Origin: Marinobacterium rhizophilum DSM 18822
GTDB lineage: Bacteria; Pseudomonadota; Gammaproteobacteria; Pseudomonadales; Balneatricaceae
DNA length: 64,000 nt
Assembly (NCBI RefSeq): GCF_000378045.1
Contig: NZ_KB899089.1
Span: 310,001 to 374,000 of the forward strand
Direction: 5' to 3'
Below are positions 1-64,000 of this stretch, piece after piece (positions within the stretch are counted from its first letter, which is position 1; every line of letters starts with the position of its first letter). The position numbers and the translations under genes were made by a program. Under the pieces are notes generated by a model. The model was not told the origin of the DNA. It worked only from the letters and a program-made list of their open reading frames with translations, and made no database searches.

Positions 1-143
1 GCCATGCACGTACAGCCCTGGGGCAACGAAAAGCGCAGGCCCTACCTTTCCTTATATAGCCGGAAGATTGGACCAACACAGGAACACCTTAACCGCGGCG
101 GTCAAAAAGGGTTATTTTGTATGCTTTTTGCCCAAAGTATCCA

Positions 144-172
144 TTGCGAAGGCCACACTTTTACCCTATAGT
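144..172 (+). promoter_or_regulatory. putative sigma70 promoter for rpmH-rnpA
   Basis: A TTGCGA element is followed after 17 bases by TATAGT (5 of 6 matches to the -10 consensus), about 85 bases before the rpmH start. The rest of the first 257 bases holds no gene I can support and no clear DnaA box. Assignment is by inspection only. Confidence 0.4.
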
Positions 173-239
173 GTCGCGTCTGATTTTTACCCGTATTTTT
201 CCAGTCGCCTAACACTCTTCGTAATGTTAGTCAGGCTGA

Positions 240-392
<153 letters not shown>

Positions 393-424
393 TGTACACA
401 ACGCTTATGGTCTGGTAGCAGTGG

Positions 425-799
425 ATGACCGGATTCGAATATCCTCGCCAGCTCAGGATACTGACTGGCGAGGGCTTCCAGAAGGTTTTTGATAAAGTCT
501 CTCTGAAAGTCCCCGATCAGCCCATATTGATACTTGCCAGCTTCAACGAGCTCGATCACCCCCGTATCGGGTTTGTCATCTCCAAAAAAAATGTACGTCG
601 CGCTGTGAAACGCAACCGTATTCGACGTATCATTCGCGAGTCATTTCGCCTCAATCAGCACCAACTTCCCCCGGTTGATCTCGTTATTCTGGCACGCAAA
701 GGCCTGGATGAGCTTGAACCTGAAGAAGTGCACCAGCTCATGAAAAAATGCTGGTCACGGCTGAAGCACAAGGCAAAAAAAGCTAACCCGCAGAGATAA
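425..799 (+). CDS. rnpA: ribonuclease P protein component
   Basis: A 124-residue basic protein, the protein subunit of RNase P, which helps the catalytic RNA remove 5' leaders from pre-tRNA. The family signature is present in the middle (KRNRIRRIIRESFR), preceded by GFVISKKNVRRAVKRN. Length and position directly after rpmH agree with the family. The start MTGFEYPRQLRILTGEGF aligns with the usual N-terminus. Only 13 bases separate its stop from yidC, leaving no room for yidD, the small gene usually found here. Confidence 0.97.
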   Translation: MTGFEYPRQLRILTGEGFQKVFDKVSLKVPDQPILILASFNELDHPRIGFVISKKNVRRAVKRNRIRRIIRESFRLNQHQLPPVDLVILARKGLDELEPEEVHQLMKKCWSRLKHKAKKANPQR

Positions 800-812
800 T
801 GGTCCTTACGCC

Positions 813-2498
813 ATGGATGTAAAGCGAGTCATATCATTTGCTGCCCTTGCACTGATTTCCTATGTGCTGGTGCTGCAGTGGAACGAAGATTACGGGTCAA
901 AACCCGCCGCTCCCGCAAGCCAGACATCTGTTTCGGCCTACAGTAATCCTGCTGGGGACGAACTGCCCAGCGCAGACGTTACCACCACGACACAAAATGC
1001 CGAACTCCCCGCAACAGGCGCAGAAACCGTCACCGGCGCCGCTGCTGTCAAATCCCGTCTGATCAACATCAAGACCGATGTCCTGGACGTGCTGGTTGAT
1101 ACCACCGGCGGTGACATCATCCAGGTTGCACTGCCCAAATATAAGGCGACCATCGACGCCGACGATCCCTTTGTACTGCTGGAGCAGACCGCCAACCGCA
1201 CCTATGTTGCCCAAAGCGGACTCGTTGGTCCCAATGGCCCCGATGCAGCCAGCACTGGCCGCCCGGTGTACAGCGTTGAAGCGTCCGAGTTTGACCTCGC
1301 CGACGCCGACAGCCTCAATGTTGACCTGAGCTTCACCGATGCCTCCGGCGTCAAGGTGACCAAGCGTTACACCTTCACCAAGGGCTCGTACCAGATCGGC
1401 CTGGAATACCTGATCGATAACCAGAGCCAGCAGAGCTGGAGCGCAAACCTGTTCGGCCAGATCAAACGTGACCGCAGTGAAGACCCTGCCGCCACCACCG
1501 ATATGGGCATGCAGTCGTACCTGGGTCCGATCTTCTCCACCGCCGAGAACAACTACCAGAAATACGACTTCGACGACATCGACGACGGTGCCTTCAAGCA
1601 GCGTTCCGCCGACGGCTGGGTCGCCATGGTGCAGCACTACTTTATCAGTGCCTGGATTCCGGCCCCCGGTGCCGAATACACCTACAGCACCCGCAAGCAG
1701 AACGGCAACTACATTGCCGGTTTCGTCTCACCGGCCGTCACCGTTGCCGCCGGCCAGCAGCAGAGTGTGAAAGCCACCTTCTTTGCCGGTCCCAAGGATC
1801 AGGAGCAGCTTTCCGCCGCGCATGAAGACCTGCAGCTGACCGTGGACTACGGCTGGCTCTGGTGGATCGCCTCACCGCTGCACATGCTGCTGACCTGGAT
1901 CCACAGCGTACTGGGTAACTGGGGCCTGTCGATCATTGCCATTACCATTATGGTCAAGGCAGCGCTGTTCCAGCTCAATGCCAAAGCCTTCAAATCCATG
2001 GCCAACATGCGCAAGTTTGGCCCGGAAATGCAGCGCCTGAAGGAACTCTACGGCGATGATCGCCAGAAGATGTCCCAGGAAATGATGGCGCTGTACAAGA
2101 AGGAGAAGATCAACCCGCTGGGTGGCTGTCTGCCCATGGTTGCGCAGATGCCGATCTTCATCGCCCTGTACTGGGTACTGATGGAATCCGTCGAACTGCG
2201 CCAGGCTGACTTCCTCTATCTGGCTGACCTGTCCGTCAAGGATCCGTACTTCATCCTGCCGATCCTGATGGGTGTGAGCATGTTCATCCAGCAGTCGCTG
2301 AACCCGTCTCCGCCGGATCCCATGCAGGCCAAGATCATGAAGATGCTGCCCATCGTCTTCACCTTCTTCTTCCTGTGGTTCCCGGCCGGTCTGACACTGT
2401 ACTGGGTGGTCAACAACATCCTGTCGATCGCACAGCAGTACGTGATCAACAGGCAGATCGAAGGCAGCGGCAAGAAAGAAGCCAAAGCCACCAGCTGA
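813..2498 (+). CDS. yidC: membrane protein insertase YidC
   Basis: 561 residues. Inner-membrane insertase that works alone or with SecYEG to place proteins in the membrane. An N-terminal transmembrane anchor (about residues 4-22) is followed by a Ser/Thr/Ala-rich linker, the large periplasmic P1 domain and, from about residue 345, the conserved five-helix region, including the stretch INPLGGCLPMVAQMPIFIALY. The C-terminus is short and basic. Size matches gammaproteobacterial YidC (about 550). It is probably co-transcribed with rnpA and ends at a strong terminator. Confidence 0.98.
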   Translation: MDVKRVISFAALALISYVLVLQWNEDYGSKPAAPASQTSVSAYSNPAGDELPSADVTTTTQNAELPATGAETVTGAAAVKSRLINIKTDVLDVLVDTTGGDIIQVALPKYKATIDADDPFVLLEQTANRTYVAQSGLVGPNGPDAASTGRPVYSVEASEFDLADADSLNVDLSFTDASGVKVTKRYTFTKGSYQIGLEYLIDNQSQQSWSANLFGQIKRDRSEDPAATTDMGMQSYLGPIFSTAENNYQKYDFDDIDDGAFKQRSADGWVAMVQHYFISAWIPAPGAEYTYSTRKQNGNYIAGFVSPAVTVAAGQQQSVKATFFAGPKDQEQLSAAHEDLQLTVDYGWLWWIASPLHMLLTWIHSVLGNWGLSIIAITIMVKAALFQLNAKAFKSMANMRKFGPEMQRLKELYGDDRQKMSQEMMALYKKEKINPLGGCLPMVAQMPIFIALYWVLMESVELRQADFLYLADLSVKDPYFILPILMGVSMFIQQSLNPSPPDPMQAKIMKMLPIVFTFFFLWFPAGLTLYWVVNNILSIAQQYVINRQIEGSGKKEAKATS

Positions 2499-2512
2499 TT
2501 CAGGCTGCAGCT

Positions 2513-2540
2513 AGAGAGGCTCCTTCGGGAGCCTCTTTTC
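2513..2540 (+). terminator. rho-independent terminator after yidC
   Basis: A 9-bp perfect stem (AGAGGCTCC / GGAGCCTCT) with a TTCG tetraloop is followed by a short T run, 17 bases after the yidC stop. Confidence 0.9.
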
Positions 2541-2647
2541 GTTAGACCTGGCACTCGCCGAGGTGCACCATAGCAGTATCAGCGGTCTGGCACGGCCTCC
2601 AGGGCACCCCAGCCGCACGTGCGCTTTGAACCGGAACAGAATACCCC

Positions 2648-4015
2648 ATGAGCCTAATCAATCAGGACACCATCGCAGCACAGGCCACCGCGCCCGGTCG
2701 CGGCGGTGTCGGCATCATTCGCGTCTCCGGACGCAACGCCGCCCCTATTGCCCGAAGCATCCTGGGTCACGACCCCCAGCCACGCTATGCCCACTACGGT
2801 GCCTTCCATGACGCCCAGGGCCAGGAGATCGACCAGGGCATTGCGCTGTACTTCCCCGGCCCCAACTCCTTTACCGGCGAAGACGTGCTGGAACTGCAGG
2901 GGCATGGCGGGCCCGTGGTGATGGATTTCCTGCTGAAGCGAGTACTCACACTCGGCGCACGCCTTGCAAAACCGGGCGAGTTCTCCGAGCGCGCCTTTCT
3001 GAACGACAAGCTCGACCTGGCCCAGGCCGAGGCGATTGCCGACCTGATCGACGCCAGCTCCGTGCAGGCGGCACAGAGTGCGCTTCGCTCCCTGCAGGGC
3101 GAGTTCTCACGCCGCATTCATGCCCTGGTCGAAGCACTGATCCAGCTGCGCATCTATGTCGAGGCCGCGATTGATTTCCCCGAAGAGGAAATCGACTTCC
3201 TCGCCGACGGCAAGGTGCTGGGCGACCTGCTGCAGATTATCGGCCAGCTGGAGGCGGTACAGAACGAAGCGCGCCAGGGCAGCCTGCTGCGCGAGGGCAT
3301 GAACGTGGTGATCGCCGGAAGACCCAACGCCGGCAAATCCAGCCTGCTGAATGCACTGGCCGGCCGGGAAACCGCCATCGTCACCGATATCGCCGGCACC
3401 ACCCGGGATGTCCTGCGCGAGCATATCCATATCGATGGCATGCCGTTGCATATTATCGACACCGCCGGATTGCGCGATGCGCCGGATGAAGTCGAGCGCA
3501 TCGGCATTGACCGCGCCTGGCAGGAAATCCGCAAGGCCGATCGCATTCTGATGATGGCCGACAGCACCCAGACCGACGCCACCGACCCGGATGAACTCTG
3601 GCACGACTTCGTCGAGCAGCTGCCCGACCTGTCCAGGGTCACGGTCATCCGCAACAAGGCCGACATTAGCGGTGAAGCACCCGGCAAAAAGCAGGTTGGT
3701 AAGTACACACTTATCTCCCTGTCCGCTAAAAATGGTGAAGGCATCGAGCTGCTGCGTGAACATCTGAAAGACTGCATGGGCTTTCAGAGCACCACCGAAG
3801 GCGGCTTCATGGCCCGGCGCCGTCACCTGGATGCCCTGGAGCGGGCCCATGCACTGCTGGACACCGGACGCGACCAGCTAGAGCACATGGGCGCCGGCGA
3901 ACTGCTGGCCGAAGACCTGCGCCAGGCCCAGCAGGCACTGAACGAGATCACCGGCGAATTCAGCTCGGACGATCTGCTCGGGCGCATCTTCTCGAGCTTC
4001 TGCATCGGCAAGTGA
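2648..4015 (+). CDS. mnmE: tRNA uridine-5-carboxymethylaminomethyl(34) GTPase MnmE
   Basis: 455 residues. With MnmG it modifies the wobble uridine of several tRNAs, using GTP and a formyl-folate. An N-terminal tetrahydrofolate-binding domain is followed by a helical region and an inserted Ras-like G domain with the P-loop GRPNAGKSS near residue 223, DIAGTTRD as switch I, DTAG as G3 and NKAD as G4. The protein ends with the catalytic FCIGK motif. Its usual partner mnmG is not next to it here but about 20 kb downstream, beyond the cobalamin block. Confidence 0.98.
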
Positions 4016-4034
4016 CGGCGCTTAACGCGACTGT

Positions 4035-4066
4035 CTGCGTTGAAGGCCTGTGCCACCCCAACGCAG
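4035..4066 (+). terminator. possible weak stem-loop after mnmE
   Basis: CTGCGTTG pairs perfectly with CAACGCAG across a 16-base loop shortly after the mnmE stop. No T run follows, so it may only be a 3' end structure that separates mnmE from the riboswitch. Confidence 0.25.
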
Positions 4067-4135
4067 GCAGGCCGCCGAGCAATCAGCGCCTGCGCATTGC
4101 GCCCGGGGTGGCAATTGCATTAGGATGAGCGCGTT

Positions 4136-4325
4136 GAAGACAGGTGCCCCTGACCCCAGGGGATAATCGGGAAGTATGGTACGGCCCACCAGCCAATCCC
4201 ATCGCTGCCCCCGCAACGGTAATAAATGAGTAGTCTGCGAATACCACTGGCATCTGCCGGGAAGGTGCAGGCGACGGCGCAATCGATGTATGCGTCCTCT
4301 TTAAGCCCGGAGACCGGCCTGTCAT
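4136..4325 (+). promoter_or_regulatory. cobalamin (B12) riboswitch
   Basis: The conserved blocks of the adenosylcobalamin aptamer occur in order: ACAGGTGCCCCTGA, GGGGATAATCGGGAAG, AATCCC, GCTGCCCCCGCAACGGTAA, GGGAAGGTGCAGGCGACGGC, and the B12 box AAGCCCGGAGACCGGCCTG. The element ends about 45 bases before cbtB. In gram-negative bacteria such elements commonly act by hiding the ribosome binding site of the first gene when the coenzyme is bound. I did not fold the expression platform. It should control cbtB-cbtA and perhaps the long run of cob genes downstream. Confidence 0.95.
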
Positions 4326-4369
4326 TTCTCTCAATCCAATGGCGGTGCGGCGGGCACCGAGGATAAATC

Positions 4370-4561
4370 ATGTCAGTTATTTCCACACCTTCCTCTGAGC
4401 GGGCTTCCCGTTCCGAATCTAAATTTTCATCTGCCCTCCAGCAGGGTACGGTTGTGTTCTTCGGAGCGCTGATTCTGTATGCCGTCGGCTTCCTGCCGAT
4501 GTCTGCGGCCCACAATGCGGCGCACGATACACGGCATTCCATGGTCTTTCCCTGCCACTGA
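4370..4561 (+). CDS. cbtB: cobalt transporter subunit CbtB
   Basis: 63 residues with one transmembrane helix (about residues 27-46) and the C-terminal motif HDTRHSMVFPCH, the His-rich signature of CbtB. The family was predicted to import cobalt together with CbtA because the pair lies repeatedly behind B12 riboswitches, as here. It is the first gene after the riboswitch and precedes cbtA by 89 bases. Confidence 0.92.
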   Translation: MSVISTPSSERASRSESKFSSALQQGTVVFFGALILYAVGFLPMSAAHNAAHDTRHSMVFPCH

Positions 4562-4650
4562 AGCACGAGCTGTTTCAGTTTATGACGCCTGCGCCAGCCA
4601 ACTGAGCGTAACGGCGTTTTATATGCAAAATTCATTTCGGAGGGAAACCC

Positions 4651-5406
4651 ATGTTCCGTTCACTGATCCTGAGCGCCTGTCTGATAGGCGTTATCCTTGG
4701 ACTTACCCTGACGGCCCTGCAGGCCGTTGGCGTCACCCCCATCCTGCTTGCGGCTGAAGAGTACGAAGTCAGCGACGAGCCTTCTCTTGGCGCGGCTGAT
4801 CACGGCCATGCTCACGGCGACCAGACCGACCACCATGAGGCATCCGACTGGGCCCCGGCCGACGGCACAGAGCGCCTCTTTTACACGGCGGTTTCCAACA
4901 TTTGCGCCGGCATCGGCTTTGCCGCCATTCTGCTGGTGGTCATGAACCAGCTGAGCCAGCGCGGCCGGCTGGAACTGACACCCGGCCGCGGCCTGGCCGT
5001 GGGCGCTGTGGGGTATCTCGCGGTCTTTGTGGCACCGTCGCTGGGCCTGCCACCCGAGATCCCGGGCGCGTCGGCCGCCGCGCTCGAGGCACGCCAGCTG
5101 TGGTGGCTCGCGACCGTGGCCACGGCCGCTGCCGGCCTGGGCCTGCTGACCCTGGCGCGCGGCTGGACACGATGGCTCGGGCTGGCGTTGTTGCTGCTGC
5201 CCTACGCCTGGGTGCCGGTACACGAAGGCCCGATGTTCTCGCATCCCGATCCGCTGGCGCTTTCCGCCCTGAACGCGCTGCACCATGAGTTCGTCTGGGC
5301 ATCGGGCCTGACCAACCTGGCATTCTGGCTGCTGGCCGGACTGCTCTGTGCACTCGTCCTGAAGCGTCTTGTCGGCACGTCGAGTCATGATGAAGTCCCA
5401 GCCTGA
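4651..5406 (+). CDS. cbtA: cobalt transporter CbtA
   Basis: 251 residues with an N-terminal membrane helix, a His/Asp-rich loop (DHGHAHGDQTDHHEASD, about residues 50-66) that could bind metal, and several further hydrophobic helices. This pattern and the start MFRSLILSACLIG are typical of CbtA, the proposed cobalt permease paired with CbtB. A strong GGAGGGAAA ribosome binding site precedes the start. The 3' end overlaps the next gene by 20 bases, suggesting translational coupling to cobalt insertion genes. Confidence 0.92.
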   Translation: MFRSLILSACLIGVILGLTLTALQAVGVTPILLAAEEYEVSDEPSLGAADHGHAHGDQTDHHEASDWAPADGTERLFYTAVSNICAGIGFAAILLVVMNQLSQRGRLELTPGRGLAVGAVGYLAVFVAPSLGLPPEIPGASAAALEARQLWWLATVATAAAGLGLLTLARGWTRWLGLALLLLPYAWVPVHEGPMFSHPDPLALSALNALHHEFVWASGLTNLAFWLLAGLLCALVLKRLVGTSSHDEVPA

Positions 5407-7147
5407 CTTTCCCTTCGCCGCCGTCGTCGGCCAGGAAGCCCTCAAGACCGCGCTGCTGCTCAACGCCATCGACCCCCGGGTCGGTGGCGTGCTGGTCAGC
5501 GGCCCGCGCGGCAGTGCCAAATCCACGCTGGCCCGGGCACTGGCAGCGATCCTGCCCGATGACGCCGAAGGCCGCCGGCCACCCTTTGTCAACCTGCCGC
5601 TGGGGGCCAGCGAGGATCGTCTGACCGGCAGCCTGGACCTGCAGCAGGTGCTGACCGCACGCGAGGCGGCCTTCCAGCCGGGGCTGCTGGCCCGGGCGGA
5701 TGGGGGCGTGCTCTATGTCGATGAGGTCAACCTGCTGCCGGACACCCTGGTGGACCTGCTGCTCGACGTGGCAGCGCGTGGCATCAACAGTGTCGAGCGC
5801 GACGGCATCAGCCATACGCATAGTGCGCGTTTCAGCCTGATCGGCACCATGAACCCCGACGAGGGCGAACTGCGCCCGCAGCTGCTCGACCGGTTCGGGC
5901 TCTGCCTGGAACTCGACTCGCTGGTAAGCGTGCCTGACCGGATCGCCATCGTGCAGCAGCGCGAAACCTTTGACCGTGACCCGGCTGCGTTTGTGGCGGA
6001 GCACGGCGCCGCCCATGCAGCGCTCACCCAGCGGATTCGCCGGGCCCAGCGGCTCCTGCACGGGATGAGTGCAGCGCTCTGGGTCTACGAGCATATCGCG
6101 GCCCGCTGCGCAGCGGCCGGTGTCGAAGGCCTGCGGGCTGACGTGACCTGGCACCGGGCCGCGCAGGCCCATGCCGCCTGGCGCGGCGCGCAAAACATAA
6201 GCCGGGAAGACCTGGATGCCGTCGAGCCCTGGGTGCTGGCGCATCGCCGCACCATCCCCCCCGAGCCGCCCAAGCCTCAGTCGCCGCCGTCCGGCCACTC
6301 ATCCGGTACCAATCAATCCGGCCCATCCCAGGCCGGCGATCGATCCCACGACAGCGCCGGTGCTCCGCAGGAACAGGGACAATGGGGTGCCATGGCGCCG
6401 GTGGCGCAGAAAACCGTCCGGGCGCCTGCGCCGACGTTGCCGGCACTTTTGCTCGCAACAGAATCGCGTGCAGCAGAATCCGGCGCAACGGCACCGAAGC
6501 CGCCGCAGTCTGCACCGTGCGCCCGGACCCGAAGAGGCCACCAGCCGGGCCAGCGCCGGGCCCACCGTGCTACGCAACGCCCGGACTGGTTCGCCACCCT
6601 GATCGCCAGCCAGGGTGACTGGCCCTGGCATCAGCTGCGCTACCGCAAGGCCCGTACCGGCCAGCCGGTGCTGCATTTCATGCTGCTGGATACCTCAGGC
6701 TCCACCCTGGGCCAGCGCCTGCTGGGCCGGGCCAAGGGTCTGGTCGATGCGCTGACGCGCCAGGCCTACGCCGCCCGGGAGCAGGTTGCGGTGCTGGGCT
6801 TTGGCAATGACGGCGTCAGCCCGATCCTGCCACGCCGACGCGCCCCCAAGGGCCTGCTCGCGCAGCTGGATGCCGCGGACGGCGGCGGCGGCACCCCGAT
6901 CCGCGCGGCCATCGAGCGGGCGGCGCAACTGATCCGCCAGTGGCAGCGACGCGAGCCCGGCCTGCACATCCGCACCTACCTGATCACCGACGGCCGCACT
7001 CGGGAACCCCTGGCCGGCCTGCCGAGGCTCGGCGACTGCCTGGTCGTGGATACCGAGCAGTCCGCCGTTCGACGCGGGCAGGGGAGCCGCATTGCACAAG
7101 CACTGGGCGCGCTTTACCGGCCGCTCCGGCTGATGGAATCCGCATGA
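5387..7147 (+). CDS. fused ChlI/ChlD-like AAA+/VWA subunit of cobaltochelatase
   Basis: 586 residues. Two modules lie in one chain: an N-terminal AAA+ ATPase of the BchI/ChlI type with Walker A GPRGSAKST (residues 39-47) and Walker B LYVDEVN (near 112), and a C-terminal von Willebrand A domain with the metal site DTSGS (near 434) and TDGR. Between them is a low-complexity Pro/Ser/Gln/Ala-rich linker. It probably powers CobN in place of the separate CobS and CobT of alphaproteobacteria. I chose the ATG inside cbtA; an in-frame TTG lies 18 bases upstream. Its stop overlaps the start of cobB by four bases. Confidence 0.88.
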   Translation: MMKSQPDFPFAAVVGQEALKTALLLNAIDPRVGGVLVSGPRGSAKSTLARALAAILPDDAEGRRPPFVNLPLGASEDRLTGSLDLQQVLTAREAAFQPGLLARADGGVLYVDEVNLLPDTLVDLLLDVAARGINSVERDGISHTHSARFSLIGTMNPDEGELRPQLLDRFGLCLELDSLVSVPDRIAIVQQRETFDRDPAAFVAEHGAAHAALTQRIRRAQRLLHGMSAALWVYEHIAARCAAAGVEGLRADVTWHRAAQAHAAWRGAQNISREDLDAVEPWVLAHRRTIPPEPPKPQSPPSGHSSGTNQSGPSQAGDRSHDSAGAPQEQGQWGAMAPVAQKTVRAPAPTLPALLLATESRAAESGATAPKPPQSAPCARTRRGHQPGQRRAHRATQRPDWFATLIASQGDWPWHQLRYRKARTGQPVLHFMLLDTSGSTLGQRLLGRAKGLVDALTRQAYAAREQVAVLGFGNDGVSPILPRRRAPKGLLAQLDAADGGGGTPIRAAIERAAQLIRQWQRREPGLHIRTYLITDGRTREPLAGLPRLGDCLVVDTEQSAVRRGQGSRIAQALGALYRPLRLMESA

Positions 7148-8538
7148 ACACTGACATAGACAGCAACCCTCCTGTTCAGTCCCAGGACAGGGCAACCTGT
7201 CCCGCGGTCTTTATCGCCGCGCCGGCCTCCGGGCAGGGCAAGACGACCGTCACCGCGGCGCTGGCCCGGCTGCTGCGCAACCAGGGCAAGGTGGTGCGGG
7301 TGTTCAAGACCGGCCCCGACTACCTGGACCCCCAGGTGCTGGCCCAGGCCTCCGGCCAGCCGGTCGATCAGCTCGACCTGTGGATGGCCGGCGAGGCCTC
7401 GTGCCGCCAGCGCCTGTACGAGGCGGCACGGGTGGCGGACCTTATCCTGGTTGAAGGCGCCATGGGCCTGTTCGACGGCGAACCCTCCAGTGCGGACCTG
7501 GCGGCGCGCTTCGGCCTGCCGCTGGTCATCGTCATGGACGTCAAGGGCATGGCCCAGACCGCGGCGGCCCTGGTGGCGGGCCTGGCGGGCTTTCGGGACG
7601 ACATCCGCATCGCCGGCCTGATCGCCAACGCCTGCGGCTCGCAGCGCCACCGGGAGCTGATCGAAACGGCCCTGCCCGCATCGGTGCCACTGCTGGCTGC
7701 GGTGGCGCGCAATGCGGACCTGGCCCTGCCGGAGCGGCACCTGGGGCTGGTGCAGGCCGAGGAAATCCGCGACGACCTCGAAACCCGCTTTGAAGCCGGT
7801 GCCCAGGCGTTGCAGGCGGAAGGTTTGGACCAAGCCCTGCTGCGTTTGCCTCCGGTCACCTTCGAGGCCGCCCAAGCCGGTACGGCCGACACCTTGCCCT
7901 CGCTGCAGGGCCTGCGCGTTGGTGTGGCGCGCGATGCCGCCTTCAGCTTCATTTACCAGGCCAACCTGGACCTGCTGCAGCGCCTTGGCGCGACGATCCG
8001 ATTCTTCTCGCCGCTGGCCGACAGCCGCCTGCCGGAGTGTGATGCACTCTGGCTGCCGGGCGGCTACCCCGAGCTGCACGGCGCCCGCCTGGCGGCGAAC
8101 ACATCAATGCAGGACGACATCCGCCGCTTTTTTGCCGCCGACAAGCCGATCCTGGCCGAATGCGGCGGCATGCTCTATTGCCTGCAAACCCTCACCGGCT
8201 ACGACGAACAATCGCACGCCATGCTGGGACTGTTGCCGGGACAGGGCTGGATGCGCGGACGCAGCGGCTGCCAGGGCATGCAGACCGCCGAGCTGCCGGA
8301 AGGGCCGGTGCGGGCACACGCCCATCATCGCTCGGTGGCGGACGGCACGCCCGAACCCATCGCCCACGGCCGGCGCCAGCGCCATCCTGCGCCGGGCGAG
8401 GCCATCTATCGTGCGCGGCGCCTGACGGCGTCCTACCTGCACCTGTATTTCCCCAATAATCCCGCCGCCATGGCCCGCCTGCTGGGCAGTCACCTGGCGG
8501 CGAACAGCAAGACTAAGGAGTTCAACGGATGCGACTGA
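7144..8538 (+). CDS. cobB: cobyrinate a,c-diamide synthase
   Basis: 464 residues. It amidates the a and c side chains of (hydrogenobyrinic or cobyrinic) acid using glutamine and ATP. The N-terminal half is a dethiobiotin-synthetase-like ATP domain ([29 protein letters not shown]), and the C-terminal half a class I glutamine amidotransferase domain with the nucleophile motif AECGGMLY. The start was set at the ATG overlapping the previous stop (ATGA), because upstream in-frame codons lie inside the chelatase gene. In the aerobic pathway this step comes just before cobalt insertion by CobN. Confidence 0.94.
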
Positions 8539-9623
8539 ACAAGATCCCCGCCACGGTTGTAACCGGCTTTCTGGGCAGCGGCAAGACCACGCTGCTGGCC
8601 AGCATTCTGCGCCAGGTGACCGGCAAACGCATCGCGGTCATCGTCAACGAATTCGGCGAGCAGGACATCGACTCCAGCCTGCTGCGCAGCTGCGCGCTGG
8701 ACTGCGACGACGCCCAGCCGGTGTCCGAGGCAGGCGGCATCTACGAGCTGGCCAACGGCTGCATCTGTTGCACGGTGGAGGAGGAATTCCTGCCGGTGAT
8801 GAAACAGCTGATGGCACGCCGCGACGACATCGACCATATCCTGATCGAGACCAGCGGGCTGGCACTGCCCAAGCCGCTGGTGCAGGCCTTCAACTGGCCG
8901 GAAGTGCGTCAGCACTGCACCGTCGACGCCATCATCACGGTGGTCGACGGACCGGCCGTCGCCGCCGGTCGATACGCCAGTGACGTCGCAAAAGTGGACG
9001 CCCAGCGCCGGGCCGACGAGAACCTGGACCATGATCCCAGCCTGCGCGAACTGCTGGACGACCAACTCAGTGCCGCCGACCTGGTGCTGGTGAGCAAGAC
9101 CGACCTGCTGACACCACTCGAGCGGGAACGGGTCGAGACACTGGTGCGGGCGCAGCTCACCGAGTCGGTCAAGACGCTGTTCATCGACCAGACGCTGGCC
9201 TCGGACAGGGACACGCTGGAGGCCCTGATGGGCATCGGCGCGGCAAGCGAGGAGGGCATCAACGCCATCGACAACCACCACGACCGCCATCACGCCGACG
9301 GCGCGCACCATGACCATGCCCACGATCATTTCGATTCCTGCGTGATCCGCCTGGGTGAAGTCGACGGCGCGGCACTGGCGCAGCGCCTGCAGCAACTGCT
9401 CAAGGCACACCAGATCTACCGCGCCAAGGGCTTCGCGGCCCTGCCCGGCAAGCCGATGCGCCAGGTGGTGCAGGCCGTGGGTGAACGTCTGGACTGTTAT
9501 TTCGACCGCCTGTGGGCACCGGACGAGCCGCGTGTCACCCAGATCGTCGTGATCGGCAAGGGACTGGATAGCGACGCCCTGCGCGAGGCGCTGGCCGCCA
9601 CCGAGATAACAGCGACCGCCTGA
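8529..9623 (+). CDS. cobW: CobW, GTP-dependent cobalt chaperone for B12 synthesis
   Basis: 364 residues of the G3E GTPase family. Visible motifs are the P-loop GFLGSGKTT, the metal-binding GCICCT of the CxCC type, and a His/Asp-rich segment ([18 protein letters not shown]) before the C-terminal domain. CobW is known to be needed for cobalamin formation and is thought to deliver Co(II) to the cobaltochelatase; lying directly between cobB and cobN fits that. It overlaps cobB by 10 bases and cobN by one. Confidence 0.94.
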
Positions 9624-12600
9624 TGCACCTGTTCGCCGCCAAGCCCGGGGGCTTCGTCGATGATGAAGGCATCGTCGACCTGCAGCAGAGCCCCGCCGAG
9701 ATCGTCGTCCTGTCCGCCGCCGACAGCAGCCTGTCGGCGCTGGCCCAGGCGGTCGATCGCCTGGGCGACGACTACCCGACGGTGCGCCTCGCCAACTGGA
9801 TGAACCTGGTCAAGCCCGCGGCCTACGATCTCTACGAGGACCGGGTGCTGGACAAGGCCCGCCTGGTGATCGTCTCGCTGCTGGGCGGCAGCAGCTACTG
9901 GCAGTACGGGTACGAGCGTCTGCTCGCCTGGGCCGCCGGTGGGCAGGGGCGCCAGCTGATCCTGGTGCCGGGCTGCGACGCGCCGGACGACGCTTTGCTG
10001 GCAGCCTCCAGTGTGCCGTTCGATCTTGCTCGGCGCACCTGGCGCTACCTGCGCGAGGGTGGGGCAGCCAACGCCGAGCAGCTGCTGCGCTGCATCGGGG
10101 CCGAGTGCCTGGGCCTGGCGCTGGACTGGCGCGAACCCAGGGCCATACCGGCGGCGCTGCTTTACGCGCCTGCGACCTGCAGGCCGCAGGCGCGCGCTGG
10201 CCGGGAAACCAGCCTGAGCGAATGGCGGACGCGGCAGGTACCGGGCCGTGCGGTCTGCCTGCTGCTGTTCTACCGCAGCCACCTGCAGGGCGCCAACACC
10301 GAGGTGTTGGATGGCCTGATCGGCGCACTGCAAAACGAAGCACTCGAGCCGCTGCCGGTCGCCGTGGCATCCCTCAAGGACGTGGCCTGCATCGCCTTCA
10401 TCAACCACCTGATCGAGCAGACCGGGGCCCTGCTGGTGGTGAATACCACCGGGTTTTCGGTCAACCGCAGCCCCGAGGATACCGATGCCCTGGGCGGCGA
10501 GGACCTGGACGGCCTGTTCGCGGGACGACCGGTGGTGCTGCAGGCGATCCTGTCGAGCAGCACCGAGGACGACTGGCAGGCGCAGGCCAGCGGGCTACGC
10601 AGCCGTGACCTGGCCATGCAGGTGGTACTGCCGGAGATGGACGGGCGCATCATCACCCGGGCCCTGGGCTTCAAGGCACAGGATCACTACAGCGAGCGCT
10701 GCCAGCTGGCGGTCATCCGCCACCAGCTGCATGCCGAGCGCGCCGCCTTCGTCGCCGAACTGGCGCGGCGCTTCTGTGACCTGCGCCAGATGCCGAACCG
10801 CGACAAACGCCTGGCACTGGTCTTGGCCAACTATCCCAGCCGGGATGGCCGCATCGGCAATGGCGTCGGCCTCGACACGCCGGCCTCGACGCTGCAGATC
10901 CTGCGGGCACTGCAGACGGCGGGCTACCCGGTGACCGGCGTGCCGGACGACGGCGGTGCCCTCATCGAGCTGCTGCAGGGCGCCGTCACCAACGATAACG
11001 CCAGCCTGGACCTGCGCCCCTGCTGGCAGAGTATCAGCCTGGACGATTACCTGGCCTGGTTTCGCACCCTGCCGGAAGATGCTCAGGCGGCGGTCAACGG
11101 CCGCTGGGGACCGCCGGATACGGATCCGAAATGCCGCCAGGGCCGGCTGATGATCGCCGGTATCCGCCTGGGCGAGACCTTCGTCGGCATTCAGCCGGCG
11201 CGGGCCTTTGGGGAAGGCCTGGGCGACGACCCGACCCAGAGCTACCACGATACCGAACTGGTGCCGCCGCACAGTTACCTGGCGTTCTACCTCTGGCTGC
11301 GCGAGCACTACCAGGTGCATGCCGTCATCCATATCGGCAAGCATGGCACGCTGGAATGGCTGCCGGGCAAGAGCACGGCGCTGTCCGCCGACTGCTGGCC
11401 CGATATCACGCTGGGCCCGCTGCCGCATTTCTATCCGTTCATCGTCAACGACCCGGGCGAGGGCGCCCAGGCCAAGCGCCGTAGCCAGGCCGTCATCATC
11501 GATCACCTGATGCCGCCGCTGGCCCGGGCCGAACTTTACGGCGCCATGGCGGAACTGGAAGCCCTGACCGACGAATACTACCAGGCGCTGGGGATGGACC
11601 CGCGCCGCGAAACCTTGCTGCGCGAACGCATCCTCGAACACCTGCGCCGCACCGGTATCGACCGGGAACTGGCCCAGACATCGGACGACGAGGGGCTGCT
11701 CAACGAACTGGACGCCTACCTCTGCGACATCAAGGAAGCCCAGATCCGTCACGGCCTGCATGTACTGGGCACCCTGCCGGAGCACGACAAGCTGGCCGGC
11801 ACCCTGGTCGCCATCCTGCGCCTGCCGCGGGGCGAGGGAGCGGCCTATCGCGGACTGCTGCACAACCTGGCGGACGACCTGGAACTGGGCGCGGAGCAGG
11901 GGCCTTTCGATCCCCTGATGGCCGGCACCGAACCCTGGACCGGCCCCAGGCCTGCGGTACTTCGGGAACTGAGCGCGTCCGCCTGGCGCACCGGCGCCGA
12001 TACCCGCGAGCGCCTCGAGCTGCTGGCGCACCGGCTGGTGGCCGATTATGTGCTGCAGGAAGGACCGCTGGACATCCTGGCGGCCGACTATCCGGCCACC
12101 GCCATACAGTGCCGCTACGCCCGCGAGCGGGTCTGGGCGGCGATGCGACGCGGCGCCGCGATGGAGATCCAGTCGCTGCTGGACGGCCTGGGCGGCTATT
12201 TCGTCCCGGCCGGCCCGAGCGGGGCGCCCAGTCGCGGCCGCCTGGATACCCTGCCCACCGGGCGCAACTTCTTTACGGTGGACAATCGCGCGATCCCGTC
12301 CCCGGCCGCCTGGTCCCTGGGGCAAAAGTCGGCCCAGGCCTTTGTCGAGCGGTACCTGCAGGATAACGGCGACTTCCCGCGTCGGCTGGGGTTGTCGGTC
12401 TGGGGCACGGCCACCATGCGCACCGGCGGCGACGATATCGCCCAGGCATTTGCCCTGATGGGCGTGCGGCCGGTCTGGTCGCTGGGCTCGCAGCGGGTCA
12501 TCGATATCGAGGTGATTCCCGCCATGCTGCTCAAGCGCCCCCGCGTCGACGTCACGCTGCGTGTATCCGGTTTTTTCCGCGATGCCTTTCCCAATGTCAT

Positions 12601-13495
12601 TCGCCTGTTCGACGCCGCCGTGCAGGCCCTGGCCGCGTACGAGGAACCGGGCAGCGACAACGGTATCCGTACAGCCGTTGCACAGCGTCGGCAGGCGCTC
12701 GAAGCGCAGGGGCTGGCGGCGGACGCGGCCGCCCGCGAGGCCAGCTACCGCGTCTTCGGCAGCAGGCCCGGCGCCTATGGCACCGGCCTGAACAGCCTGA
12801 TCGACGGCCGCGCCTGGGATGGGGCGGATGACCTGGCACAGGCCTACCTGCGCACCGGGGCCTACGCCTATGGTCAGTTCCCGGAGTCCGGCATCGCCGC
12901 GCGGGACGCGTTCGAGCATCAGCTCACCGGCCTGGAGGCGGTGATGCAGAACCAGGACAACCGCGAGCACGATATCCTCGATTCAAATGCCTACTACGCC
13001 TTCCAGGGCGGCATGGCCAACGCCAGCCGCGCCCTCAGCGCCAAGGCGCCCGCCATCTACCACGCCGATCACGCCAACCCCGCGCAGCCGCGCATCCGCA
13101 GCCTCAAGGAAGAGCTGAGCCGGGTGATCCGTTCCCGCGTGCTCAATCCAAAATGGATCGAGGCCATGCGCGAGCACGGTTACAAGGGTGCCTTTGAGAT
13201 GGCCGCCACCGTGGACTACCTGTTCGCCTACGACGCCACCACCGATCTGGTGGCCGACTACCAGTACGCCCAGGTCACCGACGCCCTGGTACTGGACCCG
13301 GCCAATCAGCACTTTTTGCGGACACACAATGCCGCGGCACTGGAAGAGATGGCCGAGCGCTTGCTGGAAGCGGTCCAGCGCGGGCTCTGGCAGGACCCGG
13401 GCGATCAGGGCGCGGCACTGCAGGACCTGCTGCTCGAAATCGACGCTGCGCGGGAAACCGGCACCGCGGTGACAGGAGTATCCCAGGGTGGCTAA
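9623..13495 (+). CDS. cobN: cobaltochelatase subunit CobN
   Basis: 1290 residues, the usual size of the large chelatase subunit that binds hydrogenobyrinic acid a,c-diamide and inserts cobalt. Family hallmarks include HIGKHGTLEWLPGKS, DPGEGAQAKRR and the C-terminal region containing EAMREHGYKGAFEMAATVDY. It is homologous to the magnesium chelatase H subunit, consistent with the ChlI/ChlD-type partner encoded upstream. Start is a TGATG junction with cobW. It overlaps cobG by eight bases. Confidence 0.96.
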   Translation: MHLFAAKPGGFVDDEGIVDLQQSPAEIVVLSAADSSLSALAQAVDRLGDDYPTVRLANWMNLVKPAAYDLYEDRVLDKARLVIVSLLGGSSYWQYGYERLLAWAAGGQGRQLILVPGCDAPDDALLAASSVPFDLARRTWRYLREGGAANAEQLLRCIGAECLGLALDWREPRAIPAALLYAPATCRPQARAGRETSLSEWRTRQVPGRAVCLLLFYRSHLQGANTEVLDGLIGALQNEALEPLPVAVASLKDVACIAFINHLIEQTGALLVVNTTGFSVNRSPEDTDALGGEDLDGLFAGRPVVLQAILSSSTEDDWQAQASGLRSRDLAMQVVLPEMDGRIITRALGFKAQDHYSERCQLAVIRHQLHAERAAFVAELARRFCDLRQMPNRDKRLALVLANYPSRDGRIGNGVGLDTPASTLQILRALQTAGYPVTGVPDDGGALIELLQGAVTNDNASLDLRPCWQSISLDDYLAWFRTLPEDAQAAVNGRWGPPDTDPKCRQGRLMIAGIRLGETFVGIQPARAFGEGLGDDPTQSYHDTELVPPHSYLAFYLWLREHYQVHAVIHIGKHGTLEWLPGKSTALSADCWPDITLGPLPHFYPFIVNDPGEGAQAKRRSQAVIIDHLMPPLARAELYGAMAELEALTDEYYQALGMDPRRETLLRERILEHLRRTGIDRELAQTSDDEGLLNELDAYLCDIKEAQIRHGLHVLGTLPEHDKLAGTLVAILRLPRGEGAAYRGLLHNLADDLELGAEQGPFDPLMAGTEPWTGPRPAVLRELSASAWRTGADTRERLELLAHRLVADYVLQEGPLDILAADYPATAIQCRYARERVWAAMRRGAAMEIQSLLDGLGGYFVPAGPSGAPSRGRLDTLPTGRNFFTVDNRAIPSPAAWSLGQKSAQAFVERYLQDNGDFPRRLGLSVWGTATMRTGGDDIAQAFALMGVRPVWSLGSQRVIDIEVIPAMLLKRPRVDVTLRVSGFFRDAFPNVIRLFDAAVQALAAYEEPGSDNGIRTAVAQRRQALEAQGLAADAAAREASYRVFGSRPGAYGTGLNSLIDGRAWDGADDLAQAYLRTGAYAYGQFPESGIAARDAFEHQLTGLEAVMQNQDNREHDILDSNAYYAFQGGMANASRALSAKAPAIYHADHANPAQPRIRSLKEELSRVIRSRVLNPKWIEAMREHGYKGAFEMAATVDYLFAYDATTDLVADYQYAQVTDALVLDPANQHFLRTHNAAALEEMAERLLEAVQRGLWQDPGDQGAALQDLLLEIDAARETGTAVTGVSQGG

Positions 13496-14642
13496 ACCCC
13501 GCATCAAGGGCTGGTGCCCGGGCGCCTGGCAGCCGATGGCGTCGGGCGACGGCCTGCTGGTGCGCGTACGGCCGTTCCAGGGCCGGCTGTCGCGAAGCCA
13601 AATACTGGCGCTGTGCGATGCCGCGGAAGACTTCGGCAGCGGGCTGATCGAACTCACCAGCCGTGCCAACCTGCAGCTGCGCGGCGTCACCGAGTCGACC
13701 TGGCCGGCGCTGATGGCCTGCCTCGCCGCTCAGGACCTGCTCGACCCGGACCCGGCCACCGAGCGCCGGCGCAATGTCCTGCTGGCACCGGACTGGCAGC
13801 CGGACGACGCCACCGACGCGGCGGCCCGGCTGCTGCTGGCCCGCCTCGGCGAACTGCCCGAGTTGCCGGGCAAGGTGGGTTTCGCCATCGATGCCGGCCC
13901 CGCGCCGGTACTAGGCGGGGCATCCGCGGACTTTCGCATCGAGCGGGCGGCGTCAGGTGCATTGCTGGTGCGGGCCGATGGCCATGCACAGGGCACCCCG
14001 GTGCACTCGGTCGCCGCTGCGGTAGCCCTTGTGCTGCGCCTGGCGCACTGGTTCGTCGACAGCGGCGGGCGGGTGTCCGGCCGAATGCGCCGGCACCGGG
14101 CACCGCTGCCCCCCTGGGCGCCGGCCGGCACAGCGCCCGCCGCGGCCCGTGGCCCGCTGCCGCTGGGCGCGCATCCACTGGGCCGGCTCTACGGGCTGCC
14201 GTTCGGGCGGGTAACGGCGCAGGTGCTGCGCGCCGCTATCGAACCCAAGCAGGTCACCGGCGTGCGGGTCACGCCCTGGCGCCGCCTGCTGGTCGAGGCC
14301 GACTGTTTGTCTGTGCCGGCGCCGGCCGGCCTGCTGAGCGATAACCGCGATGCGCGCCTGGGCATGGACGCCTGTCCCGGTGCCCCCCACTGCGAACAGG
14401 CGAGCGTGGCGACGCTGGACCTGGCCGAGCGTCTCAGCGGGCGGATTGACGGCTCCGTGCACCTGTCCGGTTGCAGCAAGGGCTGCGCCCGCCAGGCGCC
14501 TGCAACGCTGTGCCTGACCGGGCGCGGCGGGCGCTTTGACCTGATCCGTGACGGGCGCGCGGACGCCACGCCGGCCGCGACCGGCCTGACCGAATCTGAA
14601 GTTTTTGCTTATCTGGAGAATATCGATGCCCCACGTCTATGA
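13488..14642 (+). CDS. cobG: precorrin-3B synthase CobG
   Basis: 384 residues, GTG start. CobG is an iron-sulfur monooxygenase of the sulfite/nitrite reductase fold that uses O2 to make precorrin-3B, so it marks the aerobic route. The C-terminal cysteines ACPGAPHCEQ and GCSKGCARQ match the expected 4Fe-4S/siroheme-type ligands, and the N-terminal half has the ferredoxin-like repeat motif (LIELTSRANLQLRGV). It overlaps both neighbours, by eight bases (cobN) and 17 bases (cobH). Confidence 0.94.
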   Translation: MAKPRIKGWCPGAWQPMASGDGLLVRVRPFQGRLSRSQILALCDAAEDFGSGLIELTSRANLQLRGVTESTWPALMACLAAQDLLDPDPATERRRNVLLAPDWQPDDATDAAARLLLARLGELPELPGKVGFAIDAGPAPVLGGASADFRIERAASGALLVRADGHAQGTPVHSVAAAVALVLRLAHWFVDSGGRVSGRMRRHRAPLPPWAPAGTAPAAARGPLPLGAHPLGRLYGLPFGRVTAQVLRAAIEPKQVTGVRVTPWRRLLVEADCLSVPAPAGLLSDNRDARLGMDACPGAPHCEQASVATLDLAERLSGRIDGSVHLSGCSKGCARQAPATLCLTGRGGRFDLIRDGRADATPAATGLTESEVFAYLENIDAPRL

Positions 14643-15255
14643 AACGGACGGACCGGCGATTTATCGGGAGTCGTTTGCCACCATTCGGCGCGAGGCCGAA
14701 CTGGCGCGCTTCGCGCCGGAAGAGGAACCGGTGGCGGTACGCATGATCCATGCGGCCGGCCTCGTCGAGCTGGCGCCGCATATCCATTTTCGCGGCGATG
14801 CCGTGAACCGGGCCCGCGCGGCACTGGAGCGGGGCGCGCCGATCCTGTGTGATGCCCGCATGGTGTCCGAAGGCATCACCCGCACGCGCCTGCCGCTGGA
14901 TAACCCCATCATCTGCACGCTGCACGACGAGCGGGTGCCCGGCATGGCGCGCGAGATGGCCAACACCCGCTCGGCGGCGGCACTGGAACTCTGGCGTCCC
15001 TACCTCGACGGCGCGGTGGTGGCGATCGGCAATGCACCCACCGCGCTGTTTCACCTGCTGAACATGCTGGAAGATCCGCAGTGCCCGCGTCCGGCGGCCA
15101 TCATCGGTTGCCCGGTCGGCTTCGTCGGCGCCGCCGAATCCAAGGACGCCCTCTGGGCCAGCGCAGCGGTACCCTGCTGCATCGTACGCGGGCGTCTCGG
15201 CGGCAGCGCCGTGACGGTCGCCGCCATCAATGCCATAGCGAATCGAACAGAATGA
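14626..15255 (+). CDS. cobH: precorrin-8X methylmutase
   Basis: 209 residues. It moves the methyl group from C-11 to C-12 to give hydrogenobyrinic acid. The N-terminus (YETDGPAIYRESFATIRREA) and the His-containing segment RMIHAAGLVELAPHIHF are typical of CobH/CbiC, as is GCPVGFVGAAESK near the end. The ATG with GGAG eight bases upstream was preferred to an earlier in-frame GTG inside cobG. Ends in an ATGA overlap with cobI. Confidence 0.95.
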   Translation: MPHVYETDGPAIYRESFATIRREAELARFAPEEEPVAVRMIHAAGLVELAPHIHFRGDAVNRARAALERGAPILCDARMVSEGITRTRLPLDNPIICTLHDERVPGMAREMANTRSAAALELWRPYLDGAVVAIGNAPTALFHLLNMLEDPQCPRPAAIIGCPVGFVGAAESKDALWASAAVPCCIVRGRLGGSAVTVAAINAIANRTE

Positions 15256-15977
15256 CGACCGGAACCATTTACGGCGTTGGGCTCGGACCCGGCTGCCAGG
15301 ACCTGATGAGCGTGCGGGCCGACCGGCTGATCCGCCGAGCAACCCATGTCGCCTATTTTCGCAAAAAGGGCCGTAGCGGCCATGCCCGCAGCATCGTCGA
15401 GGGCATGCTGCGCGACGACGTCATCGAACTGCCGCTGGAATACCCGGTCACCACCGAGATTCCGTTCGACGATCCGCGCTACAACGCACTGCTGGCGGCC
15501 TTTTACGAGCGCAGCGTCGCGCAGCTGAGCGAGCTTGCCGACGCCGGCCTGGACGTGGTGGTGCTGTGCGAGGGCGATCCGTTCTTCTACGGCTCTTTCA
15601 TGCACCTGTATTCACGACTGCGGGACCGGGTACCGGTGTCGGTGGTGCCCGGCATCACCGGCATGTCCGCCGCCTGGACCGCCACCGGGCAGCCCGTGAC
15701 CTGGGGCGATGACATCCTGACCGTGCTGATGGGCACCCTGCCGGAGGCAACACTGGCCAAGCACATCGCTGATACCGATGCGCTGGTGGTGATGAAGATC
15801 GGCCGCAACCTGGCCAAGCTGCGGCGGGCACTGGCGCTTGCCGGGCGTGAGGATGAGGCCTGGCTGATCGAATATGCCGCCATGCCGGAGCAGCGGGTGA
15901 TGCCGTTGCGCGAGGCCGGCGATACCGCGCCGTACTTTTCCATCCTGTTGATCCACGGCAACGGGAGGCGGCCATGA
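15252..15977 (+). CDS. cobI: precorrin-2 C20-methyltransferase
   Basis: 241 residues of the tetrapyrrole methylase family (SAM-dependent). The glycine-rich N-terminus GVGLGPGCQDLMSVRA, the central LCEGDPFFYGSFMHLY and the VVPGITGMSAAWTATGQPV segment are characteristic of CobI/CbiL. It methylates C-20 of precorrin-2 and so supplies the substrate of CobG. It sits in a run of genes joined by ATGA overlaps. Confidence 0.95.
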   Translation: MTTGTIYGVGLGPGCQDLMSVRADRLIRRATHVAYFRKKGRSGHARSIVEGMLRDDVIELPLEYPVTTEIPFDDPRYNALLAAFYERSVAQLSELADAGLDVVVLCEGDPFFYGSFMHLYSRLRDRVPVSVVPGITGMSAAWTATGQPVTWGDDILTVLMGTLPEATLAKHIADTDALVVMKIGRNLAKLRRALALAGREDEAWLIEYAAMPEQRVMPLREAGDTAPYFSILLIHGNGRRP

Positions 15978-16744
15978 CCGGTACTGAAGGCAGAATGGGC
16001 GGCTGGCTGATGATTGCAGGCCTGGGCCCCGGTGCCGAGACGATGATCACGCCGGAAGTGTCCGCCGCACTGGCCCAGGCCACCGACGTGGTGGGCTATG
16101 TGCCCTATGTCGAGCGGCTGGCGCCACGGCCGGGGCTGATGCGCCATGGCTCGGACAACCGCGAGGAGATCCGCCGCGCCGAACAGGCGCTGCAGCTGGC
16201 CGCCGACGGTCATCGGGTGGTGGTGGTGTCGTCGGGCGATCCCGGCGTATTCGCCATGGCGTCGGCCGTGTTCGAGGCGCTGGAGGCAGGCGACCCGGCC
16301 TGGCGCTCGCTGGATATTCGAGTATTGCCGGGTATTTCCGCCATGCTGGCCGCCAGCGCCCGTGCCGGTGCGCCGCTGGGGCATGATTTCTGCTGCATCA
16401 ACCTGTCGGACAATCTCAAGCCCTGGGCGCTGATCGAGAAGCGGCTGTGCCTGGCCGCCGAGGCCGACTTTGCCATGGCGTTCTACAATCCCCGCTCGGC
16501 ATCGCGCCCCGAGGGCTTTGCGCGCACGCTGCAGGTGCTGCGGGACGCCTGCGGCCCCGAGCGCCTGATCATCTTCGCCCGGGCCGTGTCGACGCCGCAG
16601 GAATCCATCAGGGTCTGCACCCTGGCCGAGGCACAGCCGGAGATGGCCGATATGCGCACCCTGGTGATCGTCGGTTCCAGCCAGACCCGGCGGATCGAGC
16701 GCGACGGCGAGTCCCTGGTCTACACGCCAAGGTCGGTATCGTGA
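15974..16744 (+). CDS. cobJ: precorrin-3B C17-methyltransferase
   Basis: 256 residues, tetrapyrrole methylase fold. Motifs: IAGLGPGAETMITPEV near the start, VVSSGDPGVFAMASAVFE in the middle and FCCINLSDNLKPW, all diagnostic of CobJ/CbiH, which contracts the ring while methylating C-17. The 3' end overlaps the 3' end of the oppositely transcribed cobK by 25 bases. Confidence 0.95.
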   Translation: MTGTEGRMGGWLMIAGLGPGAETMITPEVSAALAQATDVVGYVPYVERLAPRPGLMRHGSDNREEIRRAEQALQLAADGHRVVVVSSGDPGVFAMASAVFEALEAGDPAWRSLDIRVLPGISAMLAASARAGAPLGHDFCCINLSDNLKPWALIEKRLCLAAEADFAMAFYNPRSASRPEGFARTLQVLRDACGPERLIIFARAVSTPQESIRVCTLAEAQPEMADMRTLVIVGSSQTRRIERDGESLVYTPRSVS

Positions 16745-17469
16745 CCGAGCCACGCCAGCACCGCGTCAACGCTGTGCACTTCGGGTCGGGGCGCCGGCGC
16801 GGGCCGGTCAATCATCAGCACCGGCAGGCCCAGCTCGCGGGCCGCCCGAAGCTTGGAGGCCGCGCCTTCGCCACCGGCGTTCTTGCAGACGATACGTTCG
16901 ATGCGGTGTGCTCGCAGCAAAGCCCGATCACCGTCGAGGGTAAAGGGGCCGCGATCAACGATCACCGAATGCCGGGGCAGGGGCGGCAGCGAACCGGGGG
17001 CATCGACCAGGCGCAGCAGGTAGTGGTGCTGCGCCTGGGCGGCAAATTCCGCCAGGTGCATGCGCCCGATCGCCAGCATGATCCGTTCGGCGGGGCCGGC
17101 GATTGCCTGCACCGCCGCTTCGACGCTGGCGACCCGTTGCCAGCGATCACCGGCGACCGGCTCCCAGGGCGGCCGCGTCAGCGCAATCAAGCCAACGCCG
17201 CAGCGTTCGGCCGCCGCCACCGCATGGCGGCTCATCTGGGCAGCAAAGGGATGGGTGGCATCGACCAGGTGCGTGATGCCGTTGTCCGCCAGGAAGGCGG
17301 CCAGGCCGTCGACACCACCGAAACCGCCGACGCGGGTCGGCAGCGGCTGCGGCTTCGGTGCGGTCACCCGGCCGGCATAGCTGAACAGGGCCGGAATCGA
17401 ATATTCGCACAGGGTGCGGGCCAGGGCACTGGCTTCGGTGGTGCCCCCCAGAATCAGGACTTTCATCAT
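16720..17469 (-). CDS. cobK: precorrin-6A reductase
   Basis: 249 residues beginning [18 protein letters not shown], the NADPH-binding start of CobK/CbiJ, with the conserved LVDATHPFAAQMS further on. It reduces precorrin-6A to precorrin-6B. It is the only gene of the block on the opposite strand: its 3' end overlaps cobJ by 25 bases and its first start codon overlaps that of cobL by two bases. Its ribosome binding site and any promoter must therefore lie inside cobL. The second ATG, three bases later, is an alternative start. Confidence 0.94.
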   Translation of the reverse strand: MMKVLILGGTTEASALARTLCEYSIPALFSYAGRVTAPKPQPLPTRVGGFGGVDGLAAFLADNGITHLVDATHPFAAQMSRHAVAAAERCGVGLIALTRPPWEPVAGDRWQRVASVEAAVQAIAGPAERIMLAIGRMHLAEFAAQAQHHYLLRLVDAPGSLPPLPRHSVIVDRGPFTLDGDRALLRAHRIERIVCKNAGGEGAASKLRAARELGLPVLMIDRPAPAPRPEVHSVDAVLAWLGHDTDLGV

Positions 17470-18676
17470 GGCTGACGTTGCAAACGCTCCCTGGCTGTGG
17501 ATTTTGGGCTGGGGGGAGAGTGGCACAGAGGGACTGACGCCGGCAAGCCGCAGCGCGCTGGATTCGGCCGAGGTCGTGTTTGGCGCGCGCCGCCATCTGC
17601 GCCTGCTGCCGCCGCTCGATGCCGAGGTGCGGGAATGGCCGGTGCCCTTTGCCGACGGCATTCCGCTGTTGCTGGCCGAGCGGGGACGGCGGGTGGTGCT
17701 GCTGGTCTCCGGCGATCCGTTCTGGTTCGGCGCCGGCACCACCCTGGCACGCCATCTGCCAACCGTTGAATGGCGGGCGCTGCCGTCGCCGTCCACCTTC
17801 AGCCTGGCGGCATCGCGCCTGGGCTGGGCGCTGGAGGGCTGTACCTGCCTGGGCCTGCATGCCAAACCGCTGACGCGCATTCGGCCCTACCTGCAGCGCG
17901 GCCGGCGCCTGCTGGTGCTGCTGCGCGACGGTAGCGCAGTGGCCGAGCTGGTAGGCCTGCTGCAACGCTTCGGTTTCGCTGCGTCCCGGCTGCATATTCT
18001 GGAGGCGCTGGGCGGCGCCGACGAGCGCATTCGCGCGCTCGGTGCAGACACTGCCTTGCCGGACGATATCGCCCACCCGGTCGCGCTGGCCTTGGAGGTC
18101 GATGGCACGGGGCCGGCGCTGGCGCTGACGCCGGGCTTGCCGGATGCGCTGTTCGAACACGACGGCCAGATCACCAAGCAAATGGTGCGTGCCATGACGC
18201 TGGCGGCGCTGGCCCCGACAGCGGGGGAGCGGCTATGGGATATCGGCACCGGCTCGGGCTCGATCGCCATCGAATGGCTGCTGGCGCATTCAGACAATAG
18301 CGCCCTGGCGTTCGAGCAGTCGGCTGAGCGGGCGGCGCGGGCGCGCCGCAATGCCTGCAACCTGGGCGTCGACTGGCTCGAGGTGATCGAGGGCGCGGCG
18401 CCGACGGTGCTGACGGACCAGCCGCCCCCCGATGCGGTATTCATCGGCGGCGGGCTCTCGGCAGCCTTGCTGCAGCACCTTTGGGAACACCTGCCGGGGG
18501 GCGTGCGCATCGTCGCCAACGCCGTCACCCTGGAGTCCGAAACATTGCTGGCCCAATGGCAGCAACGGGCCGGCGGTGAACTGCTACGGCTCGAACTGGC
18601 TGCCGCCGCGCCCATCGGCACACGACGGGGCTGGAAGGCCAGCTACCCCATCGTGCAGTGGCGGGTGACCCGGTGA
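17468..18676 (+). CDS. cobL: precorrin-6B C5,15-methyltransferase (decarboxylating)
   Basis: 402 residues with two domains: an N-terminal CbiE-type methylase (from [16 protein letters not shown], with [13 protein letters not shown]) and a C-terminal CbiT-type domain with the SAM loop [16 protein letters not shown] (about residues 255-271). It methylates C-5 and C-15 and removes the acetate carboxyl at C-12. The start was placed at the ATG preceded by AGGA at eight bases; an earlier in-frame start would extend further into antisense cobK. It ends in a GTGA overlap with the next gene. Confidence 0.94.
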
Positions 18677-19062
18677 TCGTGGCGGGTTTCGGCTTTCGCC
18701 GGGCGGCGACACTGGCGTCACTGGCCGAGGTGCTGGACCGGCTGGCCGCACAGCACGGCCCGGTCGACCGGCTGGCTGCAACCGAGGCAATGCTGCCGCT
18801 GGTGCAGGCACTGGGCGCGGCACGCGGAATCGGCGTAATCCCGGTGGCGGACACCGCCCTGCCGGCGACCCGCACCCTCACGCGCTCCAGCCACAGCCTG
18901 CAGGCCCGGGGCACCGGCAGCGTCGCCGAGGCCGTCGCCCTGGTGGCGGCCGGCCCCGGCGCCGCGCTGCTGGGTCCGCGCTGGATTTCCGCAGACCGGC
19001 GGGCCACGGCCGCATTGGCCGTTGCCATCCAAGCGACAGAAACGACAGGAACGACCGCATGA
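18673..19062 (+). CDS. cobE: cobalamin biosynthesis protein CobE (CbiG C-terminal domain type)
   Basis: 129 residues from the GTG that overlaps the cobL stop; another GTG lies 15 bases upstream. The GFGFRRAAT start, the middle segment [14 protein letters not shown] and the end [20 protein letters not shown] resemble CobE, a small protein of aerobic B12 clusters related to the C-terminal part of CbiG. Its exact role is not settled in the literature I recall. It lies between cobL and cobM, with ATGA coupling to cobM. Confidence 0.85.
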
Positions 19063-19859
19063 CCGTACATTTTATCGGCGCCGGGCCCGGCGCGCCGGAT
19101 CTTCTGACCCTGCGGGGCCGGGATCTTATCGCCGCCTGCCCGGTATGCCTCTACGCGGGTTCCCTGGTGCCCGAACAGGTGCTGAAACATTGCCCTGACA
19201 ATGCCAGGATCATCAATACAGCACCGCTGTCGCTGGACCAGATCATCGAGGAGATCCGCGTCGCCCACGCCGCGGGCCAGGATGTGGCCCGGCTGCATTC
19301 CGGCGACCTGTCGGTCTGGTCCGCCATGGGCGAGCAGCTGCGCCGGCTGCGCGCGCTGGACATTCCCTATGCCATTACCCCGGGCGTACCGTCCTTTGCC
19401 GCCGCCGCCGCGACCCTGGGACAGGAGCTGACGCTGCCGGGGGTCGCCCAGTCGGTCGTGCTGACACGCACGCCCGGGCGCGCCAGCGCCATGCCCAATG
19501 GCGAGACCCTGGCCAACTTCGCGCGCACCGGCGCCACCCTGGCGATTCACCTCTCCATCCATAACCTCGCCAAGGTGGTGGAAGAACTGGAGCCGTTTTA
19601 CGGTGCCGACTGCCCGGTCGCCATCGTCTGGCGGGCCAGCTGGCCCGATGAGCGGGTGGTCCGGGCACGCCTGTCGACGGTTCAATCACATATCGACGCC
19701 GCCATGAACCGGACCGCCCTGATCCTGGTGGGGCCGGCGCTGGGTGCCGAGGACTTCGACGAAAGCTGCCTGTATTCGGTCGGGTATGACCGGCGCTTTC
19801 GCCCCCAGTCGGCGGACTCACCCTTTGCGAATAGCCCCGACGAGGACAGCGGGGCATGA
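19059..19859 (+). CDS. cobM: precorrin-4 C11-methyltransferase
   Basis: 266 residues, tetrapyrrole methylase fold. [33 protein letters not shown] and [19 protein letters not shown] are textbook CobM/CbiF motifs. It methylates C-11 of precorrin-4 to give precorrin-5. It is coupled by four-base overlaps to cobE and cobF. Confidence 0.96.
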
Positions 19860-20617
19860 TCCGGCTTTCACTGATCGGCATTGGCACCGGCAACCCCGAT
19901 CACGTCACGCTGGCCGCCGTGCGGGCGCTCAACACGGCGGACCTGATCCTGCTGCCGCGCAAGGGGGAGGGCAAGTCGGACCTGGTGGATCTGCGCCGCC
20001 TGCTGTGCCGCAACCTGCTGAACGCGTCATCGCAGGCCCGGGTGGTGGAGTTTGACTTGCCGCAGCGCGACAGCCGCAACGATTACCTCGGGGCGGTGGA
20101 CGACTGGCACGACGCGATCGCCGCTGTCTGGGCAGACCTGATGGATACCCACCTGCCGGCGGGGGGGCGGGTCGGCATGCTGGTCTGGGGCGACCCGTCG
20201 CTGTACGACAGCAGCCTGCGCATCGCTGCACGCCTGGGTGCGGCCGGACGGGCGGTCGAGGTCGACGTAGTGCCGGGCATCACCAGTTTGCAGGTGCTCA
20301 CCGCCGCGCACCAAATCCCCCTCAACGCGCTCGCCGAACCGGTGCTGATCACCACCGGCCGGCGCCTGCGGGAACGCGGCTGGCCCGAAGAAGCGACCAG
20401 GGTTGCGGTGATGCTCGACAGCGGCGGCGCCTTTGAAGCACTGCCGCCCGAAGGGCTCTATATCTGGTGGGGCGCCTATCTGGGGATGGACAAGCAATGC
20501 CTGCTCGACGGCCCCCTCGCGGAGGCGGGGCCACAGATCACGGCCCGCCGCGCCGCCCTGCGCGCACAGCATGGCTGGATCATGGATATCTACCTGCTGG
20601 CCCGGCGACCACGCTGA
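19856..20617 (+). CDS. cobF: precorrin-6A synthase (deacetylating)
   Basis: 253 residues, start [18 protein letters not shown], then [19 protein letters not shown], both typical of CobF. It methylates C-1 of precorrin-5 with loss of the C-20-derived acetyl group, a step found only in the aerobic route. It is the last gene of the block and converges on the EamA transporter gene with only 12 bases between stops. Confidence 0.95.
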
Positions 20618-20629
20618 GGGGCGTCAGCG

Positions 20630-21505
20630 TCAAACCCCGGATGGTACAGGCTGAGGTCTGGACTGCGACCAGATCATCAGCAACGCGGCACCAAGCACCA
20701 GTACACCGCCGAGCAGGCTGTTTTCACTGAGGGTTTCGTGCAGCAGCAGCCAGGCCCAGAAGACCGATGCCACCGGTTCCAGCGTCGAGAAAATGGCGAC
20801 ATCGAACTGGCGCTGCAGCATGCCGATACCCTTGATCAGCAGGAGAAAGGGAATAAAGGTCGAGACGATACCCAGCGCCAGCACCGCACTCCAGCCCCGT
20901 ACGCTCTGTGGCAGCTCGGCGTACCCCAGCACCGCCGGTACCGAAAACACCAGCGCCGCACCAATCAGCGTCCAGGCAGAGGAGCCCAGTGCATCACCGG
21001 CGGGCATCCAGCGGGGCGCCCCCACCAGGTAAGCGCTGTAAAAAAGTGCCGCACCAAAACCAAACAGGATACCGACCCAGGAGCCCGCAAAATCGCCGTC
21101 CAGGGTGAAATACACCCCCGCCAGGGCACCGGCCAGCGCCAGCACCCGCCCCCCGGTCAGGCTTTCCTGGCGCCTCGCCCAGGCCTGCATAAACACCAGC
21201 AGCGGAAACAGACTGAGCAGCATCACGGTGAGGCTCACTGTCACCTGCTGCAACGCAATGAAGTAGCACAGCGACGCCACACCATTGATCATCCCCAGCA
21301 GCCCGGGCCCGGGCCTCAGCCGGCGTGTCTTGCCCGGCAACAGCAACAGCAGCAGCAGGCTGGGAACCAGAAAGCGCAGCCACACCAGCCCCAGTGCGTT
21401 GGCACCGTCGGCATAGACCTCGCGGGCAAAAATCGGCTGCAGGCTAAAGCCCAGCGCAGCCAGCAACACCAGGGACGCGCCCTTTAGATAAAACCTGATT
21501 GGCAT
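20630..21505 (-). CDS. EamA/DMT-superfamily transporter
   Basis: 291 residues with about ten hydrophobic helices, beginning with a basic turn and LVLLAALGFSLQPIFAREV, and internal duplication as in the EamA (10-TMS drug/metabolite) exporters. The C-terminal helix pair includes EPVASVFWAWLLLHETLS, a typical EamA motif. Substrate unknown. The ATG was preferred to a TTG six bases upstream. It faces cobF and follows the M24-type gene on the same strand, about 80 bases downstream of it, so the two could be co-transcribed. Confidence 0.85.
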   Translation of the reverse strand: MPIRFYLKGASLVLLAALGFSLQPIFAREVYADGANALGLVWLRFLVPSLLLLLLLPGKTRRLRPGPGLLGMINGVASLCYFIALQQVTVSLTVMLLSLFPLLVFMQAWARRQESLTGGRVLALAGALAGVYFTLDGDFAGSWVGILFGFGAALFYSAYLVGAPRWMPAGDALGSSAWTLIGAALVFSVPAVLGYAELPQSVRGWSAVLALGIVSTFIPFLLLIKGIGMLQRQFDVAIFSTLEPVASVFWAWLLLHETLSENSLLGGVLVLGAALLMIWSQSRPQPVPSGV

Positions 21506-21589
21506 CAGCAAGGTATCCAGAAATATAAAGAGAGATGCAGTGAATCCTGAAAAGGCATTGCGGATTCGGCGGGCATGCCCGCCGGCATG

Positions 21590-22840
21590 TCAAATCAGCC
21601 AGTCATCCTGCCACGGATAGCGAGACAGAGGCTCGCAGCCCTCGGCGGTAATCAGTACCTGCTGTTCCAGCTTGATGCCTTCGTATCCGCCTTGTTCGCC
21701 GATATAACTCTCGACACACACCACCATGTTTTCCTCGAACACGCCGTCATAACCGCCGCTGTCCCAGTCGGATCCGGCATGGGCCACGGCCGGGAATTCA
21801 TCGGCCAGGCCAACCCCGTGCACCAGGCAGCAATAGCGGTTGTGATGAAACGCCGGCGGAATTGGCCAGGCCTGGTGGGTGAAGTCCCGGTAGCTTAGCC
21901 CGGCTTTCAGCAGCGCCATGTTGGTGTGAATCTGCTCATGGGCCAGGCTGTAGAGCCTGCGCTGTTCATCGCTGGGCGCGACATGACCGACCGTCCAGGC
22001 TCTGGATATATCCGCACAATAGCCATAAGGACCGATCAGGTCGGTATCGAAAGAGACGATTTCGCCGACCTGCATCACTCGATCACTCGATTCCTGCATC
22101 CAGGGGTTGGTGCGGGGCCCCGAAGCCAGCAGCCGGGTTTCAATCCACTCGCCGCCGTTACGGATATTTTCAAAGTGCAGCCAGGCCCAGAGTTCGTTTT
22201 CCGTCATGCCGGGGCGCAACTCGTCATGCATGCGGGCAATGCCCTGCTCACAGACATTGATCGTCCAGCGCATCAGCGCCAGCTCGTCAGGCGACTTGAT
22301 ACGCCTGGCTTCCTCCATCAGGCTGTGACCCTCAACCACTTGCACGCCCAGACGCTGCAGCAGCTCCAACCCCTCGAGATCGGCCTTGTCGACCGCGAGC
22401 CGTGCCCCTTTACCACCATGATGACGCACCAGATCGGCAATTTCGTCGGCCCAGAGCGCCGCCTTTTCACTCATGCGCGAACCGGCGCCAAAGTAGCTCC
22501 AGTTCAGTGCCGGACGAATTTCATCGATCAGCTCATTGCCATCCTGCAGGTGCTCGCAGTTGTGGAACTCCCACAGTATTACCGGCCCCTGAGCGAACAC
22601 CAGCGCATAGCGGGCGTAGTTATGCAGCGTCCAGACCTGCATGTTCGAGCTGTCGGTGGCATACCGGATATTGACCGGGTCATACAACAGCGTGGCCACA
22701 CACCCATTGCGTTGTAGCTGCTGCCTGACCCGCTGTAAACGGTACCGACGGGCAGCACTGTGTACCTCTGGCGTCACCGGATTGCGCAACCCGTTCCCGG
22801 CCCTGGCTGACTCCGTGTGACAGCTGGTTTCCTCTGACAT
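21590..22840 (-). CDS. dddP: M24-fold protein, candidate DMSP lyase DddP
   Basis: 416 residues: an N-terminal creatinase-like domain and a C-terminal pita-bread domain. Seen: NIRYATDSSNMQVW (57-70), EWIETRLLASGPRTNPW (231-247), FDTDLIGPYGYCADIS (264-279), YCCLVHGVG (336-344) and two glutamates, E377 and E392. From memory, marine DddP has the same motifs and the same spacing of metal ligands (D, D, D, H, E, E) and of an active-site tyrosine five residues before the histidine; here D265, D267, D277, Y336, H341, E377, E392. DddP releases dimethyl sulfide and acrylate from DMSP. The alternative is an ordinary Xaa-Pro peptidase. No acrylate-use genes lie nearby. Confidence 0.6.
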   Translation of the reverse strand: MSEETSCHTESARAGNGLRNPVTPEVHSAARRYRLQRVRQQLQRNGCVATLLYDPVNIRYATDSSNMQVWTLHNYARYALVFAQGPVILWEFHNCEHLQDGNELIDEIRPALNWSYFGAGSRMSEKAALWADEIADLVRHHGGKGARLAVDKADLEGLELLQRLGVQVVEGHSLMEEARRIKSPDELALMRWTINVCEQGIARMHDELRPGMTENELWAWLHFENIRNGGEWIETRLLASGPRTNPWMQESSDRVMQVGEIVSFDTDLIGPYGYCADISRAWTVGHVAPSDEQRRLYSLAHEQIHTNMALLKAGLSYRDFTHQAWPIPPAFHHNRYCCLVHGVGLADEFPAVAHAGSDWDSGGYDGVFEENMVVCVESYIGEQGGYEGIKLEQQVLITAEGCEPLSRYPWQDDWLI

Positions 22841-23101
22841 GGCTCACCCTGGGCCCGCGGCCTGTTGTTGTTATTCATTTGGTGCGACAAACAGGTCGCC
22901 CTGCGGGCAGACGCGGGCCTGTGTCATGCATCAGCCCACCAGGCTGAATTGAGCGGCTCAAAAATACCTGATCGCACCCGCAAGTAAATCGAAAAAAACT
23001 CACCAGGTCATGACCCAGGAACACAGGTTGAACAACTGCGGCGAAGCCACCCGCCAGTGCCTGTCGCAGCCCCGCAAAGCACGCAAGACACCAGCGATAC
23101 G

Positions 23102-23137
23102 ACGCCGGCGATCCAACGCCGGCGATCCAACGCCGGG
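23102..23137. repeat. 14-bp tandem repeat (2.5 units) beside oriC
   Basis: The unit ACGCCGGCGATCCA occurs twice back to back, followed by ACGCCGGG. Each full unit contains one GATC site. It lies in the gene-free stretch between the M24 gene and the DnaA boxes; the sequence from 22841 to this repeat shows no gene. Confidence 0.8.
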
Positions 23138-23189
23138 AAAGCATCCGCGCAACCTAGTGATGAAGACTCGTTAAAGGATATCAACACAT

Positions 23190-23883
23190 CACTAGATGAG
23201 TTATGAGAATCACAGGGGTTACCCACAGCAAAAAAAGATATACACAGGCAGAAAATAAGAATTACTTACCCACAGCTGCAGAACATTCTGCTCGGGCCCG
23301 TAACTTTACGAAGGAAATACGTCGTTCATACGGACGCTTACCCAGAGGCTGTGCACGGCTTATACCTGCCTTCAGCAACAGCTAACAAACCAGGTTATTA
23401 AACATACAAGTATATGTTTAATAACAATTTATATCATTTATACACAGAAAGTATCAACATGGGACGGCATGCCTGAACCTCGGGGCCGGTTACGCACAGC
23501 AAGTTGTACGACGACTACTGCAGCGTATTGTGGATAGAAAGGCTACTTGCACACAGCTTAATGACAGTTGATTCAGTGCAGCCGAAAATTTAATTCCAGG
23601 CTGCTGTGGATCATTGAATCCTGTGCATAGCTATGGGACAGCCCTCTGCACAACAGTGTGGATAAAGTACCGTGTGGATAACCAACGGTTTCATCAACAG
23701 GCTATGCAGAGCTTTGACCCTGCTCTGACAGCACCTTCATAACAACCTACCAACCACTGCAAGCAATTGTTTTTATTGAGTTAAATAGACTTTTGTACAG
23801 AAGGTGCGCTTACTAATAACAACAACAAATATAAAACACATATATAAAGAGAAATATATTTAACTCTTTAAGAACACAAAGCG
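23190..23883. other. oriC: candidate chromosomal replication origin (oriC)
   Basis: Two perfect DnaA boxes (TGTGGATAA at 23657 and 23673, reverse of TTATCCACA) and one TTATACACA at 23438. Single-mismatch boxes: TTACCCACA at 23219 and 23266, TTACGCACA at 23490, TGTGGATAG at 23529, TGTGGATCA at 23605 and TGTGCATAG at 23622. From about 23760 to 23880 the sequence is very AT-rich and could be the unwinding element, on the mnmG side as in E. coli. The region has no credible gene; parAB follow downstream. Confidence 0.8.
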
Positions 23884-24009
23884 TTGAACAAAAGGAAGTG
23901 TACATTTTTTGAACATTTTCTAATCGGCAACATGGGAGTATACTTAGCGCCCATTTTGCGGCTGACTCATCTGTCACGCCGAGCACTACTCAACAGAGGT
24001 ACTCATCAG

Positions 24010-25905
24010 GTGGACTATCCAGGTCGTTTTGACGTGATCGTGATTGGTGGAGGTCATGCAGGCACCGAAGCCGCATTGGCCGCTGCACGCATGGGCGCCA
24101 AGACCCTGTTGCTGACCCACAATATTGAGACGCTCGGACAGATGTCCTGCAACCCCGCCATCGGTGGCATAGGCAAAAGTCATCTGGTCAAGGAGATCGA
24201 TGCGCTCGGCGGCGCCATGGCGACCGCCACGGATCTCGGCGGCATCCAGTTTCGAGTACTGAATTCGCGCAAGGGGCCGGCCGTACGTGCGACCCGGGCC
24301 CAGGCTGACCGTATCCTGTACAAGGCAGCCGTGCGCGAGATTCTGGAAAACCAGCCCAATTTGCAGATCTTCCAGCAATCGGCAGATGACCTAATCATGC
24401 AAGGTGACACCGTGTGCGGTGTCGTGACCCAGACCGGTATTCGTTTTCATGCCACCTCGGTAATCCTGACGGCGGGTACCTTCCTCGGTGGACTGATTCA
24501 TATCGGCCTGGAAAACCATTCCGCCGGTCGTGCCGGTGATCCGCCTTCCATTGCGCTGGCACATCGCCTGCGTGAACTGCCGCTGCGGGTCGACCGGTTG
24601 AAAACGGGCACTCCGCCGCGTATTGATGCCCGCTCGGTGGATTTTTCCGTCATGCAGGAGCAACCCGGTGATACCCCGGTACCGGTGATGTCCTTCATGG
24701 GCAACCTGAGCCAGCACCCGCGTCAGGTCAGCTGCTATATCACACACACAAACGAGCAGACCCACGAGATACTGCGCAAGGGTCTCGACCGCTCACCGAT
24801 GTATACCGGTGTGATTTCCGGTGCGGGCCCGCGTTACTGCCCGTCGGTGGAAGACAAAATCATGCGTTTTGCCGACAAGACCTCGCACCAGGTGTTTGTT
24901 GAGCCTGAAGGACTGACGACGCACGAACTCTACCCCAACGGTATTTCCACCAGTTTGCCCTTTGACATCCAGCTGGAAGCCGTACGTTCCATCCGTGGCT
25001 TCGAGCACGCCCATATCACTCGGCCGGGTTACGCGATCGAGTATGACTTCTTTAATCCCCAGGATCTGAAGCACAGCCTGGAAACCAAGCATATCAACGG
25101 GCTGTTTTTTGCCGGCCAGATAAATGGCACGACGGGGTACGAAGAGGCCGGTGCTCAGGGCCTGCTGGCGGGTATCAACGCGGCCAACCGCGCTTTCGAG
25201 CGCGATGCCTGGCATCCGCGTCGGGATGAAGCCTATATCGGTGTTCTGGTCGATGACCTGATTACCCACGGCACCGCCGAGCCCTATCGCATGTTTACCA
25301 GCCGCGCCGAATATCGCCTGATCCTGCGCGAAGACAATGCCGACCTGCGCCTGACCGAAAAGGGCCGTGAACTGGGGCTGGTCTGTGATGCGCGCTGGGC
25401 GCATTTCTGCAACAAGCGCGAAGCGATCGAGCAGGAAAAACAGCGTCTGCGCGACACCTGGGTGCAGCCGGGCAGTGATGTTGCCGCCGTGCTGAATGCC
25501 AAACTCAAGACACCGCTGAGCCGGGAATACAATCTGGCCGACCTGATCAAGCGGCCCGAGCTCGAGTACCTCGATGTTGCCTCCACTACCGGTGGCCCGG
25601 TGGCCGATCCTCAGGTCGCTGAGCAGGTTGAAATTCAGTTCAAGTACGCCGGTTACATTGATCGCCAGCGCGAAGAAATCGAGCAGATGCAGCGCCAGGA
25701 AAATACCGCGCTGCCGGCGGACATGGACTATAGCCTGATCAGTGGCTTGTCCAACGAACTGCGCTCAAAACTTGAGTCCGTGCAGCCGGCAACCATCGCT
25801 CAGGCGTCTCGCATTCAAGGTATGACACCGGCAGCCATTTCGTTGCTGCTGGTGTATCTGAAAAAACACCGCTTCAAATCCAGCCAGGAACAGGCCGCCA
25901 GCTAA
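24010..25905 (+). CDS. mnmG: tRNA uridine-5-carboxymethylaminomethyl(34) synthesis enzyme MnmG
   Basis: 631 residues from a GTG start, close to the 629 of E. coli. FAD-binding N-terminus [20 protein letters not shown], then [20 protein letters not shown], and the conserved [17 protein letters not shown]. It partners MnmE in wobble-uridine modification. The frame is open 126 bases further upstream, but that extension runs into the AT-rich origin and has no family similarity; the GTG has AGAGG about 11 bases before it and gives the standard N-terminus. Its stop overlaps the rsmG start. Confidence 0.96.
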
Positions 25906-26531
25906 TGGATGCAAAACTCAAGCAACAGTTGGTGCGCCAAACCGGTGCAATGGGCATCGAATTGACCCCGCAACAGGCAGATCAGCTGATGGCGTATCTG
26001 GCGTTGCTGGTCAAATGGAACAAGGCCTACAACCTCACCGCCGTCCGTGACCCGGCCCAGATGGTGGACCGTCACCTGGTCGACAGTCTCAGCGTTCTGC
26101 CTTATATCACGGGCCCGCGTCTGATCGATGTGGGCAGCGGCCCAGGCCTGCCCGGTATCCCGCTGGCCATATGCCGCCCTGATATCGCGGTGACCACGCT
26201 GGACAGCAATGGTAAAAAGACCCGTTTTCAGACCCAGGTCAAGGCCGAACTCGGGCTCGATAATCTGGACGTGATCAATGCGCGGGCCGAAAGCTGTGAT
26301 CGGCCGCCGTTTGATCAGGTGATTTCCAGGGCCTTCGCGTCCCTGGAGGCGATGCTGCACTGGACATCCCACCTGTGCCGCGAAGATGGTGTTTTTCTTG
26401 CAATGAAAGGTCTGTATCCTGATGACGAACTTCAGGCATTGACGCCCGGAGTTGAACTCAAGGCCAGTCACCCACTGCGGGTGCCGGGTAGCGAGGGTGC
26501 GCGTCATCTGTTGATTCTAGGGAGATCCTGA
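25905..26531 (+). CDS. rsmG: 16S rRNA (guanine(527)-N7)-methyltransferase
   Basis: 208 residues (E. coli 207). Motifs: [16 protein letters not shown], the SAM loop [20 protein letters not shown], and [13 protein letters not shown]. It methylates G527 of 16S rRNA. TAATG overlap with mnmG places both in one transcript, the common mnmG-rsmG-parA-parB order. Confidence 0.97.
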
Positions 26532-26533
26532 CC

Positions 26534-27346
26534 TTGGCGAAAATCCTCACCATTACCAACCAGAAAGGGGGGGTGGGCAAGACAACCACCTGCGTCAATC
26601 TGGCAGCGTCGCTTGCTGCCACCAAGAAGCGCGTACTGATGATCGACCTGGATCCCCAGGGCAATGCCACCATGGGAAGCGGGATCGACAAGCACACGCT
26701 CGAACTGTCTGCCTATGATGTGCTGACGGATCAGGCGAGTGCCGCCGAGGCGCGCCTGACCGAAGTGACGGGCGGTTACCACGTGATTGGTGCCAATGGC
26801 GATCTGACCGCGGCCGAGGTCGAGTTGCTCAATCTGCCGCGGCGCGAGTTTCGCCTCAAGATGGCACTGATGGAAGTGATGGACGAGTACGATTACATTC
26901 TGCTCGACAATCCGCCCTCGCTTAACCTGCTGACCGTCAATGCACTGGCCTGTTCCAGCGGTGTCATTATTCCCATGCAGTGCGAGTACTACGCGCTGGA
27001 AGGTATCAGCGCGCTGGTGGGCACCATCAACAAGATCAATCAGCGCCTTAATCCGGAACTGAAGATAGAGGGCATTCTGCGTACCATGTTCGACCCGCGC
27101 ATGAGTCTGACCCGCGATGTCTCCAATCATCTCGTTGACTACTTTGGTGATCAGGTGTACCGCACCGTGATTCCGCGTAATGTGCGGCTGGCCGAAGCCC
27201 CCAGTCATGGCTTGCCGGCACTGATGTACGACAAAAGCTCCCGCGGTGCGCTGGCCTATCTGGCGCTGGCGGGTGAGCTTATCCGCAAGACGGCGCAGGA
27301 AAAAGCCGCGGCTGTCGATAAAGAACAGGTACAGGAAGCAAACTGA
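26534..27346 (+). CDS. parA: chromosome partitioning ATPase ParA
   Basis: 270 residues, TTG start preceded by GGGAGA. Deviant Walker A NQKGGVGKTTTCVNLAASLA (residues 9-28), DLDPQGNATMGSG and DNPPSLNLLTVNAL are the Soj/ParA signatures. There is no N-terminal HTH extension, so it is of the short chromosomal type. It moves ParB-parS complexes away from the nearby origin. It overlaps parB by one base (TGATG). Confidence 0.97.
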   Translation: MAKILTITNQKGGVGKTTTCVNLAASLAATKKRVLMIDLDPQGNATMGSGIDKHTLELSAYDVLTDQASAAEARLTEVTGGYHVIGANGDLTAAEVELLNLPRREFRLKMALMEVMDEYDYILLDNPPSLNLLTVNALACSSGVIIPMQCEYYALEGISALVGTINKINQRLNPELKIEGILRTMFDPRMSLTRDVSNHLVDYFGDQVYRTVIPRNVRLAEAPSHGLPALMYDKSSRGALAYLALAGELIRKTAQEKAAAVDKEQVQEAN

Positions 27347-28224
27347 TGGCTGCAATGAAACGGGGCCTGGGACGCGGGCTGGATGCGCTGTTATCCACGG
27401 TGGAACAGGTACATGAACCGGTTGTAGAGGATAGCGCCAAGCCGCTGGACGGTTACCGTCTGCTGTCGGTCGATGCAATCCAGCGTGGCCGCTACCAGCC
27501 CCGGCGTGATCTGGAGCCTGGCGCGCTGGAAGAACTGGCCGATTCCATTCGCGCGCAGGGCATCATGCAGCCGATCGTGGTGCGCTCCGTGGAGGGCAAC
27601 AACCGCTTCGAGATCATTGCCGGTGAGCGGCGCTGGCGTGCCGGCCAGATGGCCGGCCTGACGGAAATACCGGCGCTGGTGCGCGAAGTGCCCGATGAAG
27701 CCGCCATTGCCATGGCCTTGATCGAAAACATTCAGCGCGAAAATCTCAATCCCATTGAGGAGGCCGTGGCGCTGCAGCGCCTGCAGCAGGAGTTCGAACT
27801 GACCCAGCAGCAGGTGGCCAAGGCTGTCGGCAAATCACGCTCCACCATCGCCAACCTTCTACGGCTCATGAAGCTGGAAGAAGAGGTCAAGAAGATGCTT
27901 GATTACGGCGACCTGGAAATGGGCCATGCCCGTGCCTTGCTGGCGCTGGAAAGTGAAGCCCAGCTCGAAGCCGCCCGCGAAGTGGTGGCCCGTGGCCTGA
28001 CTGTGCGTCAGACCGAAGCCCTGGTGCGCAAGTTGCAGTCCCCCCAGTCGCAACCTGTCGAACCGACCCAGCCCGACCCGACCCTGGAGCAGCTGGCAGG
28101 TGAGCTGTCGGCGCGCTTCTCTGCGCCCGTCTCGATCAGCCGTAACGTCCGGGGCAAGGGCAAAATCAGCATTTCCTATAATAGCGAAGCCGAATTGAAT
28201 GCCATTCTAGAAAATCTTAAATAG
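27346..28224 (+). CDS. parB: chromosome partitioning protein ParB
   Basis: 292 residues. N-terminal RGLGRGLDALL, the CTP-binding motif AGERRWRA (near residue 92), the box ENIQRENLNPIEEA, a helix-turn-helix (LTQQQVAKAVGKSRSTIANL, about 155-174) and a C-terminal dimerisation region. It binds parS sites near the origin; I found no perfect parS in the window. An ATG three codons in is an alternative start. Confidence 0.97.
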   Translation: MAAMKRGLGRGLDALLSTVEQVHEPVVEDSAKPLDGYRLLSVDAIQRGRYQPRRDLEPGALEELADSIRAQGIMQPIVVRSVEGNNRFEIIAGERRWRAGQMAGLTEIPALVREVPDEAAIAMALIENIQRENLNPIEEAVALQRLQQEFELTQQQVAKAVGKSRSTIANLLRLMKLEEEVKKMLDYGDLEMGHARALLALESEAQLEAAREVVARGLTVRQTEALVRKLQSPQSQPVEPTQPDPTLEQLAGELSARFSAPVSISRNVRGKGKISISYNSEAELNAILENLK

Positions 28225-28474
28225 CAATTAATAAAATCATGTTGGTTGTTTTTTGAACTCTTGTTTACTGATTGCATTAAAATCGGCCATTTTTATCCTG
28301 TCCTGTGAACACTTTTTACGGCCTTAGTAACCGAAAAAGGTGCCTCTTTAGTACCTTAGTGCAAATGGCGTTTACTTCGGTTGATGCCATACAGCAATAC
28401 CCCTATAATCGGCACGCTGTTCAGGGGGGATTATCTGAACAGCTTTATCAGAACAGGATAACTCGGGGGAAAAC

Positions 28475-28882
28475 ATGGGGAGCCAGCGTGCAGGGGCCCT
28501 GTCCCGGGATACAAGGAAAGACGTCCTTGCTGTTCTGCTAATTCAAGCGTGTGTGATGTTGGCGCTATCGGCAGCTTTACTGCTGAAAGGATATGTAGTT
28601 GCTTACTCTGCTTTCCTGGGTGGGCTTATTTATCTAGTGCCTAATCTGTATGTCGCATTGCGAACATTGCCCCATCGTGCAGGTTCTACGGCCGGAATGG
28701 TGCTTGCGCAGTTATATGCTGGCCAAATATGGAAAATGGCGCTGTCAGTCGCTGGCTTTGCCGCGACTTTTATCTGGGTCAAGCCCGTCAGTCCATTTTC
28801 CATATTTGGTATGTTCATCCTGATGCAGTTGCTGGGTATGGTGCTGCTGATGAAGTCCAAAAAACGGTTCCTGAAACTTTAA
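28475..28882 (+). CDS. atpI: ATP synthase subunit I
   Basis: 135 residues with four predicted membrane helices, ending KSKKRFLKL. Poorly conserved first gene of the F-ATPase operon, thought to help assemble the c ring. It starts 250 bases after parB. That gap is AT-rich in its first half and probably carries the atp promoter, though I could not pick -35 and -10 boxes with good spacing. Confidence 0.9.
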   Translation: MGSQRAGALSRDTRKDVLAVLLIQACVMLALSAALLLKGYVVAYSAFLGGLIYLVPNLYVALRTLPHRAGSTAGMVLAQLYAGQIWKMALSVAGFAATFIWVKPVSPFSIFGMFILMQLLGMVLLMKSKKRFLKL

Positions 28883-28886
28883 GTGA

Positions 28887-29720
<834 letters not shown>

Positions 29721-29789
29721 TTGAAATATCAATCAGGGAACATTGAAAAACAGTTTGCTTTAAAAATTTAATCCTTAACTTAACCTTGA

Positions 29790-30038
<249 letters not shown>

Positions 30039-30103
30039 TAAGTAGAATCGATCCTGTTTCCCTATGGGTAACTACTTTTTAGACAACCGCGAGAGGTAAT
30101 GGC

Positions 30104-30574
30104 GTGAATATCAATCTAACCATCATTGGTCAGGCCATTGCATTCTTCATCTTTGTCGTTTTCTGCATGAAGTATGTATGGCCACCGATTACCGGTGCCC
30201 TGGCAGAACGTAAGAAGAAGATTGCTGAAGGCCTGGACGCTGCCGACCGCGCTACACGTGATTTGCACCTGGCCCAGGAAAAGGCCACTGCAAATCTGCG
30301 TGAGAGCAAGCTGGAAGCAGCCGCCATCATTGAACAAGCCAATAAGCGGGCGAGCCAGATCATCGATGAAGCCAAGGAGCAGGCACGGGCAGAAGCTGAC
30401 CGTGTCAAAGCAGCCGCTCAGGCCGAAATCGAGCAGGACGTCAATCGCGCCAAGGAAGCCCTGCGTGCGCAGGTCGCTACTCTGGTCGTGGCTGGCGCCG
30501 AAAAGATTCTGGAAACCTCTATTGACGAGAAAGCCCATGCTCAGCTGCTAAACAAGCTGGCTACCGAGCTTTAA
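30104..30574 (+). CDS. atpF: ATP synthase F0 subunit b
   Basis: 156 residues, the same length as E. coli b. One N-terminal membrane helix ([20 protein letters not shown]) is followed by a long charged coiled coil. GTG start with GAGAGG eight bases upstream. It is the peripheral stalk linking F0 to delta. Confidence 0.97.
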
Positions 30575-30583
30575 GCGAGGTTT

Positions 30584-31123
30584 ATGATGGCTGAACTTAA
30601 TACAGTCGCTCGGCCCTATACAAAAGCTGCGTTTGAATTTGCGCTGGCTCAGGGAACACTCGACGCCTGGTCCGACATGCTCCATCTTGCCGCCTCTGTG
30701 GCGCAAGATGAGCGGATGGCCCTTGTGCTGAGTAACCCTGCGTTAACCAGCAAGCAGAAAGCGCAGGCGATCCTCAGTGTCTGTGATGACAGCCTGAGCG
30801 ACGCCGGCAGGAATTTTATTACCCTGCTGGCTGAAAATCGCCGTTTGGCTCTGCTGCCGGAAATCCTGGCGCAGTTCGAGCAGCTGAAAGCCAATCAGCA
30901 ACAGTCCGTCGATATCGATGTGACTACGGCTTTCGAACTGGACGAGCAGCAGCAACAGAAACTTACTCAGGCAATCGGCGCCAAGCTGGGCCGCGATGTG
31001 AAAATGACGACTCAGGTAGACAAGTCTATCCTGGGCGGCGTTGTTATCCGTAGCGCAGACCTGGTAATCGACGGTTCGGTCCGTGCCCGACTGGCAAAAC
31101 TGACCGAAGCGATGAGCTCCTGA
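30584..31123 (+). CDS. atpH: ATP synthase F1 subunit delta
   Basis: 179 residues; RPYTKAAFEFALAQG near the start and the C-terminal DKSILGGVVIRSADLVIDGS are the family signatures. It joins the b stalk to the top of the alpha/beta hexamer. Two adjacent ATG codons could start it; the second is also plausible. Lies nine bases after atpF. Confidence 0.97.
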   Translation: MMAELNTVARPYTKAAFEFALAQGTLDAWSDMLHLAASVAQDERMALVLSNPALTSKQKAQAILSVCDDSLSDAGRNFITLLAENRRLALLPEILAQFEQLKANQQQSVDIDVTTAFELDEQQQQKLTQAIGAKLGRDVKMTTQVDKSILGGVVIRSADLVIDGSVRARLAKLTEAMSS

Positions 31124-31138
31124 GGGTGAGGTAATATC

Positions 31139-32683
31139 ATGCAGCAACTGAATCCATCTGAGATCAGCGAGATTCTCAAGAAGCGCATCGAGAAGCTCGA
31201 TGTGTCTTCTGAAGCCCGCAACGAGGGCACTATCGTCAGCGTGTCCGATGGTATCATCCTGATCCACGGTCTGGCTGATGTCATGTACGGGGAAATGATC
31301 GAATTCCCTGGCGGCGTATACGGTCTGGCACTGAACCTGGAGCGTGACTCCGTCGGTGCTGTTGTACTGGGTGACTACCAGAGCCTGGTAGAGGGCATGA
31401 CTGCCCGTTGCACCGGCCGCATCCTGGAAGTGCCTGTTGGTCCGGAAATGCTCGGTCGCGTCGTCGACGCCCTGGGTATCCCGATCGACGGCAAGGGCCC
31501 GCTCGAAACCAAAATGACCGATGCAATTGAAAAAGTTGCACCGGGCGTTATCGACCGTCAGTCGGTTGATCAGCCGGTCCAGACCGGTCTGAAAGCCATC
31601 GATGCCATGGTACCCATCGGTCGTGGCCAGCGTGAGCTGATCATCGGTGACCGTCAGATCGGTAAGACGGCGATCGCCATCGACGCGATCATCAACCAGA
31701 AGGGCACTGGCATCAAGTGTATCTACGTTGCGGTTGGACAGAAACAGTCCACCATCGCCAACGTGGTACGCAAGCTGGAAGAGCACGGCGCAATGGATCA
31801 CACCATCGTTGTTGCCGCTGGCGCTTCCGATCCCGCTGCCATGCAGTTCCTGGCGCCTTACGCCGGTGCAACCATGGGTGAATACTTCCGCGACCGCGGT
31901 GAAGATGCCCTGATTGTATTTGACGACCTGACCAAGCAGGCCTGGGCGTATCGCCAGATCTCCCTGCTGCTGCGTCGTCCGCCGGGCCGTGAAGCTTACC
32001 CGGGTGACGTTTTCTACTTGCACTCCCGTCTGCTGGAGCGTGCTGCACGCGTCAGTGCTGACTACGTCGAGAAGTTCACCAACGGTGAAGTGAAAGGCCA
32101 GACCGGCTCGCTGACGGCTCTGCCGATCATCGAGACCCAGGGCGGCGACGTATCTGCATTCGTACCGACCAACGTTATCTCCATCACCGATGGTCAGATC
32201 TTCCTGGAGTCGAGCCTGTACAACTCAGGTATTCGCCCGGCGATCAACGCGGGTCTGTCCGTATCCCGTGTAGGTGGTGCTGCTCAGACCAAGATCATCA
32301 AGAAACTGGGTGGCGGTGTGCGTCTGGCACTGGCTCAGTACCGTGAGCTGGCTGCATTTGCGCAGTTTGCCTCCGACCTTGATGAAATCACCCGCGGTCA
32401 GCTGGAACACGGTCAGCGCGTTACCGAGCTGATGAAGCAGAAACAGTACTCGCCGATGTCGGTTGCCGACATGGGTCTGAGCCTGTTTGCCGCGAACGAA
32501 GGCTTCCTGAACGATGTTGAACTGAACAAGATCGGCGCTTTTGAAGCCGCCCTGATCTCCTACTTCAAGTCCGAATATGCGGACCTGATGGCTCAGGTTA
32601 ACGTTGCCGGTGCCTATAACGACGAGATTTCGGCGCAGTTCAAGGCCGGTATCGAGAAGTTCAAGTCAACCCAGACCTGGTAA
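31139..32683 (+). CDS. atpA: ATP synthase F1 subunit alpha
   Basis: 514 residues. Non-catalytic nucleotide site P-loop GDRQIGKT (near 169-176), the alpha signature [17 protein letters not shown], and the arginine-finger region. Length and sequence are typical. Part of the alpha3beta3 head; operon position between delta and gamma is standard. Confidence 0.99.
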
Positions 32684-32755
32684 CAGCCCTAGGGCAGAGG
32701 GTCTGCGGGCACAGCCCGCAGACCGATAACCGGTTCAAGGTATAAAGGCGGAACT

Positions 32756-33619
32756 ATGGCAGTCGGAAAAGAGATAAAGACGCAAATTGCGAGCATCGGC
32801 AGCACGCGCAAAATTACTAGCGCCATGGAAATGGTGGCCGCCAGTAAGATGCGCAAGGCTCAGGATCGCATGCAGTCGTCCCGACCGTACGCTCGCAGTA
32901 TCCGTGGCGTTATTCAGCATCTGGCCAAGTCCAATCCTGAATACTCTCACCTCTACATGCAGGAACGTGAGGCCAAGCGTGTCGGCTACATCATCGTAGC
33001 CAGTGACCGCGGTCTCTGTGGCGGCCTGAACGCAAACGTGTTCAAGGCAGCCATGAAGAGCATGAAGGGTTACCACGACAAGGGCGTTGCGATCGATGTC
33101 TGTGCGCTGGGCGCAAAGGCGTTGTCCTTCTTCAAGAGCTACGGCGGCAACGTGGTAGCGGCTAAGACGCATCTGGGTGACGCGCCTGTACTGTCTGAGC
33201 TGATCGGCTCGGTCAAGGTGATGTTCGATGCGTTTGCAGAAGGCAAGCTGGATCGCCTGTTTGTGGTGTCGAATGAATTCGTCAACACCATGACACAGAA
33301 ACCCGTGGTCGAGCAGATCTTGCCGCTGCGGGCTGAAGACGACGACAAACAGCTGAGCCATCACTGGGATTACATCTACGAGCCGGACGCGAAAGAGCTG
33401 CTTAACGGGCTGCTCAGTCGTTACGTCGAGTCGGTAGTCTACCAGGCGGTGGTCGAGAACAATGCCTGTGAACAGGCAGCCCGTATGCTGGCGATGAAGA
33501 ACGCGACAGATAACGCCGGCGACCTGATAGACGAGCTCAAGATGGTTTACAACAAGGCTCGTCAAGCTGCGATTACTCAGGAAATTTCCGAGATCGTCAG
33601 CGGCGCCGCTGCAGTTTGA
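32756..33619 (+). CDS. atpG: ATP synthase F1 subunit gamma
   Basis: 287 residues. The N-terminal helix ([22 protein letters not shown]) and C-terminal helix ([20 protein letters not shown]) form the rotor coiled coil. Start ATG follows an AAGGCGGAAC site. A short GC-rich hairpin (TCTGCGGGC / GCCCGCAGA) lies in the 72-base gap after atpA. Confidence 0.98.
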
Positions 33620-33645
33620 TGCAGTCAACGGGTTTAAACGTTTAA

Positions 33646-35034
<1,389 letters not shown>

Positions 35035-35068
35035 GGTTCTGGTCGGAAACCTTTAAGAGGTAACAAGC

Positions 35069-35497
35069 ATGGCTATGACTGTTCATTGCGATATCGTGAG
35101 TGCCGAAGGCGAAGTTTTCTCCGGCCTGATCGAGTTCGTATCGGTAACAGGTAGCCTGGGTGACCTGGGTATCTACCCGGGTCACGCTCCGCTTCTGACG
35201 GAACTGAAACCAGGCCCTATCGAGGTGCGCAAGCAGGGCGGCGAAGAAGACGTGTTTTACGTCTCCGGCGGCTTTCTCGAAGTGCAGGCACACAAGGTCA
35301 TCGTACTCGCAGACACTGCGCTACGAGCCCATGACCTGAGTGAAGCCGCTGCGCTCGAGGCACAGACACATGCGCAACAGGAGATGGCTGACAAATCCGC
35401 CGAGTTTGAATACTCGCGGGCGGCCACGCAGTTGGCCGAAGCTGCTGCGCAGCTTCGTACTCTGCAGCACATTCGCAAGAAAAGTGGCAAACACTGA
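35069..35497 (+). CDS. atpC: ATP synthase F1 subunit epsilon
   Basis: 142 residues: an N-terminal beta sandwich ([19 protein letters not shown]) and a C-terminal helical hairpin. Regulates rotation and couples gamma to the c ring. Last gene of the operon, followed at once by a strong terminator. Confidence 0.97.
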
Positions 35498-35516
35498 TTC
35501 TTCGATGTGATCTCGA

Positions 35517-35549
35517 CAAAAAAGGCAGCCCAAGTGGCTGCCTTTTTTT
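35517..35549 (+). terminator. rho-independent terminator of the atp operon
   Basis: A GGCAGCC / GGCTGCC stem flanked by an A run upstream and seven T downstream (extended A-T stem), five-base loop. It is symmetric enough to serve also the opposing TrmB-like gene. Confidence 0.93.
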
Positions 35550-35595
35550 GTCCTGCGCAAAAGATGCCGACGAGGTTCGCGGCGAGGCGCCGCTC

Positions 35596-36336
35596 CTACA
35601 GCAGCCCCCACAGGGTATCGAATACGATCTTCTGGGCGGCGGACACTTCACGCGAATCGATCACCACCGCGGTGGGGTAGTTTTCCGATGCCAGGGAAAT
35701 GATGGCCACCTTGGGGGGATAGATGGCGATATAGGCCGCATCCACTGGGCCTTCGGTGCGAATCCATTTGCGTTCTGACAGTTCTGCATCCTCGCCGCCT
35801 TCGCCAATGGCAATGACCCGCACCTGGATGCCGCGGGCAATGCGCTGCACCGTATAGGTCGGGAAGGGGCGGTACAGGTGGCGGCGGATGGGCTTGGACG
35901 AAAACACCGAGTAGGCCGCGTCCGGCTGGCCGGATACCGTATTGAGAATGTCCCGCAGCACGAACTCGATACCGTCGTCGCCCTCATAGAACTGCACATT
36001 GGCGGCGCTGAAATCGGGCTTGAGGTGATTGAGTTCGGGAATCACCTTGCCACGCAGCTGTCCGATCGCGTTGTCCAGCGAAGCCTGACGTTCCTGCGCC
36101 ATCTGCAGCAGTACCTCGGGGTCGCGGGGTGAGAAGTAACGTCGCTTGCCCTTGGGCAGGTAGGTGACAACGCCCTTGCCCTGCAGGCTCTTGAGGCATT
36201 CGTAAGCGGTACCGCGGTTGATGCCGGCCTTGTCGGCAATGGTGCGGATGGCACTGGGTCCCAGGCTCAGCAAGGCACGGTAAATGCGTACTTCGCGCTC
36301 GTCCAGGCCCAGCAGGCTAAAGATGGATTCGGTCAT
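35596..36336 (-). CDS. TrmB-family transcriptional regulator
   Basis: 246 residues. N-terminal winged helix (about 5-75; GLDEREVRIYRALLSLG, then IADKAGINRGTAYECLKSLQ as the recognition part) and a C-terminal ligand-type domain as in bacterial TrmB-like proteins. TrmB regulators in archaea sense sugars; the bacterial ones are mostly uncharacterised. It is transcribed away from glmU with a 124-base gap, so amino-sugar genes are one possible target. Effector unknown. Confidence 0.8.
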   Translation of the reverse strand: MTESIFSLLGLDEREVRIYRALLSLGPSAIRTIADKAGINRGTAYECLKSLQGKGVVTYLPKGKRRYFSPRDPEVLLQMAQERQASLDNAIGQLRGKVIPELNHLKPDFSAANVQFYEGDDGIEFVLRDILNTVSGQPDAAYSVFSSKPIRRHLYRPFPTYTVQRIARGIQVRVIAIGEGGEDAELSERKWIRTEGPVDAAYIAIYPPKVAIISLASENYPTAVVIDSREVSAAQKIVFDTLWGLL

Positions 36337-36460
36337 TTTGTCAAAATTTTACTGACAACAGATATTGAATCTGCTTTTGTATCAGCTAAAGTCTGCAACG
36401 AATAGCCCCAGGCTACCATTAACCGGATAAAACGCGCAGTGGCGCAGGATTGGCGTAACG

Positions 36461-37828
36461 ATGTCATTGGATGTGATTATTCTGGCTGCCGGGCAGGGCA
36501 GCCGCATGAAATCGAAAAAACCCAAGGTGCTGCACGGCATCGGCGGCAAGCCGATGGTGCAGCACGTCATCGATTGCGCCCTTGAACTGGATGCGCCCCG
36601 TATCCACGTGGTGGTGGGTCATGGCGCCGATCAGGTGCGTGACGCCCTGGGCAGTCAGGCGCTGAAATTCGTACTCCAGGCCGAGCAGCTGGGTACCGGT
36701 CATGCGGTGGCCCAGGCACTGGAGGGAACCGATCCCGACGGCATCAGCCTGGTGCTGTATGGCGATGTGCCGCTGACCCGCAGTGAGACGCTTCGCGAGC
36801 TGGTCGACATTGCCCGCCAGGATAAACTGGGTCTGCTGACCGTGAAGCTTGGCGACCCCAGTGGCTATGGCCGTATCATCCGCACCGAGGCCGGCCAGGT
36901 GGCGGCCATTGTCGAACACAAGGATGCCAGCGAGGCCCAGCGTGCGGTGTCGGAGGTCAATACCGGTATCCTGGCGCTGCCGACGCACTTGCTGATCGAC
37001 TGGCTGCCCCGGCTGTCCAGCAACAATGCCCAGGGTGAGTACTACCTCACCGATGTGATCGCCATGGCGGCGGACCAGGGCGTGCTGATCGAGGCGATCC
37101 AGCCGGAATTCGAACAGGAAGTGCAGGGGGTGAATAACCGCCAGCAGCAGGCCGAGCTGGAACGCTGGTACCAGCTGCGTGAAGCGCAGCGCCTGATGAA
37201 TCAGGGCGTCACCCTGCGGGATCCGTTACGTCTCGATGTACGCGGTAACCTGAGCGCAGGTTTTGACGTGGTGATCGACATCAACTGCGTGTTTGAAGGC
37301 CAGGTGCAGCTTGGCAATGACGTGACCATCGGTCCCAACTGCCATATCAGCGATGCGGTGATCGGCGATGGCTGCCATATCAAGGCGAATTCCGTCATCG
37401 AACAGGCGCAGCTGCAGGAAAACTGCGATATTGGTCCCTTTGCGCGCCTGCGGCCGGGCTCGGTACTTGCCGCCGGGGTAAAGGTCGGCAACTTTGTCGA
37501 AACCAAGAAGGCCCGTATCGGTGAAGGTTCCAAGGTCAGTCACCTGAGCTATATCGGTGACGCCCAGATTGGCAGCGACGTTAATGTCGGCGCCGGCACC
37601 ATTACCTGCAACTATGACGGCGTGAACAAGTTCCAGACCGAGATCGGCGATGGCGCTTTTATCGGTTCCAACAGCGCCCTGGTGGCGCCGGTGAAAGTGG
37701 GTGCAGGCGCGACAGTCGGCGCCGGCTCCACCATCACCAAGGATGTGGCCGACGATCAGCTGTCGGTGGCCCGTGGCAAGCAGCGCAACCTCGAAAACTG
37801 GCAGCGTCCGGTCAAGCAGAAGGATTAA
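36461..37828 (+). CDS. glmU: bifunctional UDP-N-acetylglucosamine pyrophosphorylase / glucosamine-1-phosphate N-acetyltransferase
   Basis: 455 residues. N-terminal uridyltransferase domain with [18 protein letters not shown], and a C-terminal left-handed beta helix of hexapeptide repeats (from about residue 250) for acetyl transfer, including [14 protein letters not shown]. Makes UDP-GlcNAc for peptidoglycan and lipid A. Four bases separate it from glmS. Confidence 0.98.
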
Positions 37829-37832
37829 GGAT

Positions 37833-39659
37833 ATGTGTGGAATCGTTGGTGCCATCGCGGCGCGTCCGGTATCGGAAATTCTGCTAGAAGGGCTGCGCCG
37901 GCTGGAGTACCGGGGCTATGACTCCGCCGGTATGGCGGTCTGGGACGGCAGCCAGATCAACCGCCTGCGCCGCGCCGGCAAGGTACAGGCGCTGGGCGAT
38001 GCGCTAGCTGAAACCCCGCTGGATGGTCAGCTGGGCATCGCCCATACCCGCTGGGCCACCCACGGCAAGCCGACCGAAAACAATGCCCATCCGCACATGT
38101 CGGGCGCGCGCCTGGCGGTGGTGCACAACGGCATTATCGAAAACTTCGAGACCCTCAAGCGCGAGCTGATCGAAAAAGGCTACGAATTCACTTCAGATAC
38201 CGACACCGAAGTCATCGCCCACCTGCTGGACAGCGCCATATCGGCCGGTGCCAGCGTGCTGGACGCGGTGCGCCAGTGCGTGGCTCAACTCAACGGTGCC
38301 TTTGCGCTGGGGGTGATGCACGAGGACTATCCGGGCGAGCTGATCACGGCGCGCAAGGGCAGTCCGCTGGTGATCGGGGTAGGCATCGGCGAGAACTTTA
38401 TCGGTTCCGACCCGCTGGCGCTGCTGCAGGTCACCGACCGCTTCATCTACCTGGAAGAGGGCGATGTCGCCCGCCTGCGTCGCCTCGGAATCGAAATCTG
38501 GAACGCCGCCGGTGAGTCGGTCGAGCGACCGGTGCTGCAGTTCCAGCACGGCTCCGGCAGCGTCGACAAGGGCGAATACAAGCACTACATGCTCAAGGAA
38601 ATTTACGAGCAGCCCCGTGTTGTGCATGCCGCCATGGAAGGGCGCCTGGGTGCCGAACGGGTACTGGAGGAGGCCTTTGGCGTTACCGCGCCGGCGATTT
38701 TTGATCAGGTCAAACAGGTGCAGATCGTGGCCTGCGGCACCAGCTACCATGCCGGGCTTATCGCCAAGTACTGGATCGAGGACCTGGCCGGTATTCCCTG
38801 CATGGTCGAGGTTGCCAGCGAGTTCCGTTACCGCAAGGTGGTGCTGCCTAAGGGGACACTCTTTGTCAGCATTTCCCAGTCGGGCGAGACCGCCGATACC
38901 CTGGCGGCGCTGCGCGAAGTGCGTGATCGCATTCTCGCCAGCCTGACTATCTGTAACGTGCCGGGCAGCTCCCTGGTGCGCGAATCCGACCTGTGCCTGA
39001 TGACCAATGCCGGCCCCGAAATCGGTGTGGCATCGACCAAGGCCTTTACCACCCAGCTGGTTGCACTGCTGTTGACCACCCTGGTGCTGGGCCGCCGGCA
39101 TGAGCTGACCGATGCAGCAGAAGCCGCTATCGTGGCGGATCTGAAAAAGCTGCCGGCGTTGCTGGATCAGGTACTGGGGCTGGATCCCGCCATCGAAAAA
39201 ATGGCCGAGGCCTTTGCCGAGAAACACCACGCCCTGTTCCTGGGTCGCGGTACCTTGAATCCGGTGGCGATGGAAGGGGCCCTCAAGCTCAAGGAAATTT
39301 CCTACATTCACGCCGAGGCCTACGCCGCCGGCGAGCTCAAGCACGGCCCGCTGGCCCTGGTCGACAAGGACATGCCGGTGGTCACGGTGGCACCGCGCAA
39401 CGAGATGCTCGACAAGCTCAAGGCCAACCTGCAGGAAGTGCGTGCCCGCGGTGGCGAACTGTTCGTATTTGCCGGCAGCCGGCAGGAAGTGCAGCCCGAA
39501 GAAGGTGTGCAGGTGCTGGAATTACCACCGGTTCCGGGTATCCTCGAGCCGATCGTCTACACCCTGCCGCTGCAGCTGCTGTCCTACCATGTCGCCGTGC
39601 TCAAGGGCACCGATGTCGACCAGCCACGCAACCTGGCGAAGTCAGTGACGGTGGAGTAG
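37833..39659 (+). CDS. glmS: glutamine-fructose-6-phosphate aminotransferase (isomerizing)
   Basis: 608 residues (E. coli 609). The start MCGIVGA exposes the catalytic cysteine of the glutaminase domain after Met removal. THGKPTENNAHPHMS follows, then two SIS domains (ACGTSYHAGLIAKYW; SQSGETADTLAAL) and the C-terminal KSVTVE. The frame is open upstream into glmU, but only this ATG gives the active N-terminus. It feeds glucosamine-6-phosphate into the pathway GlmU finishes. No ribozyme is expected or seen. Confidence 0.98.
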   Translation: MCGIVGAIAARPVSEILLEGLRRLEYRGYDSAGMAVWDGSQINRLRRAGKVQALGDALAETPLDGQLGIAHTRWATHGKPTENNAHPHMSGARLAVVHNGIIENFETLKRELIEKGYEFTSDTDTEVIAHLLDSAISAGASVLDAVRQCVAQLNGAFALGVMHEDYPGELITARKGSPLVIGVGIGENFIGSDPLALLQVTDRFIYLEEGDVARLRRLGIEIWNAAGESVERPVLQFQHGSGSVDKGEYKHYMLKEIYEQPRVVHAAMEGRLGAERVLEEAFGVTAPAIFDQVKQVQIVACGTSYHAGLIAKYWIEDLAGIPCMVEVASEFRYRKVVLPKGTLFVSISQSGETADTLAALREVRDRILASLTICNVPGSSLVRESDLCLMTNAGPEIGVASTKAFTTQLVALLLTTLVLGRRHELTDAAEAAIVADLKKLPALLDQVLGLDPAIEKMAEAFAEKHHALFLGRGTLNPVAMEGALKLKEISYIHAEAYAAGELKHGPLALVDKDMPVVTVAPRNEMLDKLKANLQEVRARGGELFVFAGSRQEVQPEEGVQVLELPPVPGILEPIVYTLPLQLLSYHVAVLKGTDVDQPRNLAKSVTVE

Positions 39660-39688
39660 CACGACATCTGAACGTTTTCATGCGCTGC

Positions 39689-39729
39689 CCGACGCCCATC
39701 CTTGAGCGAACGCTTTGCATGGGCGTCGG
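39689..39729. repeat. inverted repeat downstream of glmS
   Basis: CCGACGCCCAT and ATGGGCGTCGG form a perfect 11-bp stem with a 19-base loop, 30 bases after the glmS stop. There is no T run. It may be a transcript 3'-end structure. The rest of the gap up to the TerB-like gene shows no other feature. Confidence 0.6.
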
Positions 39730-39882
39730 CGCGCGAATCAGGGCGCCGTAATGGCCGGGCGACCAACCTGGTGGATAGCTGTTTGGCTGTGCCGAGCTCG
39801 GCCAAGGAATTGGTCTTGGCGGCGTCGCAATGAACTTATCCGGCTCCGCTCGAGTCCACTGCGCTACTGAGGAGGAACAGTG

Positions 39883-40341
39883 ATGCTGAACAGGCTTAAA
39901 GCGGCGTTGGCCGAGGTATTTCAGCTGGGTGACGAAAACGCGGGTGTGATGTCGCAAGACGGTGTTTCCCTGGCATCGGCGGCGTTGATGGTGGAGGTGA
40001 TCGCATCCGACTACGAACAAAGGCCGCAGGAGCAGGAAACGCTGCTGGCGATTGTGCAGCGCAGTTTCGGGCTCACTGCCGCGGATGCCGCGCAGCTGCT
40101 GCAGCGAGCTGAGGAAGCGCACCGGCAATCCACTGACTATTTTCGCTTTACCTCGCAACTCAACGAGAGCTGCACGCCGCAGGAGAAGGTGGCGCTGATC
40201 GAAAATCTGTGGCGCATCGCCTTCGCCGACGGTGAGCTGCATCACTACGAAGAGCATGTCATTCGCCGCATCGCCGACCTGATTCACGTATCCCATACGG
40301 ACTTTATTTCTGCGAAACACCGTGCCGCAGCGTCGTGCTGA
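39883..40341 (+). CDS. TerB-family protein
   Basis: 152 residues, all helical, with the TerB-type motifs VIASDYEQRPQEQETLL and IAFADGELHHYEEHVIRRIADLI. TerB-like proteins are small acidic helical proteins, some linked to tellurite resistance and many of unknown role. The ATG directly after GGAGGAACAGTG was preferred to the GTG one codon earlier. No other ter genes lie nearby, so tellurite resistance should not be assumed. Confidence 0.8.
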   Translation: MLNRLKAALAEVFQLGDENAGVMSQDGVSLASAALMVEVIASDYEQRPQEQETLLAIVQRSFGLTAADAAQLLQRAEEAHRQSTDYFRFTSQLNESCTPQEKVALIENLWRIAFADGELHHYEEHVIRRIADLIHVSHTDFISAKHRAAASC

Positions 40342-40416
40342 TCGCTTAGCGGTTCACCGACGGACCGTCCAGCAACACCAGTCCACAAACGCCGATCCGG
40401 CGATCATTGAAACCAT

Positions 40417-41724
40417 CTAGCTCAAGCGATCACGCAGCTGGTAATACAGCATGCCCGCGACCAGGGCCGGCCAGCGCAGCAGGGTGCCGCCGGGGAAACC
40501 TGCCGTGGGAATACGGGCAAAGGTATCAAAGCCTTGTGGCGACCCACTGATGGCGTCGCTGATCAGCTTGCCGCCGAGCGTTGCCAGGGCGATGCCGTGC
40601 CCCGAGTAGCCCTGGGCGACATAGAGGTTGTTGTCCAGGCGGCGGAAGAACGGCATGCGGTTGCGGGTAATGGCCAGGGTGCCGCCCCAGGCATAGTCGA
40701 TGCGGGTGTTTGCGAGCTGCGGGTACACCTGCAACAGGTGCCGGCGTACGAAACCTGGGATATCCGCCGGAAAGCGACTGCTGTAGTTCTCGCCGCCGCC
40801 GAACAGCAGGCGCCGGTCCCCGGTGAGGCGGAAATAATTCACCACGAACTTTGAGTCGGCCACCGCCACATCGTCCCGGATCAGGCTGTGGGCCAGGCCC
40901 GCATCCAGCGGCTCGGTGGCCACGATGAAATTGTTGATGGGCATGATCTTGCCGGCAATGCGCGGTTCCAGCTTGCCGAGATAACCGTTACAGGCCAGCA
41001 CCAGCGCACCTGCCCGTACCGAGCCCTGCGGCGTCTGCACCCGAATGCCGTCGGCGGTCTGGGAGCCGGGGCTGTAGCCGTTGCTGTATTCAAGTACGCG
41101 ACTGTCTTCAAAAATCCGCACGCCCCGCTGCACCGCTGCTGCGCAAAGCCCCAGGGCATAGTTCAGCGGATGCAGGTGAACGGCTTCGCCAAACAGCTGG
41201 GCGCCGTGATAGCGGTCTGTGCCCAGCATCGAGTGCAGCTCGTCACCCGGCACGAAGCGAACGCCGTCGTAGCCGTACGCCTGCTGCAGATGCTCGGTTT
41301 CGCGCTGCATTCGGCCGACATGGGACGGCTTGAATGCTGTATGCAGTATTCCCTGTTTCAGGTCGCAGTCGATGTGCTGGCGGGCGATCAGGTCCTTCAC
41401 CAGCTGCACGGCCTCGAGTGACAGGTTCCACAGCTGGCGGGCATGTTCGCTCCCGAGCTGCTGTTCCAGCTCGCTCTGGCTCAGGTTCAGACCCACGCAG
41501 ACCTGGCCGCCATTGCGCCCCGAGGCGCCCTGGGCCACCTTCGCTGCCTCCAGCACCACCACCTGGTGACCTTTTTCGGCCAGGTGCAGAGCTGCCGACA
41601 GGCCGGTATAACCCGCGCCGATAATGCAGACATCGGCCTGGATTGCGCCCTGCAGGGGCGGGAACCTGGGCTGCGAATGGGCGCTGGCGGCGTAATAGGA
41701 CGCATCGAATCCACTCGCGGGCAT
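40417..41724 (-). CDS. FAD-dependent oxidoreductase, gamma-glutamylputrescine oxidase type
   Basis: 435 residues of the DAO family. N-terminal FAD motif CIIGAGYTGLSAALHLAE, then GASGRNGGQVCVGLN and, near the C-terminus, WGGTLAITRNRMPFFRRL and YSGHGIALATLGG. This pattern matches PuuB/OrdL enzymes, which oxidise gamma-glutamylputrescine to the aldehyde. It is divergent from a glutamine-synthetase-like gene that fits PuuA, supporting a polyamine role. The specific substrate is inferred from this pairing. Confidence 0.82.
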   Translation of the reverse strand: MPASGFDASYYAASAHSQPRFPPLQGAIQADVCIIGAGYTGLSAALHLAEKGHQVVVLEAAKVAQGASGRNGGQVCVGLNLSQSELEQQLGSEHARQLWNLSLEAVQLVKDLIARQHIDCDLKQGILHTAFKPSHVGRMQRETEHLQQAYGYDGVRFVPGDELHSMLGTDRYHGAQLFGEAVHLHPLNYALGLCAAAVQRGVRIFEDSRVLEYSNGYSPGSQTADGIRVQTPQGSVRAGALVLACNGYLGKLEPRIAGKIMPINNFIVATEPLDAGLAHSLIRDDVAVADSKFVVNYFRLTGDRRLLFGGGENYSSRFPADIPGFVRRHLLQVYPQLANTRIDYAWGGTLAITRNRMPFFRRLDNNLYVAQGYSGHGIALATLGGKLISDAISGSPQGFDTFARIPTAGFPGGTLLRWPALVAGMLYYQLRDRLS

Positions 41725-41877
41725 ACAGCCTCCATCCGGCTAAAAAGTCTTTCTTATCAGCATACTATGGCTATAAATAGTCGTTTTGACACCTGCAGAC
41801 GCTAAAACTTGTCATACACTGTGCTTGGGGCCGATACGGTACCCGCTGTCGACAGGAGTCCTTCGGGGTGGCATGCA

Positions 41878-43221
41878 ATGGATACGATTGAACGCTTTCT
41901 GCAGCAACATACGATCAGCGAAATCGAGTGTCTGGTGCCGGACATGACCGGCAACGCACGCGGCAAGTTTCTGCCCACGCGCAAGTTCATTGCCGAACAG
42001 TATTCCCGCCTGCCCGAAAGCATCCTGATCCAGACGGTGACCGGTGACTGGTCCCAGGAACACGATTTGCTGGTGGACCCTGCGGATCGCGACATGGTGC
42101 TGCAGCCGGACCCGTCGACCCTGCGCCTGGCGCCCTGGGCCAAGGAGCCCACGGCCCAGCTGATTCACGACTGTTACGACATCGATGGCAACCTGCACCC
42201 GCTTTCCACCCGCAGCGTACTGCGCCGGGTGCTGAGTCTCTACGAGGCCGAAGGCCTGACGCCGGTGGTGGCACCGGAAGTCGAGTTCTATCTGGTGCAG
42301 AGGAACCTGGACCCGGATTATGAGCTCAAGGCACCGGTCGGCCGTTCCGGGCGTGCCGAGGTGGCGCGCCAGTCCTACAGCATCGATGCGGTAAACGAAT
42401 TCGATCCCATCATCGATACCCTGTACCGCTACTGCGAACTGCAGCAGCTGGATGTCGATACCCTGATCCACGAGTCCGGCGCCGGCCAGATGGAGATCAA
42501 CTTCAAGCACGGCGATGCACTGGCACTGGCGGATCAGGTGTTCACCTTCAAGCGCACGCTGCGCGAAACGGCGCTGCAGCATGACATCTACGCCACCTTC
42601 ATGGCCAAGCCCATGAAGCACGAGCCCGGCAGCGCACTGCATATTCACCAGAGCCTGCTGGACAGCCGCACGGGCGCAAATATCTTTGCCAAGGCCGACG
42701 GCAGCTTCGGTGACCCGCTGTACCACTATATCGGCGGGCTGCAGAAGTATGTTCCTGCGGCGATCAGCTTTTTTGCGCCCAATGTGAATTCATACCGCCG
42801 CTTCGTGCCCGATATTGCCGCGCCCATCAATCTGCAGTGGGGGCTGGACAACCGCACCACCGGGATCAGGGTGCCCAGCGGCAGCCCGGCATCGACCCGA
42901 ATAGAAAACCGCTTTGCCGGCGCCGATGCCAATCCCTATCTGGCCATCGCCCTGTCGCTGGCCTGCGGTTACCTGGGTCTCAAGGAGCAGCTGAAACCCT
43001 CGGCCCCCACCCAGGGCAGTGCCTACGGCGCCAACAGCCGGGTCGAGATTGCCCGTACCCTGGAAGAGGGGCTGCGGCTGTTGTCGGACTGTGAACCGCT
43101 GCAGGTAATATTAGGCGAGCGCTTCGTGCAGGCGTATGTGGCGGTGAAGCTCGCGGAATACGAGGCCTTCAACAAGGTCATCAGTTCCTGGGAGCGCGAG
43201 TATCTGCTGCTGAGCGTCTGA
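41878..43221 (+). CDS. glutamine synthetase family protein, probable gamma-glutamylputrescine synthetase
   Basis: 447 residues. GS motifs: HESGAGQMEINFKHGDALAL, the ATP-site KPMKHEPGSALHIHQS, and NRTTGIRVPSG. The N-terminus (ISEIECLVPDMTGNARGKFL) is that of the PuuA/SpuI group and not of GlnA, and the GlnA adenylylation region is not evident. It would ligate glutamate to putrescine or a similar amine. An in-frame TTG lies 69 bases upstream; the ATG fits the family start. The 153-base divergent gap with the oxidase gene must hold both promoters. Confidence 0.83.
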   Translation: MDTIERFLQQHTISEIECLVPDMTGNARGKFLPTRKFIAEQYSRLPESILIQTVTGDWSQEHDLLVDPADRDMVLQPDPSTLRLAPWAKEPTAQLIHDCYDIDGNLHPLSTRSVLRRVLSLYEAEGLTPVVAPEVEFYLVQRNLDPDYELKAPVGRSGRAEVARQSYSIDAVNEFDPIIDTLYRYCELQQLDVDTLIHESGAGQMEINFKHGDALALADQVFTFKRTLRETALQHDIYATFMAKPMKHEPGSALHIHQSLLDSRTGANIFAKADGSFGDPLYHYIGGLQKYVPAAISFFAPNVNSYRRFVPDIAAPINLQWGLDNRTTGIRVPSGSPASTRIENRFAGADANPYLAIALSLACGYLGLKEQLKPSAPTQGSAYGANSRVEIARTLEEGLRLLSDCEPLQVILGERFVQAYVAVKLAEYEAFNKVISSWEREYLLLSV

Positions 43222-43261
43222 CTGTACGGGGGGACACGTCAGGAAAATCCAGGATCTTAAT

Positions 43262-43280
43262 CTTAATGCAAATCATTATT
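43262..43280 (+). promoter_or_regulatory. putative Fur box upstream of the iron ABC operon
   Basis: CTTAATGCAAATCATTATT matches the 19-base Fur consensus at about 14 positions by eye and lies 46 bases before the binding-protein start. Repression by Fur-Fe(II) would fit an iron-uptake operon. Confidence 0.65.
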
Positions 43281-43326
43281 GTTTAATGTATGCTCCCGCT
43301 TCTCAATACGGGGGGAGAGGTAAAGG

Positions 43327-44262
43327 ATGCATACTAAAGGATGGTGGGCCTCGCTGTTTGGGTTGGCCGTGCTCTGGACCGCGATGGCATTGGCTGACAC
43401 AGATGACCGGGGCACCGTGATTGTGCCGCAACAGGGCGCACAGCGCGTGGTGGCGATTTCAACTTTTGCCGCCGATACCCTGGTCGCACTGGGCGTTGCG
43501 CCGGCCGGAGCGTCGACGTTCGGTGATCGTCCGGTGGCTGATTTCCTGGGGCCGCTGATGCAGGGCGTGCCGAGCCTGGGACAGCGCGCCAGCACCAACC
43601 TGGAACAGCTGTCCGCGCTGCAGCCCGATCTTATTCTGGCCATTCGGCGCTATACCGAACCCAATGCACAGAAGTTCAGTGCCCTGGCACCTTACTATGC
43701 TTTTGATGTGATCAGCCATGACGATAGCCTGCGGGCGGTAGCGGGCATTGCCACGGCCGTGGGCAAGGCCGCCGAGGGGCAGGCGCTGAATGCCGCTTTC
43801 GAGACACTGGTGGCCGACTATGGCCGCCGCGCACCGGGTGGGGTCAGTGCCGTGCTGCTGGCGGGCAGCGGTGAGGCTCCCTTTGCCTATTACGACCATT
43901 TTCTGACCACCGATCTGCTGCAGCGCTTGAAGGCTACCAACAGCATCGGTCCGTCGCCAACGCCCAGTCAGCCGATTCCGTTTGGCTACCAGCTCAGCCT
44001 GGAACAGCTGCTGGCGCTGAACCCGGATGTGATCTTCATGTTTGACTCCGGTACCCGGCATGCCTATGCAGCCAACCCGATCTGGCCCTATCTGAAGGCG
44101 GTTCAGCAGGGGCGGGTGTATGAGGTGGGCCTGCACTGGAAGGAAGGCGGCGGCCCCATTGCCCGGGAGTACATTCTGCGGGAAATGGCCTGGCGCCTGT
44201 ATCCCGATACATTTGCCCAGCCCAAGCTGCCCGCATCACTGGCCAGCAGGCCCGTGCAATAG
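43327..44262 (+). CDS. iron-siderophore ABC transporter substrate-binding protein
   Basis: 311 residues with an N-terminal signal peptide (about 1-23, cut near AMALA-D) and a TroA/FecB-type periplasmic binding fold: QRVVAISTFAADTLVALGV, LEQLSALQPDLIL and LEQLLALNPDVIFMFD. No lipobox cysteine is seen. First gene of a five-gene iron locus behind a Fur-like site. The ligand is probably a ferric complex; the FecA-like receptor downstream hints at citrate or a similar hydroxycarboxylate. Confidence 0.87.
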   Translation: MHTKGWWASLFGLAVLWTAMALADTDDRGTVIVPQQGAQRVVAISTFAADTLVALGVAPAGASTFGDRPVADFLGPLMQGVPSLGQRASTNLEQLSALQPDLILAIRRYTEPNAQKFSALAPYYAFDVISHDDSLRAVAGIATAVGKAAEGQALNAAFETLVADYGRRAPGGVSAVLLAGSGEAPFAYYDHFLTTDLLQRLKATNSIGPSPTPSQPIPFGYQLSLEQLLALNPDVIFMFDSGTRHAYAANPIWPYLKAVQQGRVYEVGLHWKEGGGPIAREYILREMAWRLYPDTFAQPKLPASLASRPVQ

Positions 44263-44277
44263 ACCAGGTGCCTGCGC

Positions 44278-45303
44278 ATGCTGAACGGAACCTTGCCGGC
44301 GCGGCTGTCTGCGTTGTTACCGGGCGCGGATGTGAAGGGCCCCGGGCTGCTGGCCGGCCTCGCCCTGGCGCTGTTCGTCACCGCCGCGCTGGCCCTGGCG
44401 GCCGGGGCGGTGCCGGTGTCACTGCAGGCGCTCTGGCGCGTGCTGAATGGCCTGGAGGGTGGGCTGCCCGCGATTCTGGTTTGGGAGTTGCGCCTGCCGC
44501 GTTTTCTGGCCGGCCTGCTGGTGGGCGCCAGCCTTGGCGTCGCTGGCTGGGTGATGCAGACGGTGACGCGCAATCCGCTGGCATCCCCGAGTATTACCGG
44601 GGTGGTTGCTGGCGCATCCATGCTGGTGGTCATCGCCCAGGTCTGTTTTGTGGTGAGCGCCAGCTGGCTGCCCTGGCTTGGCATGCTGGGGGGCACGATG
44701 GCTGCGACGATTACCTTTGTGCTGGCCGGGCAGGGGGGCTTTACGCCGTTGCGCCTGGCGCTGGCCGGTATCGCGGTCACGGCGCTGGCCACGGCACTGG
44801 CCACGGCTTTTCTGCTCTTTTCCGGCGCCCAGGCGCAGCAGCTCTACTTCTGGCTGGCCGGCGGGCTGCTGGGACGGGGCTGGAGCCATGTACAGCTGAT
44901 TCTCCCCTGGACCTGTGGCGGTCTTGTGCTGGTACTGTGCTTTTCCCGCTATCTGAACCTGCTACGACTGGACGATGAGGTCGCCCGTGGCCTGGGGGCC
45001 CGTGTCCTTTTCTGGCGGCTGGGATTTGTGGCCATTGCCGTGGCGCTGACCGCGGCAACCGTGGCGGTGGCAGGTCCGGTGGGCTTTGTCGGGCTGGTGG
45101 CGCCGCACCTGGTACGCCTGCTGCTGGGCCCTGATCAGCGGCTGGCGCTGCCGGCGGTCATGCTGCTAGGGGCGCTGCTGGTGACACTGAGTGATTTACT
45201 CGCCCGCACCCTGGCTGCACCGGCCGAACTGCCGCTGGGTATGTTTACCGCGCTGCTTGGCGGGCCGCTGTTTATCTGGCTGATTCGCACGAGGGTTCTG
45301 TAA
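44278..45303 (+). CDS. FecCD-family iron ABC transporter permease (first)
   Basis: 341 residues, about nine to ten membrane helices. FecCD motifs: LRLPRFLAGLLVGASLGVAG, MQTVTRNPLASPSITGV and GPVGFVGLVAPHLVRLLLG. Forms a heterodimeric channel with the next gene, with which it overlaps by one base (TAATG). Confidence 0.92.
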   Translation: MLNGTLPARLSALLPGADVKGPGLLAGLALALFVTAALALAAGAVPVSLQALWRVLNGLEGGLPAILVWELRLPRFLAGLLVGASLGVAGWVMQTVTRNPLASPSITGVVAGASMLVVIAQVCFVVSASWLPWLGMLGGTMAATITFVLAGQGGFTPLRLALAGIAVTALATALATAFLLFSGAQAQQLYFWLAGGLLGRGWSHVQLILPWTCGGLVLVLCFSRYLNLLRLDDEVARGLGARVLFWRLGFVAIAVALTAATVAVAGPVGFVGLVAPHLVRLLLGPDQRLALPAVMLLGALLVTLSDLLARTLAAPAELPLGMFTALLGGPLFIWLIRTRVL

Positions 45304-46370
45304 TGCCGGTACTGACGCAGGCGACGCCCGCCATCCGACGGTGGCGCCTCGCTTGCCCGCGCCTGGGCTGGCTAGCACTGCTGTTGCTGGCGCTTGTGCT
45401 GGCGGCGCTGCTGCTGAACCTGCTACTGGGCGCCGTGACACTGACGCCGCTGCAGGTCTGGCAGGCCCTCAACGGCGAGGGCGACGCGGTGGCGACCGAT
45501 ATTATCTGGAACCTGCGCCTGCCGCGGGTACTGGTGGGGCTGCTGGTGGGCGTGCACTTTGCCATTGCCGGTTCGCTGCTGCAGGCCGTGATGCGCAACC
45601 CCCTGGCGGATGCCGGTGTGCTGGGCATCAATGCCGGTGCCAGCCTCGCCGCAGTGCTGGCCTTTGTCATGGCGGAGCGCATCTGGGGCGACAGCGGCGC
45701 TTATTCGGGCCTGGCACTGAGCCTCGACTGGCTGCCGCTGCTCAGTTGCGCTGGCGGCATTCTGGCGGCCGCCGCCGTTTACCGACTGGGCTGGAATCGC
45801 GGTGTGACACCGGTGCGCCTGGTGCTCAGTGGCATTGCCGTGGCCAGTGTGCTGAATGCACTGGCCACCGGCGTACTGGCGGGCTGGGGATCGATGAATA
45901 CCGAAACGGTACTCATCTGGCTGGCCGGCAGCCTGTTTGGCCGTGGCTGGGAACATCTTTGGGCCCTGTTGCCCTGGAGCCTGTTGGCGCTAAGCCTGCT
46001 GCCGGTGCTGCTCAGCGGTGCCAATCTGCTGCAGCTGGGGGACGATGTCGCCAGCAGCCTCGGCTTGCGGGTGGAGCTGTGGCGTTTTGCGCTGTTACTG
46101 GTGGCGGTGCTCTTTGCCGCCAGTGCAGTGGGGGTAGTGGGGCCGATCGGCTTTATCGGCCTGATCGTGGCGCAGATTGCGCGCCTGAGCTGTGGTCCGG
46201 ACCTGCGCCGCCAGCTGGTACTGGGGCCCTTGTACGGCGCCCTGCTGGTGATGTTGTCTGACCTGCTGGGGCGTCTGCTGATGGTGCCGGCCGAGATTCC
46301 CATCGGTGTGATTACATCCCTGCTTGGGGTGCCGTTTTTTATCTATCTGCTGGCGCGCAAACGGGCCTAG
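45303..46370 (+). CDS. FecCD-family iron ABC transporter permease (second)
   Basis: 355 residues, same fold as its partner: LRLPRVLVGLLVGVHFAIAG, MRNPLADAGVLGINAGASLA and GPIGFIGLIVAQIARLSCG. Ends LLARKRA. Sixteen bases after its stop the tandem array of truncated ATPase copies begins, with the ribosome binding site GGGAGGAA in between. Confidence 0.92.
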   Translation: MPVLTQATPAIRRWRLACPRLGWLALLLLALVLAALLLNLLLGAVTLTPLQVWQALNGEGDAVATDIIWNLRLPRVLVGLLVGVHFAIAGSLLQAVMRNPLADAGVLGINAGASLAAVLAFVMAERIWGDSGAYSGLALSLDWLPLLSCAGGILAAAAVYRLGWNRGVTPVRLVLSGIAVASVLNALATGVLAGWGSMNTETVLIWLAGSLFGRGWEHLWALLPWSLLALSLLPVLLSGANLLQLGDDVASSLGLRVELWRFALLLVAVLFAASAVGVVGPIGFIGLIVAQIARLSCGPDLRRQLVLGPLYGALLVMLSDLLGRLLMVPAEIPIGVITSLLGVPFFIYLLARKRA

Positions 46371-46386
46371 AAGGGAGGAATCGCGG

Positions 46387-46539
46387 ATGTTATCGGCACA
46401 GGAACTGAAGCTGGGTTATGACGACAAGGTCATCGTGCCGCAGCTGAGTCTGGAGGTGGATACCGGCCGGATTCACTGCCTGATCGGCCCAAATGGCTGC
46501 GGCTTGAGTGTGCTGCTGCGGCCCTGGTCGGCTTGTTGA
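46387..46539 (+). pseudogene. truncated ATPase copy 1 (50 codons)
   Basis: Reads identically to the intact ATPase for 39 codons, to GPNGCG. The lysine of Walker A is then replaced (GLSVLL), and a one-base loss shortly after leads to a stop following RPWSAC. It uses the original ribosome binding site after the permease gene. It cannot bind ATP as a transporter subunit; a small product is possible. Confidence 0.85.
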
Positions 46540-46564
46540 AACACGGGCATAGGAGGGACGCCGG

Positions 46565-46765
46565 ATGTTATCGGCACAGCAACTGAAGCTGGGTTATGAC
46601 GACAAGGTCATCGTGCCGCAGCTGAGTCTGGAGGTGGATACCGGTCGGATTCATTGCCTCATCAAGTCCCAACGGCTGCGGCTTGAGTGTGCTGCTGCGG
46701 CCCTGGCCGGCGTGTTGAAACACGGGCATAGGAGGGACGCCGGATGTTATCGGCACAGGAATTGA
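46565..46765 (+). pseudogene. truncated ATPase copy 2 (66 codons)
   Basis: Keeps residues 1-33 of the ATPase with one change (E6Q), then shifts frame to KSQRLRLECAAAALAGVLKH, destroying the P-loop, and ends 22 bases inside copy 3. It has its own AGGAGG site nine bases before ATG. Confidence 0.85.
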
Positions 46766-46944
46766 AGCTGGGTTATGACGACAAGGTCATCGTACCGCAG
46801 CTGAGTCTGGAGGTGGATACCGACCGGATTCACTGCCTCATCAAGTCCCAACGGCTGCGGCTTGAGTGTGCTGCTGCGGCCCTGGCCGGCGTGTTGAAAC
46901 ACGGGTATAGGAGGGAAGCCGGATGTTATCGGCACAGGAACTGA
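46744..46944 (+). pseudogene. truncated ATPase copy 3 (66 codons)
   Basis: Same structure as copy 2. Relative to the intact gene, the first 33 codons carry one amino-acid change (G27D) and silent changes at Leu7, Ile16, Val17 and Leu32. The shifted tail is the same as in copy 2 except near its end (GYRREAG for GHRRDAG). Ends 22 bases inside copy 4. Confidence 0.85.
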
Positions 46945-47123
46945 AGCTGGGTTATGACGATAAGGTCATCGTGCCGCAGCTGAGTCTGGAGGTGGATACC
47001 GGCCGGATTCACTGCCTCATCAAGTCCCAACGGCTGCGGCTTGTGTGTGCTGCTGCGGCCCTGGCCGGCTTGTTGAAACACGGGCATAGGAGGGAAGCCG
47101 GATGTTATCGGCACAGGAACTGA
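46923..47123 (+). pseudogene. truncated ATPase copy 4 (66 codons)
   Basis: First 33 residues identical to the intact ATPase (silent changes only, at Asp13, Ile16 and Leu32), then the same frameshifted tail with LVC in place of LEC. Its stop lies 22 bases inside the real ATPase gene, so translation of copy 4 would run over the true start codon. Confidence 0.85.
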
Positions 47124-47893
47124 AGCTGGGTTATGACGACAAGGTCATTGTGCCGCAGCTGAGTCTGGAGGTGGATACCGGCCGGATTCACTGCCTGATC
47201 GGCCCGAATGGCTGCGGCAAAAGTACGCTGCTGCGGGCACTGGCCGGCCTGCTGAAGCCGCAGCAGGGCCAGGTGTTGCTCGATGGTTGTGTCATTTCCC
47301 GCTGGAAGCGGCGTGAACTGGCGCAGCGTCTGGCGATGCTGCCGCAGCACCCGGTCGCGCCGGAGGGCCTGACCGTGGAACAGCTGGTGCGCTATGGCCG
47401 ATTTCCGTATCAGCGGTTGCTGGGGCAGCAGACGGAACAGGATTTCAAGATGGTGCGCTGGGCGATTCGGGTCACGGGCCTTTCTGGCTTCGAGGCGCGG
47501 CCATTGTCGGCTTTGTCCGGAGGCGAGCGACAAAGGGCCTGGATTGCACTGTCGCTGGCGCAGCAGGCAGGGATTCTGATTCTCGATGAACCGACGACCT
47601 ATCTCGATCTGGGTCATCAGCTCGAGGTGCTGGAGCTGCTGAGCGAACTGAACCGTCAGCAGGGCCTGACCGTCATCATGTCACTGCACGACCTGAACCA
47701 GGCGGCGCAGTTTGGTCATCGCCTGGTGGCCATGCGTTCAGGCAAGCTGGAGCAGGAGGGCACTCCCGCCGAGGTATTGACGCAGGCGCTGCTCGCCGAT
47801 GTGTTCCGGGTGCATGCCCGGGTCGCCCCCGATGTACTGACCGGCAAGCCGCAGTTTGTGCCGGTGTCATCACTGGCTAGGCCAATTCTGTAG
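47102..47893 (+). CDS. iron-siderophore ABC transporter ATP-binding protein
   Basis: 263 residues, complete: Walker A GPNGCGKST (34-42), signature LSGGERQRA (near 138), Walker B ILILDEPTTYLDL and the switch histidine in SLHDLNQ. FecE/FepC type, energising the two permeases. Its own ribosome binding site (AGGAGGGAAGCCGG) is part of the repeat unit, not the ancestral permease-ATPase junction, so the intact gene is effectively the fifth and only functional copy in the array. Expression may depend on read-through and coupling from the short frames upstream. Confidence 0.94.
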   Translation: MLSAQELKLGYDDKVIVPQLSLEVDTGRIHCLIGPNGCGKSTLLRALAGLLKPQQGQVLLDGCVISRWKRRELAQRLAMLPQHPVAPEGLTVEQLVRYGRFPYQRLLGQQTEQDFKMVRWAIRVTGLSGFEARPLSALSGGERQRAWIALSLAQQAGILILDEPTTYLDLGHQLEVLELLSELNRQQGLTVIMSLHDLNQAAQFGHRLVAMRSGKLEQEGTPAEVLTQALLADVFRVHARVAPDVLTGKPQFVPVSSLARPIL

Positions 47894-48002
47894 GCGCGCT
47901 CACCGCAGTGGCTGTACGTGCCGAGAGTCGCTTTTATTTCACTGGATTAGTAATGGCACGTCGCGAGGCAGGGGGATATTCAGCCTCGATTCAATGTTGA
48001 TC

Positions 48003-48021
48003 GGTAATGATAATCTATATA
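48003..48021 (+). promoter_or_regulatory. putative Fur box upstream of the TonB-dependent receptor
   Basis: GGTAATGATAATCTATATA matches the 19-base Fur consensus at 15 positions by eye, 56 bases before the receptor ATG. It suggests a separate iron-repressed promoter for the receptor gene. Confidence 0.75.
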
Positions 48022-48076
48022 CAATTGCGAACACTTATCATTTAGATTTAAAAGAATTACGCAATTGGAGAATGTT

Positions 48077-50173
48077 ATGCCCCGGTCGTCTTGCGGACAG
48101 CAGCCTTTTCGTCCCCGGCTTATGCGAAAGCCGCTGGCATTGGCGGTCAGTCTGGTCGGTATTGCAGCCTGCCAGGCAGGCTGGGCTGATGAGGGTACCG
48201 TTGAGCTGGATGCGCTGACGGTACAGGGAGACTGGATAGGCGCTGCCAGCGAGGAAGAAATCAAGATCTATCCCGGTTCGCGGACGCTGCTGGATCAGGA
48301 GGCATTGCAGGAGAGTGGTGCCCTGCATCTGGAGGATGCGCTGCGTTCGGTGCCGAGCATTCAGATACTGGACGAGACCGGTACCGGCATCCTGCCGAAT
48401 ATTGGCATGCGTGGCCTGAATCCGTTGCGCAGCGAACGTCTGCAGATGCTGGTGGATGGCTATCCCATTGCCATCGGCCCCTACAGCAATGTCGGTGTCT
48501 CGCTGTTCCCGGTTACCTTGCCCAGCATTGATGCGATCGACGTGGTGCGCGGTGGTGCGGCGGTACACTACGGTCCCAACAACGTCGGCGGCGTGATGAA
48601 CTTCCGCACTCGGCCCATTCCGGTCGACACCGAACAGACGTTGCAGCAGCGTCTGGTGATTGCCGAAGAAACCGGCAATGTCTTCAGCGACACCTATTAC
48701 CGTATCGGCGGCTTCGCGACCGATGACCTGGCGCTGCAGTTCCAGGCCAATGTTCAGCGCGGTGACGGTTTCCGCGATCACTCCGATACCGAGGTCAGCA
48801 ACTTTATTCTGGACGCCGAGTACTTCGTGGATGATGTCAATGAAGTGGCCGCACAGCTGCAGTACTACGACGTCGATGCCGAATTGCCCGGTGCCCTCAG
48901 CCCAAGTGCCTACGCCCAGGACTCCACCCAGTCACAGCGCCCGCATGATGCTTATGCCGCCGATATGCTGCGCGGCACCCTGACCTGGACGGCGCGTCCC
49001 AGCGATGCGGTTGAATTCCAGTGGCGCAACTTCGCCCACCGGGCCGATCGTACCTTCTTCTTTGGCCAGGACTTGACCAGCGGTGGACACTGGGCCGACC
49101 CCGAAGCTGATGCCAGCCACGTGGCCGACACGCCGCGTATTTTCCGGGTTTGGGGTACCGAACCACGGCTAACTGTTCGCGAAGGCATCCATACGCTTAC
49201 GCTGGGGTCACGCTACGTCAGTGAAAAGGTTGATTATGACGTCAACCGGGAAGAGCTGGCGACTGGCAGCTCTGCCAATGTCCGGGACTGGCACCTGGAA
49301 ACCGATGCGGTAGCGCTGTACGCCAGCGATACCCTGAGTCTGCTCGATGGCCGTCTGGAAATTACACCGGGTGTGCGCTACGAAGATGTCGAAATGAACT
49401 TCAAGAGCGGTGATGACCGCATTACCAACAGCCCAGACAAGTGGTTGCCTGGCCTCACGGCTGGACTGCAAGCTACCCCCGACCTCTTTCTCTTTGCCAA
49501 CGCGCAGAAGTCCCTGGCACCCGTACAGATTTCCCAGGTTGCCCGGGGAGGCGACATCGGCAATGAAACCGCCTGGAACTACGAACTGGGTGGCCGCTGG
49601 CAGGCGACGCCGGCGCTGGCAACCTCATTAACATTGTTCCAGATTGATTTCGACAAACTGGTCCAGTACAACAAGGCCGGCGATTTCTATGAAATTTTGG
49701 GCAAGCCGCGCCATGAGGGAGTCGAGCTGGAAGCCGACTGGCAAGCGACCGAACAGCTGAACCTGGGCTTGGGATATACCTATCTTGATACCGAACAGCG
49801 GGATGGCAAGTACGAAGGCAACGAACTGCCCAATGCGCCGCACCACCACTTCAGTGCCGAGGCGCGCTACCGCGTCCAGCAGTGGACGGCCAACCTGAAT
49901 GCCCATTATGTCAGCGACAGTTTCAGCGATGCCGACAACACTAAACGGGAAACTCCCAACGGCGATGCCGGCAAGCTGCCGAGCTATACGCTGGTCAATG
50001 CACGCATCGGTCGTGATATTGCGGTGGGCAGTGGCAACAACCTGAACCTTGGTCTGGCGGCGACCAACCTGCTGGACGAAGACTATTACTTCCGCGGCGC
50101 CGATGTCAGCCCCGTTGGGCGGGTACCGGGGGCTGGTCGCGCGTTTATCCTGGAAGGGCGGCTGGATTTCTGA
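48077..50173 (+). CDS. TonB-dependent ferric receptor, FecA-like
   Basis: 698 residues. A basic signal sequence (to about AGWADEG) is followed by a TonB-box-like VELDALTVQG, a plug domain (LPNIGMRGLNPLRSERLQML, IDAIDVVRGGAAVHYGPNNV) and a 22-strand barrel ending in the terminal aromatic residue (LDF). Plug motifs resemble FecA. There is no N-terminal signalling domain of about 80 residues and no fecI/fecR pair, so regulation is probably through Fur only. The ATG with GGAG six bases upstream was preferred to a TTG four codons earlier. Confidence 0.9.
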   Translation: MPRSSCGQQPFRPRLMRKPLALAVSLVGIAACQAGWADEGTVELDALTVQGDWIGAASEEEIKIYPGSRTLLDQEALQESGALHLEDALRSVPSIQILDETGTGILPNIGMRGLNPLRSERLQMLVDGYPIAIGPYSNVGVSLFPVTLPSIDAIDVVRGGAAVHYGPNNVGGVMNFRTRPIPVDTEQTLQQRLVIAEETGNVFSDTYYRIGGFATDDLALQFQANVQRGDGFRDHSDTEVSNFILDAEYFVDDVNEVAAQLQYYDVDAELPGALSPSAYAQDSTQSQRPHDAYAADMLRGTLTWTARPSDAVEFQWRNFAHRADRTFFFGQDLTSGGHWADPEADASHVADTPRIFRVWGTEPRLTVREGIHTLTLGSRYVSEKVDYDVNREELATGSSANVRDWHLETDAVALYASDTLSLLDGRLEITPGVRYEDVEMNFKSGDDRITNSPDKWLPGLTAGLQATPDLFLFANAQKSLAPVQISQVARGGDIGNETAWNYELGGRWQATPALATSLTLFQIDFDKLVQYNKAGDFYEILGKPRHEGVELEADWQATEQLNLGLGYTYLDTEQRDGKYEGNELPNAPHHHFSAEARYRVQQWTANLNAHYVSDSFSDADNTKRETPNGDAGKLPSYTLVNARIGRDIAVGSGNNLNLGLAATNLLDEDYYFRGADVSPVGRVPGAGRAFILEGRLDF

Positions 50174-50214
50174 TCCGGTTCCCATGCTGGCTATCCTGGC
50201 CAGTCGCACCTGAT

Positions 50215-50236
50215 AAAGGCCGTTGCCGGCCTTTTT
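50215..50236. terminator. bidirectional terminator between receptor and Lrp genes
   Basis: AAAGGCCG / CGGCCTTT stem with a TTGC loop and a following T run; an A run precedes it, so it can serve both converging genes. Confidence 0.88.
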
Positions 50237-50246
50237 ACTGGCGGCG

Positions 50247-50735
50247 TCACAGCGACCAGCGCACCGGCAACTCCGTCGTCGACTTCAGTGTCTGCAGCAG
50301 CAGGTTGGACTTGACGTTGGAGACCATGGGCAGGTTCAGCAGCCGGTGCAGGGTGACATCGGCAAAGGCCTTCAGGTCCGGCGCGATGATCTTGAGCATG
50401 TAGTCGGCATCCCCCGCAACTCCCCAGCACTCGAGCACTTCCGGGTATTCGATAATGGCCGTGCGAAAGGCTTCGGCAATCTGTTCGCTGTGCTTGTCCA
50501 GCGACACGCTGACCAGCGCCATGACGCCAAGCCCGATCTTTTCCGGGTCCAGCTGGGCGATGTATTTTTGCACCACGCCGGTCTCTTCCAGCTTTTGCCG
50601 CCGCCGCTGACACTGGGACGCGGACAGGTGCACCAGCTCCGATAATTCCACGTTACTGAGCCGCCCGTTCTGCTGCAGCGCCTCGAGAATTTTGATGTCC
50701 TGACGGTCCAGCTCGACGCTATGCACGTTTCTCAC
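50247..50735 (-). CDS. Lrp/AsnC-family transcriptional regulator
   Basis: 162 residues. N-terminal HTH (LDRQDIKILEALQQNGRLSN; LVHLSASQCQRRRQKLEETG) and a C-terminal RAM ligand domain (ECWGVAGDADYMLKIIAPDL). It is divergent from hpd with a 167-base gap, so it probably senses an aromatic or branched amino acid and controls hpd and perhaps itself. Confidence 0.9.
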   Translation of the reverse strand: MRNVHSVELDRQDIKILEALQQNGRLSNVELSELVHLSASQCQRRRQKLEETGVVQKYIAQLDPEKIGLGVMALVSVSLDKHSEQIAEAFRTAIIEYPEVLECWGVAGDADYMLKIIAPDLKAFADVTLHRLLNLPMVSNVKSNLLLQTLKSTTELPVRWSL

Positions 50736-50902
50736 GTTTTTTAACTCTTGGGTGCGGGAATCATGTGAAAGTTAAGTCATACGGGCGTTATATGCAAAAT
50801 AAACGCATGGCGTTTGCCTTAAGCTATTTCTCAATCCCCCGGCGTGACTCTGGTCTCGCCGGATCACTTGCCAGCACAACGGTACTGATGGAGATAATAA
50901 CA

Positions 50903-51997
50903 ATGGCCCAGATACAAACTGTTGCAACCACCGACCTGTGGGAAAACCCCCTGGGCACCGATGGCTTTGAGTTCGTCGAGTACTGCTCGGACACGCCTGA
51001 AACCCTGGCCCGGCTGTTCGAAAGTCTGGGTTTTGTCGCCATCGCCCGCCATCGCAGCAAGAACGTGACTCTGTTCCGTCAGGGTGATATCAACTTCATT
51101 CTGAACGCCGAGCCCAACAGCCGCGCCCAGAGTTTTTCCCAAGCGCATGGCCCCAGTGCCAATGCCATGGCGTTCCGGGTGGCCGATGCCGCTGCCGCGC
51201 TCAAGGCGCTGGTAGCCGGTGGCGCCACCGCGGTTGAGTCCGGTGCCGGCCCCATGGAGCTGCAGATTCCGGCCATCGAGGGTATTGGCGGCTCCCTGAT
51301 CTACCTGGTGGACCGCTACGGCGACAAGAGCATCTATGATGTGGATTTTCGTCCCATCGTCGGTGTCGATCAGCATCCGGCAGGTGTCGGCCTGACTTAC
51401 ATTGATCACCTGACGCACAATGTGGCGCGTGGCAATATGGACCTGTGGGCCGGCTTCTACGAGCAGCATTTCAACTTCCGCGAAGTGCGCTACTTCGATA
51501 TCGAAGGCAAGCTGACCGGGCTCAAGTCCCGCGCCCTGACCAGCCCCTGCGGCAAGATTCGCATTCCGATCAACGAGTCCACCGACGACAAGAGCCAGAT
51601 CGAGGAATTCCTGCACGACTACAACGGCGAAGGCATCCAGCACATCGCGCTGGGGACCGGCGACATTTACCGGACCGTGGAAACCCTGCGCGATGCCGGT
51701 GTCAGCTTCCTGACCACGCCGGATAGCTACTATGCACGGGTGGATCAGCGTCTGCCGGGGCACGGCGAAGATGTGGCGCGGCTGCACAAGGACCATATCC
51801 TGATCGACGGCGCGCCCACCCAGGGCCAGGGTCTGCTGCTGCAGATCTTTACCGATACGGTCATTGGTCCGATCTTTTTCGAGATCATTCAGCGCAAGGG
51901 AAATGAGGGTTTTGGCGAGGGCAACTTCCAGGCCCTGTTCGAATCCATCGAGGAAGACCAGATTCGCCGCGGCGTACTAGCAGCCAGTCGGACTTAA
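50903..51997 (+). CDS. hpd: 4-hydroxyphenylpyruvate dioxygenase
   Basis: 364 residues. The three iron ligands are in recognisable contexts: IDHLTHNVARG (His), GIQHIALGTGD (His) and FFEIIQRKGNEGFGEGNF (Glu). Converts 4-hydroxyphenylpyruvate to homogentisate in tyrosine breakdown. The start MAQIQTVATTDLWENPLGTDGF fits the family and has GGAG at nine bases; an in-frame ATG lies 15 bases upstream. Homogentisate dioxygenase and later enzymes are not in the window. Confidence 0.96.
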   Translation: MAQIQTVATTDLWENPLGTDGFEFVEYCSDTPETLARLFESLGFVAIARHRSKNVTLFRQGDINFILNAEPNSRAQSFSQAHGPSANAMAFRVADAAAALKALVAGGATAVESGAGPMELQIPAIEGIGGSLIYLVDRYGDKSIYDVDFRPIVGVDQHPAGVGLTYIDHLTHNVARGNMDLWAGFYEQHFNFREVRYFDIEGKLTGLKSRALTSPCGKIRIPINESTDDKSQIEEFLHDYNGEGIQHIALGTGDIYRTVETLRDAGVSFLTTPDSYYARVDQRLPGHGEDVARLHKDHILIDGAPTQGQGLLLQIFTDTVIGPIFFEIIQRKGNEGFGEGNFQALFESIEEDQIRRGVLAASRT

Positions 51998-52254
51998 CAC
52001 TGATCTGCTGCGGAATATCCGATTTTGGCCATTTTTTGTACTCTTTCTCGTTAAATAGACCCACTATTCGCCTCAAAAGAGCCCAAAAACTGCCTTAAAA
52101 CGGACTTTCCCTCGTTACGACCGGCCAAGCCCGACAGGCTGCTAGCCGGCTGATAACGGCTGATCTGTCCCGTTTGCTCACTCTGACCCGGCCCCTTAGC
52201 GGGGCTGGCGCGTACCTATAAAAAAGCTAATAAATGGTTTTCAAGGAGCACTCC

Positions 52255-53646
52255 GTGTCTTCAAGCACTATCGTATCCACGGCGAGCGGTACCGCTACGC
52301 CTGCGCCGGCCCTCTGGTCGTCGCGACTGGCCTTTATTCTGGCGGCGGCGGGTTCCGCCGTAGGCCTGGGCAATATCTGGAAATTTCCCTACATCACCGG
52401 TGAGAACGGCGGCGGCGCCTTTGTGCTGGTGTACCTGGCCTGTATCGCGGTGATCGGTATTCCGGTGATGATTGCCGAAGTCATGCTGGGCCGGCGTGGC
52501 CGCCACAGCCCGATTAACAGCATGCGCGAAATTGCCCGCCAGGAAGGCGTATCGCGGCACTGGAAAGCGATAGGCTGGCTCGCCACCCTGGCGGCCTTCC
52601 TGATCCTGTCGTTCTACAGTGTGATCGCCGGCTGGACCATCCCCTATATCTTCCATGCGCTGCAGGGTGATTTTGTCGGTGTGGACGGGGCCGTCGCCGG
52701 TGAAATGTTTGGCCAGCTGTTGTCGTCCCCGCTTGAACTGACACTCTGGCACAGTCTGTTCATGGTACTGGCGGTGATCGTTTCGGTGGGCGGTGTGCGT
52801 CATGGCCTGGAACGGGCCGTGACCTGGCTGATGCCGGCGCTGCTCCTGTTACTGGTCATGCTGGTGGGTTATGGCATGAGCACCGAACACTTCGGTACTG
52901 CAGTGAGTTTTCTGTTTGAGCCGGATTTTTCCAGCCTGAGTGCGGCGGCGGTGCTGGTGGCACTGGGTCATGCGTTCTTTACCCTGAGCCTGGCCAGCGG
53001 CTCGATGATGGCCTATGGCGCTTACCTGCCCAAGGGCGTGTCCATTGTGCGGACCTCCTTGCTGGTGGCGGTAATGGATACCATGGTGGCACTGATGGCG
53101 GGTCTGGCGATCTTTCCCATCGTGTTCGCCAACGGCCTCGAGCCCGGTGCCGGCCCCGGCCTGATCTTCAATACCCTGCCGGTGGCCTTTGGCCAGATGC
53201 CGGGGGGCAGCTTCTTCGCGACCCTGTTCTTCGTACTGTTGCTGTTCGCGGCCTGGACCTCGGCGCTGTCAATGCTGGAGGCGGTGGTGAAGTGGCTGGA
53301 GGAGCAGGGCATGACGCGGCGCAAGGCCGCCATTTCCGGGGGGCTGGCGGCATGGACCGTCGGCTTGACCACGGTGCTGTCGCTGAATGTCTGGTCCGGC
53401 TTCACGCCGCTCGATGGCTTCGCGCGCTTTGAAGGCAAGACGCTGTTTGATCTGTACGACTTCCTCACCGCCAACGTGATGATGCCGCTGGTGGCGCTGC
53501 TGACCGCCATATTTGTCGGCTGGGTGATGCAGAAGTCGTCCAGCAAAGAGGAACTGGGGGATGGATCTGTGCATCGAATCTGGCTCTTTATCGTGCGTTA
53601 CCTGACGCCGGTCGCGCTGGTGGTGCTGTTTATCTACAACCTCTGA
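52255..53646 (+). CDS. sodium-dependent amino-acid transporter (NSS/SNF family)
   Basis: 463 residues, about eleven to twelve helices. Helix 1 carries the family motif AAAGSAVGLGNIWKFPY, followed by ENGGGAFVLVY. These bacterial LeuT/TnaT-type symporters import neutral or aromatic amino acids with Na+. The GTG with AAGGAG six bases upstream was preferred to the ATG seven codons earlier. Between hpd and an amino-acid dehydrogenase, it probably brings in the substrate for this catabolic locus. The 257 bases upstream hold only weak GC hairpins. Confidence 0.9.
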   Translation: MSSSTIVSTASGTATPAPALWSSRLAFILAAAGSAVGLGNIWKFPYITGENGGGAFVLVYLACIAVIGIPVMIAEVMLGRRGRHSPINSMREIARQEGVSRHWKAIGWLATLAAFLILSFYSVIAGWTIPYIFHALQGDFVGVDGAVAGEMFGQLLSSPLELTLWHSLFMVLAVIVSVGGVRHGLERAVTWLMPALLLLLVMLVGYGMSTEHFGTAVSFLFEPDFSSLSAAAVLVALGHAFFTLSLASGSMMAYGAYLPKGVSIVRTSLLVAVMDTMVALMAGLAIFPIVFANGLEPGAGPGLIFNTLPVAFGQMPGGSFFATLFFVLLLFAAWTSALSMLEAVVKWLEEQGMTRRKAAISGGLAAWTVGLTTVLSLNVWSGFTPLDGFARFEGKTLFDLYDFLTANVMMPLVALLTAIFVGWVMQKSSSKEELGDGSVHRIWLFIVRYLTPVALVVLFIYNL

Positions 53647-53667
53647 TTCCCTTATTAACGCTAACAA

Positions 53668-53688
53668 GGCCAGGCTGCGAGCCTGGCC
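53668..53688 (+). other. perfect stem-loop between transporter and dehydrogenase genes
   Basis: GGCCAGGCT-GCG-AGCCTGGCC, nine paired bases with a three-base loop and no T run; a second small hairpin (GGCAC/GTGCC) follows. It may tune mRNA stability or partial termination between the two genes. Confidence 0.5.
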
Positions 53689-53730
53689 AGGTACGGGCAC
53701 TGCCGGTGCCGGTAACACAGGTAGATAACG

Positions 53731-54957
53731 ATGAAAGAATTACTGCAGGCATTTGAAAGCAAGGCGCCGGAAATCGTCTTTGAATGGCACGACGCCGAAA
53801 CCGAAGCCAGGGGCTGGGTGGTGATCAACTCGCTGCGTGGCGGTGCCGCCGGTGGTGGCACCCGCATGCGCAAGGGACTGGACCGTCACGAGGTGGAATC
53901 CCTGGCCAAGACCATGGAAGTGAAGTTTTCGGTTTCGGGCCCGGCCATCGGTGGCGCCAAGTCGGGTATCGACTTCGATCCGGCCGATCCGCGCAAGCTC
54001 GATGTGCTCAAGCGCTGGTACAAGGCCGTGGCACCGCTGCTCAAGCACTACTACGGCACCGGCGGTGACCTCAACGTGGACGAGGTGCACGAAGTCATCC
54101 CCATCACCGAAAGCTACGGTCTGTGGCACCCGCAGGAAGGCGTGGTCAACGGCCACTTCCAGCCCACTGTCAGCGAGCAGATTCAGAAGGTTGGTCAGTT
54201 GCGCCTGGGTGTGGCCAAGATTATCGAAGACAGCCGCTACACGCCGGATTACAGCCGCAAGTACACCGTGGCCGACATGATTACCGGCTGGGGTGTCGCC
54301 GAGGCGGTGCACCACTACTACAACATCTACGGCGGCGACGTGCGCAACAAGCGCGTTATCGTGCAGGGCTGGGGCAATGTCGGATCCGCGGCGGCGTACT
54401 ACCTGGCGCAGCAGGGCGCGCGCATTGTCGGCATCATCGATCGTGCCGGTGGCCTGCTGGCACCTGAGGGCCTGTCGTTCGAGCAGGTGCGCGAACTGTT
54501 CCATAACAAACAGGGCAATCAGCTGGCGGCCGAGGGGCTGCTGTCGTTCGAGGACGTCCAGGCGCGTATCTGGGACATGGAAGCGGACATCTTCCTGCCC
54601 TGTGCCGCGTCCCGGCTGGTGACCCGCGAGCAGCTGGATCGTTTGATCGACAAGGGGCTGGAAGTGGTGTCCTGTGGTGCTAATGTTCCCTTTAACGATC
54701 CCGAGATTTTCTACGGCCCGGTGTACGAGTACGTGGACTCCAGGGTCAGTGTGCTGCCGGACTTTATCGCCAATTGCGGCATGGCGCGGGTGTTCGCTTT
54801 CCTGATGAACAACAACGTCGAAATCAGCGATGAAGCCATTTTCAGCGACGTGACAGCTACCATACGCACGGCACTGGCACTGACCTACGCCCAGTCCCGC
54901 GAACGCACGCAGATTGCCAGTACGGCATTTGAAATCGCGCTCAAGCAGCTGGTCTGA
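53731..54957 (+). CDS. Glu/Leu/Phe/Val dehydrogenase
   Basis: 408 residues. Catalytic region GPAIGGAKSGIDFDP with the substrate lysine, and the Rossmann motif VQGWGNVGSAAAYYLAQQGA (near 212-231), then ADIFLPCAASRLVT. It deaminates an amino acid to its 2-oxo acid with NAD(P)+. Which amino acid cannot be told from motifs; the neighbours (aromatic dioxygenase, amino-acid symporter, Lrp regulator) favour a hydrophobic or aromatic one over glutamate. Confidence 0.9.
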   Translation: MKELLQAFESKAPEIVFEWHDAETEARGWVVINSLRGGAAGGGTRMRKGLDRHEVESLAKTMEVKFSVSGPAIGGAKSGIDFDPADPRKLDVLKRWYKAVAPLLKHYYGTGGDLNVDEVHEVIPITESYGLWHPQEGVVNGHFQPTVSEQIQKVGQLRLGVAKIIEDSRYTPDYSRKYTVADMITGWGVAEAVHHYYNIYGGDVRNKRVIVQGWGNVGSAAAYYLAQQGARIVGIIDRAGGLLAPEGLSFEQVRELFHNKQGNQLAAEGLLSFEDVQARIWDMEADIFLPCAASRLVTREQLDRLIDKGLEVVSCGANVPFNDPEIFYGPVYEYVDSRVSVLPDFIANCGMARVFAFLMNNNVEISDEAIFSDVTATIRTALALTYAQSRERTQIASTAFEIALKQLV

Positions 54958-54986
54958 TCGCCGACATCGAGTGAGTGTGTTGCCAG

Positions 54987-55025
54987 AGCCCGTTGCATGC
55001 GAATGCGACGGGCTGTTTGCGTTTT
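54987..55025 (+). terminator. probable terminator after the dehydrogenase gene
   Basis: AGCCCGT / ACGGGCT outer stem and GCAT / ATGC inner stem with a GCGA loop, followed by a mixed T-rich tail. The remaining ~230 bases up to the next gene show no gene, only a GC-rich imperfect hairpin. Confidence 0.7.
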
Positions 55026-55257
55026 AGCAGGTAGCTTTTCGACAACCTGTTAGGGCAACGACGGGTACTGGCAGTCGCTGAGCCGGTGCTCTGCTGCCAT
55101 TCGCATAAGTTTTTTGATCTTTTTGGCTGGATAGTTATCCGAATTGTTATGGTTGCGGGCGGCTCGCCAAGGGGGCAAGCCCGTCTGATCTGCAGACCCA
55201 TTGAGGTTTGTCATGGCAGGGGTAGGATAGGGGCCTAATCTGTCAGGGAGATAGTGC

Positions 55258-56748
55258 ATGAATGATGCGGTGACGAGTTTTGCGATAAGCTTCATCGCTG
55301 TAATCGGTGTTTTATTGTTGATTGCGTTGGCCGCGGTTGCCGTATTGGCGCTGGCCTTCTATCAGATCGACAAGCATCAGACCAAACACAGCCTGCGTCG
55401 CAACTATCCACTGGTGGGACGTTTTCGCTACATGTTCGAGCATTTGGGCGAGTTCTTCCGGCAGTACTTCTTCGCCATGGACAGGGAGGAACTGCCTTTC
55501 AACCGCGCCCAGCGTTCCTGGGTATATCGTGCCGCGAAAAACATCGATAACACCGTCGCGTTCGGGTCGACCCGTGATCTGCGTACACCCGGTACTTATT
55601 ACTTCCTGAATTGCCCTTTTCCCAAGCTGTCTGAGGAAAGCACTCGCACGCTGGCGATGCGCATCGGTCCCTACTGCCAGGAGCCTTACGACGCCGCTTC
55701 TTTCTTTAATGTGTCAGGCATGAGTTTCGGCGCGCTGTCCCGGCCTGCTGTGCAGGCACTCTCCCGCGGGGCACAGCTGGCCGGGTGCTGGATGAATACG
55801 GGTGAAGGCGGTCTCGCCCCCTATCATCTGGAAGGCGGCTGCGATCTGGTGGTGCAGATCGGGACGGCTAAATATGGCGTGCGCGATGCCCATGGCCGGC
55901 TGTCCGATGAAAAGCTGCGCGAGAAGGCCGAGATTCGCCAGGTGCGGATGTTCGAGATCAAGCTGTCCCAGGGCGCCAAACCCGGCAAAGGCGGTATTTT
56001 GCCGGCGGCGAAAGTCAGCGCAGAGGTGGCCAGCATTCGCGGCATTGCGCAAGGGCATGCATCCATCAGCCCCAATCGACACCCGGAGATCGATTCCATC
56101 GATGATCTGCTGGACATGATTGAACATGTTCGCAGCGTGACCGGCAAACCCTGTGGCATCAAGCTGGTACTGGGCTCATCGCACTGGCTGGAGGATTTTT
56201 GCCAGGCAATTCATACCCGGGGTATCGAGTCTGCGCCTGATTTCATTACGCTGGACAGCTCCGATGGCGGCACCGGTGCCGCCCCCATGCCACTTATGGA
56301 CAGTGTCGGCCTGCCGTTGCGCGAAAGCCTGCCGATTATGGTCAACAAGCTGGCTGAGCATGGCTTGCGCGAGCGGGTAAGGCTGGTGGCATCCGGCAAA
56401 CTGATCAACCCCACGGATGTGGCGGCGGCAATTTGCATGGGCGCGGACTTTGTTGTCAGTGCCCGCGGCTTCATGTTCTCGCTGGGCTGTATCCAGGCTA
56501 TGCAATGCAACCGCAATACCTGTCCCACCGGCGTGACGACCCATAATCCCGAGCTGCAGCGCGGCCTGGTTCCCGCCGACAAGGCTGAGCGGGTGCGTCA
56601 CTACCATGACAACCTGGTGCATGAAGTTGAGCTGATTGCCCATAGCTGCGGCGTTTCAGAGCCCAGGTTGCTGCGGCGCGAACATGCAGCGATGGTTGTT
56701 GAAGGGGGGCGCTCGGTACCGCTGAATATTATCTATCCGGAGCCTTGA
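55258..56748 (+). CDS. FMN-binding glutamate synthase-domain protein, membrane-anchored
   Basis: 496 residues. One N-terminal transmembrane helix (about 10-33) precedes a domain equivalent to the FMN/synthase part of GltB: FFNVSGMSFGALSRPAVQAL, GGILPAAKVS, ISPNRHPEIDSIDDL, TLDSSDGGTGAAPMPLMD and a cysteine cluster CIQAMQCNRNTCPTGV for a 3Fe-4S centre. The glutaminase domain of true glutamate synthase is absent, and no small subunit is nearby. Such stand-alone proteins are common and functionally uncharacterised. Confidence 0.88.
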   Translation: MNDAVTSFAISFIAVIGVLLLIALAAVAVLALAFYQIDKHQTKHSLRRNYPLVGRFRYMFEHLGEFFRQYFFAMDREELPFNRAQRSWVYRAAKNIDNTVAFGSTRDLRTPGTYYFLNCPFPKLSEESTRTLAMRIGPYCQEPYDAASFFNVSGMSFGALSRPAVQALSRGAQLAGCWMNTGEGGLAPYHLEGGCDLVVQIGTAKYGVRDAHGRLSDEKLREKAEIRQVRMFEIKLSQGAKPGKGGILPAAKVSAEVASIRGIAQGHASISPNRHPEIDSIDDLLDMIEHVRSVTGKPCGIKLVLGSSHWLEDFCQAIHTRGIESAPDFITLDSSDGGTGAAPMPLMDSVGLPLRESLPIMVNKLAEHGLRERVRLVASGKLINPTDVAAAICMGADFVVSARGFMFSLGCIQAMQCNRNTCPTGVTTHNPELQRGLVPADKAERVRHYHDNLVHEVELIAHSCGVSEPRLLRREHAAMVVEGGRSVPLNIIYPEP

Positions 56749-56779
56749 TGGCCGCCGGTGAGTGAAGGGCTGGATGCTC

Positions 56780-56810
56780 CGAGCCCTGCACGTGCAGGGC
56801 TCGGCTGTTT
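56780..56810. terminator. terminator with perfect 12-bp arms
   Basis: CGAGCCCTGCAC directly followed by its reverse complement GTGCAGGGCTCG, then GCTGTTT. It lies between the FMN protein gene and an opposing small gene and may serve both. Confidence 0.75.
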
Positions 56811-56834
56811 GAGTGGATAGAGGGTCAGACTGGC

Positions 56835-57041
56835 TCAGGCTTCATCGAGCCAGGCGTCGGTGTCGATGTGACGCGTCAGGTTGCGTTCCTCCATATGTCG
56901 TTCTATGGCGCGTCTGGCCTCCAGTGCCCTGCGTGAGGCGCGTTTCTTAAGTGCCCGTTTTTCTTCGTCTTCATATCCGATCAGAATATCGAATACTTCG
57001 GTTGGAATGGCGTTTAGATCCTGCGCTTTGCGTATCTGCAT
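56835..57041 (-). CDS. small charged protein of unknown function
   Basis: 68 residues, very rich in Arg, Glu, Lys and Ala (KRALKKRASRRALEARRAIE), predicted as one long charged helix with an acidic tail (DTDAWLDEA). It faintly recalls the small PA3496-type proteins of Pseudomonas, but I cannot confirm that. No signal peptide. The 212-base gap upstream towards hexR has no other gene. Confidence 0.6.
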   Translation of the reverse strand: MQIRKAQDLNAIPTEVFDILIGYEDEEKRALKKRASRRALEARRAIERHMEERNLTRHIDTDAWLDEA

Positions 57042-57253
57042 AATGACAGCTCCTCGTCACTCGAGTCTCTGTATTTGCCACGACACGTCTGGTGCCGGTC
57101 ACTGGCTCAGAGACTGCCTCAAACACGATCCCCACCTAGATGCGATGCCGCACTCCATAATGGAAATCGCTACGGGTTCTTCTCTTTTATCGCAACTTTG
57201 ACTGTTTTTCAAACAGTGAAGGCAGAGTAATAGGAGGCTGTTACAGGCGTATG

Positions 57254-58156
57254 TCAGTCTTCGGGGGCAGGAGACGGGGTGCGTTTGTCGTTCAGACGCA
57301 GGCTGCGCAGGCTGCGTTTGATGGTCTTGAGGTGGTCGATCAGGGCCGGGCCAAGCTTCATGGCCACGCCGACGGCGAGGACATCAATCACCACCAGGTG
57401 CATGACGCGGGATGACATCAATGCGCTGAGATCCTTGTCTTCCTCCAGATCGGTGTGAATGGCAATGCAGGCCAGCGCGGAAAGGGGGGTGTTGCTTGGG
57501 CACAGGGTAATGACCGTCGCACCGGTTTCACGCACCAGGCGCACGCTGTGCAGCAGGTCCTTGGTGCGGCCGGTCTGCGACACGGCGATGACGACATCGC
57601 CCTTGCTGAGTGTCACGGCTGAAATGGTCTGCATGTGCGGGTCGGAATAGGCGGCCGCCAGAATCTTCAGACGGTGCAGTTTGTGCTGCGCATCCATGCA
57701 GACCGGTGCCGAAGCGCCGAAACCATATATCTCCACCCGGGGAGCATTCACCAGCGCATCTATGGCACTTTCCAGGGTTTCGGAGTCCAGGTCTTCGCGG
57801 ATATTGATCAGATTGCCGATCATGGAGTCGAAGATCTTCTGCTTGAACTCGTGCACGGTGTCGGTCGAATTCAGTGCAAACTGTTCAAAGCTGGGGTTGC
57901 TGGCCAGGCCCTGGGCCAGTGTCAGCTTGAAGTCCTGAAAACCATCGTAGTTGAGCGCACGGCAAAAACGCACCACGGTCGGTTCACTGACACTCGCCTC
58001 GGCGGCCAGGTCGACAATGCGCATGTGAATGACATCACTGGGCTTCGCCAGTACGAAGTCGGCCACCTTCTGCTCGGACTTGCGCAGCTTGGGGCGTGCA
58101 TCTGCGATCATTTTCAGAAGATTGAGGGGATGCAAGGCTTTTCTCTTTTCGAACAA
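57254..58156 (-). CDS. hexR: MurR/RpiR-family transcriptional regulator, HexR-like
   Basis: 300 residues. N-terminal HTH (LRKSEQKVADFVLAKP; AAEASVSEPTVVRFCRALNY) and a C-terminal SIS sugar-phosphate domain (YGFGASAPVCMDAQHKLHRL; ISAVTLSKGDVVIAVSQTGR). HexR senses 2-keto-3-deoxy-6-phosphogluconate and controls central carbon genes in related bacteria. The N-terminus is uncertain: TTG is used here and another TTG lies 21 bases in. No zwf, edd or eda is next to it, so its target genes are elsewhere. Confidence 0.8.
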   Translation of the reverse strand: MFEKRKALHPLNLLKMIADARPKLRKSEQKVADFVLAKPSDVIHMRIVDLAAEASVSEPTVVRFCRALNYDGFQDFKLTLAQGLASNPSFEQFALNSTDTVHEFKQKIFDSMIGNLINIREDLDSETLESAIDALVNAPRVEIYGFGASAPVCMDAQHKLHRLKILAAAYSDPHMQTISAVTLSKGDVVIAVSQTGRTKDLLHSVRLVRETGATVITLCPSNTPLSALACIAIHTDLEEDKDLSALMSSRVMHLVVIDVLAVGVAMKLGPALIDHLKTIKRSLRSLRLNDKRTPSPAPED

Positions 58157-58338
58157 GTACTTGGCAAGGCGGCAATTATAGCAATGAATATGACGGTGAG
58201 CCTATCTAACTGCGTGTGACAGCGATATCAATAGCGTCGCGGTGGCGCCAAATGCCGCGTTGCAGCTTCTCTAGGTGCGTGCTACCTTTTTGAATTGCAA
58301 ATAAAAATCCGAATAATGCAAACAGCGGGGAAGGCTTA

Positions 58339-59415
58339 GTGAAACGTCGTCAATTCCTACAAGGTGCCGGTGCAGCTACTCTGGCAGCGGGCACTCTAGT
58401 CGCCGGGGTTGCGCAGGCAGCACCGGAACACAAATGGAAAATGGTTACCACCTGGCCAAAGAATTTTCCGGGCCTGGGGGTCGGTGCCAACTACCTGGCA
58501 GAGCTGATCGGCAAGCTCAGTAATGGTCGAATCGAGGTAAAGGTTTATGGTGCCGGCGAACTGGTCGGTGCACTGGAAGTATTTGATGCGGTATCCCGCG
58601 GTACGGCGCAGCTGGGGCACGGCGCTTCCTATTACTGGAAAGGCAAAAGCAGTGCAGCCCAGTTCTTCGCGGCGGTGCCTTTTGGCCTGACTGCGCAGGA
58701 AATGAACTCCTGGCTCTATCATGGCGGCGGTATGGAGCTGTGGGAAGAAGTGTACGCGCCCTTTGGCCTGGTGCCCGGTGCTGCCGGTAACACCGGTGTG
58801 CAGATGGGGGGCTGGTTCAACAAGGAAATCAACAGCGTCTCTGATCTTGAAGGCCTGAAAATGCGCATTCCGGGTCTCGGTGGTGAAGTGCTTAAGCGCG
58901 CCGGTGGTACGCCGGTACTGTTGCCCGGAGGCGAAATCTTCCCGTCACTGCAGTCTGGCGCCATCGACGCCACTGAATGGGTTGGTCCGTATAACGACAT
59001 GGCGTTTGGATTGCACAAGGCAGCCAAGTTCTACTATTACCCGGGCTGGCACGAGCCAGGTACCACGCTGGAGTGCATGATTAACAAGGAAGCGCTGGAA
59101 GGTTTGCCCGAAGAGCTTCAGCTTATCGTGCGCAGTGCCATCCGCATTGCCAACCAGGACATGCTGGCGGACTTTACCGCCAAGAACAACAGTGCCCTGG
59201 AGCAACTGGTCAACGAGCAGAACGTGGAATTGCGCCCCTTCCCGGAGGATGTGCTGAAGAAACTGCGTGATCTGTCCGACGAAGTGATTGCCGAGGAAGC
59301 CGCGCAGGATGAGATTACCAAAAAGGTATTTGATTCCTTCATCAAGTTCCGCGATCAGGCGAAGAAATGGCACGCCGTTTCCGAGCAGGCCTATCTGAAC
59401 GCCCGTACGCTCTGA
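58339..59415 (+). CDS. TRAP transporter substrate-binding protein (DctP/TakP type)
   Basis: 358 residues, GTG start. The N-terminus KRRQFLQGAGAATLAAGTL has a twin-arginine export motif, with cleavage likely near AQA-A. The mature part is a DctP-fold protein close to the TakP subgroup, whose members bind 2-oxo acids (WKMVTTWPKNFPG; MRIPGLGGEVLKRAGGTPV; SGAIDATEWVGPYND). Permease genes for it lie downstream on the opposite strand and converge on it. Confidence 0.9.
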   Translation: MKRRQFLQGAGAATLAAGTLVAGVAQAAPEHKWKMVTTWPKNFPGLGVGANYLAELIGKLSNGRIEVKVYGAGELVGALEVFDAVSRGTAQLGHGASYYWKGKSSAAQFFAAVPFGLTAQEMNSWLYHGGGMELWEEVYAPFGLVPGAAGNTGVQMGGWFNKEINSVSDLEGLKMRIPGLGGEVLKRAGGTPVLLPGGEIFPSLQSGAIDATEWVGPYNDMAFGLHKAAKFYYYPGWHEPGTTLECMINKEALEGLPEELQLIVRSAIRIANQDMLADFTAKNNSALEQLVNEQNVELRPFPEDVLKKLRDLSDEVIAEEAAQDEITKKVFDSFIKFRDQAKKWHAVSEQAYLNARTL

Positions 59416-59424
59416 TCAACCACT

Positions 59425-59451
59425 GTCATATAAGTCATATAAGTCATATAA
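59425..59451. repeat. 9-bp tandem repeat, three units
   Basis: GTCATATAA occurs three times in direct succession, immediately before the terminator stem. A simple-sequence repeat in a non-coding gap. Confidence 0.85.
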
Positions 59452-59481
59452 AAAGGGGCCGGCATTTGCCGGCCCCTTTTT
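59451..59481. terminator. bidirectional terminator between dctP- and dctM-type genes
   Basis: AAAAAGGGGCCGGCA pairs with the complementary TGCCGGCCCCTTTTT around a three-base loop. The A and T runs on either side let it act on both converging transcripts. Confidence 0.93.
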
Positions 59482-59526
59482 CGTGGTGGAATGGGTGAAG
59501 CGTAGCTACACCCACCCGGTCGTTGC

Positions 59527-60906
59527 TTAGCCGTACACCGCTTCCGGCAGCCAGGTGGCCAATGCCGGCCAGTAGGCCAGCAGGCTGAGTATCACCAGCT
59601 GTATCGCAATGAACGGTATGACACCGCGGTAGATCTGCATGGTCGAGACTGACGCCGGCGCCACGCCGCGCAGATAGAACAGTGCAAAGCCAAAGGGGGG
59701 TGTCAGGAAGGATGTCTGCAGGTTGATCGCGATCATGATGCCAAGCCACACCGGGTCCAGCCCCATGGTTAGCAGAATGGGCGCGACGATGGGCACGACC
59801 ACAAAGGTAATCTCGATAAAGTCGAGAAAGAAGCCGAGCAGGAAAATCACCAGCATGACGATTGCCATGGCGCCGAATACACCGCCGGGCAGGTCTGTGA
59901 GGAAATCGCGTACCAGGTCGTCGCCGCCGTAACCGCGGAATACCAGCGAGAAAATGGATGCGCCCACCAGGATGATAAACACCATGGAGCTGACTTCGGT
60001 GGTGGATTTCATGACCTGCTTGAGTACGGCATAGCTGAAGGTACGGCGCATCATGCTTAACAGGATGGCACCAACGGCACCGACCGAAGCGGCTTCCGTG
60101 GGGGTCGCAAAGCCACCCAGTATTGAACCCAGCACCAGGCCGATCAGCAGAATCGGTGGCACCAGTGCCTTGAGCACGCGTGCGGCGAGGTCATCCACCG
60201 CATCGCGCTCGGACTTGGGAATGGCCGGCACGCTTTTGGGGTCGGCCACGGCCTTGAACAGCAGGTACGCGACGTAGGCCGCGACCAGGATCAGACCGGG
60301 AATCAGGGCACCGAGGAACAGGTCGCCCACGGTGACGGTTTCCGGCGAGAATATGCCCTGGTCAATCTGCGCCTGCTGGTAGGCCGATGAAATGACGTCG
60401 CCCAGCAGCACCAGCACGATGGACGGCGGAATGATTTGCCCCAGTGTGCCGGAGGCGCAAATAATGCCGGTCGCAACCTTGGGGTCATAGCCACGGCGCA
60501 GCATCGTGGGCAAAGAAAGCAGGCCCATGGTGACCACGGTGGCGCCGACAATGCCGGTACTGGCGGCCAGCAGCATGCCCACCAGTGTGACGGAGATGCC
60601 CAGCCCCGCGCGCATGGGGCCAAACATCAGCGCCATGGCATCCAGCAGTTCTTCGGCGATACGGGATTTTTCCAGCATCACACCCATGAATACAAACAGC
60701 GGTACGGCAATCAGCACTTCATTGTTCATGATGCCGAACAGGCGATTGGGGACGGCCTCCAGGAAGACCGCATCGAAGTGACCGGTCCAGGTGCCAATGG
60801 CGGCAAATAACAGGCCGGTGCCAGCGAGGGAAAAAGCGACGGAGTAACCGAGCAGCAGCACGATGATAGCGCCAGCGAAAAGGAGCAGCGGCAGCAGTTC
60901 GATCAT
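59527..60906 (-). CDS. TRAP transporter large permease subunit (DctM type)
   Basis: 459 residues, about twelve helices. Conserved segments: FGIMNNEVLIAVPLFVFMGV, ASTGIVGATVVTMGLLSLP and CASGTLGQIIPPSIVLVLLG, all typical of DctM. Ion-coupled importer that accepts the ligand from the periplasmic binding protein. It overlaps dctQ by four bases (ATGA). Confidence 0.94.
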   Translation of the reverse strand: MIELLPLLLFAGAIIVLLLGYSVAFSLAGTGLLFAAIGTWTGHFDAVFLEAVPNRLFGIMNNEVLIAVPLFVFMGVMLEKSRIAEELLDAMALMFGPMRAGLGISVTLVGMLLAASTGIVGATVVTMGLLSLPTMLRRGYDPKVATGIICASGTLGQIIPPSIVLVLLGDVISSAYQQAQIDQGIFSPETVTVGDLFLGALIPGLILVAAYVAYLLFKAVADPKSVPAIPKSERDAVDDLAARVLKALVPPILLIGLVLGSILGGFATPTEAASVGAVGAILLSMMRRTFSYAVLKQVMKSTTEVSSMVFIILVGASIFSLVFRGYGGDDLVRDFLTDLPGGVFGAMAIVMLVIFLLGFFLDFIEITFVVVPIVAPILLTMGLDPVWLGIMIAINLQTSFLTPPFGFALFYLRGVAPASVSTMQIYRGVIPFIAIQLVILSLLAYWPALATWLPEAVYG

Positions 60907-61454
60907 AGTCCGTGCTCCTCGTCAGTCGGCAGCAGGTGGCCATGTCCGCACAGAACCAGCAGGCAGCGGCCAAAGTCGGCGATACCCTGCAGGATCATCA
61001 TGCAGGGCATCACAATCAGGGTGGATTTGAGTATGTAGCGATAGGGGATACCGCCGGCTTCCTGGGAGCCTTCCATCTGAGACCAGGACGTGGCGACGTA
61101 CTCCCATGAGATGACCAGTATGAAAATGGATACCGGCAGTAACAGCAACAGGGTGCCAAACAGGTTGATCCAGGCCTTACCGCGCTCGGATAACGGGCGG
61201 TAGAAAATATCTACCCGCACGTGACCGTCGTGCTTCAGGGTGTAGGCGGCGCCCAGCAGGAAAACAAAGCTGTGCATGTAGATAACCGACTCCTGCACGG
61301 CGATATTGCCGACGTTGAACAGATAGCGCATTACCACCACCACAAAGGTCGTGAGCACCATCAACAGCGTTAGCCAGGAAATAATGCGGCCGCTCCATTC
61401 GCTGAAGCAATCCAGCCATTGGACCAGTCGATTGATCGACGAGAATGAGGACAT
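60903..61454 (-). CDS. TRAP transporter small permease subunit (DctQ type)
   Basis: 183 residues, four helices, with the DctQ pattern VVVVMRYLFNVGNIAVQESVIY and the downstream GHVRVDIFYRPLSERGKAWI. Longer than the minimal 160 residues, as in TakQ-like subunits. First gene of the two-gene permease transcript; divergent from yjaG. Confidence 0.9.
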   Translation of the reverse strand: MSSFSSINRLVQWLDCFSEWSGRIISWLTLLMVLTTFVVVVMRYLFNVGNIAVQESVIYMHSFVFLLGAAYTLKHDGHVRVDIFYRPLSERGKAWINLFGTLLLLLPVSIFILVISWEYVATSWSQMEGSQEAGGIPYRYILKSTLIVMPCMMILQGIADFGRCLLVLCGHGHLLPTDEEHGL

Positions 61455-61595
61455 TTTTGTTATAACCGCGATTCAATTCGAGGAGTTACTAATATAACCG
61501 GATCGGATGGGGTCGTCATGGCTTCGCGTACTGCAAATTGTTGTAAAACCCTTACAATAGGGCCTACGAAACTGTCTCGACCTGCGGAGAGATCA

Positions 61596-62201
61596 ATGAG
61601 TGATCAATTGGATATAGAAGCACGCCTGTCAGAACTGGAGCAGGTCCGGTTGACGGCGTTTTGCGCCACGCTGTCCGAGCGCATGTTTCCCAACTTTGCG
61701 CTGTTTTCACGGCTGGTTGAATTTGGTGATGCGCAGCAGCTGCGCCAGATTCTGAATGGGGTCTGGGATCAGCTGTCCAACAGTGGCGCCAAGATGAACT
61801 TCGAGGTGCAGCTCGACAAGGTCGAAAGCAACATGCCGGACCTGGATGCCTTCGATATGTATGGCGCATCGCCGGCGCTGGATTCGGTGCTGGCACTGTT
61901 CTCGACCCTGAGCGTTATCCTGGATAACGATGCGGCTGAAGCCGTGGCGGTGCTGAACCTCTCCCGTGAGTGTGTGGCATCCTATATCGAAGTTACCGAA
62001 GGCGATGACCAGATGTCCGATGAGGAGCTGGTGCGCTTTATCAATACCCACGACATGATGTTGCAGGAAGAGGCCTTTGTGGACACGGTTCTGGAGCTGC
62101 TGGAAACCGAGGGCGCCCTTAAACCCGCGCTGGTGAAGCAGTTGCGTGAGCTGGGCCGTAATGAAGGTTTCAGCAACATCGGGATTAGTGATCAGGACTG
62201 A
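61596..62201 (+). CDS. yjaG: YjaG family protein (DUF416)
   Basis: 201 residues, acidic and helical: LSELEQVRLTAFCATLSERM, GDAQQLRQILNGVWDQL and DAFDMYGASPALDSVLALFS resemble E. coli YjaG (196 residues). Function unknown. The ATG after CGGAGAGATCA was preferred to an earlier in-frame start that has no similarity. TGATG overlap with the next gene suggests co-expression. Confidence 0.88.
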   Translation: MSDQLDIEARLSELEQVRLTAFCATLSERMFPNFALFSRLVEFGDAQQLRQILNGVWDQLSNSGAKMNFEVQLDKVESNMPDLDAFDMYGASPALDSVLALFSTLSVILDNDAAEAVAVLNLSRECVASYIEVTEGDDQMSDEELVRFINTHDMMLQEEAFVDTVLELLETEGALKPALVKQLRELGRNEGFSNIGISDQD

Positions 62202-62461
62202 TGTTAAGACTTGGCCTTGTACTGCTGCTATTGCCGGCTATCGGCATGATGACCGGATACATGATGGAACGGTCGCTGATCGACGCCTGTCTCGATGCCG
62301 GTGGGTCTTATGACTATGTCGCAGAAGCCTGCGACCCGGTGGGTAATCATGCATTTGTGCCGTTTAGCAGGCGTAATCCGCTGCTGGTGAACGGTGGCAT
62401 GTTGCTGTCCTCGGTGGGCCTGCTGCTCTGCCTTGGCGGTTTGTACCGCCGGCGCGTCTGA
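62201..62461 (+). CDS. small two-helix membrane protein, unknown function
   Basis: 86 residues: an N-terminal helix (LGLVLLLLPAIGMMTGYMM), a ~35-residue loop with two cysteines (IDACLDAGGSYDYVAEACDP) that could form a disulfide in the periplasm, and a second helix ending GGLYRRRV. Start overlaps the yjaG stop. Not assigned to a family I know. Confidence 0.75.
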   Translation: MLRLGLVLLLLPAIGMMTGYMMERSLIDACLDAGGSYDYVAEACDPVGNHAFVPFSRRNPLLVNGGMLLSSVGLLLCLGGLYRRRV

Positions 62462-62509
62462 ACTCAGGCGGTATTGATTCTCCATTCTTTCTGAAACACC
62501 GGATTTGCT

Positions 62510-62968
62510 ATGAAATCACGCTGGAAAGTCCTCATCGGACTGGCCCTTCTCGCGCTCGGGCTTGGCCTCTGGGTCTGGTTGCGCTCCCCGCTGTGGCTGG
62601 AGCAGTTCAACGAGCGCCAGAGCGAAGCACGGGCGACTTTCCAGGCCCAGGGACGGCTGTTTGGTCAGCACAATGATCAGCAGGCCTGCCTGGCCCAGAC
62701 CCTGAAGGCTTTCGATGGCTGCTCAGGGTTTGACTGTACCCTGCAGCATGACTATTTCCTCAAGGCCTGCCTGGCCGAGGCGGCGCCTTCGCCGGGTTTC
62801 TGTGATGGCGTGCCGGCGTACCGGGTCACGCCCACCGAAGACGACAAGTCCTGGGCCAAGTACGCCTGCTGGGACGGCAATATTCGTGGCGAGGGATGCC
62901 GTATGCTAATGCGCCAGCAGCAGTATGAGTGCAGTGGCGGCGTTGCCGCGGATGCGCCGGCGCAGTAA
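62510..62968 (+). CDS. cysteine-rich exported or membrane-anchored protein, unknown function
   Basis: 152 residues. A basic N-terminus and one hydrophobic helix (VLIGLALLALGLGLWVWL) form a signal anchor. The remainder has eight cysteines (in QQACLAQ, DGCSGFDC, LKACLAE, GFCDG, KYACWDG, GEGCRM and YECSG), suggesting a disulfide-stabilised periplasmic domain. It follows the two-helix protein by 48 bases on the same strand. Confidence 0.75.
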   Translation: MKSRWKVLIGLALLALGLGLWVWLRSPLWLEQFNERQSEARATFQAQGRLFGQHNDQQACLAQTLKAFDGCSGFDCTLQHDYFLKACLAEAAPSPGFCDGVPAYRVTPTEDDKSWAKYACWDGNIRGEGCRMLMRQQQYECSGGVAADAPAQ

Positions 62969-62994
62969 AACTGGCGGTCAGGCGTGAAGCGCCA

Positions 62995-63933
62995 TCAGAT
63001 GGTCAGTACCAGCTTGCCGCGCACATGTCCGCTGGCGCTTTGCTGGTGGGCACTGCGGGCTTCGGCCAGCGGTACTTCGGCCGCCAGGGTTAGCTGCAGG
63101 CTACCCTCGGTATAGCGTTTCGCGAGTTCGGCCAGCTGTTCGCCATTGGGCTCGACACGAATCCCCAGCGCCTGCTTGCCGTCCGCTTCAGCGGCACGGA
63201 TGACAGCATCGGCGGTGACTGAAGGCAAGGTGACTATTCGCCCGCCGGGTTTGAGGCACGCCAGTGCTTCGATACCGGTGTCGCCGCCCATGCCGTCGAT
63301 CACCAGATCCATGTTCTGCGCACTCTTGCCCACCTCCTGCGTCTGGTAATCAATCACCTCGTCGCACCCCAGGCTTTGCAGGTAGGCATGATTGGCCGCC
63401 GAGGCGGAGCCTGTTACGTGGGCGCCGGCTGCCTTGGCCAGTTGCACCGCCAGATGTCCAACACCGCCGGCCGCAGCGAGCACCAGCACGCGCTGCCCGC
63501 TGCTGAGCTGTCCCTTGTCAAACAGTGCCTGCCAGGCGGTCAGGCCGGCAAGGCCGAGCCCTGCGGCGGTGCTGAACAACATGTTTGCAGGTTTGTGGGC
63601 GATCTGGCTGACGGGGGCTGCCACATATTCGGCGTAGCAGCCTGCGGCTTCCGGAAAGCGGATAAAGCCGAATACTTCGTCACCGGGCTTGAAGTCTTCC
63701 ACGGCGGCGCCTGCAAGTTCCACTACGCCGGAAAACTCCCAGCCCGGCACGAATGGCAGCTTGCCGATAAAGGACGCTGCACCGCCGCCACTGCAGGTTT
63801 TCCAGTCAATCGGATTGATGCCGGCCGCCTTGTTGCGTACCAGTACTTCATTGGCCTGAATGGTGGGGGTTGGCACTTCCTCGTAGCTGAGGGCATCGGG
63901 GCCGCCAAAGGCGTGAATGCGGATCGCTTTCAT
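62995..63933 (-). CDS. NADP-dependent oxidoreductase (zinc-free MDR, quinone-reductase type)
   Basis: 312 residues of the medium-chain dehydrogenase superfamily: an N-terminal GroES-like domain (MKAIRIHAFGGPDALSYEEV; NPIDWKTCSGGG) and a Rossmann motif AAGGVGHLAVQLAKAAGA (near 154-171). The cysteine and histidine ligands of zinc enzymes are not apparent. Likely reduces quinones or enones with NADPH; substrate unknown. The last 67 bases of the window upstream of it hold no further gene. Confidence 0.87.
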   Translation of the reverse strand: MKAIRIHAFGGPDALSYEEVPTPTIQANEVLVRNKAAGINPIDWKTCSGGGAASFIGKLPFVPGWEFSGVVELAGAAVEDFKPGDEVFGFIRFPEAAGCYAEYVAAPVSQIAHKPANMLFSTAAGLGLAGLTAWQALFDKGQLSSGQRVLVLAAAGGVGHLAVQLAKAAGAHVTGSASAANHAYLQSLGCDEVIDYQTQEVGKSAQNMDLVIDGMGGDTGIEALACLKPGGRIVTLPSVTADAVIRAAEADGKQALGIRVEPNGEQLAELAKRYTEGSLQLTLAAEVPLAEARSAHQQSASGHVRGKLVLTI

Positions 63934-64000
63934 GGAGTCTCCTGCTGGGAAGGTAGGGCTGCGGCGAAAGTGGTAGCCGGAACTGCAGCTCTTGCGGTTT

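Follow-up and report, generated by a model that had tools for sequence, protein, structure and literature searches.

Tandem truncated copies of the fecE start between fecD and intact fecE in Marinobacterium rhizophilum

In silent-cassette conversion, exemplified by pilS/pilE, truncated gene copies exchange sequence with one full-length gene. Tandem arrays within operons have been described for the MIRU elements, such as that of senX3-regX3, where the units lie between co-directional genes and their short open reading frames (ORFs) may be coupled to the gene downstream, according to PMC12548453 and PMC4213456. The former, a review, describes MIRUs as dispersed, seemingly mobile and coupled to the gene at -4 nt (PMC12548453). 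The M. tuberculosis VNTR 3239, located upstream of fpg1, is a tandem array that ends at a start codon, and its copy number could affect the gene (PMC2734929).

Here we describe an array in a 64,000-nt stretch of the genome of M. rhizophilum DSM 18822 (hereafter the window; genome G000), in which four truncated copies of the fecE start stand head-to-tail behind a fecD-like permease gene and are followed by intact fecE, the ATPase gene (window 46374-47256). The nearest known kind is the operon-internal VNTR or MIRU array, with the difference that the unit here derives from the neighbouring gene and shows no dispersal over the genome. Like a MIRU, the array consists of tandem units with short ORFs between genes of one operon; unlike a MIRU, it occupies a single locus in G000 and, instead of the -4 nt overlap, the ORFs of units 2-4 extend 22 nt into the following unit and the ORF of unit 1 stops 25 nt ahead of the next ATG. 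It resembles VNTR 3239 in ending at a start codon with a copy number that may affect the gene, and differs in that its units are gene starts, none being so described for VNTR 3239 in the excerpted text (PMC2734929). It shares with partial tandem gene duplications the head-to-tail copies of part of an adjoining gene, yet here the start alone is repeated, several times and within an operon, each repeat provides a start site, and the intact gene comes last. As in the pilS/pilE cassettes, the truncated copies appear to exchange sequence with a full gene; unlike those cassettes, they are near-identical to the gene, lie directly ahead of it and give no sign of selected diversification. The initial annotation knew of no described transporter locus of this kind, a statement borne out only weakly by our finding no such arrangement in searches of open-access papers.

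The array within a FecBCDE-like operon

The genes surrounding the array (Table 1) are predicted to form a FecBCDE-like operon. The intact fecE-like gene encodes an ABC_tran domain with Walker A and adjoins FecCD permeases, with PF00005 and PF01032 both above cut-off, and the fecD start overlaps the fecC stop by 1 nt. The best NCBIfam match of the intact product is FecE (NF008409) at 296 bits, under its equivalog cut-off of 375, so that the families do not settle the substrate. Ahead of the receptor gene, window 48000-48040 is AT-rich with TGATAAT- and TTATCATT-like words, and this stretch is a candidate Fur site by resemblance to the motif.

Table 1 Features of the fec operon and its array in the window; units 1 to 4 and intact fecE each begin with their ATG
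Feature	Coordinates	Strand	Remarks
FecB-like periplasmic binding protein	43327..44262	+	PF01497, 74.7 bits (cut-off 27.5)
fecC-like permease	44278..45303	+	PF01032, 303.6 bits
fecD-like permease	45303..46370	+	PF01032, 288.7 bits
Unit 1	46387..46564	+	178 bp; ORF 46387-46539, 50 aa from own ATG
Unit 2	46565..46743	+	179 bp; ORF 46565-46765, 66 aa, overlapping next ATG
Unit 3	46744..46922	+	179 bp; ORF 46744-46944, 66 aa
Degenerate tail of unit 3 (probe)	46838..46922	+	Broken P-loop region, fecD-end junction, ribosome-binding site
Unit 4	46923..47101	+	179 bp; ORF 46923-47123, 66 aa
Intact fecE-like ATPase (fifth unit)	47102..47893	+	263 aa; PF00005, 113 bits
TonB-dependent siderophore-receptor-like protein, downstream	48077..50173	+	TIGR01783, 277.3 bits (cut-off 223.5)

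Tandem Repeats Finder (TRF) reports the array at 46384-47256 with a period of 179, 4.9 copies, 93% matches and a score of 1492, the top score among its four rows for the window. The repeat pattern is far beyond chance. The copies are spaced by 178, 179, 179 and 179 bp, the unit length of 178-179 bp given in the initial annotation; its four truncated ATPase starts between the permease and the intact ATPase are likewise confirmed by TRF, spacing and ORFs alike. The fecE start is indeed present in each unit, but where about 33-39 codons of it had been proposed, the close resemblance spans about 32-33. Beyond this point the P-loop is broken, as had been noted: relative to fecE, units 2-4 carry a +1 shift and later a -1 shift, which turn IGPNGCGKST into IKSQRLRLEC, and the same region of unit 1 reads IGPNGCGLSV. 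Unit 1 is fecE-like up to GGCTGCGGC, with the degenerate tail beyond, and is a visible recombinant between fecE and the tail; its ABC_tran match is below threshold (22.2 bits against a cut-off of 25). A ribosome-binding site is retained in every unit, and in unit 4 the tail provides both the leader of intact fecE and its ribosome-binding site.

Occurrence in relatives and exchange of sequence with fecE

We searched the genus in seven genomes, one per species. G002, assembled as one contig of 5.2 Mb, carries three 182-bp units and an intact fecE at the same junction, with the same degenerate tail. The fecD/fecE junction is clean, with no array, in G001, in G004 and in both fec operons of G006. 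For G003 and G005 even the best ATPase matches are distant ones (E 5.8e-29 and 7.4e-41, respectively). Between species the unit number is 4, 3 or 0. The initial annotation had made its case depend in part on whether any relative carries the array, and the one-contig genome does. An assembly artefact in G000 is scarcely credible: its assembly has 58 contigs and the exact unit number rests on that assembly, but several bases distinguish the units from each other, and the one-contig G002 has an array with a sequence of its own. The two fec operon copies of G006 lie on G006:C7 and G006:C8 and show about 80% identity to FecE of the window.

In an rpoB tree of six genomes rooted on G006 (G005, whose gene is split over two contigs, was left aside), G002 branches first and G000 next, followed by G003 with G001 and G004, at support values of 88 to 100. 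One gain with one loss, or one gain with a transfer, would both fit this tree.

The tail probe from unit 3 matches only G000 and G002, both in the genus, among 116 genomes of the family. Among 390 genomes of the order it gives two matches, its own genome and a 25-base match in G233. It has no match in plasmid records, and an exact 31-base pattern has none in viral contigs. We rejected a mobile element on these grounds, given the confinement of the probe to two of 116 family genomes and the empty plasmid and viral searches. Within the G000 genome, the tail probe matches the array only, and the whole array gives one further match, 57 bases in an ATPase-like stretch. To cover fecE relatives more widely, 95 loci were scanned for self-repeats near the gene, comprising the 80 top-ranking of 587 loci, among which this genus was not represented, and 15 others. 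No array of ATPase starts was found among these 95, with about 450 bp upstream covered at the minus-strand loci of the 15, where a more distant array could be missed. Three loci had other repeats: in L062 a short, low-identity permease match, in L090 a repetitive neighbouring protein, and in L012 (L012:1-1100, from G010 in another genus of the family) a GC-rich, GGCCTGAACGGCCAGAGGGTCTGCGGG-like repeat family downstream of the fecE relative.

Comparison of the two arrays reveals a concerted pattern. Over the first 96 bases, the units and fecE are 94-99% alike in G000 and 98-100% alike in G002, compared with 83-86% between the two species. The units and intact fecE thus appear to exchange sequence within each species, since these bases match their own fecE better than the other species' array. 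This homogenisation within a genome (94-100% within against 83-86% between) is a further likeness to partial tandem gene duplication with concerted evolution.

The tail behaves differently. The tails of G000 units 2-4 are 89-93% identical to those of G002, with up to 40 consecutive identical bases, and the tail of unit 1 is 84-85% identical. For reference, the fecE-tonB spacer is 58% identical between the two species and the fourfold sites of fecB-E 65-69%. The tail is therefore better kept than free sequence, though not exceptionally, as 18% of 83-nt windows in aligned G000/G002 DNA reach 76/83. A free-running relic should differ more than a tail at 89-93% beside a spacer at 58%, and either a late transfer between lineages, after which the N-terminal part was overwritten by the host gene, or a constraint on the tail would be needed; both are possible. 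We dropped tail conservation as proof of function, because 18% of the aligned windows are equally conserved and because transfer explains it too. In the G002 spacer itself (L036:6431-6693), GTGAATTT- and CGTGATT-like repeats occur in short runs, which the G000 spacer lacks.

Taken together, we favour, with a probability of about 0.6, a duplicated fecD/fecE junction that has been resized and homogenised by recombination and is tolerated because every unit supplies a start site. A segment reaching from the fecD end through about 53 codons of fecE would have been duplicated in tandem, as the joint suggests, and the copy lost its P-loop through the small indels and substitutions that are visible in the units. 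Recombination among the units and with the intact gene would then have altered the number of copies and preserved the likeness of the first 96 bases to the host's fecE. The concerted pattern is directly apparent, and homologous recombination or slippage would be its presumed cause. Exchange in the N-terminal part would change the number of units with fecE left whole, and an exchange of the first unit with the gene could delete the array exactly and without a scar. The clean junctions of relatives may have arisen in this way. The decaying duplication suggested in the initial annotation is largely upheld by this reading, except that the first 96 bases have been kept similar to the species' own fecE and that the array is common to a second species.

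We also considered whether the units act as a sequence reservoir, mutating freely and feeding changes into the FecE start by conversion. The visible exchange between units and gene is in line with this idea, as is the finding that FecE of G002 departs from that of G000 at 7 of the 32 N-terminal residues, compared with 18 of the remaining 231 (Fisher p 0.020). However, the same excess is seen in G001/G004, a pair lacking the array (4/32 against 6/231, p 0.023), none of the unique changes in the first 32 FecE residues belongs to G000, and FecE is cytoplasmic, hence with no known reason to diversify. The model, which we regard as highly improbable, was dropped on account of the equal excess in the array-free pair.

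Start signals, short reading frames and regulation

The strong ribosome-binding sites reported initially are confirmed at all five G000 starts, where Shine-Dalgarno (SD) pairing is -10.7 to -11.3 kcal/mol; the four starts of the G002 fecE array reach -7.7 to -10.7 kcal/mol, and -8 kcal/mol is attained by 4.3% of the 968 ATGs of the window. Each unit ends in a ribosome-binding site and an ATG, signals from which ribosomes would restart at each unit and at fecE, and the array may be tolerated because they can always do so. Translational coupling is lost more rapidly as an overlap lengthens than as a gap widens, according to a review (PMC12548453). If so, coupling across the 22-nt overlaps would be weak, and initiation would have to depend on the strong SD.

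The strongest rival to the tolerated duplication is that the array tunes FecE: the number of units would set FecE translation or mRNA relative to the permease, would shift fast by recombination and would be selected under varying iron. The differing unit numbers of the species (4, 3, 0), the location of the units inside an operon with strong start sites and the well-conserved tail all agree with this, and there is a precedent in M. tuberculosis, where longer repeats upstream of fpg1 accompany higher fpg1 mRNA in the excerpted report (PMC2734929). Against it, no promoter-like site was found in window 46300-47300, and the tail RNA folds no better than shuffled sequences (four folds, z-scores -0.34 to 0.55). 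Arrays are also present at unrelated genes of G002, which suggests a mutational habit. We therefore consider such tuning, which the initial annotation had raised as a copy-number-variable switch of ATPase translation, possible but unlikely. A search for terminator-like sites gave one match, inside fecD and at chance level.

Another alternative is that the truncated ORFs are translated and useful, either as decoys of the FecE N-terminus or as a new tail peptide; the initial annotation had likewise raised a source of small proteins mimicking the ATPase N-terminus. The ORFs are open in G000 units 2-4 and in all three G002 units, and an in-frame indel of 3 nt separates those of the two species. 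Additionally, 8 of 10 changes in the N-terminal part of the degenerate units are synonymous (P 0.004), although the change at position 96 and that at position 58, which is common with intact G002 fecE, may lack independence. This excess could be caused by conversion from fecE or by selection on the ORFs, the former being expected to leave the same signal. In the tail, residues vary freely across species despite similar DNA, and the differences are mostly amino-acid changing, which speaks against a conserved peptide. Unit 1 of G000 is in another frame and stops at 50 aa, and the ORF of unit 2, the one 66-aa ORF searched, has no NCBIfam or Pfam family match. A useful peptide is thus very unlikely and the proposal of mimic proteins finds little backing; the truncated peptides are most likely by-products of the duplicated junction.

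If the duplicated junction is indeed tolerated, an operon can hold several hundred bases of broken gene between two cistrons while the second is probably still expressed, since the duplicated piece comes with a start site. Annotation may mislabel such units as small proteins or pseudogenes. Relatives with four, three and no units, together with the array-rich G002, offer a natural system for partial gene duplications, and they pose the question of whether these are neutral debris or a quick retuning of operon stoichiometry.

Tandem arrays elsewhere in the genus

Tandem arrays were also found at other genes of the genus. At the fecC/fecD junction of G002 (L036:3809-4014) lie two mini-ORFs of 27 and 39 aa, each a fecD head fused to a fecC tail and linked by 1-nt stop/start overlaps, which can be read as a duplicated junction. 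Ahead of an intact sbcD-like gene, G002 has three truncated starts of 19, 19 and 32 aa (L258:1074-1501), absent from all six other genomes of the genus. These units are not coupled and have a weak SD (-4.3), so the transparency to translation proposed for the fecE array is not a general rule. In G004, the 3' end of an asnC-like gene is repeated in tandem as a 175-bp copy next to the receptor gene, near the fec operon (L038:8623-8958); copies of gene 3' ends occur in G002 as well. The names sbcD, asnC, trkH and carnitine dehydrogenase are presumptive, assigned from the sequence rather than taken from family searches. We count the arrays at the sbcD-like, fecC/fecD and asnC-like genes in favour of the tolerated duplication, as the genus builds them elsewhere too.

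These loci also invite a more speculative reading, which we consider improbable: arrays at operon junctions would be a selected, reversible dial, in which the number of start-site units sets the ATPase-to-permease ratio and the chain of units is erasable with no scar. The units would originate from the gene that follows them and be renewed from it by recombination. Candidate instances would be the fecE array, with its tail conserved in two species, and the coupled fecC/fecD mini-ORFs of G002.

Among the genomes surveyed, only G002 clearly stands out as array-rich. In 1.2 Mb of this genome (G002:C1, 1-800000 and 3440001-3840000), TRF found 16 arrays with a period of at least 80, two in the fec operon and 14 outside. 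The corresponding numbers are two in 400 kb of G000 (one outside the fec operon), none in 400 kb of G001 and none in 200 kb of each of two other genera. Self-BLAST clusters, a looser measure, number 30 in the 1.2 Mb of G002, four and five per 400 kb in G000 and G001, respectively, and one in each of the two other genera. The clusters read were the 12 that lie beyond the fec operon in G000 and G002 and, in a second set, 17 of 19, all but the two of lowest identity (at 60988 and 178262). Eight of the 17 G002 clusters were judged to overlap a plausible gene end as called by a simple ORF caller, seven at the 3' and one at the 5' end; several others resemble tRNA neighbourhoods or repeats within long ORFs. 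The surveyed arrays of G002:C1 have periods of 80-450 bp, and several of them overlap gene ends.
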